Part shown: positions 1 through 44,230 of the stretch, in pieces | How the letters are laid out: each line of letters opens with the position of its first letter | Numbering within the stretch: the stretch's first letter is position 1 | Origin: a virus | IMG/VR virus record: IMGVR_UViG_3300047494_000044 | Span: 1 to 44,230 of that record | Strand: one strand, 5' to 3' | Length of the DNA stretch: 44,230 nucleotides | Notes under the pieces: model-generated | What the model saw: the letters and a program-made list of their open reading frames with translations, nothing else | The model's database searches: none | What the model was told of the DNA's origin: nothing | Made by a program: the position numbers and the translations under genes

Positions 1-127
1 GTCTTCACCGGCAACACACGTCCCGCGAAGTTCTCGCAGATGCCCGACGAGGACGAAGACAGCGCGAATACGCGCACTGATTACGTCAACAACGTGATTT
101 TGGATCAGAACCCCGGATTTTCGATCT
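1..127. repeat. Terminal direct repeat (assembly overlap of a circular genome), left copy
   Basis: Bases 1-127 are identical to 44104-44230. The repeat falls inside an open portal reading frame that continues in phase across the join (219 bases, 73 codons, from the start at 43885 to 44103). A length of exactly 127 is typical of a k-mer overlap left when an assembler opens a circular or terminally redundant molecule. I read it as an assembly artefact and not as the physical genome end. Confidence 0.9.
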
Positions 128-1860
128 TCCAGACCGTAATTGGTGACGGATTGATTGGGCGCAACGGCATCGTCAAAGTCTGGTGGGACACCAAGGTCGA
201 GCCCGTCTACTTCGACCTTTCCGACGCGGGCCTGTCCGACATCGCCGCTTACGTGCAGAAGAACCCCACCGCGCAGCTCGAGGAATACGAGCTGAACGAA
301 GGCGAGGCCGACGAGAGCGCGCAGCGCATCAAGCGGGCCCGCTTCCGCATCAACAAGGACCGCTCACAGGTGCGGATCGAATGCCTCCCTCCAGAGGAGT
401 TCGGAATATCGCCGATGGCGAAGAGCATCAAAGAGGCGGAGCTGGTATTCCATCGCCGCCCGATGACGGTCTCTGAGCTGATCAAGCAGGGCTACGATCC
501 GAAGATCGTGAAAACGCTGCAGGACGACGAGCGCGTGTGGATGACCACCGAGCCCGAACTCCTGGCGCGCTTCGAGCAGACGGATGACCTGATCGGGCAG
601 TATGCCCTCGAGGACGGCCAGCAGGCGCGAAAGGTCTGCATCGTCTACGAATGCTACCTCGAGCTGGATCTCACGGACGACGGCAGCAACGACGACAGCA
701 AGGGCGTCTCACAGCTCTATAAGGTCGTGAAGGTCGGCAACACCATCCTGCACAAGGAACCGGTGTCGATGAAGCCCTTCGTGGACTTCTGCCCACTGCC
801 CCGCGAACACGCCTTCTGGGGCATCAACTTCGCCGAGCTGCTGGTCCCCACCCAGGTGGCGCGCACCTATCTCGCGCGGTCCATCATCGACCACACGCTG
901 ACCACCAACAACCCCCGCATGATGGTTGCTCAGGGCGGCGTTAAGTCCCCTCGAGAACTCCAAGAGAACCGCTTCGGTGGCATCGTCAACGTCCGCACTG
1001 TGCAGGACATTGCGCCGCTGCCACAGGCCCCGATGAACCCGTTCGTCTTCCAGACCATCCAGGCTCTGCAGGCGGACAAGGAGCAGCTTACCGGCATCAG
1101 CCAGCTGTCCCAGGGCCTGAACAAGGACGCCATCTCGAAGCAGAACAGCCAGGAGATGGTGCAAGAGCTGATCAGCGTCTCACAGATCCGACAGAAGATC
1201 GTCGCTCGCAACTTCGCCGAAGGCTTCCTCCGCCAGCTCTACGACCTCGTCTACCGCCTCGTCATCGAGAACGAGAGCGAGCAGAAAGTCGTGCAGGTGA
1301 CCGGCGGCAAGTGGGCCAACGTCGATTTCACGACGTGGCCTGAGGACTGCCCCATCGAGGTGCAGTTTGCCCTGGGCTACGGCGAGGCGGAGAAGGAAGG
1401 GAAGAAGTGGGCGGCAATGGATGCCTATATGTCCAAGCCCGACCTCGCGCCGCTCTATCCTCTCGCGAAGCGCTTCAACGTCCTGAAACGTTTGGCGGAG
1501 GCTAGCGGGATCAAAGATCTGACCCCTTACATGCTCACGCCTGACCAAGTGCCTCCGCCGCAGCCTTCCCCGATGGAGCAGGCCGACCTGGCAGTGAAGC
1601 AGGCCGACGCTCAGGTGAAGCTCGCCAACGCCAAGGCTGCCCAGCTTAAGGCCCAGCTGGATCTCTTGAAGCTGCAGCGTGAGACGCAGATGGAACTGCA
1701 GAAGATGCAGCTCGAGAACAAGAAGGTCGACGCCAAGATCCAGCTCGACCACGACAAGCTGGCCCACCAGGTCAGCGTCGACGCCTTCGAACTGCAGCTC
1801 GAGCTGGCCGCAGCTCAGAACGACAAAGTTACGGCTGTTGCGGAACCAACGCACGGCTAG
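1..1860 (+). CDS. Portal protein, P22/SU10-like (3' part; gene begins at 43885)
   Basis: This is the distal 619 codons of the portal, the dodecameric ring at the head vertex through which DNA is packaged and ejected. Joined to 43885-44103 it gives 692 aa, close to P22 gp1 (about 725 aa) and longer than the T7 connector (about 536 aa). The reading frame is open from base 1. The N-terminal half resembles P22-type portals. The last ~110 residues are a long, highly charged Ala/Gln/Lys/Leu-rich coiled coil (from about 'MEQADLAVKQAD' onward), as expected for the C-terminal helical barrel that P22-type portals project into the capsid. It follows the large terminase by 2 nt and precedes the head genes. 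Family membership is judged from sequence character and context, not from a search. Confidence 0.85.
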   Translation, partial: VFTGNTRPAKFSQMPDEDEDSANTRTDYVNNVILDQNPGFSIFQTVIGDGLIGRNGIVKVWWDTKVEPVYFDLSDAGLSDIAAYVQKNPTAQLEEYELNEGEADESAQRIKRARFRINKDRSQVRIECLPPEEFGISPMAKSIKEAELVFHRRPMTVSELIKQGYDPKIVKTLQDDERVWMTTEPELLARFEQTDDLIGQYALEDGQQARKVCIVYECYLELDLTDDGSNDDSKGVSQLYKVVKVGNTILHKEPVSMKPFVDFCPLPREHAFWGINFAELLVPTQVARTYLARSIIDHTLTTNNPRMMVAQGGVKSPRELQENRFGGIVNVRTVQDIAPLPQAPMNPFVFQTIQALQADKEQLTGISQLSQGLNKDAISKQNSQEMVQELISVSQIRQKIVARNFAEGFLRQLYDLVYRLVIENESEQKVVQVTGGKWANVDFTTWPEDCPIEVQFALGYGEAEKEGKKWAAMDAYMSKPDLAPLYPLAKRFNVLKRLAEASGIKDLTPYMLTPDQVPPPQPSPMEQADLAVKQADAQVKLANAKAAQLKAQLDLLKLQRETQMELQKMQLENKKVDAKIQLDHDKLAHQVSVDAFELQLELAAAQNDKVTAVAEPTHG

Positions 1861-1867
1861 AGTTGGG

Positions 1868-1889
1868 CCCTCGGAGTCATGACCGAGGG
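1868..1889 (+). other. Intergenic hairpin after portal
   Basis: CCCTCGG (1868-1874) pairs perfectly with CCGAGGG (1883-1889) around an 8-nt loop, just after the portal stop. No T tract follows, so it is not a standard terminator. It may protect or process the late mRNA between portal and head genes. Confidence 0.5.
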
Positions 1890-1952
1890 TTCCTGTGCGC
1901 GCCTGGGGGCGAGCGCGTGACCACTGCCCCCAACACTTTCACAGGACACCCC

Positions 1953-2243
1953 ATGAGCCTAGACCTTCCATACGAAGAATGGGAACGCGTAATCCAGTCC
2001 GGCCGCGCAGCGCAGGAGCTTCTTGAGAACGAGAGCTTCCGCCGTGTTGTCGACGATCTCACGGAATACCACCTTGCGGGCCTCGTAGCCTGCAAGCCTG
2101 GTAACTCCAGCCAGGAGGCTCGCGACTACCACCATCTCCTACAATACGCCCTGACCGAGTTGGTCACGGATCTGGCCTCGCGCGCCGCTGCAGGTGCGCA
2201 GCTAGAGAGCCACGTCAAATCCCTTGAGGAACACCCAGAATGA
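1953..2243 (+). CDS. Small hypothetical protein between portal and scaffold
   Basis: A 96-aa, largely helical, mildly acidic protein with no domain I recognise. The frame is open further upstream, but the ATG at 1953 is preceded by 'acagga' at a suitable distance, whereas the longer form would run through the 1868-1889 hairpin. Its end overlaps the next start (2240) by 4 nt, so the two are probably translationally coupled. Small genes in this position between portal and scaffold are common in podophages. Function unknown. Confidence 0.7.
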   Translation: MSLDLPYEEWERVIQSGRAAQELLENESFRRVVDDLTEYHLAGLVACKPGNSSQEARDYHHLLQYALTELVTDLASRAAAGAQLESHVKSLEEHPE

Positions 2244-3211
2244 CCCTGGAAGCCCCCCAACTAGACCTCGCCACTTTCGGTGAGGGTGACGCGTTCGACG
2301 GCCCTGCTGCGTTCGAGGCGTCGTTTGGCACGGACACCGCAGAGCGGAAAGAGAGATCCTCCCTTGAGGCCCCTGAGAAGCCCGCTGAGGCCCCTGCTGA
2401 AGCAGACGCTACAGAGGGTGCTGAGAAGCCCGTAGAGTCCCCTGAGGACCCCTCTGAAGCCACCGCAGACGACGATGACGTCGAGGTTGAGCTGCCGCAC
2501 GCGGAAGGCCCGAAGAAGTTCAAGGTCAAGGAGCTACTCCAGCTCGCCGCGGAGCGTGAGGCCATCACCAGCCGCAGCACGGCCCTGCAGGAGCAGGCCG
2601 CGAAGGTGCAGGCCGAGGCTGCCCGCTACCAGACCGGTATGCAGGCCATGATGAAGCGAGCGGAGGACAAGTGGGCCCCGTTCGCCACCATCGACTGGCT
2701 CGTGCTGCAGACGCAGGTGGACCCAGAGACCTTCGCAGCCACCCGTCAGATGGCCCAAGAGGCGCTGAACGAGGTTCAGTATTTCAAACAGACCCTCGAC
2801 AAGGACGTGCAGGAAGCACGGGCCAAGGGCGAGCAGCTTCAGCGTGAGGCGGCCGTCGCCGCCGTGAAGGAGCTGCAGGATCCCGTCAAGGGCATCAAGG
2901 GCTTCGACAACAAGCTCTATAACGAAATCCTCGAGTTCGCCACGTCGCAGGGCCTGTCAGGCTTCCGCAACGTCACGGCGGCTCCAGCGATCCGACTGAT
3001 GCACGACGCGATGATGTATCGCAAAGGGCTACAGGCGGCGACTACACAGGTGACCAAGGTGGTGAACAAGCCCACCAAGGTGCTCCGACCGACAGGGGGC
3101 AAGCAGTCCTCTGACACCAACGATGGCATGAATAAGGCCATGGCGAAGCTCCGTTCGGAGCGCAGCGTTGACGCGGCAGCGGACGCCTTCATGGCGAGCT
3201 TCCGGAAATAA
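2240..3211 (+). CDS. Scaffold-like head assembly protein
   Basis: A 323-aa protein placed immediately before the capsid gene, the usual scaffold position. Residues 1-85 are low-complexity and very acidic (runs of Glu, Pro, Ala and an Asp stretch 'ADDDDVEVE'). Residues ~95-230 are charged and helical with coiled-coil character. The C-terminal tail is basic and ends 'FMASFRK', which fits a capsid-binding helix-turn-helix tail as known for scaffolds. GAGGA lies about 8 nt before the ATG. Scaffolds diverge quickly, so the call rests on composition and position. An internal head protein is the alternative. Confidence 0.65.
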   Translation: MTLEAPQLDLATFGEGDAFDGPAAFEASFGTDTAERKERSSLEAPEKPAEAPAEADATEGAEKPVESPEDPSEATADDDDVEVELPHAEGPKKFKVKELLQLAAEREAITSRSTALQEQAAKVQAEAARYQTGMQAMMKRAEDKWAPFATIDWLVLQTQVDPETFAATRQMAQEALNEVQYFKQTLDKDVQEARAKGEQLQREAAVAAVKELQDPVKGIKGFDNKLYNEILEFATSQGLSGFRNVTAAPAIRLMHDAMMYRKGLQAATTQVTKVVNKPTKVLRPTGGKQSSDTNDGMNKAMAKLRSERSVDAAADAFMASFRK

Positions 3212-3235
3212 CTACACCCGTGACCGCCGCCACCA

Positions 3236-3258
3236 GGGGACGGAACGTCCCGTTCCCT
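3236..3258 (+). repeat. Dual-hairpin micro-element
   Basis: Contains two overlapping perfect 6-bp hairpins with 3-nt loops: GGGACG/CGTCCC and GGAACG/CGTTCC. They share bases and cannot form together. It lies in the 75-nt gap before the capsid gene, so it may tune capsid mRNA processing or stability. It belongs to a family of about ten copies in this genome. Confidence 0.7.
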
Positions 3259-3286
3259 CCAGCGGTCCCTATTCTAAGAGAACGCA

Positions 3287-4237
3287 ATGACCACAATCGC
3301 ATCCTATGACCTTGTTGGCGTCAAGGAAGACGTCAGCGACATCATCACCAACATCGCGCCGACGAAGACCCCGTTCCAGACCATGATCGGGACCGAAGGC
3401 ATTCACCAGAAGCTGTATGAGTGGCAGGAAGACACCCTGGCCGCTGTTACGTCCGCTCCGACTGTTGAAGGCGCAAATGCTCCTGCCGGGACGTTCAACC
3501 CGACCGTGCTCCGCACCAACACGACCCAGATCTTCACCGCCGTCGCCAGCGTCAGCGGCACCACGGAAGTGACGAAGACCTATGGCCGTGACAAAGAGCT
3601 GTCTTACCAGCTCTCGCTGCGTGCCGCCGAGCTGAAGCGTAACCTCGAGTGGGCCATGGTCGGCACCGGCCAGACCTATACTGTCGGCAACGACAGCACC
3701 GCTCGCCAGTTCGCTGGCTATCAAGCGATGATCGACCCCACCGTGACTTTCACTGCGGGAACGGGCGGTGGCCTGAACTACACGGGTGGTGCTCCGACCC
3801 GCGTGTCCATCACCGAAGCGATGATCTTGACCACGTCCGAAGCGCTCTACGTCGCTGGTGCCGAGCCCGACACTCTGATGATCTGCCCTGCGGATGCCAT
3901 CACTGTGGCGACCTTCTCCAGCACCGGTCGCACGAAGTTCGTGGACAACATGGAGAAGACGCTCGTCAACGTGGTTGACGTCTACGAAGGCCCGCACGGC
4001 AAGCTGAAGGTGGTGCAGAACCGCTTCATGCGTGGCACGGGCGCCTCCGGCAGCAACGACAGCACCAAGGACGCCTTGATCTTCGAGGCTCCGATGTGGA
4101 AGCGCACTCCGCTCCGCAACTGGTTCCGTCAGACGCTGGCTAAGGTCGGTGACTCGACCCAGGTGCAGATCCTCGGCGAGTTCGGCCTGAAGCACCGCAA
4201 CTACAAAGCGTCTGGCCTGATCACGAACTTGCTCTAA
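3287..4237 (+). CDS. Major capsid protein, SU10-like (HK97 fold expected)
   Basis: A 316-aa protein. The N-terminal pattern 'SDIITNIAPTKTPFQTMIG' followed by 'YEWQEDTL' and 'EGANAP' is characteristic of the SU10-type major capsid family (DUF5309/SU10_MCP), not of the T7 gp10 family. These proteins adopt the HK97 fold and build the icosahedral shell. The ATG at 3287 is preceded by a purine-rich 'aagagaacgca'. The scaffold-like gene lies upstream, and a stable hairpin (4249-4278) follows the stop. Confidence 0.85.
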   Translation: MTTIASYDLVGVKEDVSDIITNIAPTKTPFQTMIGTEGIHQKLYEWQEDTLAAVTSAPTVEGANAPAGTFNPTVLRTNTTQIFTAVASVSGTTEVTKTYGRDKELSYQLSLRAAELKRNLEWAMVGTGQTYTVGNDSTARQFAGYQAMIDPTVTFTAGTGGGLNYTGGAPTRVSITEAMILTTSEALYVAGAEPDTLMICPADAITVATFSSTGRTKFVDNMEKTLVNVVDVYEGPHGKLKVVQNRFMRGTGASGSNDSTKDALIFEAPMWKRTPLRNWFRQTLAKVGDSTQVQILGEFGLKHRNYKASGLITNLL

Positions 4238-4248
4238 CAGGTGAGACC

Positions 4249-4278
4249 GGCGGGGGGTTAGCTGTCGCGCTCCCCGCC
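4249..4278 (+). other. Intergenic hairpin after capsid gene
   Basis: GGCGGGG (4249-4255) pairs with CCCCGCC (4272-4278), a 7-bp all-GC stem with a 16-nt loop. There is no T tract. It probably acts as an RNA stabiliser or partial attenuator between the capsid gene and the genes behind it. Confidence 0.5.
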
Positions 4279-4299
4279 AATCTCTGAAGGAACAAGCTC

Positions 4300-4599
4300 A
4301 TGAACCATACGCCGAACTTCCTCAAGCCCGCCAACGTCTCCCAGTCGATCACCACGTCCACAGGCGCCTCCGCAGCCGCCGCTAACGCCTTTGGCATTGG
4401 CACGCACTGCATCCGCGTCGTGGCCACAACGAACGCCTGGGTAATGATTGCTCCCGGGTCCCCTGTCGCCGCTGTCGGCGCAGGTGTCTACCTTCCCGCC
4501 AACGTCCCGGAATACTTCTCGGTGGCCCCTGGTGCCAGCATTGCCGCCATTGCGGATGCTGGGGCTGGGAAGGTCTACGTCGCCGAAATGACACGGTGA
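4300..4599 (+). CDS. Hypothetical small structural protein
   Basis: A 99-aa, Ala/Val/Gly-rich protein of beta-strand character, with motifs such as 'HCIRVVATTNAWVMIAPG' and 'VYLPANVPEYFSVAPGA'. I recognise no family. Small beta-rich proteins encoded directly after the capsid gene are often capsid decoration or head-completion proteins, which is an inference here. The start has a good AAGGAA site 7 nt upstream. Confidence 0.65.
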   Translation: MNHTPNFLKPANVSQSITTSTGASAAAANAFGIGTHCIRVVATTNAWVMIAPGSPVAAVGAGVYLPANVPEYFSVAPGASIAAIADAGAGKVYVAEMTR

Positions 4600-4623
4600 G
4601 AGAGGCGGCTTCGGCCGCTTCTC
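4600..4623 (+). other. UUCG-capped intergenic hairpin
   Basis: A 10-bp stem (GAGAGGCGGC / GCCGCTTCTC, one G-U pair) closed by a TTCG tetraloop, between two small structural genes. The C(UUCG)G cap makes it very stable in RNA. No T tract follows, so mRNA stabilisation or processing is likelier than termination. Confidence 0.6.
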
Positions 4624-4646
4624 CATCGCCCTCACAGGAACCTCCC

Positions 4647-4940
4647 ATGGCCCCCTACTTTGACGTTGACACGCAGGTCCTGCCTCATGAGCAGGGCCTT
4701 GTCATCGCACGCGAACAAGAACTCCCGCAGGCCTTTCTCGACTCCCTGAAGTCCGAACGCCTGGCCAGCGCGAACATGCGTGAGCGCGAATATCACCACG
4801 TCGCCAGCGTCCCCGCAGCAGTCTTCGACAACTGGCAGGCGCGCGGCCTAGACCCCTTCAACATGACCCCCCGCCAGATCGTCGCGCAGCTCCGCAAAGA
4901 GAACCTCGAGGCGTTCATAACGACCGCTAAGAGGGTCTAA
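4647..4940 (+). CDS. Hypothetical protein in head operon
   Basis: A 97-aa helical, charged protein with no recognised domain. Translation from the ATG at 4647 (AGGAA about 9 nt upstream) is preferred over an upstream in-frame start that would lie within the preceding gene and the 4600-4623 hairpin. The C-terminal segment 'NMTPRQIVAQLRKENLEAF' looks like an amphipathic helix. Its place between capsid and adaptor suggests a head or connector accessory role. Confidence 0.65.
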   Translation: MAPYFDVDTQVLPHEQGLVIAREQELPQAFLDSLKSERLASANMREREYHHVASVPAAVFDNWQARGLDPFNMTPRQIVAQLRKENLEAFITTAKRV

Positions 4941-4961
4941 CGATCCCGTGAAAGGTAGAGC

Positions 4962-5621
4962 ATGTCCACCTACAACGAACTCGTGACTGAACTCCAGAAC
5001 AAGCTCAACCGCACGGACTGCACGACGACCCTGGCTGGCTATTTCGTCAACGACAGCATCCGCCGCATCGAGCGCGCAGTGCGGCTTCCCTGCATGGAGC
5101 GCCAGCTGATCGTCACCGCCACCGGCACCATGGACTACATTATGGTTCCTCCTGACCTGCTGCAGATCAGGGGCGTTCTGGGCCCTTCGATGGACCCTAA
5201 CAACACCATTGGGCTGCCCTTGAAGAAGATTGATTTCGATCAGCTCCTGCGCCTCCCACGCCTGAACGCCTGGCCGCGTTATTGGGCCCGTGAGCAGAAC
5301 CAAATCTACGTGCGCGGCGCTGCCACCACCGGCCAGGCCATCACGCTCCGCTACTACGGGCAGTTCAGCCCCTTCACGCCCGCCTCAGGATCTACAGACC
5401 CCGGCACGGGCACCAACGAAATCTCCCTGATCGCTCCGGACCTGATCACATTCGGCGCTCTGTCGTTCGCAGGCGACTACTTTGAACACCCCAAGGCAGC
5501 CGACTGGCTGACCGCTTACAACGGCCTCCTGGAGGAGGTGCAACAGATCGGGGACACCCTCGAGAACGATGGCGGGCCCACCGCGGTGCAACGCATGTAT
5601 GGCGAAGGATGGATGGAATGA
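4962..5621 (+). CDS. Head-tail adaptor protein (SU10/P22 gp4-like)
   Basis: A 219-aa protein. The start 'MSTYNELVTELQNKLNR' with 'FVNDSIRRIERAVRLPCME' and the later 'YYGQFSP' and 'GALSFAGDYFEHPKAADW' are typical of adaptor proteins that bind under the portal ring in SU10- and P22-type podophages. Its C-terminal region is helical ('NGLLEEVQQIGDTL'). It overlaps the tail fibre start by 4 nt, so head-tail joining and fibre genes are coupled. AAAGG precedes the ATG. Confidence 0.75.
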   Translation: MSTYNELVTELQNKLNRTDCTTTLAGYFVNDSIRRIERAVRLPCMERQLIVTATGTMDYIMVPPDLLQIRGVLGPSMDPNNTIGLPLKKIDFDQLLRLPRLNAWPRYWAREQNQIYVRGAATTGQAITLRYYGQFSPFTPASGSTDPGTGTNEISLIAPDLITFGALSFAGDYFEHPKAADWLTAYNGLLEEVQQIGDTLENDGGPTAVQRMYGEGWME

Positions 5622-7492
5622 GCGGCTCGATCAGCATCACCACGGGCCTGTTCAATGGCACCGCCGTTAGTCCACAAGAGGGAACGGACATCCAGAACGC
5701 CCTGACGAACACGGAAGCCGCAGTGACCACTGCTGAGGCTGCTGTAACGACCGCCACCACGGCGGCTGCCGGGGCAACCACGTCAGCCACCAACGCCGCA
5801 TCCTCTGCCACCGCCGCAGCCACGTCGGCCACCAACGCCTCCACGTCCGCAAGCGCCGCGGCAGCGTCAGCCACCACCGCTGCGGGCTCCGCTTCGGCTG
5901 CCGCCACAAGCGCCTCTACTACCACCACGCAGGCCACTGCAGCGTCCTCCTCTGCGAGCGCGGCTGGCGCGTCCGCGGCAGCGGCGTCAGCCTCCGCCTC
6001 TACAGCCAGCACCGCAGCCACCAACGCGGCCTCTTCCGCCACCGCTGCAGCAGCCTCCGCCACCACCGCTGCGGGCCTCGCTGCGGGCCTCAACCTGCCG
6101 TCCGTAACGGGCGCCGCAGGCGACTATATCAACGTCAACAGCGGCGCCACGGGCTACCAGCTCCGCACGCCCGCCCAGGTGCTTTCGGACATCTCTGGGG
6201 TCAGCACGTCGTCTCTCACGTCGACCCTGGCCAGCTACGTGACATCCACGTCGCTCACCAGCACGCTGTCGTCCTACGTGCTCACCACGACGCTCTCCAG
6301 CTACGTGACGTCCACGGCCCTGACATCGACCCTGTCGTCCTACGTCACCAACTCGTCACTCAGCAGCACCCTGGGCAGCTACCTGACCACGTCGTCAGCC
6401 AGCAGCACCTATGCCACCCTGGCGGGGGTGAACAACGCCCTGACGTTCCAGTTCACGTCGAACGCCTATACCGTCAGCAGCGGCAACTTCGCAGCCAATG
6501 GGTTCCTCAACTGCATCGTCGCGCTGACTGGTAACAGCACCCTGACGATCCCCTCAGGGGTCTATAAGCGCTTCACAGTCCGCAACCCAACGGCAGCCTA
6601 TACGATCACCGTAACGACCGGCTCAGGTTCCACTGCAGTCGTCCCAGGCAACACCACCGCCGAGCTGGTGTCGGATGGCACGAACGTCTATCTGTCCAAC
6701 GCAGGGGCACTCACCACGGCTGCGGCGGCGAACACGTATGCTCCGCTGTCCTCCCCGGTGCTCACGTCCCCCACGATGAACAGCATCAACGGGACAGCGA
6801 TCAGCGGGAACCGGAATAGGCTCATCAACGGCAACTTCCTGATCAATCAGCGCGGCTACACCAGCGGAACCGCGCTTTCGTCTGGTGCCTATGGATTTGA
6901 CCGCTGGAGGGGTGGAGCGAGCGGCTGCACAATCACTTTCACGGGTGCAACACCAGACACTACCATCACCATCACGGCTGGAACTCTCCAGCAAGTTATC
7001 GAAGGCCCCGCACACATCGAGGGCGGAACATACGTTTTGTCATGGACTGGGACAGCGCAGGGCCGAATCAATAGTGGTTCTTATGCCAGTTCTCCGGTTA
7101 CGGTCACCGGGATCACCGCAGGTTCAAACGTAACAGTTGAGTTTAACACCGGAACGCTCGGACTTGTCCAGTTTGAAAGCGGAACACAAGCGACGACTTA
7201 TGAACGCCGGTTGTTTTCTATGGAGTTTCAGGCGGCTCAAAGATACTACCAAAATCAGAATTTCTTTCTCGGCGGATATTCTGTGGGCAGTGTTCAGCAA
7301 GTTCTGGCAATTCCATTGCAAGCGTCTATGAGGGTAGTTCCAACAGTCACCGGTGGAACTATTACATATACTAATGCAGGATCAGGGACTTACTCTGCAT
7401 CAGGTGCGGGTGCAGTCCAATATGCTTGCATTGTCTCAGCAACCGGCGGTTATTATTTCTATGGCAATGTTACAGTGTCAGCGGAGTTCTAA
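5618..7492 (+). CDS. Tail fibre / receptor-binding protein
   Basis: A 624-aa trimeric-fibre type protein. Residues ~1-30 form a short N-terminal anchor. Residues ~30-155 are almost pure Ala/Ser/Thr in a repeating SAT pattern, expected to form a coiled or fibrous shaft. Residues ~200-265 carry about six repeats of the form 'STLSSYVTS'. The C-terminal domain begins near 'NRLINGNFLINQRGY' with 'GAYGFDRWRGG', a motif I know from receptor-binding domains of phage tail proteins. The start at 5618 overlaps the adaptor stop (ATGA); an ATG three codons earlier is possible. From about base 7030 the composition turns AT-rich compared with the GC-rich shaft, suggesting exchange of the host-range tip. Confidence 0.85.
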   Translation: MSGSISITTGLFNGTAVSPQEGTDIQNALTNTEAAVTTAEAAVTTATTAAAGATTSATNAASSATAAATSATNASTSASAAAASATTAAGSASAAATSASTTTTQATAASSSASAAGASAAAASASASTASTAATNAASSATAAAASATTAAGLAAGLNLPSVTGAAGDYINVNSGATGYQLRTPAQVLSDISGVSTSSLTSTLASYVTSTSLTSTLSSYVLTTTLSSYVTSTALTSTLSSYVTNSSLSSTLGSYLTTSSASSTYATLAGVNNALTFQFTSNAYTVSSGNFAANGFLNCIVALTGNSTLTIPSGVYKRFTVRNPTAAYTITVTTGSGSTAVVPGNTTAELVSDGTNVYLSNAGALTTAAAANTYAPLSSPVLTSPTMNSINGTAISGNRNRLINGNFLINQRGYTSGTALSSGAYGFDRWRGGASGCTITFTGATPDTTITITAGTLQQVIEGPAHIEGGTYVLSWTGTAQGRINSGSYASSPVTVTGITAGSNVTVEFNTGTLGLVQFESGTQATTYERRLFSMEFQAAQRYYQNQNFFLGGYSVGSVQQVLAIPLQASMRVVPTVTGGTITYTNAGSGTYSASGAGAVQYACIVSATGGYYFYGNVTVSAEF

Positions 7493-7495
7493 CAA

Positions 7496-7660
7496 ATGTC
7501 TCAACCTTATGCACTTATGACTTTGCCATTTCCCCCCGGTCAGCAGTTCATCTTCCGCCGGGCAGACAGTGCAACAATTCCTTTGGTCCCCGCTAACACC
7601 GACTATCAGACCTTCCTTGCCTGGGTCGCTGCGGGCAACACTCCGGACCCCTCGCCATGA
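7496..7660 (+). CDS. Small fibre-associated protein
   Basis: A 54-aa protein beginning 3 nt after the fibre stop and overlapping the next gene by 4 nt (ATGA). The C-terminal half reads 'VPANTDYQTFLAWVAAGNTP', a motif that recurs in small proteins and fibre C-termini next to phage tail fibres and is probably linked to fibre assembly. That link is an inference. No separate strong ribosome binding site is visible, so coupling to fibre translation is likely. Confidence 0.8.
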   Translation: MSQPYALMTLPFPPGQQFIFRRADSATIPLVPANTDYQTFLAWVAAGNTPDPSP

Positions 7661-7863
7661 CAACCGACCAGGACCGTGAGTTTCGCGAAGATGTCATTGA
7701 CCGCTTGGCGCGCATTGAGGCAGCCGTAGAGGACTATAAAGACCGTGTGGGCAAGATGGAGGCCGCTCTAAGGCGCCTCTGGGCTGCCCTCATAGTCCTC
7801 GTAGGAGGCTCTACGGCTGCCGCTCCGCAGCTCCAATCAGTGATCTCTCACTTCATACCCTAA
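7657..7863 (+). CDS. Small membrane protein, candidate holin (XhlA-like arrangement)
   Basis: A 68-aa protein. Residues ~1-40 form a charged amphipathic helix ('DREFREDVIDRLARIEAAV'), followed by one hydrophobic segment 'LWAALIVLVGGSTAA'. This charged helix plus single membrane span resembles XhlA-type haemolysin/holin accessory proteins. It sits 60 nt before the lysozyme gene, so a lysis role is likely. A spanin component is less likely because no signal peptide or lipobox is seen. Confidence 0.65.
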   Translation: MTTDQDREFREDVIDRLARIEAAVEDYKDRVGKMEAALRRLWAALIVLVGGSTAAAPQLQSVISHFIP

Positions 7864-7871
7864 CCCCTCCA

Positions 7872-7896
7872 GGGGACGGAAGGACGTCCCGTCCCC
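7872..7896 (+). repeat. Dual-hairpin micro-element
   Basis: One 5' arm GGGACG can pair with either of two downstream CGTCCC arms. It lies in the gap between the candidate holin and the lysozyme, right before the lysozyme ribosome binding site. Confidence 0.65.
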
Positions 7897-7923
7897 TTCC
7901 ACCACCTGTCAGAAGGATACCAC

Positions 7924-8574
7924 ATGCTTCCGACAGCAGAACAGATCGCAGACACCCTGCTGCGGCACCTTGAAGGGTGTGTCTTACACCCTTACCAAGA
8001 CTCCGCAGGCTATTGGACCATTGGAATTGGCTGCCGCTACCTGCTCGATGGTTCCACGGTTACGGCAGACACTCCGCCGATCACCAACGACCAGGCAGAC
8101 GCCCTGCTGGACGCGGCGCTGAAGGGAACCATGGCGCGTGTTGACGCGGCCGTTAAGGTGCCCTTAGAGCCCGCCCAGCGGGCAGCGCTCTACTCCCTGG
8201 CCTACAACATCGGCTGCACCAACTTCGAGCGAAGCCGCCTCCTGGAGGCCCTCAACGCTGGGCACACGCTCGAGGCAGCGGGCTACTTCGCGGACTGGAA
8301 GATGGCTGGTGGCAAGGTGGACAAGGGCTTGGTGAACCGCCGCGCCTACGAGCGTGGGGTGTTCTTGGGGAACCAAACACCCTCTAGAATGCCCTCAGAA
8401 GGTGCTACAGCCACCTTTGTGTCCGTCCCGGTGCTGCCCTACCGGCCAGCCGCCAAGGCCCCTGTAGCGCCTCCCCAGGCCCAGGAAAAGGACGGGACGT
8501 CGTCCCCTAGGACGGCACCGTCGTGCCCTACGGCAGACGATCTAAACGCCTCTGAACTGAAAGCTATCACATGA
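7924..8574 (+). CDS. Endolysin, GH24 (T4-type) lysozyme
   Basis: A 216-aa muramidase that cleaves the glycan backbone of peptidoglycan at lysis. The GH24 catalytic triad is visible near the N-terminus: Glu17 in 'HLEGC', Asp26 in 'YQDSAG' and Thr32 in 'WTIGIGC'. The domain extends to about residue 157 ('RRAYERGVFLGN'). The remaining ~58 residues are a Pro/Ala-rich tail not needed by the family, part of which is encoded by inserted dual-hairpin DNA (8490-8528). I see no clear signal-anchor, so export probably depends on a holin. AAGGA precedes the ATG. The stop overlaps the next gene (ATGA). Confidence 0.92.
   Translation: MLPTAEQIADTLLRHLEGCVLHPYQDSAGYWTIGIGCRYLLDGSTVTADTPPITNDQADALLDAALKGTMARVDAAVKVPLEPAQRAALYSLAYNIGCTNFERSRLLEALNAGHTLEAAGYFADWKMAGGKVDKGLVNRRAYERGVFLGNQTPSRMPSEGATATFVSVPVLPYRPAAKAPVAPPQAQEKDGTSSPRTAPSCPTADDLNASELKAIT
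8490..8528 (+). repeat. Two dual-hairpin micro-elements inside the lysozyme 3' end
   Basis: Two neighbouring units. The first (8490-8506) can form GACG/CGTC or GGGAC/GTCCC. The second (8510-8528) can form GACGG/CCGTC or GGCAC/GTGCC. They are translated as 'DGTSSPRTAPSCPT' in the non-conserved lysozyme tail, so the repeat family appears to have entered coding DNA. Confidence 0.6.
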
Positions 8575-8855
8575 CCCTCGACAAAGCCCATGTGGCTACT
8601 CTCCTGACGGCATTCGCGGCCCTTGCGACTGCCGTAGCGGGTGCCGTAGCGGATCCCTCAACGGCCTCTGTGGTCACCGCTGCGGCCACCGCGGCCCCTG
8701 CCGTTGCCACCGTGCTGCACGCAGTGTCCGCCAACGCCGCTGCGGCGAAGGTTGACGCGGCTGTTGCCGCTGCGCCTGCCCTGGTGCCGGTGGTGGAAGC
8801 TCTTGCCCCCGCCGTTGAGGCGGCTGTCGAAGCTGCCGCTGTGGCCAAGAAGTAA
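8571..8855 (+). CDS. Ala/Val-rich small protein, possible second holin-like protein
   Basis: A 94-aa protein of extreme Ala/Val content. Residues ~7-30 ('HVATLLTAFAALATAVAG') and ~35-55 are hydrophobic enough for membrane insertion, and the C-terminus ends in two lysines. It is translationally coupled to the lysozyme (4-nt overlap) and is the last gene before the terminator, positions that fit a lysis accessory. The low complexity prevents a family call. Confidence 0.6.
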   Translation: MTLDKAHVATLLTAFAALATAVAGAVADPSTASVVTAAATAAPAVATVLHAVSANAAAAKVDAAVAAAPALVPVVEALAPAVEAAVEAAAVAKK

Positions 8856-8861
8856 CAAAAA

Positions 8862-8905
8862 CAGGTAGTCACCTCCCGAAATGGGAAGCGGCTACCTGCT
8901 TTTTT
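8862..8905. terminator. Bidirectional intrinsic terminator between convergent operons
   Basis: CAGGTAG (8862-8868) pairs with CTACCTG (8892-8898), with further CTCCC/GGGAA-type pairing inside. A T run follows on the plus strand (8900-8905), and the minus strand reads TTTTTG after the stem. It lies between the last rightward gene (ends 8855) and the last leftward gene (ends 8910), so it stops both operons. Confidence 0.9.
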
Positions 8906-8909
8906 GCGT

Positions 8910-9092
8910 TTAGTTGATGGCTGTGTGGAGCGCCCTCTTGGTTACGTAGATGGCTTCTTGGATTTGGTCGAGGGTGTTCCCGTAGTCAGCCTTACCCCGG
9001 GCGGCTTCCAGCTCCCGCAGAGCACCAAGCAACTGCTCCGCGCAGCGCAGCTCAGTGGTATCCTCAGGCTGTTTCATCAGTGCGTCGTCCAT
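8910..9092 (-). CDS. Hypothetical 60-aa protein
   Basis: A small helical, charged protein ('TLDQIQEAIYVTKRALHTAI' at the C-terminus), last gene of the leftward operon. AAGGG lies 7-8 nt before the ATG. The previous gene stops at 9095, so the two are tightly packed. No family recognised. Confidence 0.65.
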   Translation of the reverse strand: MDDALMKQPEDTTELRCAEQLLGALRELEAARGKADYGNTLDQIQEAIYVTKRALHTAIN

Positions 9093-9094
9093 GG

Positions 9095-9448
9095 TCAGCC
9101 CTTCTCTACGATTGGTTGGTTCAATAGAAACGCCCGGAAGAGCATCCGAACGACACCCGGGTTGTCCTGAAACACGGCCTGGAAGCCGCGCTCTACGAGG
9201 GTGCAGACTTCCTCCTCATTGAGGCCCTTCTTCTTGCTGGCGAAGCCCTCAAAGATGCAGTGCATCAGTTCATGCAGCAGTAGTGCCCCTTGCTCTGAAG
9301 GGCGGCGACTAGGGCGGATACGCAGGGCCCACTCGTCGAAGTTAACCAGGGCACGGGCGTCTGCTTCCCCGGCCTCCTTGTCGCCCAGCGGCTCCAGCTT
9401 GTAGGTGTAGGGCCCAACCTTGATGCGTGGGCGGCTGACGTGCGCCAT
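9095..9448 (-). CDS. Zincin-like small metallopeptidase-fold protein
   Basis: A 117-aa protein with a clear 'HELMHCIFEGF' segment, the HExxH zinc-binding and catalytic motif of gluzincin/ImmA-IrrE-like and phage minimal metallopeptidases, preceded by a short beta-rich part ('IKVGPYTYKLEPLG'). The second half is helical. Such proteins are common in phage accessory regions, where substrates are unknown. ImmA-type peptidases cleave phage repressors, and a XRE regulator exists here, but a link is only speculation. Start and stop overlap neighbours by 1-2 nt. Confidence 0.75.
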   Translation of the reverse strand: MAHVSRPRIKVGPYTYKLEPLGDKEAGEADARALVNFDEWALRIRPSRRPSEQGALLLHELMHCIFEGFASKKKGLNEEEVCTLVERGFQAVFQDNPGVVRMLFRAFLLNQPIVEKG

Positions 9449-9711
9449 TACAGCGGACTCTTGGAGAACCCCGCGGAGGGCGTGTTCGTGGGCGTAGCAG
9501 TCTCCGCCAACGTGACCGTCAGGACGAACTCGCGGGTGCCGTCGAGATGCGTGGTGATGACGAAATCTGTGGTCTGCGTGGGCAGTGAGATGGGGTTCGC
9601 CGGAGCCCCAATGATGGCTTTCTGAAGTGCCAGAGTGGCAACCTTCATGCGCTCACCGATGATGGCGCGGAGGTGGGCTTCCATTTGGTTGGACATGCGA
9701 GTGGCGGTCAT
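9448..9711 (-). CDS. Hypothetical 87-aa protein
   Basis: The N-terminal ~45 residues are helical ('NQMEAHLRAIIGERMKVAT'), the C-terminal part is Thr-rich beta ('DFVITTHLDGTREFVLTVTL'). No known domain. It overlaps the upstream gene by 4 nt (ATGA), so it belongs to the same leftward operon. Confidence 0.65.
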   Translation of the reverse strand: MTATRMSNQMEAHLRAIIGERMKVATLALQKAIIGAPANPISLPTQTTDFVITTHLDGTREFVLTVTLAETATPTNTPSAGFSKSPL

Positions 9712-9878
9712 AATTTGTCCTCGAATTGGTAGGCTTGCAGGTGGGCCGACGCTACGAGCGGTCGGCGACGTTCACGGATCAGTTCCCCAACGACTTCGTG
9801 AATGCGCCGAAGCTCGTCCGTAGAGACGTCGAGGAAGAAGGTGCGGATCTCACGTTCAGTCCAGGAGATATCTTCCAT
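9708..9878 (-). CDS. Hypothetical 56-aa protein
   Basis: A short acidic/basic helical protein beginning 'MEDISWTEREIRTFF' and ending 'QAYQFEDKL'. Both ends overlap neighbours by ATGA junctions (9878 with the DUF3310 gene, 9708-9711 with the next gene), strong support for a real coupled gene. No function recognised. Confidence 0.75.
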   Translation of the reverse strand: MEDISWTEREIRTFFLDVSTDELRRIHEVVGELIRERRRPLVASAHLQAYQFEDKL

Positions 9879-10381
9879 CACAGCTTGTCCTTCCAGACCT
9901 CCGTGGGGTCCTGACCGTCGTCCACGCGCTTGCCGCGCTCAAGGCATTCGATCTGGATCTCCAGGTAGCGAATGGCCTTGCGAAGGTCCTCCACGCCGTT
10001 CTTGGCGTCGTAGCGACAGGCGTATTTGATCACGTTGCCGATGTTGAACGGCAGCTTGTTGGCGTTGATGAAAGTGATTGGCTCGATGACGTAGCGAGCA
10101 TAGTGGTTCGGCTGATAGACGTTGTCGGTTTCCACAGGATCTACCCTCCATACCACATCCGCATCTGAGGCGTTCGGTGTTGGAGCGCCCTTGATCAGCT
10201 CGATGTCTTCGATGGCGAGCCACTGCCTAGTGGACGAGCCGTCAAAGTGGCGTGGGTAGTCGACGAGAACGAGAACACCGCTCGAGTCGGTACTATCTAC
10301 AGTCCCCGTGGAGCCGATGTCCCAGATCAGGGACTCTTCGGACTTGCGGACGGCGCGCACACGGTCACCGGGCTTAAACAT
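9878..10381 (-). CDS. T7 gp1.7-like (DUF3310) protein with N-terminal SH3-like domain
   Basis: A 167-aa protein. Residues 1-~60 ('MFKPGDRVRAV...GSTGTV') look like a small SH3/KOW-type beta barrel. The C-terminal half ('YQPNHYARYVIEPITFI', 'FNIGNVIKYACRYDAKNG', 'EDLRKAIRYLE') is a clear DUF3310 domain, the family of T7 gp1.7, which acts as a nucleotide kinase. A role in supplying nucleotides for phage replication follows from the family. The ATG at 10381 is chosen because GAGGAG lies upstream and the longer frame covers a duplicated segment. It overlaps the upstream gene by 8 nt. Confidence 0.85.
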   Translation of the reverse strand: MFKPGDRVRAVRKSEESLIWDIGSTGTVDSTDSSGVLVLVDYPRHFDGSSTRQWLAIEDIELIKGAPTPNASDADVVWRVDPVETDNVYQPNHYARYVIEPITFINANKLPFNIGNVIKYACRYDAKNGVEDLRKAIRYLEIQIECLERGKRVDDGQDPTEVWKDKL

Positions 10382-10598
10382 GGGCTTCTCCTCTTCGACC
10401 TTGATGAAGTTCTTTTCCGACCTTGACGAAGTTCTTTGAGAAGTAGGGCAAGTTGTCCCCTTTGGCGAAGAACATGTCACCCCGGGGGCCAGGCCGACGC
10501 CTAACGGTCTTCACGTCTCCGACGACAGCGGGGTGGTCGGCGGCAACGCAACGCACACGGTCGCCAACGGTAAACTCTCCGGCTTTGAAGGGTGCCAC
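10374..10598 (-). CDS. Small SH3-like protein
   Basis: A 74-aa protein with 'FTVGDRVRCVAADHPAVVGD', an SH3/KOW-like pattern similar to the N-terminus of the next gene's product ('GDRVRAV'), suggesting duplication of the domain. The GTG start has AAGGAG 8 nt upstream but lies 88 nt inside the exonuclease gene, an unusually long overlap. Its last ~20 residues are encoded by a tandem duplication (10396-10437). Confidence 0.65.
   Translation of the reverse strand: MAPFKAGEFTVGDRVRCVAADHPAVVGDVKTVRRRPGPRGDMFFAKGDNLPYFSKNFVKVGKELHQGRRGEAHV
10396..10437 (-). repeat. 20-bp tandem duplication at a gene junction
   Basis: Two 20-bp copies (10396-10415 and 10418-10437) of CGACCTTGATGAAGTTCTTT, offset by 22 bp and differing at one base. 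The offset is not a multiple of three, so the duplication would have shifted the frame of the upstream gene and may have given its protein a new tail. Confidence 0.7.
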
Positions 10599-11317
10599 AG
10601 GCGGATCTCCTTGTTCGATTTGTCGTAGTCCCCATAGCGCAGAATGCGCGCGAGGCGGGCTTGCAGCAGGGCGTCCTGCTCCTTCATTCCAGCCTCGAGA
10701 TAGGCGTTCAGGACGCGGTCCCAGAGCGGGTCGTCAGTGCGTTTTGGAGCGCGGGATTGGAGGATTTTAAGGGCCTTCTTAGGACCACATCCAGGGATGC
10801 CCTTATAACCATCCGTAACGTCCCCTGTGAGGGTCTGCATCATCCACGCCCAATCCGCCGTGAGGGGATCAATGAGCACCGGGGCGGGATCCTTGTTCGG
10901 GTTCAGAACCCGCGCTGGGATCGTTCGCATATCCTTGTCGACGGCGACGATGACGCTGTTCCCGAACCACCTCGGAGAGGTCGCCAGGATGCCCATAAGA
11001 TCATCAGCTTCGAGGCCATCAACGCAGTCGCAAAGGAACTCCTCCTTCACCGCAGCGACGACCTCCCAATACCCTTCAGGCTTCTCCCGCCTGCCCGCTT
11101 TGTATTCCGCCGAGATGAACTTGCGGAAGTTGTGCGAGCCGGTAAAGAGCACCCTTGCCTCTGTGCAGTGGGCTGCTTTGGTCCACTCACGGACGACTGT
11201 TACGGCGTCCGAACGGGCCTTATCGATGTCGATGGTCGAGCCGAAAGTGAAGGTCTTGGTGTTGCCGCAGATGGCGCGGTAGCAAATGTAATCCCCGTCG
11301 CAGAGCGCGACGCTCAT
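10511..11317 (-). CDS. 5'-3' exonuclease (FEN/T7 gp6-like)
   Basis: A 268-aa flap/5' exonuclease, predicted to remove RNA primers and degrade DNA for recombination and nucleotide supply. Visible motifs: 'ALCDGDYICYR' near the N-terminus (first metal-binding Asp), 'DGLEADDLMGILA' around residue 100 (acidic metal cluster), 'AVDKDMRT' and 'TGDVTDGYKGIPGCGPKKA', the helix-three-turn-helix region with conserved Asp residues. It is somewhat shorter than T7 gp6 (~300 aa). It overlaps the nucleotidyltransferase gene by 4 nt and sits in the replication operon. Confidence 0.88.
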   Translation of the reverse strand: MSVALCDGDYICYRAICGNTKTFTFGSTIDIDKARSDAVTVVREWTKAAHCTEARVLFTGSHNFRKFISAEYKAGRREKPEGYWEVVAAVKEEFLCDCVDGLEADDLMGILATSPRWFGNSVIVAVDKDMRTIPARVLNPNKDPAPVLIDPLTADWAWMMQTLTGDVTDGYKGIPGCGPKKALKILQSRAPKRTDDPLWDRVLNAYLEAGMKEQDALLQARLARILRYGDYDKSNKEIRLWHPSKPESLPLATVCVALPPTTPLSSET

Positions 11318-11964
11318 AGCCGGAACTCGTTGAACCGGATCTCGTCGCCCACCAACTGTGTGGAGGGATAGAGGGCGCCGAAGTCTTCGCGGCGCAAAGC
11401 CGGGCCCACCGGGACAGGCAGTCCGTCGATTGGGTCGATGTATTCAAACGTAGGGCCATACTTCACCAGGAACTTCACCACGCGCCGTCGGGAGCGCTCC
11501 AACTTGTCCTGAGGGCAGTTGGGGTGAACCCGAAAGCGCTTTGCGGCGAAGTCCTCGGTGAAGGCGTCCGACCAAACCACCTTCTCGCCGTCCGTAGCAA
11601 TCTGGCAGATGGTGAAGTCGAAGCGCGCGAAGAGATCATCGAAGGACAGCGTAGGGTGGCGCAGGAAGACCAGCTGAATGGGTTGTTGGAAGTCCCGAAC
11701 GTTGGTGTTAAAGACTTCGTAGACGTCCTTAATGCCCTCTCCGTAGCCGTTCAGGACCGGCGCGAAGTGCCCCATACCTGCGGCGTAAAGCGCAGGGTAG
11801 CCGGGCTCTGCGTCGGTCGGGATGAAGATGTCGAGATCCTTGGCCTCGTGGCCGAGCGCCAGGTCACGCAGGCAGCCGCCGCCGAGCAGGGCGCCGGGGT
11901 ATTTAGATCGCACGGCGGCGAGGATCTCGAGCCACCGCGCTGGGATTTGTTCAAGGGTGATCAT
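11314..11964 (-). CDS. Nucleotidyltransferase-fold protein (Pol beta superfamily)
   Basis: A 216-aa protein. 'LLGGGCLRDLALGHEAKDLD' followed by 'IFI' fits the GG...DxD signature of the Pol beta/poly(A) polymerase/CCA-adding nucleotidyltransferase superfamily, with two catalytic aspartates in 'KDLDIF' and a later 'FDFTICQIA' strand. Only the catalytic head is present, with no tRNA-binding domain, so it is not a full CCA-adding enzyme. Similar phage proteins have unknown substrates. The start at 11964 has GGAGG 4-5 nt upstream and overlaps the previous small gene by ATGA. Confidence 0.8.
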   Translation of the reverse strand: MITLEQIPARWLEILAAVRSKYPGALLGGGCLRDLALGHEAKDLDIFIPTDAEPGYPALYAAGMGHFAPVLNGYGEGIKDVYEVFNTNVRDFQQPIQLVFLRHPTLSFDDLFARFDFTICQIATDGEKVVWSDAFTEDFAAKRFRVHPNCPQDKLERSRRRVVKFLVKYGPTFEYIDPIDGLPVPVGPALRREDFGALYPSTQLVGDEIRFNEFRL

Positions 11965-12137
11965 TGGTCCTCCGGAAGGGTCAGGAAGCACATCAGAGCC
12001 ACCAGCAGTGCGCCGCACACCACCCAGCCCTTGATGACCTCTGTTGTGAGAGCGGGATCAAATACCGCGACGGCTTCGCCGACGATGAAGATCAGGGCGA
12101 TGAGACAGACCACCGCCAGGGTGTCGTCTTCGGTCAC
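11961..12137 (-). CDS. Small two-span membrane protein
   Basis: 58 aa starting with GTG, with two hydrophobic stretches ('LAVVCLIALIFIVGEAVAVF' and 'VVCGALLVALMCFL') separated by a short polar loop: a predicted helical hairpin in the membrane. Both ends overlap neighbours (ATGA and GTGA type), which supports reality. Function unknown. One of three consecutive tiny membrane proteins after the DNA polymerase gene. Confidence 0.7.
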   Translation of the reverse strand: MTEDDTLAVVCLIALIFIVGEAVAVFDPALTTEVIKGWVVCGALLVALMCFLTLPEDQ

Positions 12138-12283
12138 AGGTGGCCAAAGCGGACTAGGTTGCGCACCTCGGCCTTTGAGAGCTGCGTGGGCGAGCGGTTG
12201 GCGGTCACCAGCAGCATGACACCGGCGGTGATCAGGCAGCCGATCCAGGTGCCAACGAGGAGCAAGAAGATGTTGAAGAGCAT
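12134..12283 (-). CDS. Small one-span membrane protein
   Basis: 49 aa: an N-terminal hydrophobic helix ('FLLLVGTWIGCLITAGVMLL') then a basic tail ('LSKAEVRNLVRFGHL'). GGAGG is 8 nt before the ATG. It overlaps the next gene by 4 nt. It could be a membrane-anchored regulator or a superinfection factor; nothing in the sequence decides this. Confidence 0.7.
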   Translation of the reverse strand: MLFNIFLLLVGTWIGCLITAGVMLLVTANRSPTQLSKAEVRNLVRFGHL

Positions 12284-12286
12284 GGG

Positions 12287-12397
12287 TCAGTCCTCCGAAG
12301 GGGGTTCAGCGATCATGTGAGCTAGGAAGAAGAAGAGCAGCAGCCCGTAGAACTGCAGGTCACTGTAGATCAGGTCATGTGGAACTGTGTGGATCAT
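12287..12397 (-). CDS. Very small one-span membrane protein
   Basis: 36 aa with a strongly hydrophobic centre ('FYGLLLFFFLAHMIA') and an acidic end ('PPSED'). It begins 5 nt after the DNA polymerase stop without a strong ribosome binding site, so translation may be by re-initiation. The tight spacing and the run of similar membrane genes behind it support a real gene. Confidence 0.55.
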   Translation of the reverse strand: MIHTVPHDLIYSDLQFYGLLLFFFLAHMIAEPPSED

Positions 12398-12401
12398 TAG
12401 A

Positions 12402-14285
12402 TCAGTGCGTTTCCCCCCAGTGGTCGCCGATGCTGTATTCCCCCACCATTGGGCAGCGACTGCCGAGCCTGAGCCCTGCCGCCTGGATGCTGTCCGCCAT
12501 GGCCATGCCAACAGCTTCGGCGATCTCCGGGCGGCACTCGATCTGCACCTCGTCATGGACGTTGGAGCAGTAGCCGTAGTCAACGCCGTGTTTCCAGCCC
12601 ATCTGCGAAGCTCGCTCAAAGTGGAAGATCACCAGGGCGCACTTCATGATGGACTGTTCAAATCCTTGCATCAGGAACACAAGGGCGGAGTGAGGGGAGC
12701 GGACGGGGATGCGGAAGCCGCTAAGAGCCTTCAGCCAGCCCCGCTTTTTGGCGGCTTTACCGATGTCCGCAGCGAGGTCTTCGAAGCCGCTGATGGCCTT
12801 GAACAGTGCCGTTCGGGCCTGCGCTCCGAGAGCCTTGTCGGAGAGCTTGGGTGGCGTCAGTCCAGCTCCCCGCATCTCTTCTTTGAAGGTCTTTCCGAGC
12901 TTGACGTCCCCGCCGCCGAATAGGACGCAATAGAGACAACGCTTGGCTCCCTCACGTAGGCGTTTGCGGGGCTTAGCGATGTCTGGGGGTGCGTCCTGTA
13001 GACTGACAGCAGAAATCGAAGGCACCACGCCACCACCAAAGCCGATCTCAAGAAGCGCTTCACGATTGGCGCTGTGTGTGTCTGTTCCAAGCTCTTTGTC
13101 TCCATATGCCTCGCGCTGTATGGCGGCCCCACCGTCGTAGGGTGCCAGGTAGTGCGCCAAGCCGCGCGCCTGGATCGAAGCGCCGTCACAGCCCACCAAC
13201 TTCCAGCCCTGGCGGGCGCGCCAGCACGCGCGCATCCGGGGATCTTTGTTGACCTGGGCCATGTTCGGCGAGGCGTGGCTGCAACGCCCCGGGGCGCAGC
13301 CTACGGTGTTCACAGAGCCATGAACGCGCCCGTCCGGTTTGACGTGCTTCAACCAAGCGCTTTTTCCTTCGCTAATTTGGGCGATTTTCTTTTGGATCTC
13401 AAAGAATGGTATCAGCGCCTGTGCCTCTGGGTATGGGAGGCGCGCGAGAACCTCCTCGTCCAGCGTTGGGTGGCCGTCGGCGCCGAACACCTTCGGTTTC
13501 CAGCCGAGCCCGACCAGGCGGTCGGCGACTTGATGACGTGAGCCTGGATTGAAGACTTCGAGCTGGACGCGTGTGAAGGGGCATCCTGCCGTGTAACCGC
13601 GGCTCCTGTCGTTACGCTTGGGCACGCAGACGTCGTGACCTCCCTTAACGCGTAATGGCACGTAGCGAGGGGGGAACACGTTCCGAAGCTCCGTGGTCAG
13701 GCGGGCCAACTCACCGCTGAGTTCGGCGTCGAGCTTCTGAGCAGCGTCCACGTCGAGTGTGAAGCCGTTGGTCTCCTGCAGGCCCATCACATAGGCGAAC
13801 CGCATCTCCAGGTCCACGCAGCCCCAATCGCGGATGATCGGCTCGACCTTGCGGTAGAGCTGGCGCGTGACCTTCACATCCTGCCGGGCGTATTCAATCA
13901 TGGCCGGATCCCACTCGTAGAACGAGCCGGTGAAATCCCCCTTGTGAACCCCCAGCCGCCGACCCCACTCCTCGAGGCTGTTCATGCGTTCGCCGGGGTC
14001 GGATAGGCGCGCCGCAACCAGGGTGTCATAGACAATGGTGGGGTCGATCAGGCCAGGATAGAGGCGCTCCAGGGCTGGGACGTCGAACCGAAAGCCGTTA
14101 TGAAAGACCAAACGGTCGGCGGTCTTCAGGCGCTCGAGGCCTTCCTGCAGCGGCCGGTCACATCCGGGGTAGTCTCCGTAGACTACGGCGTCAGTTCCGT
14201 CGGCGTCCCCAACTTGCAAACACCACAGGTGTGTCAGCTCGTGGAGCCAGCCATTTGTCTCGATGTCACAAATCAGGGTTTTCAT
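12402..14285 (-). CDS. DNA polymerase, family A, T7 gp5-like
   Basis: A 627-aa replicative polymerase with proofreading. The 3'-5' exonuclease motifs are intact: Asp7 and Glu9 in 'CDIETNG', Asp68 in 'FHNGFRFDVP', and Tyr132/Asp136 in 'EYARQDVKV'. Polymerase motif A is 'VGCDGASIQARGLAHYL' with catalytic Asp367. The position of the T7 Glu480 steric-gate residue is Gln372, which is unusual. Motif B is 'REGAKRCLYCVLFGGG' with Lys448 and Tyr452. Motif C is 'HDEV' (577-579). GGAGG precedes the ATG. The gene overlaps the endonuclease VII gene by 20 nt. Processivity partners are unknown (T7 uses host thioredoxin). Confidence 0.95.
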   Translation of the reverse strand: MKTLICDIETNGWLHELTHLWCLQVGDADGTDAVVYGDYPGCDRPLQEGLERLKTADRLVFHNGFRFDVPALERLYPGLIDPTIVYDTLVAARLSDPGERMNSLEEWGRRLGVHKGDFTGSFYEWDPAMIEYARQDVKVTRQLYRKVEPIIRDWGCVDLEMRFAYVMGLQETNGFTLDVDAAQKLDAELSGELARLTTELRNVFPPRYVPLRVKGGHDVCVPKRNDRSRGYTAGCPFTRVQLEVFNPGSRHQVADRLVGLGWKPKVFGADGHPTLDEEVLARLPYPEAQALIPFFEIQKKIAQISEGKSAWLKHVKPDGRVHGSVNTVGCAPGRCSHASPNMAQVNKDPRMRACWRARQGWKLVGCDGASIQARGLAHYLAPYDGGAAIQREAYGDKELGTDTHSANREALLEIGFGGGVVPSISAVSLQDAPPDIAKPRKRLREGAKRCLYCVLFGGGDVKLGKTFKEEMRGAGLTPPKLSDKALGAQARTALFKAISGFEDLAADIGKAAKKRGWLKALSGFRIPVRSPHSALVFLMQGFEQSIMKCALVIFHFERASQMGWKHGVDYGYCSNVHDEVQIECRPEIAEAVGMAMADSIQAAGLRLGSRCPMVGEYSIGDHWGETH

Positions 14286-14787
14286 CGGTCGTGTCCTCCG
14301 GGGACTGTTGGAGTGCAGAGATGTGCGCCTCCAGCTCGTCGGAGGTCAGGACCTTACCATGGCGGTGGAGGTATCGGAGGGCGGATGACAGGACGGCAGG
14401 GCTGTCCTTCAGCTTGCCCAAGCCAGTATTGCACGCATAACAGAGAAGACCGCGAACCCTGCCTGTGTCGTGGTCATGATCCACTGCCAACCTCCGACCC
14501 GTCGGGCAAGTCCCAGCGCAAATGGCACACACACCGCCCTGCTGATCTGCCAGGGACTCGTAATCAGCAACGGTCAAGCCAAACCTACGCATTAAGTGAT
14601 CTGCGCGATGCATCGTTGCCCTCTTCTCCGGGTTCGCAACCCGCCAGGCCTTGCAGGCTTCACGGCAGCAGCTACGGCAATCCGGACGCAAACCCCCTCG
14701 TTTTTGGGTGTCCCGGTTGAACTGATCTATAGGCTTCTCTTCGTGGCACTTACTGCACCGGCGAGTCTGTGGGCTAGAAGTCTCCAC
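14266..14787 (-). CDS. Endonuclease VII-like HNH nuclease (junction resolvase)
   Basis: About 173 aa. The N-terminus carries two CxxC pairs ('CSKC', 'CRSC'). The core has 'ADQQGGVCAICAG', 'LAVDHDHDTGRVRGLLC' and 'YACNTGLGKL', the diagnostic zinc and HNH (His-Asp-His) signature of recombination endonuclease VII, which resolves branched DNA before packaging. I prefer the GTG at 14787, which has AGGAGG at 6 nt spacing; other starts lie within the primase gene. It overlaps the primase and polymerase genes at its two ends. A free-standing homing HNH is the alternative. Confidence 0.85.
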   Translation of the reverse strand: METSSPQTRRCSKCHEEKPIDQFNRDTQKRGGLRPDCRSCCREACKAWRVANPEKRATMHRADHLMRRFGLTVADYESLADQQGGVCAICAGTCPTGRRLAVDHDHDTGRVRGLLCYACNTGLGKLKDSPAVLSSALRYLHRHGKVLTSDELEAHISALQQSPEDTTDENPDL

Positions 14788-16399
14788 CACCGGCCTCCTC
14801 ATCCCTAAACCCGTGTGAGGAACCCGCTGAGACCTCCTTAAGCACCCCTGTGCGCTCGTCATACCGGAGTTTCCACGTCTTCCCCGTGGCACTCCCCGTC
14901 CGGCGATCCTTCAGGCATCGCAGCGTGCTTGTATGGCGCTCCTCTTGGTCCTCTGCCTGCTGCTTACGCTCCAGGGCAAAGATGCTGTGGGCCCAGAAGC
15001 CAATCGACCGGCTACCCTTCAGATGCCGGATCATCACCCTCCCGCCTTCTTCGTGCGGCGTGCCCTCAGGTGTCGCCAGGTGGCTCACCACCATCAGCAC
15101 CACGCCGAAACGTTTGGCCATGCCCGCCAGCTCCGCGGTGATCTGCTCCAGCTCCTTGCGCTCATCGTCCGCCGCGGCGGCGAGCGCCGTGAGGTGATCC
15201 AGAACAATGACCTGGCATCCCAACGATGAGGCCATATAGGCCACCTTGGTCTTGATGGTCGCCCAGTCGGCGACGCCGAAGCTGTCGTAGAGGTGGACCC
15301 GTTTGGTGGCCTTCAGAGCCTCCCAGGCGGCCGTCAGCTCCTCCGGGCCCCAACTACCGTCGTCGACGTTGAAACGCCGCGCAGCGATCTTCCCTGCCAG
15401 CCTGCGGCCCGTGTCGCCGACATCCTGCTCGAGGAACAGGGCGCCGACCGTGAGACCCAGCTCAGTGACGTCGTGAGCGATGCACTGCAGGAGGAAGTCG
15501 CTCTTCCCCACGCCGGTCCCGGCTCCGAGCACGACAACGTCGCCAGGGAACCGCCCGAAGGTGTCCTTCGTGACCGTGGGCCAGGGGTAGCTGAAGCCCA
15601 GACCGACCTTGGCCAGGACGCGGTCCTCGATGTCCGCCAGGCCGACGATGCCATCAGGGCGATAGGTGCGAGCCTGGTAAATGGCAGACTTGATTTCCCC
15701 ATCCAGATCAGCCACGAGCATCTCATTCGCGTCTTTGAGGGGCATCTCCGCAATCTTCGCCCTTCCGGGTGTCAGTAGGGCAGCACACTCGACGGCAGCC
15801 TCCCGCCCCGGCTCATCCATGTCGAAGGCAAAGACAACCTCCTCAAACGTCTCGAGCCATTCCAGGCTGCGCTGCACGGCCTTCTTCGCCGACTGGGCGC
15901 CGTTCGGCACCGAAACCACCGGCCATCGGTTACCGAAGGTCTGGCTGACTGACAGGGCGTCAATCTCACCCTCCGTAACGACGACGCGCCGCCCCCCAGC
16001 GGCCCACAGATGGGCACCAAAGAGCGGCGCGTTCTTGCCGTCGCCTATCACCGTGAAAGTCTTGTCGGCACCTCTGACCTTCTGCATCACCAGCGTGCCG
16101 TCAGCATCCCGATACTCCGCGATCTGCACGTTGCGGCCCCGGTGGTCCTTGCCGACCTTATAACCGAACTTGCGGCAGGTATCCTCGTCGATCTTGCGCT
16201 TAAGCAGCGCTTGAAACTCTCCATCCAGGAAGTCGTAGTCCAACTGTCGTGCCCTCCGTGGCTGCGCATCCCCAGCGGCAGTGGTGTGTGTCTGGCAAGC
16301 GAAGCAGAACGCGTGCCCATCGGTGTAGAGACTGTTAGCGTCGGAGCTGCCGCAGTGCGGACAGGCGATGTGCCCAACGAACTCACTGTCTTCAGGCAT
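14774..16399 (-). CDS. Primase-helicase, T7 gp4-like
   Basis: A 541-aa bifunctional replication protein. The N-terminal zinc ribbon has Cys13, Cys16, Cys32 and Cys35 ('CPHCG...FCFAC') for template recognition in primer synthesis. The TOPRIM core shows 'VVVTEGEIDALS' and 'VFAFDMDEPGREAA'. The C-terminal RecA-like DnaB-type helicase has Walker A 'LGAGTGVGKSDFLLQ', Walker B 'VIVLDHLTAL' and an 'HLKGSRSIGFWA' segment. The tail ends 'EEAGGGDF', acidic with terminal Phe, as in T7 gp4, where that tail docks on the polymerase. GGAGG is 5 nt before the ATG. Confidence 0.95.
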   Translation of the reverse strand: MPEDSEFVGHIACPHCGSSDANSLYTDGHAFCFACQTHTTAAGDAQPRRARQLDYDFLDGEFQALLKRKIDEDTCRKFGYKVGKDHRGRNVQIAEYRDADGTLVMQKVRGADKTFTVIGDGKNAPLFGAHLWAAGGRRVVVTEGEIDALSVSQTFGNRWPVVSVPNGAQSAKKAVQRSLEWLETFEEVVFAFDMDEPGREAAVECAALLTPGRAKIAEMPLKDANEMLVADLDGEIKSAIYQARTYRPDGIVGLADIEDRVLAKVGLGFSYPWPTVTKDTFGRFPGDVVVLGAGTGVGKSDFLLQCIAHDVTELGLTVGALFLEQDVGDTGRRLAGKIAARRFNVDDGSWGPEELTAAWEALKATKRVHLYDSFGVADWATIKTKVAYMASSLGCQVIVLDHLTALAAAADDERKELEQITAELAGMAKRFGVVLMVVSHLATPEGTPHEEGGRVMIRHLKGSRSIGFWAHSIFALERKQQAEDQEERHTSTLRCLKDRRTGSATGKTWKLRYDERTGVLKEVSAGSSHGFRDEEAGGGDF

Positions 16400-16640
16400 C
16401 CTTGCCTCCCGCCACAGTGAGCCGCGGCAGCAGCGCGCGCAGGGCCTTCACCTGTCCGTGCAGATGCGCCATGGCAATGCCGTTCTCTGGCGTCGGCGCC
16501 CGTTCGTAGGCGTCTTCTGCGGCGCGCAGCGCCTCCTGCGTCTGGATCAGCTTCTTGAACTTCTCCGCGCTGTCGCCGCTGTGGGCCACGGCGGGGCCCG
16601 TAAGGCGCCTCAGGAACCCCGCCGGTGTCTCATCACTCAC
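16392..16640 (-). CDS. Hypothetical 82-aa helical protein
   Basis: A charged, helical protein ('AEKFKKLIQTQEALRAAEDA' and 'HLHGQVKALRALLPRL') with coiled-coil character. The GTG at 16640 is chosen because it overlaps the previous stop (GTGA). The 3' end overlaps the primase start by 8 nt. It is encoded just before the primase-helicase and could be a replication accessory, by position only. Confidence 0.6.
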   Translation of the reverse strand: MSDETPAGFLRRLTGPAVAHSGDSAEKFKKLIQTQEALRAAEDAYERAPTPENGIAMAHLHGQVKALRALLPRLTVAGGKDA

Positions 16641-16837
16641 GGCAGGAGACGCTGCGCGCGCTCCAGCACCGCAATAAGGTTCCCCACGGCCTGCCGACTG
16701 CACAGCAGGATCACGTCCATATCTGGCGAACCGTCAGTCTGCTCAATCCATAGGCCATCACTGTCAACCGACACTGACAACCGAAGATCGCTCTCGTTCA
16801 CAAGCACGTCGAAGTGCTCTTCTTGCTCAATCAGCAT
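16637..16837 (-). CDS. Hypothetical 66-aa protein
   Basis: An acidic small protein with alternating beta-type strands ('LRLSVSVDSDGLWIEQ') and a C-terminal helix ('AVGNLIAVLERAQRLL'). GGGAG lies 8 nt before the ATG. It overlaps the next gene by 4 nt. No family recognised. Confidence 0.65.
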   Translation of the reverse strand: MLIEQEEHFDVLVNESDLRLSVSVDSDGLWIEQTDGSPDMDVILLCSRQAVGNLIAVLERAQRLLP

Positions 16838-16840
16838 GGG

Positions 16841-17044
16841 TCAGGCTCCCTGTTGGAGTTCGTAGCGGGCGTAGCGCTGCCCGGTGACGTCGCGGCAGAC
16901 GGTGGTCTTGATGGCCACCCCGGCCTGCTTCAGGTCGAGGATGCGGCGCGGCAGGTGCCGCACGCGGTAGACGGCCTCCGCCTCAACACCCGTGACGGGG
17001 CCGTTGCGGAGCAGCTTCAGAACGTTTTCGCACTGTGGGCTCAT
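16841..17044 (-). CDS. Small winged-helix/HTH protein
   Basis: 67 aa; 'VLKLLRNGPVTGVEAEAVYR' then 'LPRRILDLKQAGVAIKT' and 'DVTGQRYARYEL' matches the layout of the small helix-turn-helix domain (HTH_39 type) often found in phage and prophage genes. It probably binds DNA or modulates transcription of the replication operon. AGGAG is 7 nt before the ATG. Confidence 0.7.
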   Translation of the reverse strand: MSPQCENVLKLLRNGPVTGVEAEAVYRVRHLPRRILDLKQAGVAIKTTVCRDVTGQRYARYELQQGA

Positions 17045-17075
17045 AGGGGACTCCTAGAAGGGTGTTGGGGTAAGG

Positions 17076-17087
17076 GGATCGTTAGAA
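17076..17087 (-). promoter_or_regulatory. GGANNGTTAGA-type gene-end motif
   Basis: Reads GGATCGTTAGAA on the plus strand, in the gap between two leftward genes. It is one of six copies of GGANNGTTAGA in the genome, five of them at leftward gene ends (17076, 18555, 20680, 28128, 28905). Confidence 0.4.
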
Positions 17088-17116
17088 GTTGGGCGCCACA
17101 AACGACGTTGGGATTT

Positions 17117-17371
17117 TCATTGCAGTGTCCCTGTGCCTTGGTGGTTTGGAATGACAACGGTGTTCGGCTCTGGAAGCGCCTCCAACGCCAGCTGAACAAA
17201 CGGCGTGGCGATCCGTGGATCCACGGCTCCCGGCAGCGCCACGGCCACGGTGACACCACCCTCGCTGTATACGCGCATCTTCGCATTTTCCGCGAATATC
17301 GGCAGATCGACTGTAACGCAGTCGAAGCTGTCAGCGAGCAGGAAGCAGGACTTGTTCAGGGTGACGTTCAT
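17117..17371 (-). CDS. Hypothetical 84-aa protein
   Basis: A beta-rich small protein ('SFDCVTVDLPIFAENAKMRV' and 'EGGVTVAVALPGAVD') with no known domain. Overlaps the RusA gene by 4 nt (ATGA), so it is translationally coupled. It is followed by a ~70-nt gap with a GTTAGA motif. Confidence 0.6.
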   Translation of the reverse strand: MNVTLNKSCFLLADSFDCVTVDLPIFAENAKMRVYSEGGVTVAVALPGAVDPRIATPFVQLALEALPEPNTVVIPNHQGTGTLQ

Positions 17372-17838
17372 GGCAGCTTCCCGATCCAGATGTTCACGCC
17401 AGGCTCTTCACCCTTAGCCGCCCAGCGCTTCACAGCAAAGGCTGAGATTACGCTGTCGTCGTCGTCCCAGATCTTCGCTTGAGTGACGGCGTCCTGTGGC
17501 CCCTTGGTCAGGTTGTCCCAGTCGCCCTTAGGGCGCTCCTTCACGGTCGTCTTGGGCTTCGTCAGGATGATCTCGAAGACGGCCATAAGGTCCCCCGTCA
17601 GCGGCCCGTCCGCAGGGCGCTGTTTCGAGAGCTGCTTGACGCACTCAGCGAGATACTGAGCATACCGCTTGCCCTTGAACATGACCGCCCGCCCGAACCG
17701 GGCGGCACACTGGAGGCTTTCGGGAACCGGTTCGGCGTCGATGCGGAGCTGAAGAACCTCGCCTTCAGCATTGCCGACCAGCCAAACCAGAACCTCGCGT
17801 AGCTCCCTCTGCGCAGCTACCTCAGAAGTCCGCGTCAT
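17368..17838 (-). CDS. RusA-like Holliday junction resolvase
   Basis: About 156 aa. The C-terminal half carries 'RPKGDWDNLTKGPQDAVTQA' with 'KIWDDDDSVISAFAVKRW', matching the RusA signature of conserved aspartates and lysine that bind the metal and cleave four-way junctions. 'AVMFKGKRYAQY' precedes it, as in the family. The ATG at 17838 overlaps the SSB gene by 17 nt with AGGAG upstream. Together with endonuclease VII (14266-14787) this gives the phage two junction-cutting enzymes. Confidence 0.85.
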   Translation of the reverse strand: MTRTSEVAAQRELREVLVWLVGNAEGEVLQLRIDAEPVPESLQCAARFGRAVMFKGKRYAQYLAECVKQLSKQRPADGPLTGDLMAVFEIILTKPKTTVKERPKGDWDNLTKGPQDAVTQAKIWDDDDSVISAFAVKRWAAKGEEPGVNIWIGKLP

Positions 17839-18532
17839 CGGCGCCGATCTCCTGACCAGCAACCGCCGCGGGGGCCTCTTCCTCCGCCTCCTCGTGCTCG
17901 TAACCGTCTTCCTCGCCGAACCCGAGAGACTTGGCGCTACGGGCGCCGCCCTTGCTCACCAGGTCGATGATCTGCACGCCCTGCAGCGCCAGCTTCAGGC
18001 CTGCGGCAGCAGTGCCCGGAATGAAATACGGGCGGGCCTCAACGGCGATGATGGCGACTGTGCCGCCCCAGATCTCGGGAACGATCTTCATCTCGTGGCC
18101 CTTGGCGTCGAACACCGGCACGGTTGCGGTCCAGCGCTGCCCAGCCTTCGTGCCCGACTTATACTCGCCCGAGTAGGGACGCTTGAACGAGAACTCAACC
18201 TCACCCGTGGGCAGTTCGGTGTCCTGGTCGAGCAGCTCCACGAACATCGGGTTCGGCTTCACGCTGCCCAGCTTCTTCCGGCTCTCCGCCTTCAGGGCCT
18301 TGAACTCCTCCGCAGCTGCATCCATGGCGGCGTCGTAGTGCGGCTGTAACTTGGCGATGAAGGCCTGCACCGCCGGGTCGTCCATCATGCCGATGGCCTT
18401 CGTGCTGAACTCACCGTCGGGCTTCGGGATGTTCTTCGAGCCGTAGTCAGGAGCGTGGATCTTCGGGAACTTGAGCACCAGCTTCGGAGTGTTGAACTTC
18501 GGATAGACCGGGCGTTTCATTTGCTGCGGCAT
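17822..18532 (-). CDS. Single-stranded DNA-binding protein, T7 gp2.5-like
   Basis: A 236-aa protein with an OB-fold-like middle ('GEVEFSFKRPYSGEYKSGTK', 'WTATVPVFDAKGHEM', 'VPEIWGGTVAIIAVEARPYF') typical of phage gp2.5/DUF2815-type SSBs. The last ~35 residues are Glu/Asp/Ala-rich and end 'GADDADF'. The acidic tail with a terminal Phe is the hallmark of gp2.5, where it contacts polymerase and helicase. AAAGG is 8 nt before the ATG. It lies directly after the catalytic RNA polymerase gene. Confidence 0.88.
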   Translation of the reverse strand: MPQQMKRPVYPKFNTPKLVLKFPKIHAPDYGSKNIPKPDGEFSTKAIGMMDDPAVQAFIAKLQPHYDAAMDAAAEEFKALKAESRKKLGSVKPNPMFVELLDQDTELPTGEVEFSFKRPYSGEYKSGTKAGQRWTATVPVFDAKGHEMKIVPEIWGGTVAIIAVEARPYFIPGTAAAGLKLALQGVQIIDLVSKGGARSAKSLGFGEEDGYEHEEAEEEAPAAVAGQEIGADDADF

Positions 18533-18554
18533 GTGTTGACCTTTCAGGTATTGG

Positions 18555-18566
18555 GATCGTTAGAGT
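18555..18566 (-). promoter_or_regulatory. GGANNGTTAGA-type gene-end motif
   Basis: GGATCGTTAGAG just 3' of the catalytic RNA polymerase gene and 23 nt before the SSB start. It could mark an mRNA processing or regulatory site. Confidence 0.4.
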
Positions 18567-18567
18567 T

Positions 18568-20238
18568 TCAGGAGAAAAAGAACTCGGCGTCGAGAACCTC
18601 GGAGACATCGAAGTCTCCTCGAGCAGGAAGAGGAGGAAGGCTGACGTGGGGGGCATAGGTGTGGATATACTCCGCTGTCCGTGCCAGCCAGTCGTCCTTG
18701 TAGATGTCCACAAACGCCTGGCGCAGGATCACCCCCAGCTCGCTGGTGTTGCGCGCGTGAGTGCCGTAGCTGTCGTGGATCATGGAAAACGAACGCATTC
18801 CGCTCTCGTTGGCACGAGCAACGGTCAGCGCCAGGTGTGAGGCGTCAAACGAGTGGACGAAGTTGGGGGCAGACCCAAGGGCCTGCTTGTGGTGGTTAAG
18901 CTGCCCGTTAGGGTCCTCTTGATCGACCCAGACGTCCCCGCAGAGCGTCTCGATCTTGTAGGTCGACTTCTGGTAGTAGGCTTGCCGGCAAAGAGACCCC
19001 GTCGGGGTGACCCAGTCGAACGGCACCTCCGCCTTGGCGAGGCTGTGAGCGGTCGTCTGGAGCCACGCCATGATGCCCTTGGCGCCGCTGACGGCCTGGG
19101 ATAGGGCTTCTGTCATGCAGTCCCGCAGGTAGTCCGCAGCGGGTCCCTTAGGGCCTTCTAGGTCGTCCAGGTGGCCGTCCGCGATGAGCTGCGTGCGGAT
19201 GCCACGGTCTGTGACCCCGTAGGGGGTTGTCATCACGGCCCGCTTGACGGTCTTGCGGTCGACCCTACCGTGCCATTGGAGGGCCTCTGGATGGCCCTTA
19301 GCGGCATCCTCCTCGACCTTCTTCTGCACCAGCTGGGCAACCTCCATATAGATGTCCTGGCGCGGCTGGTTGGCCCGCAGATTGGTTGCAAACGCCCCCA
19401 CGGGATCGAGGCCCATGGCGGATAGATGCTGTAAGCCGTTACATGTACCGTCGAGCTGGATCGGCAGGTGGCTGACGAACTCGTCGGGGTCCTCGGCGCT
19501 CAGGGCCTGTGCCAGCTCGTGGCAGGTGGCCAGGAACTGCCAGGGGTCATCCGCCTGAACCCACAGGTCCCTGCAGCGGATCGGATCCAGGGCGATACGC
19601 GCGATGTCAGTCTGATGATCCATCACCCACTGGACGCGGTCAACCAGGGGCAGCTTGTCCATACCAGCGCATGAAGCCGCCCTGACACACAGCCAGAATA
19701 GGCCATCCGGGCCCAATGGCAGCCCAGTCGCGAACATCAGCAGGCTCTTGCCGAAATCGTTCGCCTGCGGGTTTGGCCCCGTGGTCGAGATTGGATGGAT
19801 GCGACCGCGGAAGCAACGGCTGTGTGGGAACCATATCGAGGCGTAGCCTTCCATCTCCTTGGCCACGGTCAGGTAGTCGAGCAGGGCGCGCTCACGGGAC
19901 TGCTTCCTGGCGTTCTCGGCGTGGATGTCGGCGATGCCGCGCAGCCACTGCTTCTTGCTGTCGGCGTCGAGAGCACCCCAGTGGGCGTCCGACAGCCGGT
20001 CGGGGGTTGACTGGATATAGGTGCGTTCGAGGAAGGGCAGGCGGACGTTGCTGGTCCAAGCGTCCATGGCGACGTCCAGTAGCCACCTATTGATGCGCCA
20101 CTGGGTCGCCTGCACGGCGTTCAGGCCGTCGAGATCAAGCTGTGACACCGGCCGCTCGAGGAGCGCGGTGTGGGCGTGCATACCGCCGCGGATCAGCGGG
20201 GCCTTATGGATGACGAAGCCACCAGTTGCCTGGGTCAT
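18568..20238 (-). CDS. T7-type RNA polymerase, catalytic (C-terminal) subunit of a split enzyme
   Basis: 556 aa covering T7 RNA polymerase from about residue 280 to the C-terminus: 'TGGFVIHKAPLI' aligns with T7 'TGGGYWANGRRPL'. Catalytic residues are present: motif A 'LDGTCNGLQHLSAM' (Asp263 = T7 Asp537), motif B 'DRKTVKRAVMTTPYG' (Lys332 and Tyr340 = T7 Lys631 and Tyr639), motif C 'MIHDSYGT' (Asp489 = T7 Asp812). 'APNFVHSFDASHL' is also conserved. The DxxGR motif reads 'CFRGR' (142-146), with Cys for Asp/Thr. The end 'AEFFFS' resembles T7 'SDFAFA'. The N-terminal domain is a separate upstream gene. The ATG at 20238 has AAGGAG 5 nt upstream, so it is equipped for its own translation. Confidence 0.93.
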   Translation of the reverse strand: MTQATGGFVIHKAPLIRGGMHAHTALLERPVSQLDLDGLNAVQATQWRINRWLLDVAMDAWTSNVRLPFLERTYIQSTPDRLSDAHWGALDADSKKQWLRGIADIHAENARKQSRERALLDYLTVAKEMEGYASIWFPHSRCFRGRIHPISTTGPNPQANDFGKSLLMFATGLPLGPDGLFWLCVRAASCAGMDKLPLVDRVQWVMDHQTDIARIALDPIRCRDLWVQADDPWQFLATCHELAQALSAEDPDEFVSHLPIQLDGTCNGLQHLSAMGLDPVGAFATNLRANQPRQDIYMEVAQLVQKKVEEDAAKGHPEALQWHGRVDRKTVKRAVMTTPYGVTDRGIRTQLIADGHLDDLEGPKGPAADYLRDCMTEALSQAVSGAKGIMAWLQTTAHSLAKAEVPFDWVTPTGSLCRQAYYQKSTYKIETLCGDVWVDQEDPNGQLNHHKQALGSAPNFVHSFDASHLALTVARANESGMRSFSMIHDSYGTHARNTSELGVILRQAFVDIYKDDWLARTAEYIHTYAPHVSLPPLPARGDFDVSEVLDAEFFFS

Positions 20239-20445
20239 GTGCGCTCCTTTGCCGAGGAATTGGTCGGGCATTATAGGCCGGACTCGCCCGTAGTTTCCGG
20301 TGTGCGGAGCGCTACTCCGCCGCGCCTATAGCGACTCGTGGCATTTAGGCTCTCCACGACTGAGCCCCCCGATACGCTTGGCCGGGTCACTCGGGGGCAC
20401 ATGATGGGAGGCTGCGGTGAGACGCAGAACCGGCTGCGTATGGGT
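20239..20445 (-). promoter_or_regulatory. Structured leader upstream of catalytic RNA polymerase gene
   Basis: About 200 non-coding bases with several hairpins: GCCCCCCGA (20364-20372) with TCGGGGGC (20391-20398), GCGGAG (20304-20309) with CTCCGC (20315-20320), and CGTGG (20337-20341) with CCACG (20354-20358). The minus strand also has a perfect TATAAT about 30 nt before the start codon, without a recognisable -35 box. It could be a regulated leader, a weak host promoter, or the distal part of an intron. I did not recognise a group I core. Confidence 0.45.
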
Positions 20446-20610
20446 TCAGCTCTGCTCCTGGCGGTGGCAGTCGGCCACTAAGCGGTCATCGTTGGCCTCG
20501 GCATAGAAGGCCGCAGCGCTGCAGGCTTCAAGGGACGGCAGGGGGCCCTCCCAGAGCACTGAGCAGGACCCCTGAAGACAAAGCTGAATGACGAGTATCC
20601 AGACTGGCAT
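20446..20610 (-). CDS. Small secreted/membrane Cys-containing protein between polymerase halves
   Basis: 54 aa: 'MPVWILVIQLCLQGSC' is a hydrophobic signal-like segment, followed by a small domain with Cys residues in 'LEACSAAAFYA' and 'VADCHRQEQS'. Small phage proteins of this plan (Trp/Ile-rich start, 'LC..GSC', two later Cys) are familiar and probably periplasmic, with unknown function. The ATG at 20610 is preferred over starts inside the promoter element at 20649-20675. It lies downstream of that element and upstream of the catalytic polymerase gene. Confidence 0.65.
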   Translation of the reverse strand: MPVWILVIQLCLQGSCSVLWEGPLPSLEACSAAAFYAEANDDRLVADCHRQEQS

Positions 20611-20648
20611 GAGTTCTGTCCTATTTCGCACAGAAGGCTTTCTGTTGG

Positions 20649-20675
20649 TCGAGGACACCGGTTTAGGCGCATGGT
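20649..20675 (-). promoter_or_regulatory. Candidate phage RNA polymerase promoter A (leftward)
   Basis: On the minus strand it contains TGCGCCTAAACCGGTGTCC and extends to CTCGA, shared with elements at 25564-25598 and 29551-29585. Its upstream part (ACCA) diverges from the TAATACCG of the other two. It points leftward into the small Cys gene and the catalytic polymerase gene, and lies 11 nt after the stop of the N-terminal polymerase gene. The promoter role is inferred from recurrence and orientation. Confidence 0.6.
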
Positions 20676-20679
20676 CTGG

Positions 20680-20691
20680 GGACTGTTAGAG
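20680..20691 (-). promoter_or_regulatory. GGANNGTTAGA-type motif containing the stop codon
   Basis: GGACTGTTAGAG on the plus strand. Its TTA (20686-20688) is the stop codon of the N-terminal RNA polymerase gene on the minus strand. Confidence 0.4.
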
Positions 20692-21477
20692 GGGTGGGTA
20701 AGCCCACGGGATCGGCGGGATGATCATGGGCATGAACTGCGGACGGGCCACCTCCTGGCGCGTGTGAATGTCCCGTATCAGGTCCGTGGTAGCCTGTGTG
20801 GGGCGGATGAAGGCAGTCTGCTTGCTCCCCTTTCGTGCGTAATGGGTCGTGAACCGTTGGGGGGCAGCATCCAGCAGGCACTGAATAAGACAGCCACCCA
20901 GGACGATCTTCAGGCCCTCGCTCCAGGGCTCAGTCCGCAGCTTCAGCACCGCCAGGCGCCACCGCACCCAGGTCCGCCTCTGGACCTTCGGGAACCGGCG
21001 CTGGAAGATCTTCAGGATGTCCCGATGCTGCGGGTCTCCCTTGGCCTCCTTGTTCAGCTCCTTCTGCTCCTCGATCCAACGGCAATACTCGACTTGGTCC
21101 CGCACAGCGTCGGCAATGCCCTTGGCGAGTGCAGTGCGGGTGGCGCCGTCCTGGTTGTGGCTGTTGAGGTAGCTCAGAGCGTCGGTGAGGGTGATGGCTG
21201 CCAGGACGTCGGCCTCGAGCAGGTTGATCACCATGCCCCACTTGGGCTGCTTGGTCTGGCCCTCAATGGCCGCCTCCATCTCCTTCTGCTTCACACGGAT
21301 GTGATCCGATAGGCTGGGGATGATCTCCCTGAGCAGGGCTTTACCAGGCGCCGTGTCCGCCTGCCGACCGGAGGCTTCCGCCTCGGCGACACCCTCACGG
21401 TAGAGCCTGACAGCCCGGTTGGTGCCCTCCTGCTCCCACTTCGCCTGTCGCATCAGATCGAACGCGTCCACAGTCAT
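20686..21477 (-). CDS. T7-type RNA polymerase, N-terminal-domain subunit of a split enzyme
   Basis: 263 aa matching T7 RNA polymerase residues ~35-270 and nothing beyond. 'ADTAPGKALLREIIPSLSDH' aligns with T7 'ADNAAAKPLITTLLPKMIAR'. 'AAITLTDALSYLN' with 'ALAKGIADAVRDQVEY' aligns with T7 'AYITIKTTLACLT' and 'AVASAIGRAIEDEARF'. The end 'RPQFMPMIIPPIPW' aligns with T7 'SPMFQPCVVPPKPW'. In T7 this domain binds the promoter AT-rich region, opens DNA and handles early transcripts. It stops 5 codons after the conserved PPxPW and the catalytic part is a separate gene. The ATG at 21477 has GGAGG about 9 nt upstream. attP lies ~150 bp upstream. Confidence 0.88.
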   Translation of the reverse strand: MTVDAFDLMRQAKWEQEGTNRAVRLYREGVAEAEASGRQADTAPGKALLREIIPSLSDHIRVKQKEMEAAIEGQTKQPKWGMVINLLEADVLAAITLTDALSYLNSHNQDGATRTALAKGIADAVRDQVEYCRWIEEQKELNKEAKGDPQHRDILKIFQRRFPKVQRRTWVRWRLAVLKLRTEPWSEGLKIVLGGCLIQCLLDAAPQRFTTHYARKGSKQTAFIRPTQATTDLIRDIHTRQEVARPQFMPMIIPPIPWAYPPL

Positions 21478-21521
21478 GGGCTGGTCCTCCCTAAGGTTGT
21501 GTGTCGTTTGTGTGCCAAATC

Positions 21522-21555
21522 CCCCCGCCACAGGGGGCTTTTTCCTAACCCCCTG
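21522..21555. terminator. Bistable GC hairpin; plus-strand intrinsic terminator
   Basis: The GGGGG at 21533-21537 can pair with CCCCC at 21522-21526, giving a plus-strand stem followed by CTTTTT, a good terminator for rightward transcripts. Alternatively, CAGGGGG (21531-21537) pairs with CCCCCTG (21549-21555). The two are exclusive. On the minus strand this lies in the leader of the N-terminal RNA polymerase gene, between attP and its start. Confidence 0.55.
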
Positions 21556-21626
21556 AGACTTGGTGTTTATTAGAGTGACGACTATAAGATGCCGCCACAT
21601 ATCAGTTACTTACGAGTGGAAGGGAA

Positions 21627-21674
21627 TGGAGCGGGTGAGGAGAATCGAACTCCCGTGACCAGCTTGGAAGGCTG
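21627..21674 (-). other. attP core: 3' half of tRNA-Gly(UCC)
   Basis: On the minus strand this 48-bp segment reads from the anticodon arm to the CCA end of a tRNA-Gly: the arm CAGCCTTCCAAGCTG with anticodon TCC, a T-arm GGGAG-TTCGATT-CTCCT, and the 3' acceptor strand CACCCGC-T-CCA. The bases upstream (GACAAATCATAGTG...) do not form a tRNA 5' half, so it is not a gene. tRNA 3' halves are the standard attachment site for tyrosine integrases, and one is encoded ~1.1 kb away. The predicted attB is a host tRNA-Gly(UCC) gene, which integration would restore. Confidence 0.88.
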
Positions 21675-21766
21675 TATTTGGGGCTTCACTATGATTTGTC
21701 AAGGGTATCTAAGGGATTGTTTAATAAGGGATTACAGCTATTAAACTCTAACACTCACGTAGATCA

Positions 21767-22321
21767 TCAGCCTTTCTGTGTCTTTTCTGTGCCAAAATCT
21801 TGCGGGTTGTCAGCGGGGGTGTTAGAGGGCACGCTGGCGACCTTGCAGACCCGGCCCAAGCCATCACAGCGGGGGCATTTCAGCCACGCGTTATCCGCTG
21901 ACCATCCCCCAGTCCCGCTGCACCGGTCACAGTCGACCACGGGGGGTGGTGTGGTGGGCTGGTAGGTCCTCGCCTTCGCAATCTGTCCCTGACCGGCACA
22001 GAACGAGCATATTGGGTGCGCAGGGTAGCCGAGCGTCCCCGTGCCGCCGCAGTTGGGGCAGCGCTCCAGCTCGACGCCGGTGTGCTGGGCGGGCAGGGAG
22101 GTCTGGCCCAGGTCGAGCTTGTCGTATGGACATTGCCGCCCAACTGGGCAGGCAGCACCGACCATGTGGGGCTTGTGACAGCACACCGGCGCGGCGACCG
22201 GAGGCTCCGCTGACACTGTGTAGTCCTTGCGGCGCTGCTGCAGAACCTCTCTCAGCAGGGCGTTCGCCTCACGAGCGTGTGCAAAGGCCTCCCGGAGGGC
22301 GTCATCCCATGACTGGCTCAT
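21767..22321 (-). CDS. DnaJ-type zinc-finger (CxxCxGxG) protein
   Basis: 184 aa. After a helical N-terminus ('DDALREAFAHAREANALLRE') come four Cys pairs, 'CPNCGGTG', 'CSFCAGQG', 'CDRCSGTG' and 'CPRCDGLG', the arrangement of the DnaJ cysteine-rich zinc domain, but with no J domain or client-binding domain. An extra Cys-rich segment ('VCCHKP', 'CPVGRQCPY') precedes it. It could be a chaperone adaptor or nucleic acid/protein binder; the role in this phage is unknown. It is the gene between integrase operon and attP and overlaps the upstream gene by 4 nt. Confidence 0.8.
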   Translation of the reverse strand: MSQSWDDALREAFAHAREANALLREVLQQRRKDYTVSAEPPVAAPVCCHKPHMVGAACPVGRQCPYDKLDLGQTSLPAQHTGVELERCPNCGGTGTLGYPAHPICSFCAGQGQIAKARTYQPTTPPPVVDCDRCSGTGGWSADNAWLKCPRCDGLGRVCKVASVPSNTPADNPQDFGTEKTQKG

Positions 22322-22470
22322 GACCGACCTCCCTTCTTCTGCGCCTCACGCCACCGGCGTTCAGCCTTCCACTCTCGCTCTTGCCGGAAGCTCTCTTTCA
22401 TCTGCGAACAGAATTCGAGCACCGGGGAGGCAACAATACAGAACAGCAGCCACATGCAGATGATGGACAT
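22318..22470 (-). CDS. Small membrane protein with charged tail
   Basis: 50 aa: an N-terminal hydrophobic helix ('SIICMWLLFCIVASPVLEFC') and a strongly basic/acidic tail ('RQEREWKAERRWREAQKKGG'). The ATG at 22470 is chosen for its AAGGGA site; the longer frame would enter a non-coding repeat region. It overlaps the next gene (ATGA). Function unknown. Confidence 0.65.
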   Translation of the reverse strand: MSIICMWLLFCIVASPVLEFCSQMKESFRQEREWKAERRWREAQKKGGRS

Positions 22471-22589
22471 AGGGATCCCTTCAGCCCCGTTCAGGGGCGC
22501 AACGACAGGTTGATAATGTAACGTCGAAACAGGTATGATCTGCCCTTCGGGGGACACCCCGCTAAGAGTGCCCAACGTCCGGGTCGGCT

Positions 22590-22608
22590 GGGCACGACGG
22601 TGCCGTCC
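22590..22608. repeat. Dual-hairpin micro-element
   Basis: Can form GGCAC/GTGCC or GACGG/CCGTC, overlapping. GTGCCCA (22569 onward) offers a further competing partner for TGGGCAC. Located in the leader of the small membrane protein. Confidence 0.6.
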
Positions 22609-22631
22609 TTCCGTTCCCTGTAGGGAGTGAT

Positions 22632-22739
22632 AGACATGCCTCTAGGATGCCCTAGGAAGCCCGTAGAGGCCCTTCTAGCCCTTCCCTGGTGTAGGTGTAG
22701 CGGGAAGCCCCTAAGGGGCCTGTAGGGGCTTTAAACGGG
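22632..22739 (-). repeat. 108-bp intergenic structured repeat, copy 1
   Basis: Shares blocks AGACATGCC(T/C)CTAG, ATGCCCTAGGA, CTTCCCTGGTGTAGG and GGGCTTTAAA with 27417-27525. On the minus strand CTTCCC and GGGAAG form a stem around a conserved loop (GCTACACCTACACCA), and AAGCCCC pairs with GGGGCTT. It lies between the integrase stop and the next leftward gene, like copy 2 between two leftward genes. Confidence 0.65.
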
Positions 22740-22767
22740 CTTATAGGGGCATGTTGCCGAGGGGCCC

Positions 22768-23952
22768 CTAGGGTGGGGGCCTTAAAATACCCATCTGGTC
22801 AAGACGAGACGCCAGCTTGTCCGCTGTGTCCTGTCCCGCCAGGTGGGCATAGCGCCTGGTCATTTGGATGGTGGAGTGACCCAGGGCGTCCTGAACCTCC
22901 GCCAGTCCCGCGCCATCCTGTATGAGCCAGCTGGCGAATGAGTGGCGAAGTGAGTGAGCTGTTGCCTTACCATGTCTGGCGACGATCTCCGGTTCGGCGT
23001 TGAGACCGCATCTCTGGATGGCCCGCAGGATGGCCAGACAGGATCCCTGGCGCGCTGCGCCATAGCGGCCAGGGAATACCAAAGTCTGCTTAGGGTCCCG
23101 CACCGTGAACCTCCGCTGCAGAACCTGCGCCACGGCGGCGGTCACGGGAACCAAACGCTCTTTCTTCCCCTTGTTGCCCCACAACCGGATGGCCTTCCAG
23201 GTCTCGGTGTCGATCTGATCCCACCGGAGCCGATTGATCTCACCCGTGCGCGCTCCAGTGAGCGACAGAACCACCATGAACTCCAGTGGCTCACGCATCA
23301 ATTCACGCTGGGCTTCTGTGATACGCTGCGGCTTACCGCCGCGGCCGACAACGTCCCGGTAGGGGTCCAGGGCAGTGTGCAGCCGACGGTATTCCTCAGG
23401 GGTCAGCCAGCGGGTCTTTACGGGCACCTTAGGCCTCCGCCAAGGGTTCCTCGACGTCGCCTCCAGCAGCAGCTCAGGTGTCCGATACTTCAGGACGGCG
23501 ACATACCGGCTCGCCGCCTTGATGTGCTTCAGCTCATGGGCAATGGTCTGGGGTGCCATGCCTTCGGCCCGCCTGGCTTGGACCAAGCGCTCACAGTCCG
23601 CTGTGGTCAGGTCGTGCAGCCACATGGTGGGTGACAGGGCGAACAGACCAGGCTTGTTCGGGTTGCGCCCCACGGTCTTGAGGGTGGTCGCCTTGGTGCC
23701 GCTGGCGGAGGCCTTGCCCTCGCTCTCAAGAGACTGGATGTAGAGCGCCAGGGCCTGCTCAAGGGTGATTGCTCGGCGGCCACCCAGGGCAGCCGCTGCT
23801 TCGCTCTGAAGGTCAGCCAGGAGGGCGGTTAGAGCGGCCGTAGCGGCCTTCTTGTTGTCCGTGCCCAGCTGCCTGCGGATCCTGGCCCCGGTGACGGGGT
23901 GGACGACATCGGCATACCAGAGAGTGCTTTCGGGTCGTCGGTAGAGCTTCAT
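22768..23952 (-). CDS. int: Tyrosine-family integrase
   Basis: 394 aa. An N-terminal arm-binding part ('RPESTLWYADVVHPVTGARI') and SAM-like core-binding region (to ~190) precede the catalytic domain with the tetrad: Arg in 'TGARTGEINRLRWDQI', 'HSLRHSFASWL' (HxxR), 'LGHSTIQMTRRYAHL' with the final His and nucleophilic Tyr. It catalyses site-specific integration and excision, here with the tRNA-Gly attP at 21627-21674. No excisionase is recognised, although the small genes alongside are candidates. The presence of integrase, attP and a XRE regulator makes the phage temperate. Confidence 0.95.
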   Translation of the reverse strand: MKLYRRPESTLWYADVVHPVTGARIRRQLGTDNKKAATAALTALLADLQSEAAAALGGRRAITLEQALALYIQSLESEGKASASGTKATTLKTVGRNPNKPGLFALSPTMWLHDLTTADCERLVQARRAEGMAPQTIAHELKHIKAASRYVAVLKYRTPELLLEATSRNPWRRPKVPVKTRWLTPEEYRRLHTALDPYRDVVGRGGKPQRITEAQRELMREPLEFMVVLSLTGARTGEINRLRWDQIDTETWKAIRLWGNKGKKERLVPVTAAVAQVLQRRFTVRDPKQTLVFPGRYGAARQGSCLAILRAIQRCGLNAEPEIVARHGKATAHSLRHSFASWLIQDGAGLAEVQDALGHSTIQMTRRYAHLAGQDTADKLASRLDQMGILRPPP

Positions 23953-23954
23953 GG

Positions 23955-24374
23955 TCAGAACCCCCTTCCTTCACCGGTGTTGGTGGTGTCGTCCAAATAC
24001 CACCACTTCGCCACACCCCCGGTGAACGCCTGATGCACCATGTCGGCAAATCGGGACATGGCGTCACTCATCGACCACCCAAAGGTGACCATGCGGGCCT
24101 TGCTATGCTGGTCGAACACACCCCACCCCGAAAGGGCAGGCTCCACGGTGACGAACAGCGTGTCACAGTGGTCCGTGAAGAGGCACATCATACGGCCCGT
24201 AACACCACGGCGTATGACGGCACTCTCCACGATGCCGTGGTAGTGCGAGAGCTGGACCTCACACTCCACCAACTTGTCATACTCATCCACAGTCAGCTCA
24301 TCAGAAGACACAACGACGTCGTCCTTCTGATGGTCGTCGCCGTCGTCACGTAGGTGCGCGCCTACATTGGACAT
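23955..24374 (-). CDS. Hypothetical protein between regulator and integrase
   Basis: 139 aa, acidic N-terminus ('LRDDGDDHQKDDVVVSSDE') then a beta/alpha body ('FVTVEPALSGWGVFDQHSKA', 'MSDAMSRFADMVHQAF'). No family recognised. It ends 2 nt before the integrase start, so it shares its operon. Position suggests lysogeny control (an excisionase or antirepressor role is possible but unsupported by motif). Confidence 0.6.
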   Translation of the reverse strand: MSNVGAHLRDDGDDHQKDDVVVSSDELTVDEYDKLVECEVQLSHYHGIVESAVIRRGVTGRMMCLFTDHCDTLFVTVEPALSGWGVFDQHSKARMVTFGWSMSDAMSRFADMVHQAFTGGVAKWWYLDDTTNTGEGRGF

Positions 24375-24404
24375 TGGTAGAGTTTCCCGTCTTAGCGGCA
24401 CCCT

Positions 24405-24917
24405 CTACGGGGTGCCTTTAGAGCCCCTTAAAGTCTCCCTAGAAGACGATGCACGGGATGCCGGGGGTGTAGCATCAGGGAGTGGTAGGCCACGGGACGA
24501 GGTGTCCCCTGACTTGTTACGCTTCAGGACACGCAGCGCGTCCTTAACCTCCAATTTACGGGCCCCGTAGATCAACCCGTAGATCCAGGGGTTCTGAAAC
24601 TGCAGCACAAATTTACCCCACTCCTCCCTGTTCAGGTCGAAGATGTCGGCAATCTGCACCACCCTCTCAGGGTTCAGCGGCTGTCTGCCCAGCTCTGCTG
24701 CTGACACACCACCGTCGGTCATGCCGAGTAGGTCTGCCAGCTGCTGCTGCGTCATCTCATGCTCCTCCCGTATGGAGCGGAGCATCCCGCCAATGGCACG
24801 GCGGTAGCGATAGGCCATCTCCTCTGCCTCGAGTGACTCTGGCGTCCCATCCTTCGGAAGGTAGCCGATGGCACGGGCTGCTGATGAACGAATGTTGCTG
24901 TTACGCTTGATAGTCAT
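24405..24917 (-). CDS. XRE-family HTH transcriptional regulator (candidate lysogeny repressor)
   Basis: 170 aa with a central Cro/C1-type HTH: 'LRSIREEHEMTQQQLADLLG' followed by 'MTDGGVSAAELGRQPLNPER' and 'VVQIADIFDL', roughly residues 47-100. The N-terminal ~45 residues are charged; the C-terminal third is Ser/Pro-rich. No LexA-type peptidase domain is visible, so SOS self-cleavage is not expected. It is the first gene of the integrase operon. Two palindromes upstream (24992-25004, 25025-25034) could be its operators. Confidence 0.82.
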   Translation of the reverse strand: MTIKRNSNIRSSAARAIGYLPKDGTPESLEAEEMAYRYRRAIGGMLRSIREEHEMTQQQLADLLGMTDGGVSAAELGRQPLNPERVVQIADIFDLNREEWGKFVLQFQNPWIYGLIYGARKLEVKDALRVLKRNKSGDTSSRGLPLPDATPPASRASSSRETLRGSKGTP

Positions 24918-24948
24918 GTGGTGGTCCTCACTCACACGGTGTCAGAGA

Positions 24949-24968
24949 GGGAACGGACGTTCCGTCCC
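24949..24968. repeat. Dual-hairpin micro-element
   Basis: Can form GGAACG/CGTTCC or GGACG/CGTCC, overlapping. It lies 31 nt upstream of the XRE regulator start. Confidence 0.65.
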
Positions 24969-24991
24969 TAGTATGCTGACCCCATGTGTTG

Positions 24992-25004
24992 GGTCTAATA
25001 GACC
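24992..25004. promoter_or_regulatory. Palindrome, candidate repressor operator
   Basis: GGTCTA-A-TAGACC, a perfect 6-bp inverted repeat with a single central base, about 75 bp upstream of the XRE regulator gene. Size and symmetry fit an operator for a dimeric HTH protein. Confidence 0.45.
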
Positions 25005-25024
25005 TTAAAGGACTCTGTCCACTA

Positions 25025-25034
25025 TGAAATTTCA
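25025..25034. promoter_or_regulatory. Palindrome TGAAATTTCA
   Basis: A perfect 10-bp palindrome, extended imperfectly by flanking ACTA/CTAT, in an AT-rich pocket about 110 bp upstream of the regulator gene. Possible second operator or promoter-adjacent site. Confidence 0.35.
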
Positions 25035-25087
25035 CTATTACGGCCTTTTAACAATGATGCACGGGTGTGTGAATGGAATGGTATGTA

Positions 25088-25110
25088 GGACGGACAACGT
25101 CCCGTCGTCC
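25088..25110. repeat. Dual-hairpin micro-element
   Basis: GGACG/CGTCC, or GACAACG/CGTCGTC with one mismatch. Intergenic. Confidence 0.55.
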
Positions 25111-25142
25111 CTAGGGGACTTATTAATGGATGGTTACCGTGA

Positions 25143-25164
25143 GGGGACGGCACGTCCCGTGCCC
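25143..25164. repeat. Dual-hairpin micro-element
   Basis: GGGACG/CGTCCC or GGCACG/CGTGCC, both perfect with 3-nt loops. Compared with 3236-3258 the second stem changed an A-T pair to C-G while keeping both hairpins. Confidence 0.7.
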
Positions 25165-25229
25165 TGAGTAGAAGATCTAACCGCGGTAGGGAACCGTTAT
25201 AGCGGCGTTACGTTACTCTCAGGTTTACG

Positions 25230-25303
25230 TTAGAGACACCCTTAGAGGGCACTTAGAGAAACCCTTAGAGGGCACTTAGAGAGCACTTAGAGAGCACTTA
25301 GAG
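25230..25303. repeat. Phased TTAGAG array
   Basis: Seven TTAGAG hexamers start at 25230, 25242, 25253, 25265, 25276, 25287 and 25298, spacings of 11-12 bp, about one helical turn, within units resembling GCACTTAGAGA. This presents seven identical sites on one DNA face, as for iterons of an initiator or a cooperative regulator. It lies about 260 bp downstream (leftward) of promoter-like element B. Confidence 0.75.
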
Positions 25304-25429
25304 TGATACACCTACTGTCTATTCTCCTATGTCTTACCGTAGTATGTATCACTCTACGGACACGTAGACACACCTCTAGGACACCTAAAGACATTTCTAG
25401 GGGTATACCTAGAGATAGCTTTAGAGACA

Positions 25430-25545
25430 CTTAGAGATACCGCTAGAAACATTCTAAGGGTCCTATTAGGTGTTGTTTAGGTGACCTTTAGATACATCTA
25501 TAGAATATCTATTAGGTATTATATTAAGTATGTTTTTTCGGAGGG
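25430..25545. other. AT-rich segment, candidate replication origin
   Basis: Strongly AT-rich in an otherwise GC-rich genome, including TATAGAATATCTATTAGG and TATTATATTAAGTATG. It is placed just downstream of promoter-like element B when read leftward. In T7 the primary origin is an AT-rich region directly behind phage promoters, so the arrangement suggests an origin. This is inference only. Confidence 0.4.
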
Positions 25546-25563
25546 TAGGGAGGGGCCCCCTCT

Positions 25564-25598
25564 TCGAGGACACCGTTTTAGGCGCACGGTATTATTGC
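25564..25598 (-). promoter_or_regulatory. Candidate phage RNA polymerase promoter B (leftward)
   Basis: The minus strand reads GCAATAATACCGTGCGCC followed by TAAAACGGTGTCCTCGA; 34 of 35 bases match element C at 29551-29585. TAATAC matches the start of the T7 promoter consensus. Directed leftward into the XRE/integrase region. No other function explains a copy in each orientation facing the corresponding genes. Confidence 0.65.
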
Positions 25599-25653
25599 GC
25601 ATCTGGGATGCGTGTAGATCATGGCTGTCTGCAGGGCACCTAGCGGGCACCTA

Positions 25654-25676
25654 GGACGGACTCCGTTCCGTCGTCC
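25654..25676. repeat. Dual-hairpin-like micro-element (degenerate)
   Basis: ACGGA/TCCGT-type pairing around CT, plus GGAC...GTCC outer pairing. Same base vocabulary as the perfect copies. Lies just past the pentapeptide gene stop. Confidence 0.45.
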
Positions 25677-25698
25677 CTAGCGGGCACCTAGCGGCCAG

Positions 25699-26340
25699 TC
25701 AGGCGCGGGAAACGGAGTGTGCATACAAATCTGGCAGGAGCGCGTCTCTCAGGTGCGCCCCAATCAGGTTCGCCCCGCCCAGGCTTGCCCCAATCAGGTT
25801 CGCCCCAATCAGGTTCGCCGCGCTCAGGTTCGCCCCGCTCAGGTTCGCCCTGGTCAGGTCTGCCCACAGCAGGTTCACCCCGCTCAGGTTCGCCCCGCTC
25901 GGGTTCGCCCCCCTCAGGTTCGCCCCAATCAGGTTCGCCCCGCTCAGGTTTGCCCACCGCAGGTCTGCCCCCCTCAGGTTCGCCCCAATCAGGTTCGCCC
26001 TGGTCAGGTCTGCCCGCAGCAGGTTCGCCCCGCTCAGGTTCGCCCCAATCAGGTTCGCCCCGGTCAGGTCTGTCCTGGTCAGGGTTGCCCACCGCAGGTC
26101 TACCCTGCTCAGGCTTGCCCCAATCAGGTTCGCCCCGCTTAGGTCCGCCCAGCTCAGGTTCGCCCCGCTCAGGTTCGCCCCGCTTAGGTCCGCCCAGCTC
26201 AGGTTCACCCCGCTCAGGTTCACCCCGCTCAGGTCTGCCCCGCTCAGGTCTGTCCAGCTCAGTTCTGCCCGCGCGCCACCAGGATCGTTATCGAGCCACG
26301 CCCGATGCGATTGCAGGACTCTGTCAATGTCAGCACGCAC
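25699..26340 (-). CDS. Pentapeptide repeat protein
   Basis: 213 aa; after ~30 residues ('DRVLQSHRAWLDND') almost the whole protein is A(D/N)LSxAN-type pentapeptide repeats, about 34 units, predicting a right-handed quadrilateral beta-helix. Such rods can mimic DNA (Qnr and MfpA bind gyrase). Here the early position would fit inhibition of a host DNA-binding enzyme, an inference. The GTG at 26340 is chosen because TTGGAG lies 6 nt upstream, at the end of the 26347-26430 leader element. The DNA itself is repetitive (variants of CAGGTTCGCCCC), which favours unit gain and loss. Confidence 0.85.
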   Translation of the reverse strand: MRADIDRVLQSHRAWLDNDPGGARAELSWTDLSGADLSGVNLSGVNLSWADLSGANLSGANLSWADLSGANLIGASLSRVDLRWATLTRTDLTGANLIGANLSGANLLRADLTRANLIGANLRGADLRWANLSGANLIGANLRGANPSGANLSGVNLLWADLTRANLSGANLSAANLIGANLIGASLGGANLIGAHLRDALLPDLYAHSVSRA

Positions 26341-26346
26341 GTTCCG

Positions 26347-26430
26347 CTCCAATGTCTCACTGCTAGGTCAGCCGCATTGCTGGCCTATGAGCGAGACACG
26401 CCAACGGCTAGCGTTGGCAATGTCTGCGGA
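26347..26430 (-). promoter_or_regulatory. Structured leader element, copy 1
   Basis: 84-bp element whose minus-strand 3' end supplies the TTGGAG ribosome binding site of the pentapeptide gene. Stems: GCCAACG/CGTTGGC around CTAGC; TGTCTCGCT/AGTGAGACA enclosing TAGGCCAGC/GCTGACCTA. The first stem differs from copy 2 in both arms with pairing kept. AGACA at the 5' end can compete for TGTCT. See copies at 28046-28129 and 28824-28906. Confidence 0.7.
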
Positions 26431-26526
26431 GGGGGGGTGGCTGCAACTATCCCCCGGACTTCGTTGCAACCTATGGCGTCGTAAGGGGCCTGAGTGGCAA
26501 GGCCCTCCGAGGGACCAAGCTGCAAA

Positions 26527-26706
26527 TTATCGTTGGGCAACCTCGTCGCAAAACGCCTTCAGCGCTTCGTTCCGCGCTTCAATGTCATCAGGGCCGAACT
26601 CGGCCGCGCGCGCTGCCCATTCGGCGTTCAACGCGTCCATTTCAGCCTGTGTGTAGCCCTCGCAGGTTGTCAGCATGAAGGGGGTCGTCGTGAAGGGGTC
26701 TATCAT
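26527..26706 (-). CDS. Hypothetical 59-aa early protein
   Basis: An acidic small protein ('MIDPFTTTPFMLTTCEGY', then helical 'AEMDALNAEWAARAAEFGPD'). The ATG at 26706 has AGGAG 6 nt upstream. Followed by ~100 bp without a gene and then leader element copy 1. Early-region genes of this size often encode host-takeover factors; nothing specific is visible. Confidence 0.65.
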   Translation of the reverse strand: MIDPFTTTPFMLTTCEGYTQAEMDALNAEWAARAAEFGPDDIEARNEALKAFCDEVAQR

Positions 26707-26748
26707 TGTTCGCTCCTGATTGTTCAAAGCGTGCCCTAGGACTGCCCC

Positions 26749-26772
26749 GGGGCACGAAACGTGCCGTTTCCC
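26749..26772. repeat. Dual-hairpin micro-element
   Basis: GGCACG/CGTGCC or GAAACG/CGTTTC, both perfect 6-bp stems with 3-nt loops and shared bases: the same 20-nt geometry as 3236-3258 with different arm sequences. Located in the leader of the 26527-26706 gene. Confidence 0.65.
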
Positions 26773-26809
26773 ATGTCAGTATAACCCCGCAAGGCTACAC
26801 CAGGCTAGG

Positions 26810-26995
26810 TCAGGCTGCTTCGAGGGCAGTGTAGCGGCGCCGCAGCTCTGCCTCACAGTCTGCCTTAGCGGCTCCTACGCGCGCGTGCTCGCGCCCTGAG
26901 AGCGGCTGCTGCTCAAGCCAGGTGTAGAGGTCTGCTACTGCCTCGAGGGCGTTGAGGCTCAGGGACCGGGTCTCGGTGCCGAAATGATACCTCAT
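26810..26995 (-). CDS. Hypothetical 61-aa early protein
   Basis: A helical charged protein ('SLNALEAVADLYTWLEQQPL', 'AAKADCEAELRRRYTALEAA'). The start overlaps the upstream stop (ATGA), so it is coupled to the small membrane protein gene. No family recognised. Confidence 0.65.
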   Translation of the reverse strand: MRYHFGTETRSLSLNALEAVADLYTWLEQQPLSGREHARVGAAKADCEAELRRRYTALEAA

Positions 26996-27129
26996 CACAC
27001 TGCCCCCTTACGTGCCGGGAGCATCCCAGCCACCGCGGGAGCCAGAAGGCTGCCCAGGGTCAGCCCCGCCAGGGCCAGAAAGATCAGCACTCCAATGTCT
27101 GCCAGCATCTGCGTCAGCATGGCCACCAT
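26995..27129 (-). CDS. Small membrane protein (early)
   Basis: 44 aa with one hydrophobic helix ('MLADIGVLIFLALAGLTLGS') continuing into 'LLAPAVAGM' and a basic end. GGAGG is 8 nt before the ATG at 27129; longer starts would lie within the upstream gene. Possibly involved in membrane takeover or exclusion, not determinable. Confidence 0.65.
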   Translation of the reverse strand: MVAMLTQMLADIGVLIFLALAGLTLGSLLAPAVAGMLPARKGAV

Positions 27130-27130
27130 G

Positions 27131-27328
27131 TCACTTGCCTCCCTGAATACGCACGTCATAGTCGACTGCCAGGGGTGACACCCCGAACTCCCGGGCAAAC
27201 CGGCGGATGGTCTCCCCGATCCGGTGCTTGAGCGGGATATCGCCGCTGCATGGCATCCGCACCGTCCGCGCGGCACTGCTGCTGCTCGGCACGGCCAAGG
27301 TCACGATAGCCTGTCGCTTGATATGCAT
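27131..27328 (-). CDS. Hypothetical 65-aa early protein
   Basis: A basic protein: 'HIKRQAIVTLAVP', then 'GETIRRFAREFGVSPLAVDY', which could be a short helix-turn-helix-like segment, ending 'DVRIQGGK'. AGGAG precedes the ATG. Ends 2 nt before the next start. No firm family. Confidence 0.6.
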   Translation of the reverse strand: MHIKRQAIVTLAVPSSSSAARTVRMPCSGDIPLKHRIGETIRRFAREFGVSPLAVDYDVRIQGGK

Positions 27329-27416
27329 GGTCGTCTCCTACCTTTTGTGGCTGCTCACTGCTGCGTCAGGGGTATCCTGGCGCATGAACGAACAGTCTGC
27401 TGGTGTGGGGAATGGT

Positions 27417-27525
27417 AGACATGCCCCTAGAATGCCCTAGGATGAGGCTACAGGGCCCTCTGCTGCTTCCCTGGTGTAGGCGTAGCTGGAAGCAGTCGAG
27501 AGCCCTGTGCGGGCTTTAAAACGGG
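27417..27525 (-). repeat. 108-bp intergenic structured repeat, copy 2
   Basis: Paired with 22632-22739. Its minus-strand stem is CTGCTTCC/GGAAGCAG around the loop AGCTACGCCTACACCAG, longer than in copy 1 and with changed flanks, while the loop is almost unchanged. AGCCC/GGGCT forms a second small stem. Lies just 3' of the gene ending at 27529. Confidence 0.65.
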
Positions 27526-27528
27526 TTT

Positions 27529-27813
27529 CTATAGCAACACCTCTCCATCGGTCATGCTGATGTCCAGCCACACCCTGCCCAGCGCATCGAGGCTGCAGAC
27601 GCCAACCTCCTGATACTGGGCGTCACCATCACTCAGGGATTGCCTGCGCGTGATGTAGAACTTGCAGCGGTGAATGCGGGCAAGCTGTTTGGCGCTGCGC
27701 TCTGCTGCTTCGATGGTTGGGAGATAGCGTCCCCTGATGCGGCGGAGCGTGTCATAGCCCTGCACAAAGTATTCAGCGGCCACGACCGTGCGGTCTGCCT
27801 TGTGCTTGGCCAT
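27529..27813 (-). CDS. Hypothetical 94-aa early protein
   Basis: A basic N-terminus ('MAKHKADRTVVAAEYFVQGY', 'LRRIRGRYLPTIEAAERSAK') and beta-type C-terminus ('CSLDALGRVWLDISM'). GGGAGG lies 8 nt before the ATG, inside the end of the upstream gene. No known family. Confidence 0.65.
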   Translation of the reverse strand: MAKHKADRTVVAAEYFVQGYDTLRRIRGRYLPTIEAAERSAKQLARIHRCKFYITRRQSLSDGDAQYQEVGVCSLDALGRVWLDISMTDGEVLL

Positions 27814-27816
27814 GGC

Positions 27817-28035
27817 TCAATCCTCCCGCGTCAATTCATGCGCGATGAACGGGTCCTCTTCCCGCCCGTCGTGTGCGTCAGTGAACGCAATCGCGCGGAG
27901 TGTTCCCTTGCCGTCTCGGTTCAGGGAGCAGGGAAACGAGACGATGGGCGTAAAGTCGGAGTCCAGCACCATGGTTGCGATGATGTGGGTTTGCGCGCCC
28001 TGGCCAACACTTAGCGGCCATATAGATGATGTCAT
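27817..28035 (-). CDS. Hypothetical 72-aa early protein
   Basis: A mixed alpha/beta protein ('THIIATMVLDSDFTPIVSF', ending 'EDPFIAHELTRED'). The ATG at 28035 is preceded by TTGGAG (10 nt spacing), which is the 3' end of leader element copy 2; a GTG further upstream would lie inside the element's stem. Function unknown. Confidence 0.65.
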   Translation of the reverse strand: MTSSIWPLSVGQGAQTHIIATMVLDSDFTPIVSFPCSLNRDGKGTLRAIAFTDAHDGREEDPFIAHELTRED

Positions 28036-28045
28036 GTCGTGGTTG

Positions 28046-28129
28046 CTCCAATGTCTCACTGCTAGGTCAGCCACATTGCTGGCCTATGAGCGAGACACGC
28101 TAGCGTCTAGCGCTAGCAATGTCTGCGGA
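28046..28129 (-). promoter_or_regulatory. Structured leader element, copy 2
   Basis: Same architecture as copy 1: hairpin GCTAGCG-CTAGA-CGCTAGC, then TGTCTCGCT/AGTGAGACA enclosing TAGGCCAGC/GCTGACCTA, ending in TTGGAG for the next gene. The seventh pair of the long stem is G-U on the minus-strand RNA but mismatched on the plus strand, favouring function in the leftward transcript. Confidence 0.7.
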
Positions 28130-28139
28130 TTGTTAGAGC
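28128..28139 (-). promoter_or_regulatory. GGANNGTTAGA-type motif containing the stop codon
   Basis: GGATTGTTAGAG; its TTA (28133-28135) is the stop codon of the 28133-28813 gene. It abuts leader element copy 2. Confidence 0.4.
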
Positions 28140-28813
28140 GCTCGGGCAGCAATCCGGGCCTTCCCCTTGCTGTAACCGTGTGCCGGAAAACCAACGATCA
28201 CCTTGCGGTCCTGCCGTTGGCACAACCCGCATGATGCGCAGGTTACATCGTCGCGATAGGTTGCCGGACAGGTTGCAACCTTGCGACCGCCTGGCGTCAC
28301 GGTGTCAGCCCGCACACCCTCATCAGCATCCTGAACGACGACGACGGGAGCAATGCCAAGCGCTGCTAACTTGTCTGCTTCCTCGAGCGTGTTGGCTGAC
28401 AGGTTGACCGTGAGGCCCTGGCGATTGGCCACAGCCACAGCACCCTGATTACGAACGTCAGCCATAGGCTTGTGGGTGTAAGTAAACCCGCGCCGTCCGC
28501 GATTGGCGTCGACTAGGTCTAGCAGCGCCTCACGGTCAATCGTGTCGCCATTGCCTGGCAAATCTCCCGCTTGGTTATGGCGCCACAGCGTGCCAGCGGG
28601 AAGCGCTGCAATCTTTGACGTGAACGCATCCCAGTCCATTGAATGCTTCCCTGCGTCGGTTTCTTTCCAGACAATGGCAAGAGGTCCTCCCTTAGCGTAG
28701 CAGCCCCCCGACTTCAGCGGGCAAGCATCCGGGCAAGTGACGCTCTCAGACGTCGAGACCGGTATTGGCCCAACTTTGCGATTAGATGACTTCATTGTGA
28801 GGCGAACAAACAT
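28133..28813 (-). CDS. DUF7227-like Cys-rich phage protein
   Basis: 226 aa. 'CPDACPLKSGGCYAKGGPLA' near residue 27, 'LPAGTLWRHNQAGDLPG' and 'GRRGFTYTHKP' in the middle, and 'TCPATYRDDVTCASCGLCQR' followed by 'VIVGFPAHG' at the end match a family I know from phage genomes as DUF7227. The first Cys cluster resembles iron-sulphur or zinc clusters of phage gp37/gp68-like radical SAM proteins, but no proof of that chemistry is visible. Function unknown. The start lies after leader element copy 3, with AGGG upstream. Confidence 0.7.
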   Translation of the reverse strand: MFVRLTMKSSNRKVGPIPVSTSESVTCPDACPLKSGGCYAKGGPLAIVWKETDAGKHSMDWDAFTSKIAALPAGTLWRHNQAGDLPGNGDTIDREALLDLVDANRGRRGFTYTHKPMADVRNQGAVAVANRQGLTVNLSANTLEEADKLAALGIAPVVVVQDADEGVRADTVTPGGRKVATCPATYRDDVTCASCGLCQRQDRKVIVGFPAHGYSKGKARIAARAL

Positions 28814-28823
28814 TCTGAAATAT

Positions 28824-28906
28824 CCCTGTATCTTGCTGCTAAGTCAGCTGCACTGCTGGCCTATGAGCAAGACACGCTAGCGTCTAGTGCTAGCAATGTC
28901 TGCGGA
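28824..28906 (-). promoter_or_regulatory. Structured leader element, copy 3
   Basis: Diverged copy (83 bp). Stem TGTCTTGCT/AGCAAGATA keeps pairing through paired changes relative to copies 1 and 2 (C-G to U-A, G-U to G-C). The upstream hairpin is GCTAGC/GCTAGC. The 3' end leads into CAGGG before the DUF7227-like gene start at 28813. Confidence 0.65.
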
Positions 28907-28916
28907 GCGTTAGACT
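28905..28916 (-). promoter_or_regulatory. GGANNGTTAGA-type motif containing the stop codon
   Basis: GGAGCGTTAGAC; its TTA (28910-28912) is the stop codon of the 28910-29290 gene, immediately before leader element copy 3. Confidence 0.4.
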
Positions 28917-29290
28917 GCACAAAAAACCTGCAATCCACAATTCTCCACAACGCGAGTCCAGTCCTGGCTGCCATTGGCATTCATCGCGTTTACGATGTTC
29001 AATGCGATAGCAATTTCATCCGCGAAACGTGGATCGTGGTTCATGTCCTTTTTCGGAAAATACTTTTTCATTCCGTCAAGAAACGCTGCGCTACGTTTAT
29101 CATATCCGAAACCGTTAGCTGTTCCTCTCTTCATTTCAATTCCGAGGATATGCACAAAGCACGTCAGGCGCCCGGCACCATCGCGGGGACGCTTAAAAGC
29201 AACCCGTCCTATTAATCTACCATCCTTGAGGATGACGTAAGCGGACACCTGGCGAAACGCCGCGTCGTGTTGGTAATAAACTGCAGACAT
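28910..29290 (-). CDS. Hypothetical 126-aa first early protein
   Basis: The first gene of the leftward early region. Mixed alpha/beta protein: 'AFRQVSAYVILKDGRLIGRV', 'LTCFVHILGIEMKRGTANGF', 'FLDGMKKYFPKKDMNHD'. Lower GC than its neighbours, suggesting recent acquisition. No family I can name. No leader element of the repeated type precedes it; its leader is the unique sequence 29291-29550. Confidence 0.65.
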   Translation of the reverse strand: MSAVYYQHDAAFRQVSAYVILKDGRLIGRVAFKRPRDGAGRLTCFVHILGIEMKRGTANGFGYDKRSAAFLDGMKKYFPKKDMNHDPRFADEIAIALNIVNAMNANGSQDWTRVVENCGLQVFCAV

Positions 29291-29550
29291 TGTTTTGATC
29301 CCTTTGGCTACCGGCTGACACGGAACAATCCCGTATCATGCGGAAACCATGACCATAATCCACAAAGGATCGTGGCCACGGGTTTTAGCTTCTTTGAATG
29401 TCAATCAGTGTTAGAGGCTTGAAAGCGCCGGTCTCGGAAACCCGCTTGAACCGTTACGCAATCAATCTCCGCGCACATAGGACCACAATCGGCGATCCAT
29501 GTCACTAACTATCGACACTGTTAGAGTTTATATAGTTGCATATCAGCCAT

Positions 29551-29585
29551 GCAATAATACCGTGCGCCTAAACCGGTGTCCTCGA
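29551..29585 (+). promoter_or_regulatory. Candidate phage RNA polymerase promoter C (late, rightward)
   Basis: GCAATAATACCGTGCGCC then TAAACCGGTGTCCTCGA, the best copy of the three-member family and the only one on the plus strand. It is directed at the late operon, whose first gene starts at 30057 after a ~470-nt leader. The TAATAC resembles the -17 to -12 bases of T7 promoters. Confidence 0.7.
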
Positions 29586-29655
29586 CGGATGCGGGCCCCA
29601 CGAACGCCCGAATTTTTTCTTTCACAAGAACGTTACCGCACCAAACTACAACTCC

Positions 29656-29710
29656 TTTCTGTAGATATAGTAATTCACGCTTCTTTTCTGTAGATATAGT
29701 AATTAACGCT
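29656..29710. repeat. Two 26-bp direct repeats
   Basis: TTTCTGTAGATATAGTAATT(C/A)ACGCT at 29656-29681 and 29685-29710, one mismatch, offset 29 bp. AT-rich, in the late leader about 70 bp after promoter element C. Possible protein-binding sites. Confidence 0.75.
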
Positions 29711-29720
29711 GTGTTGGCCT

Positions 29721-29785
29721 AGAGCGTGCCTCGAGCGTGGTCGAGCGTGGTCGAGCGTGCCTCGAGCGTGCCTCGAGCGTGGTCG
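29721..29785. repeat. CGAGCGTG tandem array
   Basis: Six units of CGAGCGTG(GT/CCT), 10-11 bp each, in direct tandem. Regular helical spacing suggests an array of binding sites (iteron-like) in the transcribed late leader. Not a CRISPR: units are far too short and no spacers exist. Confidence 0.75.
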
Positions 29786-30056
29786 TGCCGGTCGCACTAG
29801 TCGCGCCAGGCCTCACCAAGCCCCACCACTAGCCTCTTAGGCTTCTGCGCTGCGTTGCTATGTGCTTGGTATTGCTACCCTTTGCCGTGCTGCTGCCGCG
29901 TTGTGTGTCGTCGTCGCGCCAACGTGTGGGACTCCGGGCCCTTTAAGACCGGTAGGGGCTCTCTAGGATCTCATTCAAAAAAGCCGGTAAAGTTGTTGTT
30001 ATTGTTATATTTCCCGACATTCTGTCGCGGGAGAGCCGTCCCAGGAGCCCCTCTAA

Positions 30057-30416
30057 ATGTCCCTCGAAACCTTCCTCACCAACCTTATCGCCGCCATCGA
30101 GAACGACATCCCGACCATCGAGGCTGCCTTATCGGACCTTGAGCCCCTCGTAGGGATCGGTCTGGGCCTCGCAGGGGCCATTGTGGACGCTTCGGACCCC
30201 GCTCTGACCCCCGTAGTGACCCCGCTGGTGGCCCTGGCCCAGAGCAAGCTCGCCGCCGCCCAGGCGGCCGTTACCGCGGCTGGCACGAACGTCCTTTCCG
30301 CAACCACCGCTGTCGCCGCCCTGAACACCGCTGCCGTGCAGCTCATCAACGCAGCCGCGCCAGGCATCACCGCCATCGCCAACGTCAATCTGGGGTCGAA
30401 CAGTCCCCCTGCCTGA
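30057..30416 (+). CDS. Hypothetical first late protein, Ala-rich
   Basis: 119 aa: helical N-terminus ('LTNLIAAIENDIPTIEAALS'), a hydrophobic stretch ('LVGIGLGLAGAIV') and a long Ala/Val-rich helical part ('QSKLAAAQAAVTAAGTNVLS'). AGGAG is 9 nt before the ATG. It resembles in composition the last late gene (8571-8855). A minor virion or membrane-active protein is possible; no family call. Confidence 0.6.
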   Translation: MSLETFLTNLIAAIENDIPTIEAALSDLEPLVGIGLGLAGAIVDASDPALTPVVTPLVALAQSKLAAAQAAVTAAGTNVLSATTAVAALNTAAVQLINAAAPGITAIANVNLGSNSPPA

Positions 30417-30426
30417 GGACCGTTAG

Positions 30427-31230
30427 ATGCCCATCGAGTCCGCCACCTACATCAACACCCTGGTCCCCTCCAACCCGGTTCACACGGACCCCCTGGGGCA
30501 GGCTGACAGCCACATCCGCCTCATCAAGACCGTGCTGCAGTCAACTTTCCCCAACGTGGCGGGGCCGGTCAGCGCCAGCGACGTGCAGCTCTCGCAGGGC
30601 GTGGTGCCCTCCGGTGGCATCATCGCCTGGCACGGCTCTGCCGCCTCAATCCCAGCGGGCTGGTATCTCTGTAACGGCACCAACGGCACGCCGAACCTCG
30701 TCGGCATGTTCATCACGGGCGCCGACGACAGCACCGTCACGCACGGCACCTCCGGTGGGGCCAGCTCCGTCACGGCGACGACCGCGACAGCGGGCAGCCA
30801 CAACCACGGTGGCCTGGATGGCCTGGCGGGCGGGCAGGGGCTCACGGCCACCACCGACACCCAGGGTAGCCACAACCACGGTGGGTCTGACGCGGCCTAC
30901 GCGCTGCAAATAGGCGATCTGCCGCCGCACACGCATACCATGCAGGGGTCCATCCTGAATGGCTCCACAGCGGTCCCTATCGTCTCCTACGGGACCCCCT
31001 CGGGGTCTGGCGGTGGCTACACGGTCAACAACCCGCCGACCACCAGCACCGGTAGCGGCAACGCCCACGCGCACGGCATCAGCACGGACGGCGCCCACGC
31101 GCACAACGTCACCGTCAGCCCCGTGAACGCGCACCAGCACAGCATCAGCACTGACGGGTCGCACAACCACACCGTCACGGTCGCCACGCTGCCGCCGTAT
31201 TACGCTCTGTGCTGGATCATGAAATCGTAG
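30427..31230 (+). CDS. Tail collar-domain fibre protein
   Basis: 267 aa. 'GGIIAWHGSAASIPAGWYLC' with 'NGTNGTPNLVGMFITGADD' is the phage tail-collar domain (PF07484 type) at about residues 60-105. The rest is Gly/Thr/His-rich with several 'SHNHGG' and 'AHAHGISTDGAH' repeats, probably a metal-coordinating fibre segment as in T4 gp12-like short fibres. It probably contributes to host attachment. GAGGA precedes the ATG. Confidence 0.85.
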   Translation: MPIESATYINTLVPSNPVHTDPLGQADSHIRLIKTVLQSTFPNVAGPVSASDVQLSQGVVPSGGIIAWHGSAASIPAGWYLCNGTNGTPNLVGMFITGADDSTVTHGTSGGASSVTATTATAGSHNHGGLDGLAGGQGLTATTDTQGSHNHGGSDAAYALQIGDLPPHTHTMQGSILNGSTAVPIVSYGTPSGSGGGYTVNNPPTTSTGSGNAHAHGISTDGAHAHNVTVSPVNAHQHSISTDGSHNHTVTVATLPPYYALCWIMKS

Positions 31231-31270
31231 GGAACGTCCCTAGCAGTCCAGCGACCCGAGGAGGGGTAGA

Positions 31271-33139
31271 ATGCCGTCAGCCCCGCCGACCACGATCCTG
31301 CCCTTCCGCCAGTTCGCCGAGAAGGGCATCCTGCATGACCCGTCGCCCTACGAGCTTGACCTGAACGCCTTCTCAGGTGGCGCTAACATGCGCTTCCACG
31401 CGAACCGTGCAGAGGCGTCGCCCATCTTCAGGCAGATTGCCACGCTGACCGACCCACCGGCCTTCTGCGTGGCTCGCAGGCCCTCCAGTGGCTTCGACAG
31501 CGCCTTTGCGGTTGGGACCGATCAGAAAATCTACCAATACACCACAGGCAGCGTCGCGGACGTCTCCCCCCTAGGGTCCCTTTACTTCACCATCAGCAAC
31601 CCTGGAGCGGGCTATACATCGCCCCCTACGATCACCGTAGCGGCCCCTGGGAGTGGCACCACAGCCACCGCAGTGGCCTCCCTGGGCCTTAATGGCGTCG
31701 TCAGCTACATCACCCTCACCAACGTCCCCAGCGGGTATTCTGCGGGGTCCGTAGCGGTCACCGTGGGGGCTCCTCCGTCAGGGGGCACGCAAGCTGTCGT
31801 CACCGCGCTCTGGGTGCCCTTCTCGGCGAGCACCGTGAACACCCCGTTCACCGCCACGTTCCTCGGTGACGTCACCTACATCAACAACCAGAGCGGCCAG
31901 CCCTACTTCTACGGGCCCTCCAGCACCGTCTTCCAGCAGCTACCAAACTGGTCCGTGAGTTGGAACGCGGCCTCCGTGCGGGCCTTCTCGGACTACCTCG
32001 TCGCCTTCAACGTGACCAAGGGCGGGGTGTCGTATCCGAACATGGTAAAGTGGTCGGACATCACCCTGGCAGGCTCGCCGCCGATCAGTTGGAATGCCAA
32101 CGACGCCACCACGAACGCCGGGGAGAACATCCTAGAGCAGCTCGACACACCCATCATCGACGCGTTTCCGCTGCGGAACATCATGGTCATCTACGCCTCC
32201 GATCAGGTGTGGTCGATGTATGCCGATGGCAGCCAGGAGGTGTTTGAGTTCCAGCGCCTGTTTGGCGACGGTGGCCTGATCAATCAGAACTGTGTGGCTG
32301 AGGTTGAGGGCATCCATTACGTCTTCGGCACGACGGACATCTATCGGCACGACTCCCTGACCAAGGTGTCCTTGGTTGACAAGCTGAACCGTGACTACAT
32401 TTTCCGGAACCTGAACTTCAACCTGGTTCAGAACTGCTTCGTTCTCTACATGCCCGCCCTGCAGCAGATCATGTTCGCCTATCCCACGGGCAACAGCGAT
32501 GCCTACTTCACGCAGGGCATCGGCTGCAACCAGGGCTTCATTTACGACATCCAGTCGGGCACGCACGCGTTCATCGACCTTCCGAACGTCACCGCGGCCA
32601 CCGTGATGACCCTGTTCAACGGGCCGACCTACGCGTCTGTCTCTTCTGGTCTCCAGTATAACAACACTGGAAGCAGCTATTACGATGAAGGGAACTCCTT
32701 CGCGCAGAACATCGTCATGTCCTCGCAGGCTGGTGGCAACGTGACCTCCAATCGCCTTCTCGGCTATGACTTCATGAACAAGGGCAACCTGGCTTTGCCC
32801 GCCTCTTTCGACTGTATTGCTCCCGCGATACTCGAACGCACCGGGATCGACCTCGATCAGATCGGTTCCAACCTCGAAACGTATAAAGGCATCAGGCGCC
32901 TTTTCCCCCTGGTCGTAATCTACGACGACATTCCGCTGAATGTGCAGGTGGGCAGCTCCATGACCCCCACCGGCACAGTAGTGTGGGGCGCTCCCGTCTC
33001 TTTCAATCCGAACACGGACTATAAGGTCGACGTGAGACAGGGCGGACGTTTCCTCGCGGTGCGCTTCACGGCACCGCAGCCTGTTGACTTTGAGATCGCA
33101 GGCTTCGACGCTGACATTTATACGGCTGGGAGGCGGTAA
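31271..33139 (+). CDS. Tail protein, P22 gp10-like (packaged-DNA stabilisation/tail hub)
   Basis: 622 aa. Its start 'ELDLNAFSGGANMRFHANRA' and the repeated beta modules ('FATVGTDQK'-type strands, 'YLVAFNVTKGG', 'NIMVIYASDQVWSMYADGS', 'HYVFGTTDIYRHD') resemble the beta-propeller-like tail proteins of P22 gp10/SU10 type that plug the portal channel and hold the tail. The segment ~100-190 is a Gly/Pro/Thr-rich inserted domain ('ISNPGAGYTSPPTITVAAPG'). A strong GGAGG site precedes the ATG. The specific gp10 assignment is moderate. Confidence 0.65.
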   Translation: MPSAPPTTILPFRQFAEKGILHDPSPYELDLNAFSGGANMRFHANRAEASPIFRQIATLTDPPAFCVARRPSSGFDSAFAVGTDQKIYQYTTGSVADVSPLGSLYFTISNPGAGYTSPPTITVAAPGSGTTATAVASLGLNGVVSYITLTNVPSGYSAGSVAVTVGAPPSGGTQAVVTALWVPFSASTVNTPFTATFLGDVTYINNQSGQPYFYGPSSTVFQQLPNWSVSWNAASVRAFSDYLVAFNVTKGGVSYPNMVKWSDITLAGSPPISWNANDATTNAGENILEQLDTPIIDAFPLRNIMVIYASDQVWSMYADGSQEVFEFQRLFGDGGLINQNCVAEVEGIHYVFGTTDIYRHDSLTKVSLVDKLNRDYIFRNLNFNLVQNCFVLYMPALQQIMFAYPTGNSDAYFTQGIGCNQGFIYDIQSGTHAFIDLPNVTAATVMTLFNGPTYASVSSGLQYNNTGSSYYDEGNSFAQNIVMSSQAGGNVTSNRLLGYDFMNKGNLALPASFDCIAPAILERTGIDLDQIGSNLETYKGIRRLFPLVVIYDDIPLNVQVGSSMTPTGTVVWGAPVSFNPNTDYKVDVRQGGRFLAVRFTAPQPVDFEIAGFDADIYTAGRR

Positions 33140-33462
33140 TGGCTGCAGCTGCAACCAAAACATCCGCCCCCACGCCGTATATTGGCAGCACCACGCCGGT
33201 CCTCGAGGGCAGCAATCAGCAATACCTGTTGCAGGAGCTGACCCGCATCGGAACAGCTGTGGCGACGACCCAGGCGATGACCCCACAGTCCTCCGTAGCG
33301 CCCCCTAAGACATCTCAGAAGACCAATCTAGACGGCCAGATGCGCCTCGCGCGCTACCCCTGGTGGCCCGTGAGCGGCCAGACGGCCGACGCTTGGGTCT
33401 ATTACGACCAGGCTGGGGGCGTGTGGCGTTACCTGTCGACGGCCCCCACCAGCACACACTGA
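33139..33462 (+). CDS. Hypothetical 107-aa tail-region protein
   Basis: Starts within the previous stop (TAATG). Pro/Thr-rich with a helical middle ('SNQQYLLQELTRIGTAVATT') and aromatic C-terminus ('RYPWWPVSG', 'WVYYDQAGGVWRYL'). No family recognised. Position suggests a minor tail or head-completion part. Confidence 0.65.
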   Translation: MAAAATKTSAPTPYIGSTTPVLEGSNQQYLLQELTRIGTAVATTQAMTPQSSVAPPKTSQKTNLDGQMRLARYPWWPVSGQTADAWVYYDQAGGVWRYLSTAPTSTH

Positions 33463-33468
33463 GGTCTC

Positions 33469-34029
33469 ATGAAATACCATCAGCTGATCGCGCACAACGT
33501 CGACTGTTTGCCTTTGCTGCACGCCATTCAACGGCAGCCCGAGCTGTTCAACGAGGACCGCTTTCGCACGACCTACGAGAACACCCCAAACGTCGACGTG
33601 TCGGACATCCTGATCCGCTACAGCGACACGAAGGTCAAGGATACGACGACTGCCGTCATCGGTGACAACGGCCCAGTGTGGCGGGACGCAGCCCGCAAGC
33701 TGCCGCAGTTCTGGCCCATCGTGAAATCACTGATGCAGCGTGTGGACGCTTACGAGCTGGGTCGGGTGATCATCTCCAAAGTCCCCCCAGGCGGCCGTGT
33801 GCTGCCCCATGCGGACAACATTGGGGCTTATTGCGATGTCAGCGACCGAAGCCGCTACCACGTCATTCTGCAGGGCTTTCCTGGCAATCTCTACACCACC
33901 GGTGATGAGACTGTGGAGATGCGAACTGGTGAAATTTGGTGGTTTGACGCCCGAGCGATGCACAGCGTCCACAACCAGTCCACGGATGACCGCATTCACA
34001 TGATCGTGGACGTTCGGAGCTTCCAATGA
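33469..34029 (+). CDS. 2OG-Fe(II) oxygenase (aspartyl/asparaginyl beta-hydroxylase-like)
   Basis: 186 aa. 'KVPPGGRVLPHADNIGAYC', 'RYHVILQG', and 'GEIWWFDARAMHSVHNQSTD' with 'RIHMIVDVR' give the HxD...H iron triad and the distal Arg that binds 2-oxoglutarate in the beta-hydroxylase family. Predicted to hydroxylate an Asp/Asn or related residue, perhaps on a virion protein. It overlaps the acetyltransferase gene by ATGA, so the two are co-translated in the virion operon. Confidence 0.88.
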   Translation: MKYHQLIAHNVDCLPLLHAIQRQPELFNEDRFRTTYENTPNVDVSDILIRYSDTKVKDTTTAVIGDNGPVWRDAARKLPQFWPIVKSLMQRVDAYELGRVIISKVPPGGRVLPHADNIGAYCDVSDRSRYHVILQGFPGNLYTTGDETVEMRTGEIWWFDARAMHSVHNQSTDDRIHMIVDVRSFQ

Positions 34030-34478
34030 TCTCGCAGCTAGAGCGCTGGCCGGATGTCGTCGACGAGTTCCGCCTTCTCATTGATGACCACTACGAAGAG
34101 CTGGCTCTGGACAAAGACAAGGTGCCCCTGAACGTCGATTGGGACCGGTATATGCGGCTCTACGAGGCCGGTGTGCTTCTGTTCGTGTCCCTTCGTGACG
34201 AGGGTAAGCTGGTTGGCTACTTCATCGGCTTTGTCATGCCACACCTGCACTACGTCGACTGTGTGACGTGTGCAATGGACATCTATTTCGTTCACCCGTC
34301 AGTGCGCGGGCGCTTCGGCGGGCTACGCCTCCTGCGACAAGTCGAGCGCATCCTGCGCGCTAACGGCGTTCACCGCTGGACCATGGGGTCCAAGAACCAC
34401 GCACCATCAGACCGCCTTTTCGCGGCGATGGGCTTCAAACCAATCGAAACATACCACTCGAAGTGGTTGGGAGACTAG
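34026..34478 (+). CDS. GNAT-family N-acetyltransferase
   Basis: 150 aa. 'GVLLFVSLRDEGKLVGYFIG' and 'MDIYFVHPSVRGRFGGLRLL' (acetyl-CoA-binding loop with R/QxxGxxG/A-like 'RGRFGG') followed by 'HAPSDRLFAAMGFKPIETYH', the C-terminal GNAT strand-helix. Phages often encode such a gene amid tail genes; the acceptor is unknown. Coupled to the oxygenase by a 4-nt overlap, which hints that both act on one substrate. Confidence 0.85.
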   Translation: MISQLERWPDVVDEFRLLIDDHYEELALDKDKVPLNVDWDRYMRLYEAGVLLFVSLRDEGKLVGYFIGFVMPHLHYVDCVTCAMDIYFVHPSVRGRFGGLRLLRQVERILRANGVHRWTMGSKNHAPSDRLFAAMGFKPIETYHSKWLGD

Positions 34479-34482
34479 AACC

Positions 34483-35838
34483 ATGGCACTTGTAGCAGCC
34501 GCCGGTGTTGCCGCAGCCGGATCGGTTGCTTCCTCATCCATCAACGCCAGCAATAGCAAAAGTGGCGGGGCGTCTTCCTCATCGAGCGCCAACGCGCCGT
34601 GGGGACCGCAGGCCGGATACCTGACGCAGGGCTTCCAGCAAGCCAACGACATCTACAACAACCGCACCGCGGCGGGCCCCTACAGCGGCCCTGCGTATGC
34701 TGGTGACAATTCCATTCAGCAGAGCGCGAACGCCAACGCGAACACCTATGCCAACGGCCTCGGCGGCTCGCTTGCCACGACTATCGGTGAGAACAGCGGA
34801 ACCGGCACGGGCAACCTGCAGGGCTACGGGGCGACCGCCAGCGGTCTCGCCACCGGCGCCACGCCACTCAGTGCCGCCCTCAACACCTCTGGCGTCCAGG
34901 GCGCGCAGGCCATCAGCGGGTCCCAAACCGCCCTGAGCCAGCTTCAGCAGCAGGCCCTGTCGAACCCGACACAGTCCCTGCAGGCCGACGCGCAGTCCTA
35001 CATGAACTCCGCGCCCGTCGCGCAGGAGCTTCAGGCGGTGAACGCTCCGATCCAACAGACCCTGAGCGAGCAGACCATTCCAGGGCTGAACCGTCAGGCG
35101 GCCATGGGTGGAAACGAGAACAGCTCCCGTGCAGGCGCTGCTGAAGCGCTTGCGGCGCAGGGCGCAGCCACGGCGGAAGGCAGTGCCGACGCCAGCATCG
35201 AGAACAACGCCTTCAACACCGGCCTGAACACCGCTGCAAACACCTATGAGCAGGGCCTTACGACCTCGCTGAACTCCGCCACAGCTGGCGGCGCGCTTGG
35301 TCTGCAGACCGCGGAGGGCGCTGGCAACCAGCAGCTCAACGCGAACGCTCAGGTCGGCAACAGCGTCTCCCTCGGCGACAGCCAGGCGGCCCTTTCGAGC
35401 CAGCTTGCGGGCAACAACTACAGCCTGCAGTCCACCGCCGGTGCGCAGCAGCAGAACGACGCCAACGCGAACATCGCCGCCAACGAGAACCTCTACAATT
35501 ACCAGCAGGGCTACCAGCAGAACCTTCTGCAGGGCTACATGCAGGACATCTCTGGCAACTACGGCGGCAGCACCAACGGCACCGGCACCACGCAGCTGGG
35601 GTCGAACCCTGTCAGCGCTGCCCTCGGCGGTGCCACGACGGGCTACACCCTCGCTAACGGCAGCAACGGCGGCGGCGGAGCAATCGGAAGCTACCTGAAC
35701 AACCTCTTCGCGCCCTCTGGCACGACTTACAGCAACAACGGCACCGCATCCTACGCCCCCGATCCGAACGCCAGCTACCCCGACGGAGCTTACGTGAACG
35801 ACGGCTACGGCAACATGGTCATCGGCGGCGGTATGTGA
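34483..35838 (+). CDS. Probable ejection/internal virion protein (Gln/Asn/Ala-rich)
   Basis: 451 aa from the ATG at 34483; the frame is open upstream through the GNAT gene, but that is a shadow. The N-terminus 'LVAAAGVAAAGSVASSSINA' is hydrophobic and Ala-rich, then long Asn/Gln/Ser/Ala-rich helical stretches ('QQQALSNPTQSLQADAQSY'), and a Gly/Asn-rich C-terminus. The first of three consecutive genes that fit podovirus ejection proteins, which form a channel across the envelope. No strong sequence signature. Confidence 0.6.
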   Translation: MALVAAAGVAAAGSVASSSINASNSKSGGASSSSSANAPWGPQAGYLTQGFQQANDIYNNRTAAGPYSGPAYAGDNSIQQSANANANTYANGLGGSLATTIGENSGTGTGNLQGYGATASGLATGATPLSAALNTSGVQGAQAISGSQTALSQLQQQALSNPTQSLQADAQSYMNSAPVAQELQAVNAPIQQTLSEQTIPGLNRQAAMGGNENSSRAGAAEALAAQGAATAEGSADASIENNAFNTGLNTAANTYEQGLTTSLNSATAGGALGLQTAEGAGNQQLNANAQVGNSVSLGDSQAALSSQLAGNNYSLQSTAGAQQQNDANANIAANENLYNYQQGYQQNLLQGYMQDISGNYGGSTNGTGTTQLGSNPVSAALGGATTGYTLANGSNGGGGAIGSYLNNLFAPSGTTYSNNGTASYAPDPNASYPDGAYVNDGYGNMVIGGGM

Positions 35839-35867
35839 TCCAACAGTCCCCACACAAGGAGAGCCTT

Positions 35868-37946
35868 ATGGCCGATCCAACACAGCTCCCCGGTGTGGGG
35901 GCTTCTGACCCTTACGGTTTCATCGGTGTCGATCCTGACGCCCTCGTGACCCCGCAGACCCTATCAACCGTCGGCCAGGGGGTGAAGGGGCTTGGGCAGA
36001 GCATCATTGGTTCCTACGGGTTTGGGCCCAAGGCTCTTGTCCCCCAGTCCATAGACCCCGCGGCTCCCGCCGCTGCCGCCGCAGCTCAGGATGCTGCCGC
36101 GCAACAGCAGGCTCAACAGCAGCCCCCCGCCGCTCCCTACATTCCGCAGGACCACCGCAAGGAGCTGGATGACCTCGGCGTCGTCGCTCCACCGCGGCAG
36201 TCCAGCCTCGGCAGTGACTCCGCCAACGCACAAGCGCTGGCTGACGCCTCCGCCCCGCCCGCCCTCCCGGGCACCGGGCAGGACATGAGCGCGGCCCCTG
36301 CAGCTCCCGCAGCGCCGCCCCCTGCGGCTTCCAATCCGCCGCCTTCTCAGGACCAATCAGCCGCCCCGCAAACAGCCCCGCTAGGGCAGGCGGCAGCCAT
36401 CCCGATGTTGGTGGATCAATACGCCGACAAGCACGGTATCCCGAAGAAGGTCGCCCGGGCCATCATCGAGCAGGAAAGTCAATACGGCGCCACCTCTCCG
36501 AACCTCGGGCAGATCACATCGAGCACCGCGCAGTCCCCAGGCTTTGATATGCAGCCGATCAGCGCGGCGGACATCAACGACCCGAACAAGAACCTCGATT
36601 TCACGTTCGACCTGCTGAAGCGCAAGGCCAAGGCTGCCGGTCTGGACATGAACAACCCTGCCGACCTTCCGGCCATCCTGAAGTTGCAGAACGGCGGCGG
36701 TGACCCGAAATACGTCGATCACGTCATGGCTCGCATGAACGGTGGTCCGCAATACGCCGACGCTGGCAACGTCGCCACCGACGCCACACCCACACCTGCA
36801 CCTGCACAGACCCCCACGCAGCTCCCCGGCACTGGGTCGAGCCCCTTCGACGGCGTTGACTACAAGACGCTCCTGCAGGGCCGCCTGCCGGGCCAAGCGC
36901 CTGACGTCGACCTGCCGCTGAACAACAAGCAGAGGGCCCTCATGGGGCTCGCTGCGGGCCTCTTTTCGGCCGACGGCGGAACGCGTGGTCTCGGGGCTGG
37001 CATCACGAACATGCTTGGCATCCAGAACCAGGATCAAGATCAGAAGATCAAGACCGCACAACTTGGCGGTCAGCTAGCTTCCGATGCCACGCGGTGGCAG
37101 CAGATGCAGGCTCAGATGGCCCTGCTCAAGCCCAAGCAGGATCTCCTCACGGCTAATGCTGACGCCGCCCAGACCAAAGCAGCAAACGCCCAGCGCGCTG
37201 CTGACGACACACACGCAAGGGTGCAGATCCAGCAGGGACGCCTGGGACTGCAGGACATGCAGTATCAGCTCCGCAAGCAGGTGGCGGACGCCAACATCAG
37301 TGGTGACAGCAAAGCCAACGCGGCGCTGCAGCTTGACAACGTCAAAGAGGCGCAGGGCATCGAGGAGATGGGCGAGAACGCCATCAAGACCCTCCCTGTC
37401 GTGGCCGACATGAAGGCTGTCATCGCCAACGGGGCAACCCCTGGCAACGACCTGATCTCCAAGTGGAAGCGGAGCGTCGCGCAAGCGTTGGGTGTTCCCG
37501 TGGGCGACACCGATCCGTCATCCGTGCAACTCGCTCAGGCAGCCTCCGCGCAGCTTCAGAGGGGTAACATTCAGGGTATGCGTGGCCTGGGCCTGCGGTC
37601 GAACCGCGAGTTCACCACGTTCATCTCAGGCTTGGCGAACGTCGACCAGAACCATCAGGCGCTTGGCACGGTGCTTGATCTGCAAGAGCGCGGTATGCAG
37701 CTCGACAAGTCCATCTACGACCAGTGGCACTCCATGTCACCTGACGAGCGCCTTGCACGCATCCGCACACCGATGGGCATCGACAGTTGGAAGAACCCCA
37801 TCCTCCAGCAATACGGCGCCGATAACGGCGTCCAGCCAAACGGCGCTCCGACGCAGCCCAACATCCAGAAGGGCCCGAACGGCTGGCAGGTTGCCCCTCC
37901 CGCAGTCCAGGGCGGCGCCCCCGTCAAATTCCAAATCGTCCCATGA
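35868..37946 (+). CDS. Internal virion protein with lytic transglycosylase domain
   Basis: 692 aa from the ATG at 35868 (AAGGAG 6 nt upstream). The first ~170 residues are Ala/Pro/Gln-rich. At about 190-300 lies an SLT-type domain: 'LVDQYADKHGIPKKVARAII' and 'EQESQYGATSPNLGQITSST' with catalytic Glu in 'EQES'. This would open peptidoglycan locally during DNA ejection, as T7 gp16 does. The C-terminal ~300 residues are helical ('QMQAQMALLKPKQDLLTANA'). Lies between two other ejection-type genes. Confidence 0.8.
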   Translation: MADPTQLPGVGASDPYGFIGVDPDALVTPQTLSTVGQGVKGLGQSIIGSYGFGPKALVPQSIDPAAPAAAAAAQDAAAQQQAQQQPPAAPYIPQDHRKELDDLGVVAPPRQSSLGSDSANAQALADASAPPALPGTGQDMSAAPAAPAAPPPAASNPPPSQDQSAAPQTAPLGQAAAIPMLVDQYADKHGIPKKVARAIIEQESQYGATSPNLGQITSSTAQSPGFDMQPISAADINDPNKNLDFTFDLLKRKAKAAGLDMNNPADLPAILKLQNGGGDPKYVDHVMARMNGGPQYADAGNVATDATPTPAPAQTPTQLPGTGSSPFDGVDYKTLLQGRLPGQAPDVDLPLNNKQRALMGLAAGLFSADGGTRGLGAGITNMLGIQNQDQDQKIKTAQLGGQLASDATRWQQMQAQMALLKPKQDLLTANADAAQTKAANAQRAADDTHARVQIQQGRLGLQDMQYQLRKQVADANISGDSKANAALQLDNVKEAQGIEEMGENAIKTLPVVADMKAVIANGATPGNDLISKWKRSVAQALGVPVGDTDPSSVQLAQAASAQLQRGNIQGMRGLGLRSNREFTTFISGLANVDQNHQALGTVLDLQERGMQLDKSIYDQWHSMSPDERLARIRTPMGIDSWKNPILQQYGADNGVQPNGAPTQPNIQKGPNGWQVAPPAVQGGAPVKFQIVP

Positions 37947-37960
37947 TCTAGGAGTCCTCG

Positions 37961-40900
37961 ATGCCGGTCCTTATCGACACAGGTGACGGCAACCCCGTCA
38001 AGGTGAACATCGACGGCATCGAGGACATGGCCCCCGATCAGCAGGTCGCTGCGGTCCAGTCGGTCACCGCTACGTTGCACGCTCAGGGTCACGTTAACGC
38101 CGGTCCACAGGCAACACCACAGCCATCTCAGCCTCCAGATACCTCCTGGGGCGGAGCACTCCATCACGGGCTCGCAGAGGCCGCTCAGGGCCTCGGATCG
38201 ACCATCTCAACAGTCGGCCAGCTCGCCGGTTCAGACACCCTTCAGGGCGCCGGTAAGAGCGTCTCTGGTGCCGTAAGCGAGCCCGCAGGCTATCAGCCCA
38301 CGGACATCCCAGGAGCCCTCCGCCAGGGCGACTATATGGGCGCCCTCAAGCAGCTCCCCCGTGCCGCCGCTGAATACGCTCCGCAGCTCGCCGGACAGCT
38401 TGCTGGCGCCGCCGCTGGGAGTGCCGTAGCGGGCCCTGTGGGCGCCGCTGTGGGTGCTGGTGGTGCCACGGCCCTCGAGAACTTCGGCCCCAACGTCCAG
38501 GCTCGCGCAGCCGCAAACAACGACACCGCGCCGTCAACCAGTGACGCCGTCGTCGGTGGCCTGACGACCGCCGCTCAGTCCGCCCTGGCGGGCGTCGGCA
38601 TTCCCGTTGGCAAGGGCCTGGGGGCCATCGCCCGGCCCCTTACGCAGATCGCTGCTGACACTGGCGTTGGCGCTGGCAACGAAGCCCTACGCGAGGTTGG
38701 CACTACGGCTGGCACTGACAAGGGCCTGTCCGTCGATCCCGCGCAGATCGGCGCCGCTGGTCTGCAGGCGGGCGTGTCTCGTGCCGCCTCAGTGGTCCCT
38801 GGAGCTGCCCGCGAAGGTATCCAGGCGGCCACCGATCAGGCCATGTCACACCGGGTCGAGCAACCCGCGAACGAGGACCACGCCGCCAGCATCGTGCGCG
38901 TCAAGCAGCAGATGGACGCCATCCAGCAATCCTCTGCACAATCGGGGGATGCCGTCCCCGCCACGACCGCGGCGAACAACCTGAAGAACCAGCTCCGCAC
39001 CAACATCCAGGGCTACCTGAACGAGCTGGCCGACGCCGGTGTGGTCGACAAGTCGGCCGCCCGTGAAGCGGCCCAGGTCATCATCGCGCGTGGTGAGCGC
39101 CACAACAACGTCCTCAACGACGACGACTTGGCCTACATCCGCGACACCGTGTTGCGCGGTGTGAACCCCGACGTCGCCAACCCGATCCTCAACGACGCGC
39201 GGGACCTCAACACTGTCTCCACGCAGTCCTTCAAGAACGCCACGACGGGCCCTCTGCAGCAGCTAGGAAGCCTTGCAGGGCGTGTCATCGGGCCCACCTA
39301 CGAGCTGATGCACGGCAACGTCATGGGCGCCGCAGGCGCAGCCATCCTCGGCCACGGCATTGGGGCGAAAATCGGCTCTTCGGTGGGCCGCATGGGCGAC
39401 ACGGTCCTCGGCCTCTCCAAGCCTCCCGTTTCGTATCAGCAGATGGCCGCGCAGCGGATGCTGGCCAAGCAGGGCCTCGACGCTGGAAACACGTTGCAGA
39501 CCGTTCCGGCGCGCGCAGCGGTCAGCGACATTCAGCCCACCATAGCCGCGATGAACGATCCTGGCCCGGTGATCAAGGACACCGACACGGACATCGACCC
39601 CGCCATCAAGGCGAAGCAGATGGACGCGATGCAGAAGCAGCGAGACGCTGATGCTGCCGTGCAGGCCAGAGCGGAGGCGCTGCAACGCGCGCAGACCGAC
39701 AAGGCCTATAACGCCGTTCAGCCTGCCCGGAACCCGCAGGTTGAAGACTATCTTGCAGGGAAGCTGAAGCCACCTAGCGACAACACAGCTCCTCTCGGTG
39801 CTCAGACGGCATCCGAAATCGCCGTGTGGCAGCAGATGTTGAACAACACCAAGTTCCGCCAGAAGCTCGCAAAGGGCCAGCTCGCTGTCCTCGATCAGGC
39901 CGCGTCCGATGACCGTTCGGGAGATCCGTTCTCGATCACGGACCCCAACGCCATCAGCCCAGCGGTGAAGGCCCGCCAGCTTGCCCAGATGCAGGCCCTC
40001 CAGGCCAAGCAGAAGGTCCAGCAGGCGAAGCAGATCCAGGCCTCGATGGAACTGCAGGGGAAGGCCAACGACCCTGCGCAGCAGTCTGCGCAGGACCAGA
40101 TTGAGGCCTACCTGAGCGGTAAGCTGAACGCCCCCACGGACGAGCCCAGCGTGTCGGTGCTCAACCGCCAGACCCGCGCTGAGATGTCGGCGCGCGACCA
40201 GATGCTCGCAAACGCACGCACTCGGTCAAAGATGGCGGCTCTGCAGCAGAAGGTGCTGACCAAGGCCTCTGACGATCAGGTCGACAACCTGGCCCAGCGG
40301 AAGGTCGATGCCGCAAGCAAGAAGGCCGCAGTAGACCTACAGGCAGCTTCGGTCATCCCATCTGAGCGCGGTGACGTGCCCGGCGTGGCCCAGGCTGCTG
40401 CCGTGGCTCGAGCCCACAGGGCCGCCGCCGGTGTCCTCAACGATGCCGGGCAGCTCCCCGAACAGGCCCGGGACGCGATCTCCGTGGGCAACCCCGGCGC
40501 CATGGTCACACCCGAAGGTGCCCCGGTGAACCTGGACGGCACCCCTCTGGAAGCCTCTAGGCCGCGCCTGTGGAGGGCTCTGCGTGCCCCTGAGGCACCT
40601 ACACCCGGCGAGCCCCAAGCGGCTCCTACGGGCTCCGTAGAGCCTCCTGAGGCCATGTCCCCGACGCCAGGTGTCCCGGCCTATCTGGACAACCACCTGC
40701 AGCGCCGCCACGGCATCCCGCTCACCAAGGACGTCTGGCACGCTGCCATCGACGCCGCACAGGGGGCAGGGGACATCAATCCAATCCAGGCGCGCTCCTA
40801 CCGGGAGGGCCCTGACATGGGGATGTCACCGGAAGAGCGGGACATGTTCGTCAAGCACATCGCTGGCGTGTCCCAAAAGCCTTCCAGCTCACAAGGAGCA

Positions 40901-41200
40901 CAGCCGGAAGACCGCACAGTCCGTCGTCCAATAGCCTACAAAATCGCAGCCGACACCTACCACAGCAACACGAACCGTGACATCGCCGAGCTTGAACAGC
41001 TTGGAATGCCTGCGGGTGCAGCGCTTCTGCGGGAGATACGCGATGCGAACAACCAGACCAGAGACACCAACAAGACGGCGATTTTCAACAAAGGGCTCGA
41101 GCAACTCGACCCCGCAACTGCTGCCGCCGTTCGTGCGCGTGTGACTGCTGGGCAACTGTCCCATGGAAAACCCAAGGCTCCCAAAGGAAACTCTAAATGA
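37961..41200 (+). CDS. Large internal virion / ejection protein
   Basis: 1079 aa, the longest gene. Residues ~130-300 contain Gly/Ala-rich hydrophobic segments ('AGQLAGAAAGSAVAGPVGAA', 'GMVMGAAGA'-like stretches) that could insert in membranes, followed by very long Gln/Lys/Ala helices ('LAQMQALQAKQKVQQAKQIQ') with an internal repeat of the 'VEDYLAGKLKPPSDN' / 'IEAYLSGKLNAPTDE' type. This composition is typical of ejection proteins packed around the portal core. No enzymatic domain is evident. AGGAG precedes the ATG. Confidence 0.7.
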   Translation: MPVLIDTGDGNPVKVNIDGIEDMAPDQQVAAVQSVTATLHAQGHVNAGPQATPQPSQPPDTSWGGALHHGLAEAAQGLGSTISTVGQLAGSDTLQGAGKSVSGAVSEPAGYQPTDIPGALRQGDYMGALKQLPRAAAEYAPQLAGQLAGAAAGSAVAGPVGAAVGAGGATALENFGPNVQARAAANNDTAPSTSDAVVGGLTTAAQSALAGVGIPVGKGLGAIARPLTQIAADTGVGAGNEALREVGTTAGTDKGLSVDPAQIGAAGLQAGVSRAASVVPGAAREGIQAATDQAMSHRVEQPANEDHAASIVRVKQQMDAIQQSSAQSGDAVPATTAANNLKNQLRTNIQGYLNELADAGVVDKSAAREAAQVIIARGERHNNVLNDDDLAYIRDTVLRGVNPDVANPILNDARDLNTVSTQSFKNATTGPLQQLGSLAGRVIGPTYELMHGNVMGAAGAAILGHGIGAKIGSSVGRMGDTVLGLSKPPVSYQQMAAQRMLAKQGLDAGNTLQTVPARAAVSDIQPTIAAMNDPGPVIKDTDTDIDPAIKAKQMDAMQKQRDADAAVQARAEALQRAQTDKAYNAVQPARNPQVEDYLAGKLKPPSDNTAPLGAQTASEIAVWQQMLNNTKFRQKLAKGQLAVLDQAASDDRSGDPFSITDPNAISPAVKARQLAQMQALQAKQKVQQAKQIQASMELQGKANDPAQQSAQDQIEAYLSGKLNAPTDEPSVSVLNRQTRAEMSARDQMLANARTRSKMAALQQKVLTKASDDQVDNLAQRKVDAASKKAAVDLQAASVIPSERGDVPGVAQAAAVARAHRAAAGVLNDAGQLPEQARDAISVGNPGAMVTPEGAPVNLDGTPLEASRPRLWRALRAPEAPTPGEPQAAPTGSVEPPEAMSPTPGVPAYLDNHLQRRHGIPLTKDVWHAAIDAAQGAGDINPIQARSYREGPDMGMSPEERDMFVKHIAGVSQKPSSSQGAQPEDRTVRRPIAYKIAADTYHSNTNRDIAELEQLGMPAGAALLREIRDANNQTRDTNKTAIFNKGLEQLDPATAAAVRARVTAGQLSHGKPKAPKGNSK

Positions 41201-41694
41201 TGTCACATTCTATGGGTCCGAAGGCGCCTGACCAGGGCCAGACGACCAACTCCGCTCACGCCACCAACATGGCGAAGATCGCTGCCACCCGCGCCAGTGC
41301 TCGCAAGATGCTGACGGGCGGCTCTCCTGCTGCCAACGCCACCGCTTCGCAGCCATCATCGGCTGCGGGCGGGGCTGGCAACTGGAAGAGCCAGGTGTTG
41401 GGTGTGCTCCAGGCGCACGGCGTTCAGGCGGGCGTGCATCACATCCACGCTGCCATCGACACGCTGAAGGCGCAGGGGCGCTTCACGCCGTTCCAGGCGC
41501 ACGCTCTGAAGGCCCATAACGGGCCCCTAGCGGGTCCGCAAGGCCAAGCCACAATGGGCGCCGTAGCAGGGCAACTCATGCCCAAACCAGCGGCTCCAGC
41601 AGCCCCGGCCATGCCGCAGCGCCCCGCAATGCCACAGCAGCCTGCCATGCCGCAGCGTCCTGCTGCTCCCATGATGGGCGGCGGGGGCATGTGA
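41197..41694 (+). CDS. Hypothetical 165-aa virion-associated protein
   Basis: Helical, with a C-terminal tail of Pro/Met/Gln repeats ('AMPQRPAMPQQPAMPQRPAA') and a Gly end. The middle 'AHGVQAGVHHIHAAIDTLKA' is rich in His. It overlaps both neighbours (ATGA and TGATG). Position between ejection and terminase genes suggests a small virion protein or packaging accessory. Confidence 0.65.
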   Translation: MMSHSMGPKAPDQGQTTNSAHATNMAKIAATRASARKMLTGGSPAANATASQPSSAAGGAGNWKSQVLGVLQAHGVQAGVHHIHAAIDTLKAQGRFTPFQAHALKAHNGPLAGPQGQATMGAVAGQLMPKPAAPAAPAMPQRPAMPQQPAMPQRPAAPMMGGGGM

Positions 41695-42218
41695 TGCCCA
41701 AACAGCTTCGAGCACCACGCAAGTGTAGCCAGAAGTGGAAGACGAGCACGCGAGGGGGCCGCAAGGGCGTTTTCGATCCGTCAAGGGTCGGTGAGCGTGG
41801 CTACCCGAAGGACGAGGCTTCCTTCGAGCGGCGTCGCGAGAGTGCCCGGGCTGCCATGGCTGCCAAACTAGCCAGCGGCAAGATGGGGCGCCCTAAGGGC
41901 GTCCGTGACGGAATGTCGGGGCGCGGGGGCGCCGTCGCTCAACTGCATGAGGAGGCCGAATTGGCTGCTAGGAAATCCATCGAGACCATGGTCGAGTCAG
42001 GCCAGCTCTCTGACGAAGCGAAGGGCAACGAAGCCCTCGAGGCTGCCTTTGAGATCATCAAGGCCAAAGATCCGGAAACGAAGCTCTACCTCTATCACCC
42101 CACGCACCGCCTCGCGGCCATGCGCCTGGTGGCTGAGTTCATGAAGACTCGTCCGGTCGTCCGTCAGGAGACTGAGCTGAAGGGCGCTGAGGCGTTCCTG
42201 ATGGCGCTCAAAGACTAA
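41694..42218 (+). CDS. Terminase small subunit (probable)
   Basis: 174 aa, directly before the large terminase. A basic N-terminus ('PKQLRAPRKCSQKWKTSTRG', 'KMGRPKGVRDG') suited to DNA binding, a helical centre ('VAQLHEEAELAARKSIETMV') for ring assembly, and an acidic/helical C-terminus. No standard HTH is obvious. Small terminases recognise the packaging site and stimulate the motor. The ATG at 41694 overlaps the previous stop (TGATG). Call rests on position and composition. Confidence 0.65.
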   Translation: MPKQLRAPRKCSQKWKTSTRGGRKGVFDPSRVGERGYPKDEASFERRRESARAAMAAKLASGKMGRPKGVRDGMSGRGGAVAQLHEEAELAARKSIETMVESGQLSDEAKGNEALEAAFEIIKAKDPETKLYLYHPTHRLAAMRLVAEFMKTRPVVRQETELKGAEAFLMALKD

Positions 42219-42250
42219 GCGTGACTTAGCGTTTCACAAGGGGGCGTAGC

Positions 42251-43882
42251 GTGCCAGAGATCAGCCAATCAGCCTTGGCGGTTCGCCGCAGGCTGCGAGA
42301 CGACTTTGCGTTCTACGCCCCCAACGCTCTACAGATCCGAACCAAGGATCAAAAGATCGAGCCATTCAGGCTCAACGTCGCCCAGGAGCGCCTTCTGGAG
42401 GTGATCGAACGCCAGCTCGAGACGAGGGGCTACGTCCGCATCATCATCCTCAAGGGCCGTCAAATGGGCCTGTCCACCGCCGTTGGCGGCTGGATCTACT
42501 GGTGGGTGTCACAGCGTATCGCGCAGAAAGCCATCGTCGTCACGCACGACAGCAAGGCCACGCGGAACCTTTTCAGCATGACGGAGCGCTTTCACGAGAA
42601 GTGCCCCGACCTGCTGAGGCCCCACACGAAATACTCATCCCGCACCGAGCTGCTCTTCGACAAGCTCGACAGCGGCTACACGGTTGCTACGGCAGGCGGT
42701 GCAGGCATCGGCCGCTCCGATACCATCACCTGCGCACACCTTTCCGAGCTGGCGTTCTGGGAGCGCTCAACAGCGAGGGATAACTATTCCGGCCTCATGG
42801 AATGCATCCCCACCCGTCCCGGCACCGCGGTGTTCATTGAGAGCACCGCTAACGGCGTCTCAGGGCTCTTTTACGAGCAATGGCAGGCAGCCATTCAGGG
42901 CACCACCGATTTTGAGCCTCTGTTTCTTCCCTGGTTCATCGACGAAGGCTACCGACTGCCGGTTCCGAAGGACTTTCAGCGGACACCTGAAGAGGAAAGC
43001 CTAGCAGCCGAATACGGCCTCGACGACGGGCAGCTCATGTTCCGCCGGGCCAAGGTTGCTGAAAAGGGCGTCGATCAGTTTCGCCAGGAATACCCCTGCT
43101 GCGCCACAGAGGCCTTCCTGACATCAGGCCGTCCGGTCTTCAACCCTGACCAGATCAACGCATGGATCGACGCACAGCGCGCCAGCATCGGCTTCAAGGA
43201 GCCCCTGGCACGCATGTCCCTGGAGGGCAAAGATTGGATCGCTGACCCGCGGGGGGAGCTTGCCTGCTATGCCCCCCACCGGGACGACGAGACTTACACT
43301 ATCGGCGCCGACACTGGTGCAGGCGTGCGGCGGGACTTCAGCGTTGCCACCGTGCAGGACAGCTCCCGCCGTGTGGTCGCCAAGTGGCGCTCCGACCGTT
43401 ACGATCCCGACAACTTTGCACGGATCCTCGCACATCTCGGAGCGTTCTACAATTACGCCGAGATCATCCCGGAAAACAACAACCACGGCATCCTTGTGTG
43501 CCGCGTGCTGAACGTCGACTTCAGCTACCCGAACCTCTACCGCCAGGAAGTCTACGACAAGATCAGTGACACCACGACGATGGTGCTGGGCTTCAACACC
43601 AACGTGAAGTCAAAGCCGATGATCATTGACAAGCTGCGCGCGGATCTTCGCACCGGCGACGTCCCACAAATTGAAGACGTGGACACTCTGCATGAGCTGC
43701 GGGCCTTCGTGGTCACGGAGAACGGCCGCATGGAGGGTGACGCGGGAACCCATGATGACTGCGTAATGGCTCTGGCACTCGCCAACCACGCCAATAAGGG
43801 GGCCTGGGTGCCCATCGTCAATGAGTCGAGCTGGTATGGGGCGTATGACGCCGAGCCGGTCGAACAGTCCGCACAGGAGTAG
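42251..43882 (+). CDS. Terminase large subunit
   Basis: 543 aa ATPase-nuclease that drives DNA packaging. The Walker A-like motif is 'ILKGRQMGLSTAVGG' (about residues 67-80), the acidic Walker B-type segment is 'TITCAHLSELAFWE', and 'FIESTANGVSG' is the coupling motif. The C-terminal RNase H-like nuclease shows 'IGADTGAGVRRDFSVATVQD', 'IPENNNHG' and 'GTHDDCVMALALANH' with the metal-binding aspartates. The GTG start is preceded by AAGGGGG. The type resembles SU10/P22-like terminases, not T7 gp19. Packaging mode (headful or site-specific) cannot be told from the sequence. Confidence 0.93.
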   Translation: MPEISQSALAVRRRLRDDFAFYAPNALQIRTKDQKIEPFRLNVAQERLLEVIERQLETRGYVRIIILKGRQMGLSTAVGGWIYWWVSQRIAQKAIVVTHDSKATRNLFSMTERFHEKCPDLLRPHTKYSSRTELLFDKLDSGYTVATAGGAGIGRSDTITCAHLSELAFWERSTARDNYSGLMECIPTRPGTAVFIESTANGVSGLFYEQWQAAIQGTTDFEPLFLPWFIDEGYRLPVPKDFQRTPEEESLAAEYGLDDGQLMFRRAKVAEKGVDQFRQEYPCCATEAFLTSGRPVFNPDQINAWIDAQRASIGFKEPLARMSLEGKDWIADPRGELACYAPHRDDETYTIGADTGAGVRRDFSVATVQDSSRRVVAKWRSDRYDPDNFARILAHLGAFYNYAEIIPENNNHGILVCRVLNVDFSYPNLYRQEVYDKISDTTTMVLGFNTNVKSKPMIIDKLRADLRTGDVPQIEDVDTLHELRAFVVTENGRMEGDAGTHDDCVMALALANHANKGAWVPIVNESSWYGAYDAEPVEQSAQE

Positions 43883-43884
43883 AT

Positions 43885-44230
43885 ATGACCCCCAAGCTCA
43901 CTGATGACCGGATTATCGGCATCATCGACTTCCAGATCGGGCAGTCCGTAGGGTTCTCACAGTCCCGACTGTCCAAAGAGCGGGAGCGCGTCCTGCGCTA
44001 TCGCAACGGCGAGCGCCCGTTACCGATGCACCGCGGACAGTCCGACTATATGAGCCTCGACGTCTATGACTCGGTCGAGAGCATGAAGGCCCAGCTCCTC
44101 GAGGTCTTCACCGGCAACACACGTCCCGCGAAGTTCTCGCAGATGCCCGACGAGGACGAAGACAGCGCGAATACGCGCACTGATTACGTCAACAACGTGA
44201 TTTTGGATCAGAACCCCGGATTTTCGATCT
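43885..44230 (+). CDS. Portal protein, 5' part (continues at base 1)
   Basis: Begins with ATG at 43885, with AGGAG inside the terminase stop region, and encodes 'MTPKLTDDRIIGIIDFQIGQ' onward. The frame enters the duplicated 127 bases at 44104 and continues in phase at base 1. The N-terminal segment with 'LRYRNGERPLPMHRGQSDYM' is typical of P22/SU10-like portals. Partial only because of how the circle was opened. Confidence 0.88.
   Translation, partial: MTPKLTDDRIIGIIDFQIGQSVGFSQSRLSKERERVLRYRNGERPLPMHRGQSDYMSLDVYDSVESMKAQLLEVFTGNTRPAKFSQMPDEDEDSANTRTDYVNNVILDQNPGFSI
44104..44230. repeat. Terminal direct repeat (assembly overlap), right copy
   Basis: Exact copy of bases 1-127; should be counted once in the 44,103-bp unit genome. 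Confidence 0.9.

Follow-up and report, generated by a model that had tools for sequence, protein, structure and literature searches.

The early leftward region of the phage

The window, by which we mean the whole stretch of DNA analysed, comprises the 44,230 bases of a virus record. Its genes include those for an integrase and a cI-like repressor as well as for a primase/helicase, a Gp2.5-like protein, a DNA polymerase and a T7-type RNA polymerase, the last of these in two pieces. The presence of an integrase and a cI-like repressor together with a single-subunit RNA polymerase and T7-type replication genes indicates a temperate T7-like phage. The RNA polymerase gene (18568–21600, minus strand) is divided into two open frames separated by approximately 415 nt, and the two frames combined cover the family profile almost without gaps. 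An Rfam intron match was sought for this split gene and none was found. The gap contains one of three occurrences of a 23-mer, TCGAGGACACCGGTTTAGGCGCA (20649, plus strand); the others are at 25564 (plus strand) and 29585 (minus strand), and one of the three has a single mismatch. The copies at 25564 and 29585 form an inverted repeat that flanks the early gene cluster, each with a promoter-like site pointing inward, and possible roles for this pair are operators, promoters or the ends of an invertible segment. The stretch from the repressor to the pentapeptide-repeat gene (25230–25700) is dense in short repeats of the CTTAGAGNGCAC type, which are also possible operators.

Five genes of the early leftward region, all on the minus strand, are considered here. 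The 126-aa gene (28910–29290) has no family match and is followed by a DUF7227 gene (28133–28813), two genes for unknown proteins of 72 aa (27817–28035) and 65 aa (27131–27328), and a pentapeptide-repeat gene with a GTG start (25699–26340). A promoter-like site on the same strand (29554–29582; AGGACA, 17 nt, TATTAT), identified by consensus match only, lies 5′ of all the hairpins described below. The other small genes in the cluster mostly abut the preceding gene; a 66-aa gene (26527–26727) has a hairpin of its own, unlike those of the five genes.

A covarying hairpin before five early genes

The preliminary description reported three copies of an 84-nt element, at 26347–26430, 28046–28129 and 28824–28906. 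All three are present, and the count was too low, since the long hairpin of the element occurs five times. The copies, designated C1 to C5, are on the minus strand, confirming that they have the sense of the downstream genes. The long hairpin of C1 (26352–26399) lies 5′ of the pentapeptide-repeat gene, that of C2 (28051–28098) 5′ of the 72-aa gene and that of C3 (28828–28875) 5′ of the DUF7227 gene, while the divergent copies C4 (27350–27396) and C5 (29304–29350) precede the 65-aa and 126-aa genes, respectively. In all five cases the end of the copy is 12–22 nt from the start of the leftward gene. C2 and C3 begin 3 nt past the preceding stop codon and occupy the whole gene junction. The hexamer TTGGAG, a likely ribosome binding site, closes both C1 (26347–26352) and C2 (28046–28051), as had been noted for two of the copies.

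Among the full-length copies, identity is 93% between C1 and C2 and 79% between C1 and C3. The three helices originally described as shared are indeed common to C1–C3, in which an accessory first stem (26400–26418, 28099–28117 and 28876–28894, respectively, all minus strand) precedes the long hairpin; C4 and C5 are without it. Because only C1–C3 have this first stem and, at their 5′ end, the AGACA tail, the common core of the family is the long hairpin.

The two divergent copies were recovered by a covariance model built from C1–C3 and searched unfiltered, C4 at 27351–27395 (23.4 bits, E 2.6e-5) and C5 at 29299–29366 (18.7 bits, E 7e-4). A pattern scan of the window, specifying a lower stem of 8 (at most one mismatch), a CA/GC internal loop and an upper stem of 7–9 (at most one mismatch), gave five matches, exactly C1–C5 and all on the minus strand; the expectation from the shuffled window is 0.14, a value that is somewhat flattering because the CA/GC requirement was picked after the copies were known. 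With a model built from all five copies, C1–C5 score 54–67 bits and the next minus-strand place 10 bits; as the copies themselves built this model, its scores describe separation and add no new evidence.

Comparison of the copies bears out the earlier statement that both the first stem and the long stem change on both sides with pairing kept. Of the six differences between C1 and C2, four make up two full pair exchanges in the first stem and the other two fall on unpaired bases; between C2 and C3 there are 13, one of which breaks a pair. Over the five copies, two-sided changes are found at 10 of the 16 scored pairs. Paired cells make up 98.8% of the total compared with 80.9% in shuffles, none of 500 shuffles reaching the observed value, and a control in which partners were slid left at most 56% of cells paired. 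As a small sample of five related copies from one genome, this covariation is strong yet weaker than a cross-species comparison. The minus-strand folds of C1, C2 and C3 give z values of −4.3, −4.1 and −3.1 against shuffles.

The 18 stem positions of the five copies comprise 75 Watson-Crick pairs, 10 G.U pairs in the gene sense, four C.A pairs and one other. All four C.A pairs fall at a single position in the upper stem of C1–C4 and correspond to G.U on the opposite strand, so that the G.U wobbles favor the gene-sense strand by 10 to 4. The claim that the wobbles pair only in minus-strand RNA therefore holds for the lower stem and fails in the upper stem, where the gene-sense strand carries the C.A. 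The 2x2 CA/GC internal loop is invariant across the five copies, while the stems and the apical loop vary. Both covariation and placement support an RNA that is structured in the same sense as the early genes and lies just 5′ of their ribosome binding sites, and it is the shape of the hairpin family more than its sequence that is conserved.

Two other roles were considered and ruled out. On the opposite strand the fold of C5 is clearly poorer and C4 no longer forms an intact lower stem, which excludes function there, and intrinsic termination is excluded by the lack of a terminator-like site at any copy. A switch in which the 5′ AGACA would replace the long stem by pairing with TGTCT, suggested in the preliminary description, has to be abandoned: the alternative is approximately 12 kcal/mol less stable, and C4 and C5 have no such tail.

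The 5′ tail of C1–C3, GCAGACATTG (26418–26427, 28117–28126 and 28894–28903, minus strand), is the exact complement of CAATGTCTGC, located where the 126-aa gene has its start codon (29283–29292, minus strand). GCAGACATTGGAG also occurs at 27102 (minus strand), within a small frame, and the complementarity between GCAGACATTG and CAATGTCTGC may be due to chance. The region also contains a second structured-looking intergenic repeat on the minus strand, with copies at 22619–22742 and 27404–27527 that are 75% identical over 124 nt; the latter copy is directly 5′ of C4.

Comparison with known phage RNAs

Phage T7 is a classical case of early-mRNA hairpins that RNase III cuts. For the comparison the T7 genome record was used, with cut coordinates from the Dunn and Studier map rather than from that record. 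When folded, the T7 sites R0.3, R0.5, R1, R1.1 and R1.3 each consist of a lower stem, a small internal loop, an upper stem of 9–10 bp and a short apical loop, and they lie 19–24 nt before the gene start. Seven T7 sites (these five together with R4.7 and R18.5) covary among themselves in the same way as the copies.

The copies, like the T7 sites, are repeated, covarying intergenic hairpins near start codons in a phage with a T7-type RNA polymerase. They are two-turn hairpins with a small internal loop at about mid-stem, an upper stem of 9–10 bp and, usually, a wobble-type fifth pair, and they are situated at early-gene junctions, shortly 5′ of the start codon, on the transcribed strand. The fifth upper-stem pair is U.G in five of the seven T7 sites and C.A in C1–C4. 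A protonated C.A can adopt a U.G-like wobble shape. The internal loop is 2x2 (CA/GC) in the copies, in contrast to 2/3 in the T7 sites, so that they lack the asymmetric loop that is typical of T7 though not a general requirement of RNase III. The extra 5′ hairpin of three copies, the different sequence and the temperate phage also set them apart from the T7 sites.

Of 17 leaders in T7, a descriptor of the T7 geometry matches five, each a known site (0.05 expected); of 11 leaders in the phage studied here it also matches five (0.20 expected). Among related phages, it finds one match each in Lo5R7ANS, LUZ100 and P14 and none in Pasto. Kinship in sequence was not detected by either model search: the five-copy model recovered no site in T7, and the T7-site model placed its best matches in the window at C1 and C2 on the antisense strand (14.8 bits, E ~0.5). 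The likeness to T7 RNase III sites proposed at the outset thus stands for geometry, and sequence kinship is not established by the models in either direction. We propose that the hairpins would work like a T7 RNase III site, as putative members of that class.

The model substrate R1.1, from the T7 early region, is a hairpin of 60 nt whose internal loop is asymmetric (PMC6121014); lambda and T3 have known RNase III sites as well (PMC5371410). The lambda N and cIII leaders are RNase III sites in which RNase III is tied to translation (PMC5371410); like the copies, each is the structured leader of a temperate-phage early gene, but these are single leaders rather than a repeated family ahead of five genes. 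A literature search found no report of T7-style RNase III early-mRNA sites elsewhere in the family of T7.

Two other phage systems invite comparison. Cluster K mycobacteriophages have start-associated sequences (SAS) and extended SAS; the SAS is a conserved 13-bp sequence at the gene start, GGGATAGGAGCCC, and about half have imperfect 17-bp inverted repeats upstream (PMC3203893). Both the SAS and the copies are repeats associated with the starts of some of the genes. However, the SAS keeps its sequence, while the copies keep a shape, with the hairpin ending before the start signal, and GGGATAGGAGCCC is absent from all five leaders. The put element of HK022 is a cis-acting structured RNA in the early transcripts of a temperate phage that needs no phage protein (PMC11658703); it differs from the copies, which are repeated gene by gene and of which C4 makes do with a single hairpin.

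The covariance models of Rfam 15 gave no match at the gathering score, and a permissive search added nothing beyond two matches at the level of chance, to families from eukaryotes or viruses. A blastn search of the element against phage and plasmid collections yielded nothing of note, and two pattern scans of IMG/VR produced chance matches and one unrelated coding sequence. Relatives sought through the RNA polymerase, terminase, primase and 126-aa early protein were distant, the exception being a 6-kb contig with a terminase match of 99%, which does not extend to the hairpin region, and the element was found in none of those recovered. As judged from these searches, from which records very close to the window may have been absent, the hairpin sequence family is not found elsewhere. 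On a different phage contig (positions 6001–7896), the gene for a homologue of the 126-aa early protein, with 45% identity, lies close to a pentapeptide-repeat gene and a weak integrase match, but the hairpin is lacking.

Proposed role of the hairpins and alternatives

We consider it somewhat probable that the five hairpins are RNase III processing sites, here putative, between the genes of the early leftward transcript. Host RNA polymerase would transcribe leftward from a putative promoter near 29.55 kb, presumably as a single transcription unit, and each hairpin would fold during its synthesis. Host RNase III would bind the stem of ~20 bp and, we presume, cut at the central CA/GC internal loop or close to it, splitting the long early RNA into separate mRNAs, each beginning 20–40 nt 5′ of a start codon, while the remaining part of the hairpin would stay on the upstream RNA piece. 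Such cutting may influence translation or stability. Modelling of whether cutting frees the ribosome binding site gave no consistent prediction, the predicted exposure improving in three leaders, staying the same in one and falling in C1.

Several observations argue for RNase III sites: there are five copies, against 0.14 expected by chance, all on the minus strand and 12–22 nt before early-gene starts; pairs change on both sides, with the G.U bias toward the gene sense; the T7 sites have the same plan, and one descriptor marks leaders in both phages; variation affects the apical loop and spares the internal one; and both the RNA polymerase and the replication genes of the phage are of T7 type. 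The case is weakened by the 2x2 loop, the absent or weak cross-matches of the models, the mixed predictions of exposure and the few descriptor matches in relatives.

The invariance of the internal loop within varying stems, together with the retention of the C.A mismatch in four of the five copies and the placement of one element before five genes with its end 12–22 nt from the start, could also be expected of a shared RNA operator, through which a protein of phage or host origin, bound to the CA/GC loop and its stem, would jointly repress or activate the five genes at the level of translation. The apical loop, a common point of protein contact, varies, however, no candidate binding protein was identified, and the T7 precedent accounts for the same anatomy; we regard such an operator as unlikely. 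A new operator class, in which a factor reading the CA/GC loop, and perhaps the C.A, co-controls the five early genes, for example in the lysis-lysogeny decision, appears decidedly doubtful. There is likewise little likelihood that the hairpins are passive insulators which, uncut, shield mRNA ends from nucleases or keep the ribosome binding site clear of upstream RNA that would otherwise fold over it. They are stable and intergenic, and their spacing to the start accommodates a ribosome, but for passive protection there would be no need of a central CA/GC loop that stays fixed in stems that vary.

It is very unlikely that the copies are repeated DNA modules, spread with gene cassettes or providing homology for early-gene exchange, in which the RNA shape is incidental. 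The filling of two junctions from 3 nt past the stop codon and the 93% identity of C1 and C2 would fit this origin, but the single orientation, the compensatory changes, the strand-biased G.U pairs and the near-fixed distance to the start favor an RNA function, and the phage and plasmid collections are without copies. Most improbable is a put-like antitermination RNA acting in cis on RNA polymerase, which the early operon of a temperate phage and the two adjacent hairpins of C1–C3 bring to mind, but C4 is without the first hairpin, a cis antiterminator is not expected ahead of every gene, and an Rfam match is absent.

Read as RNase III sites, the hairpins form a covarying set in a temperate relative of T7, unlike those of T7 in sequence and alike in geometry, which would suggest that phages of this kind have kept early-mRNA cutting widely or repeatedly. 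The five natural variants of a compact hairpin also offer material for studying the roles of the internal loop and the wobble-type pair.
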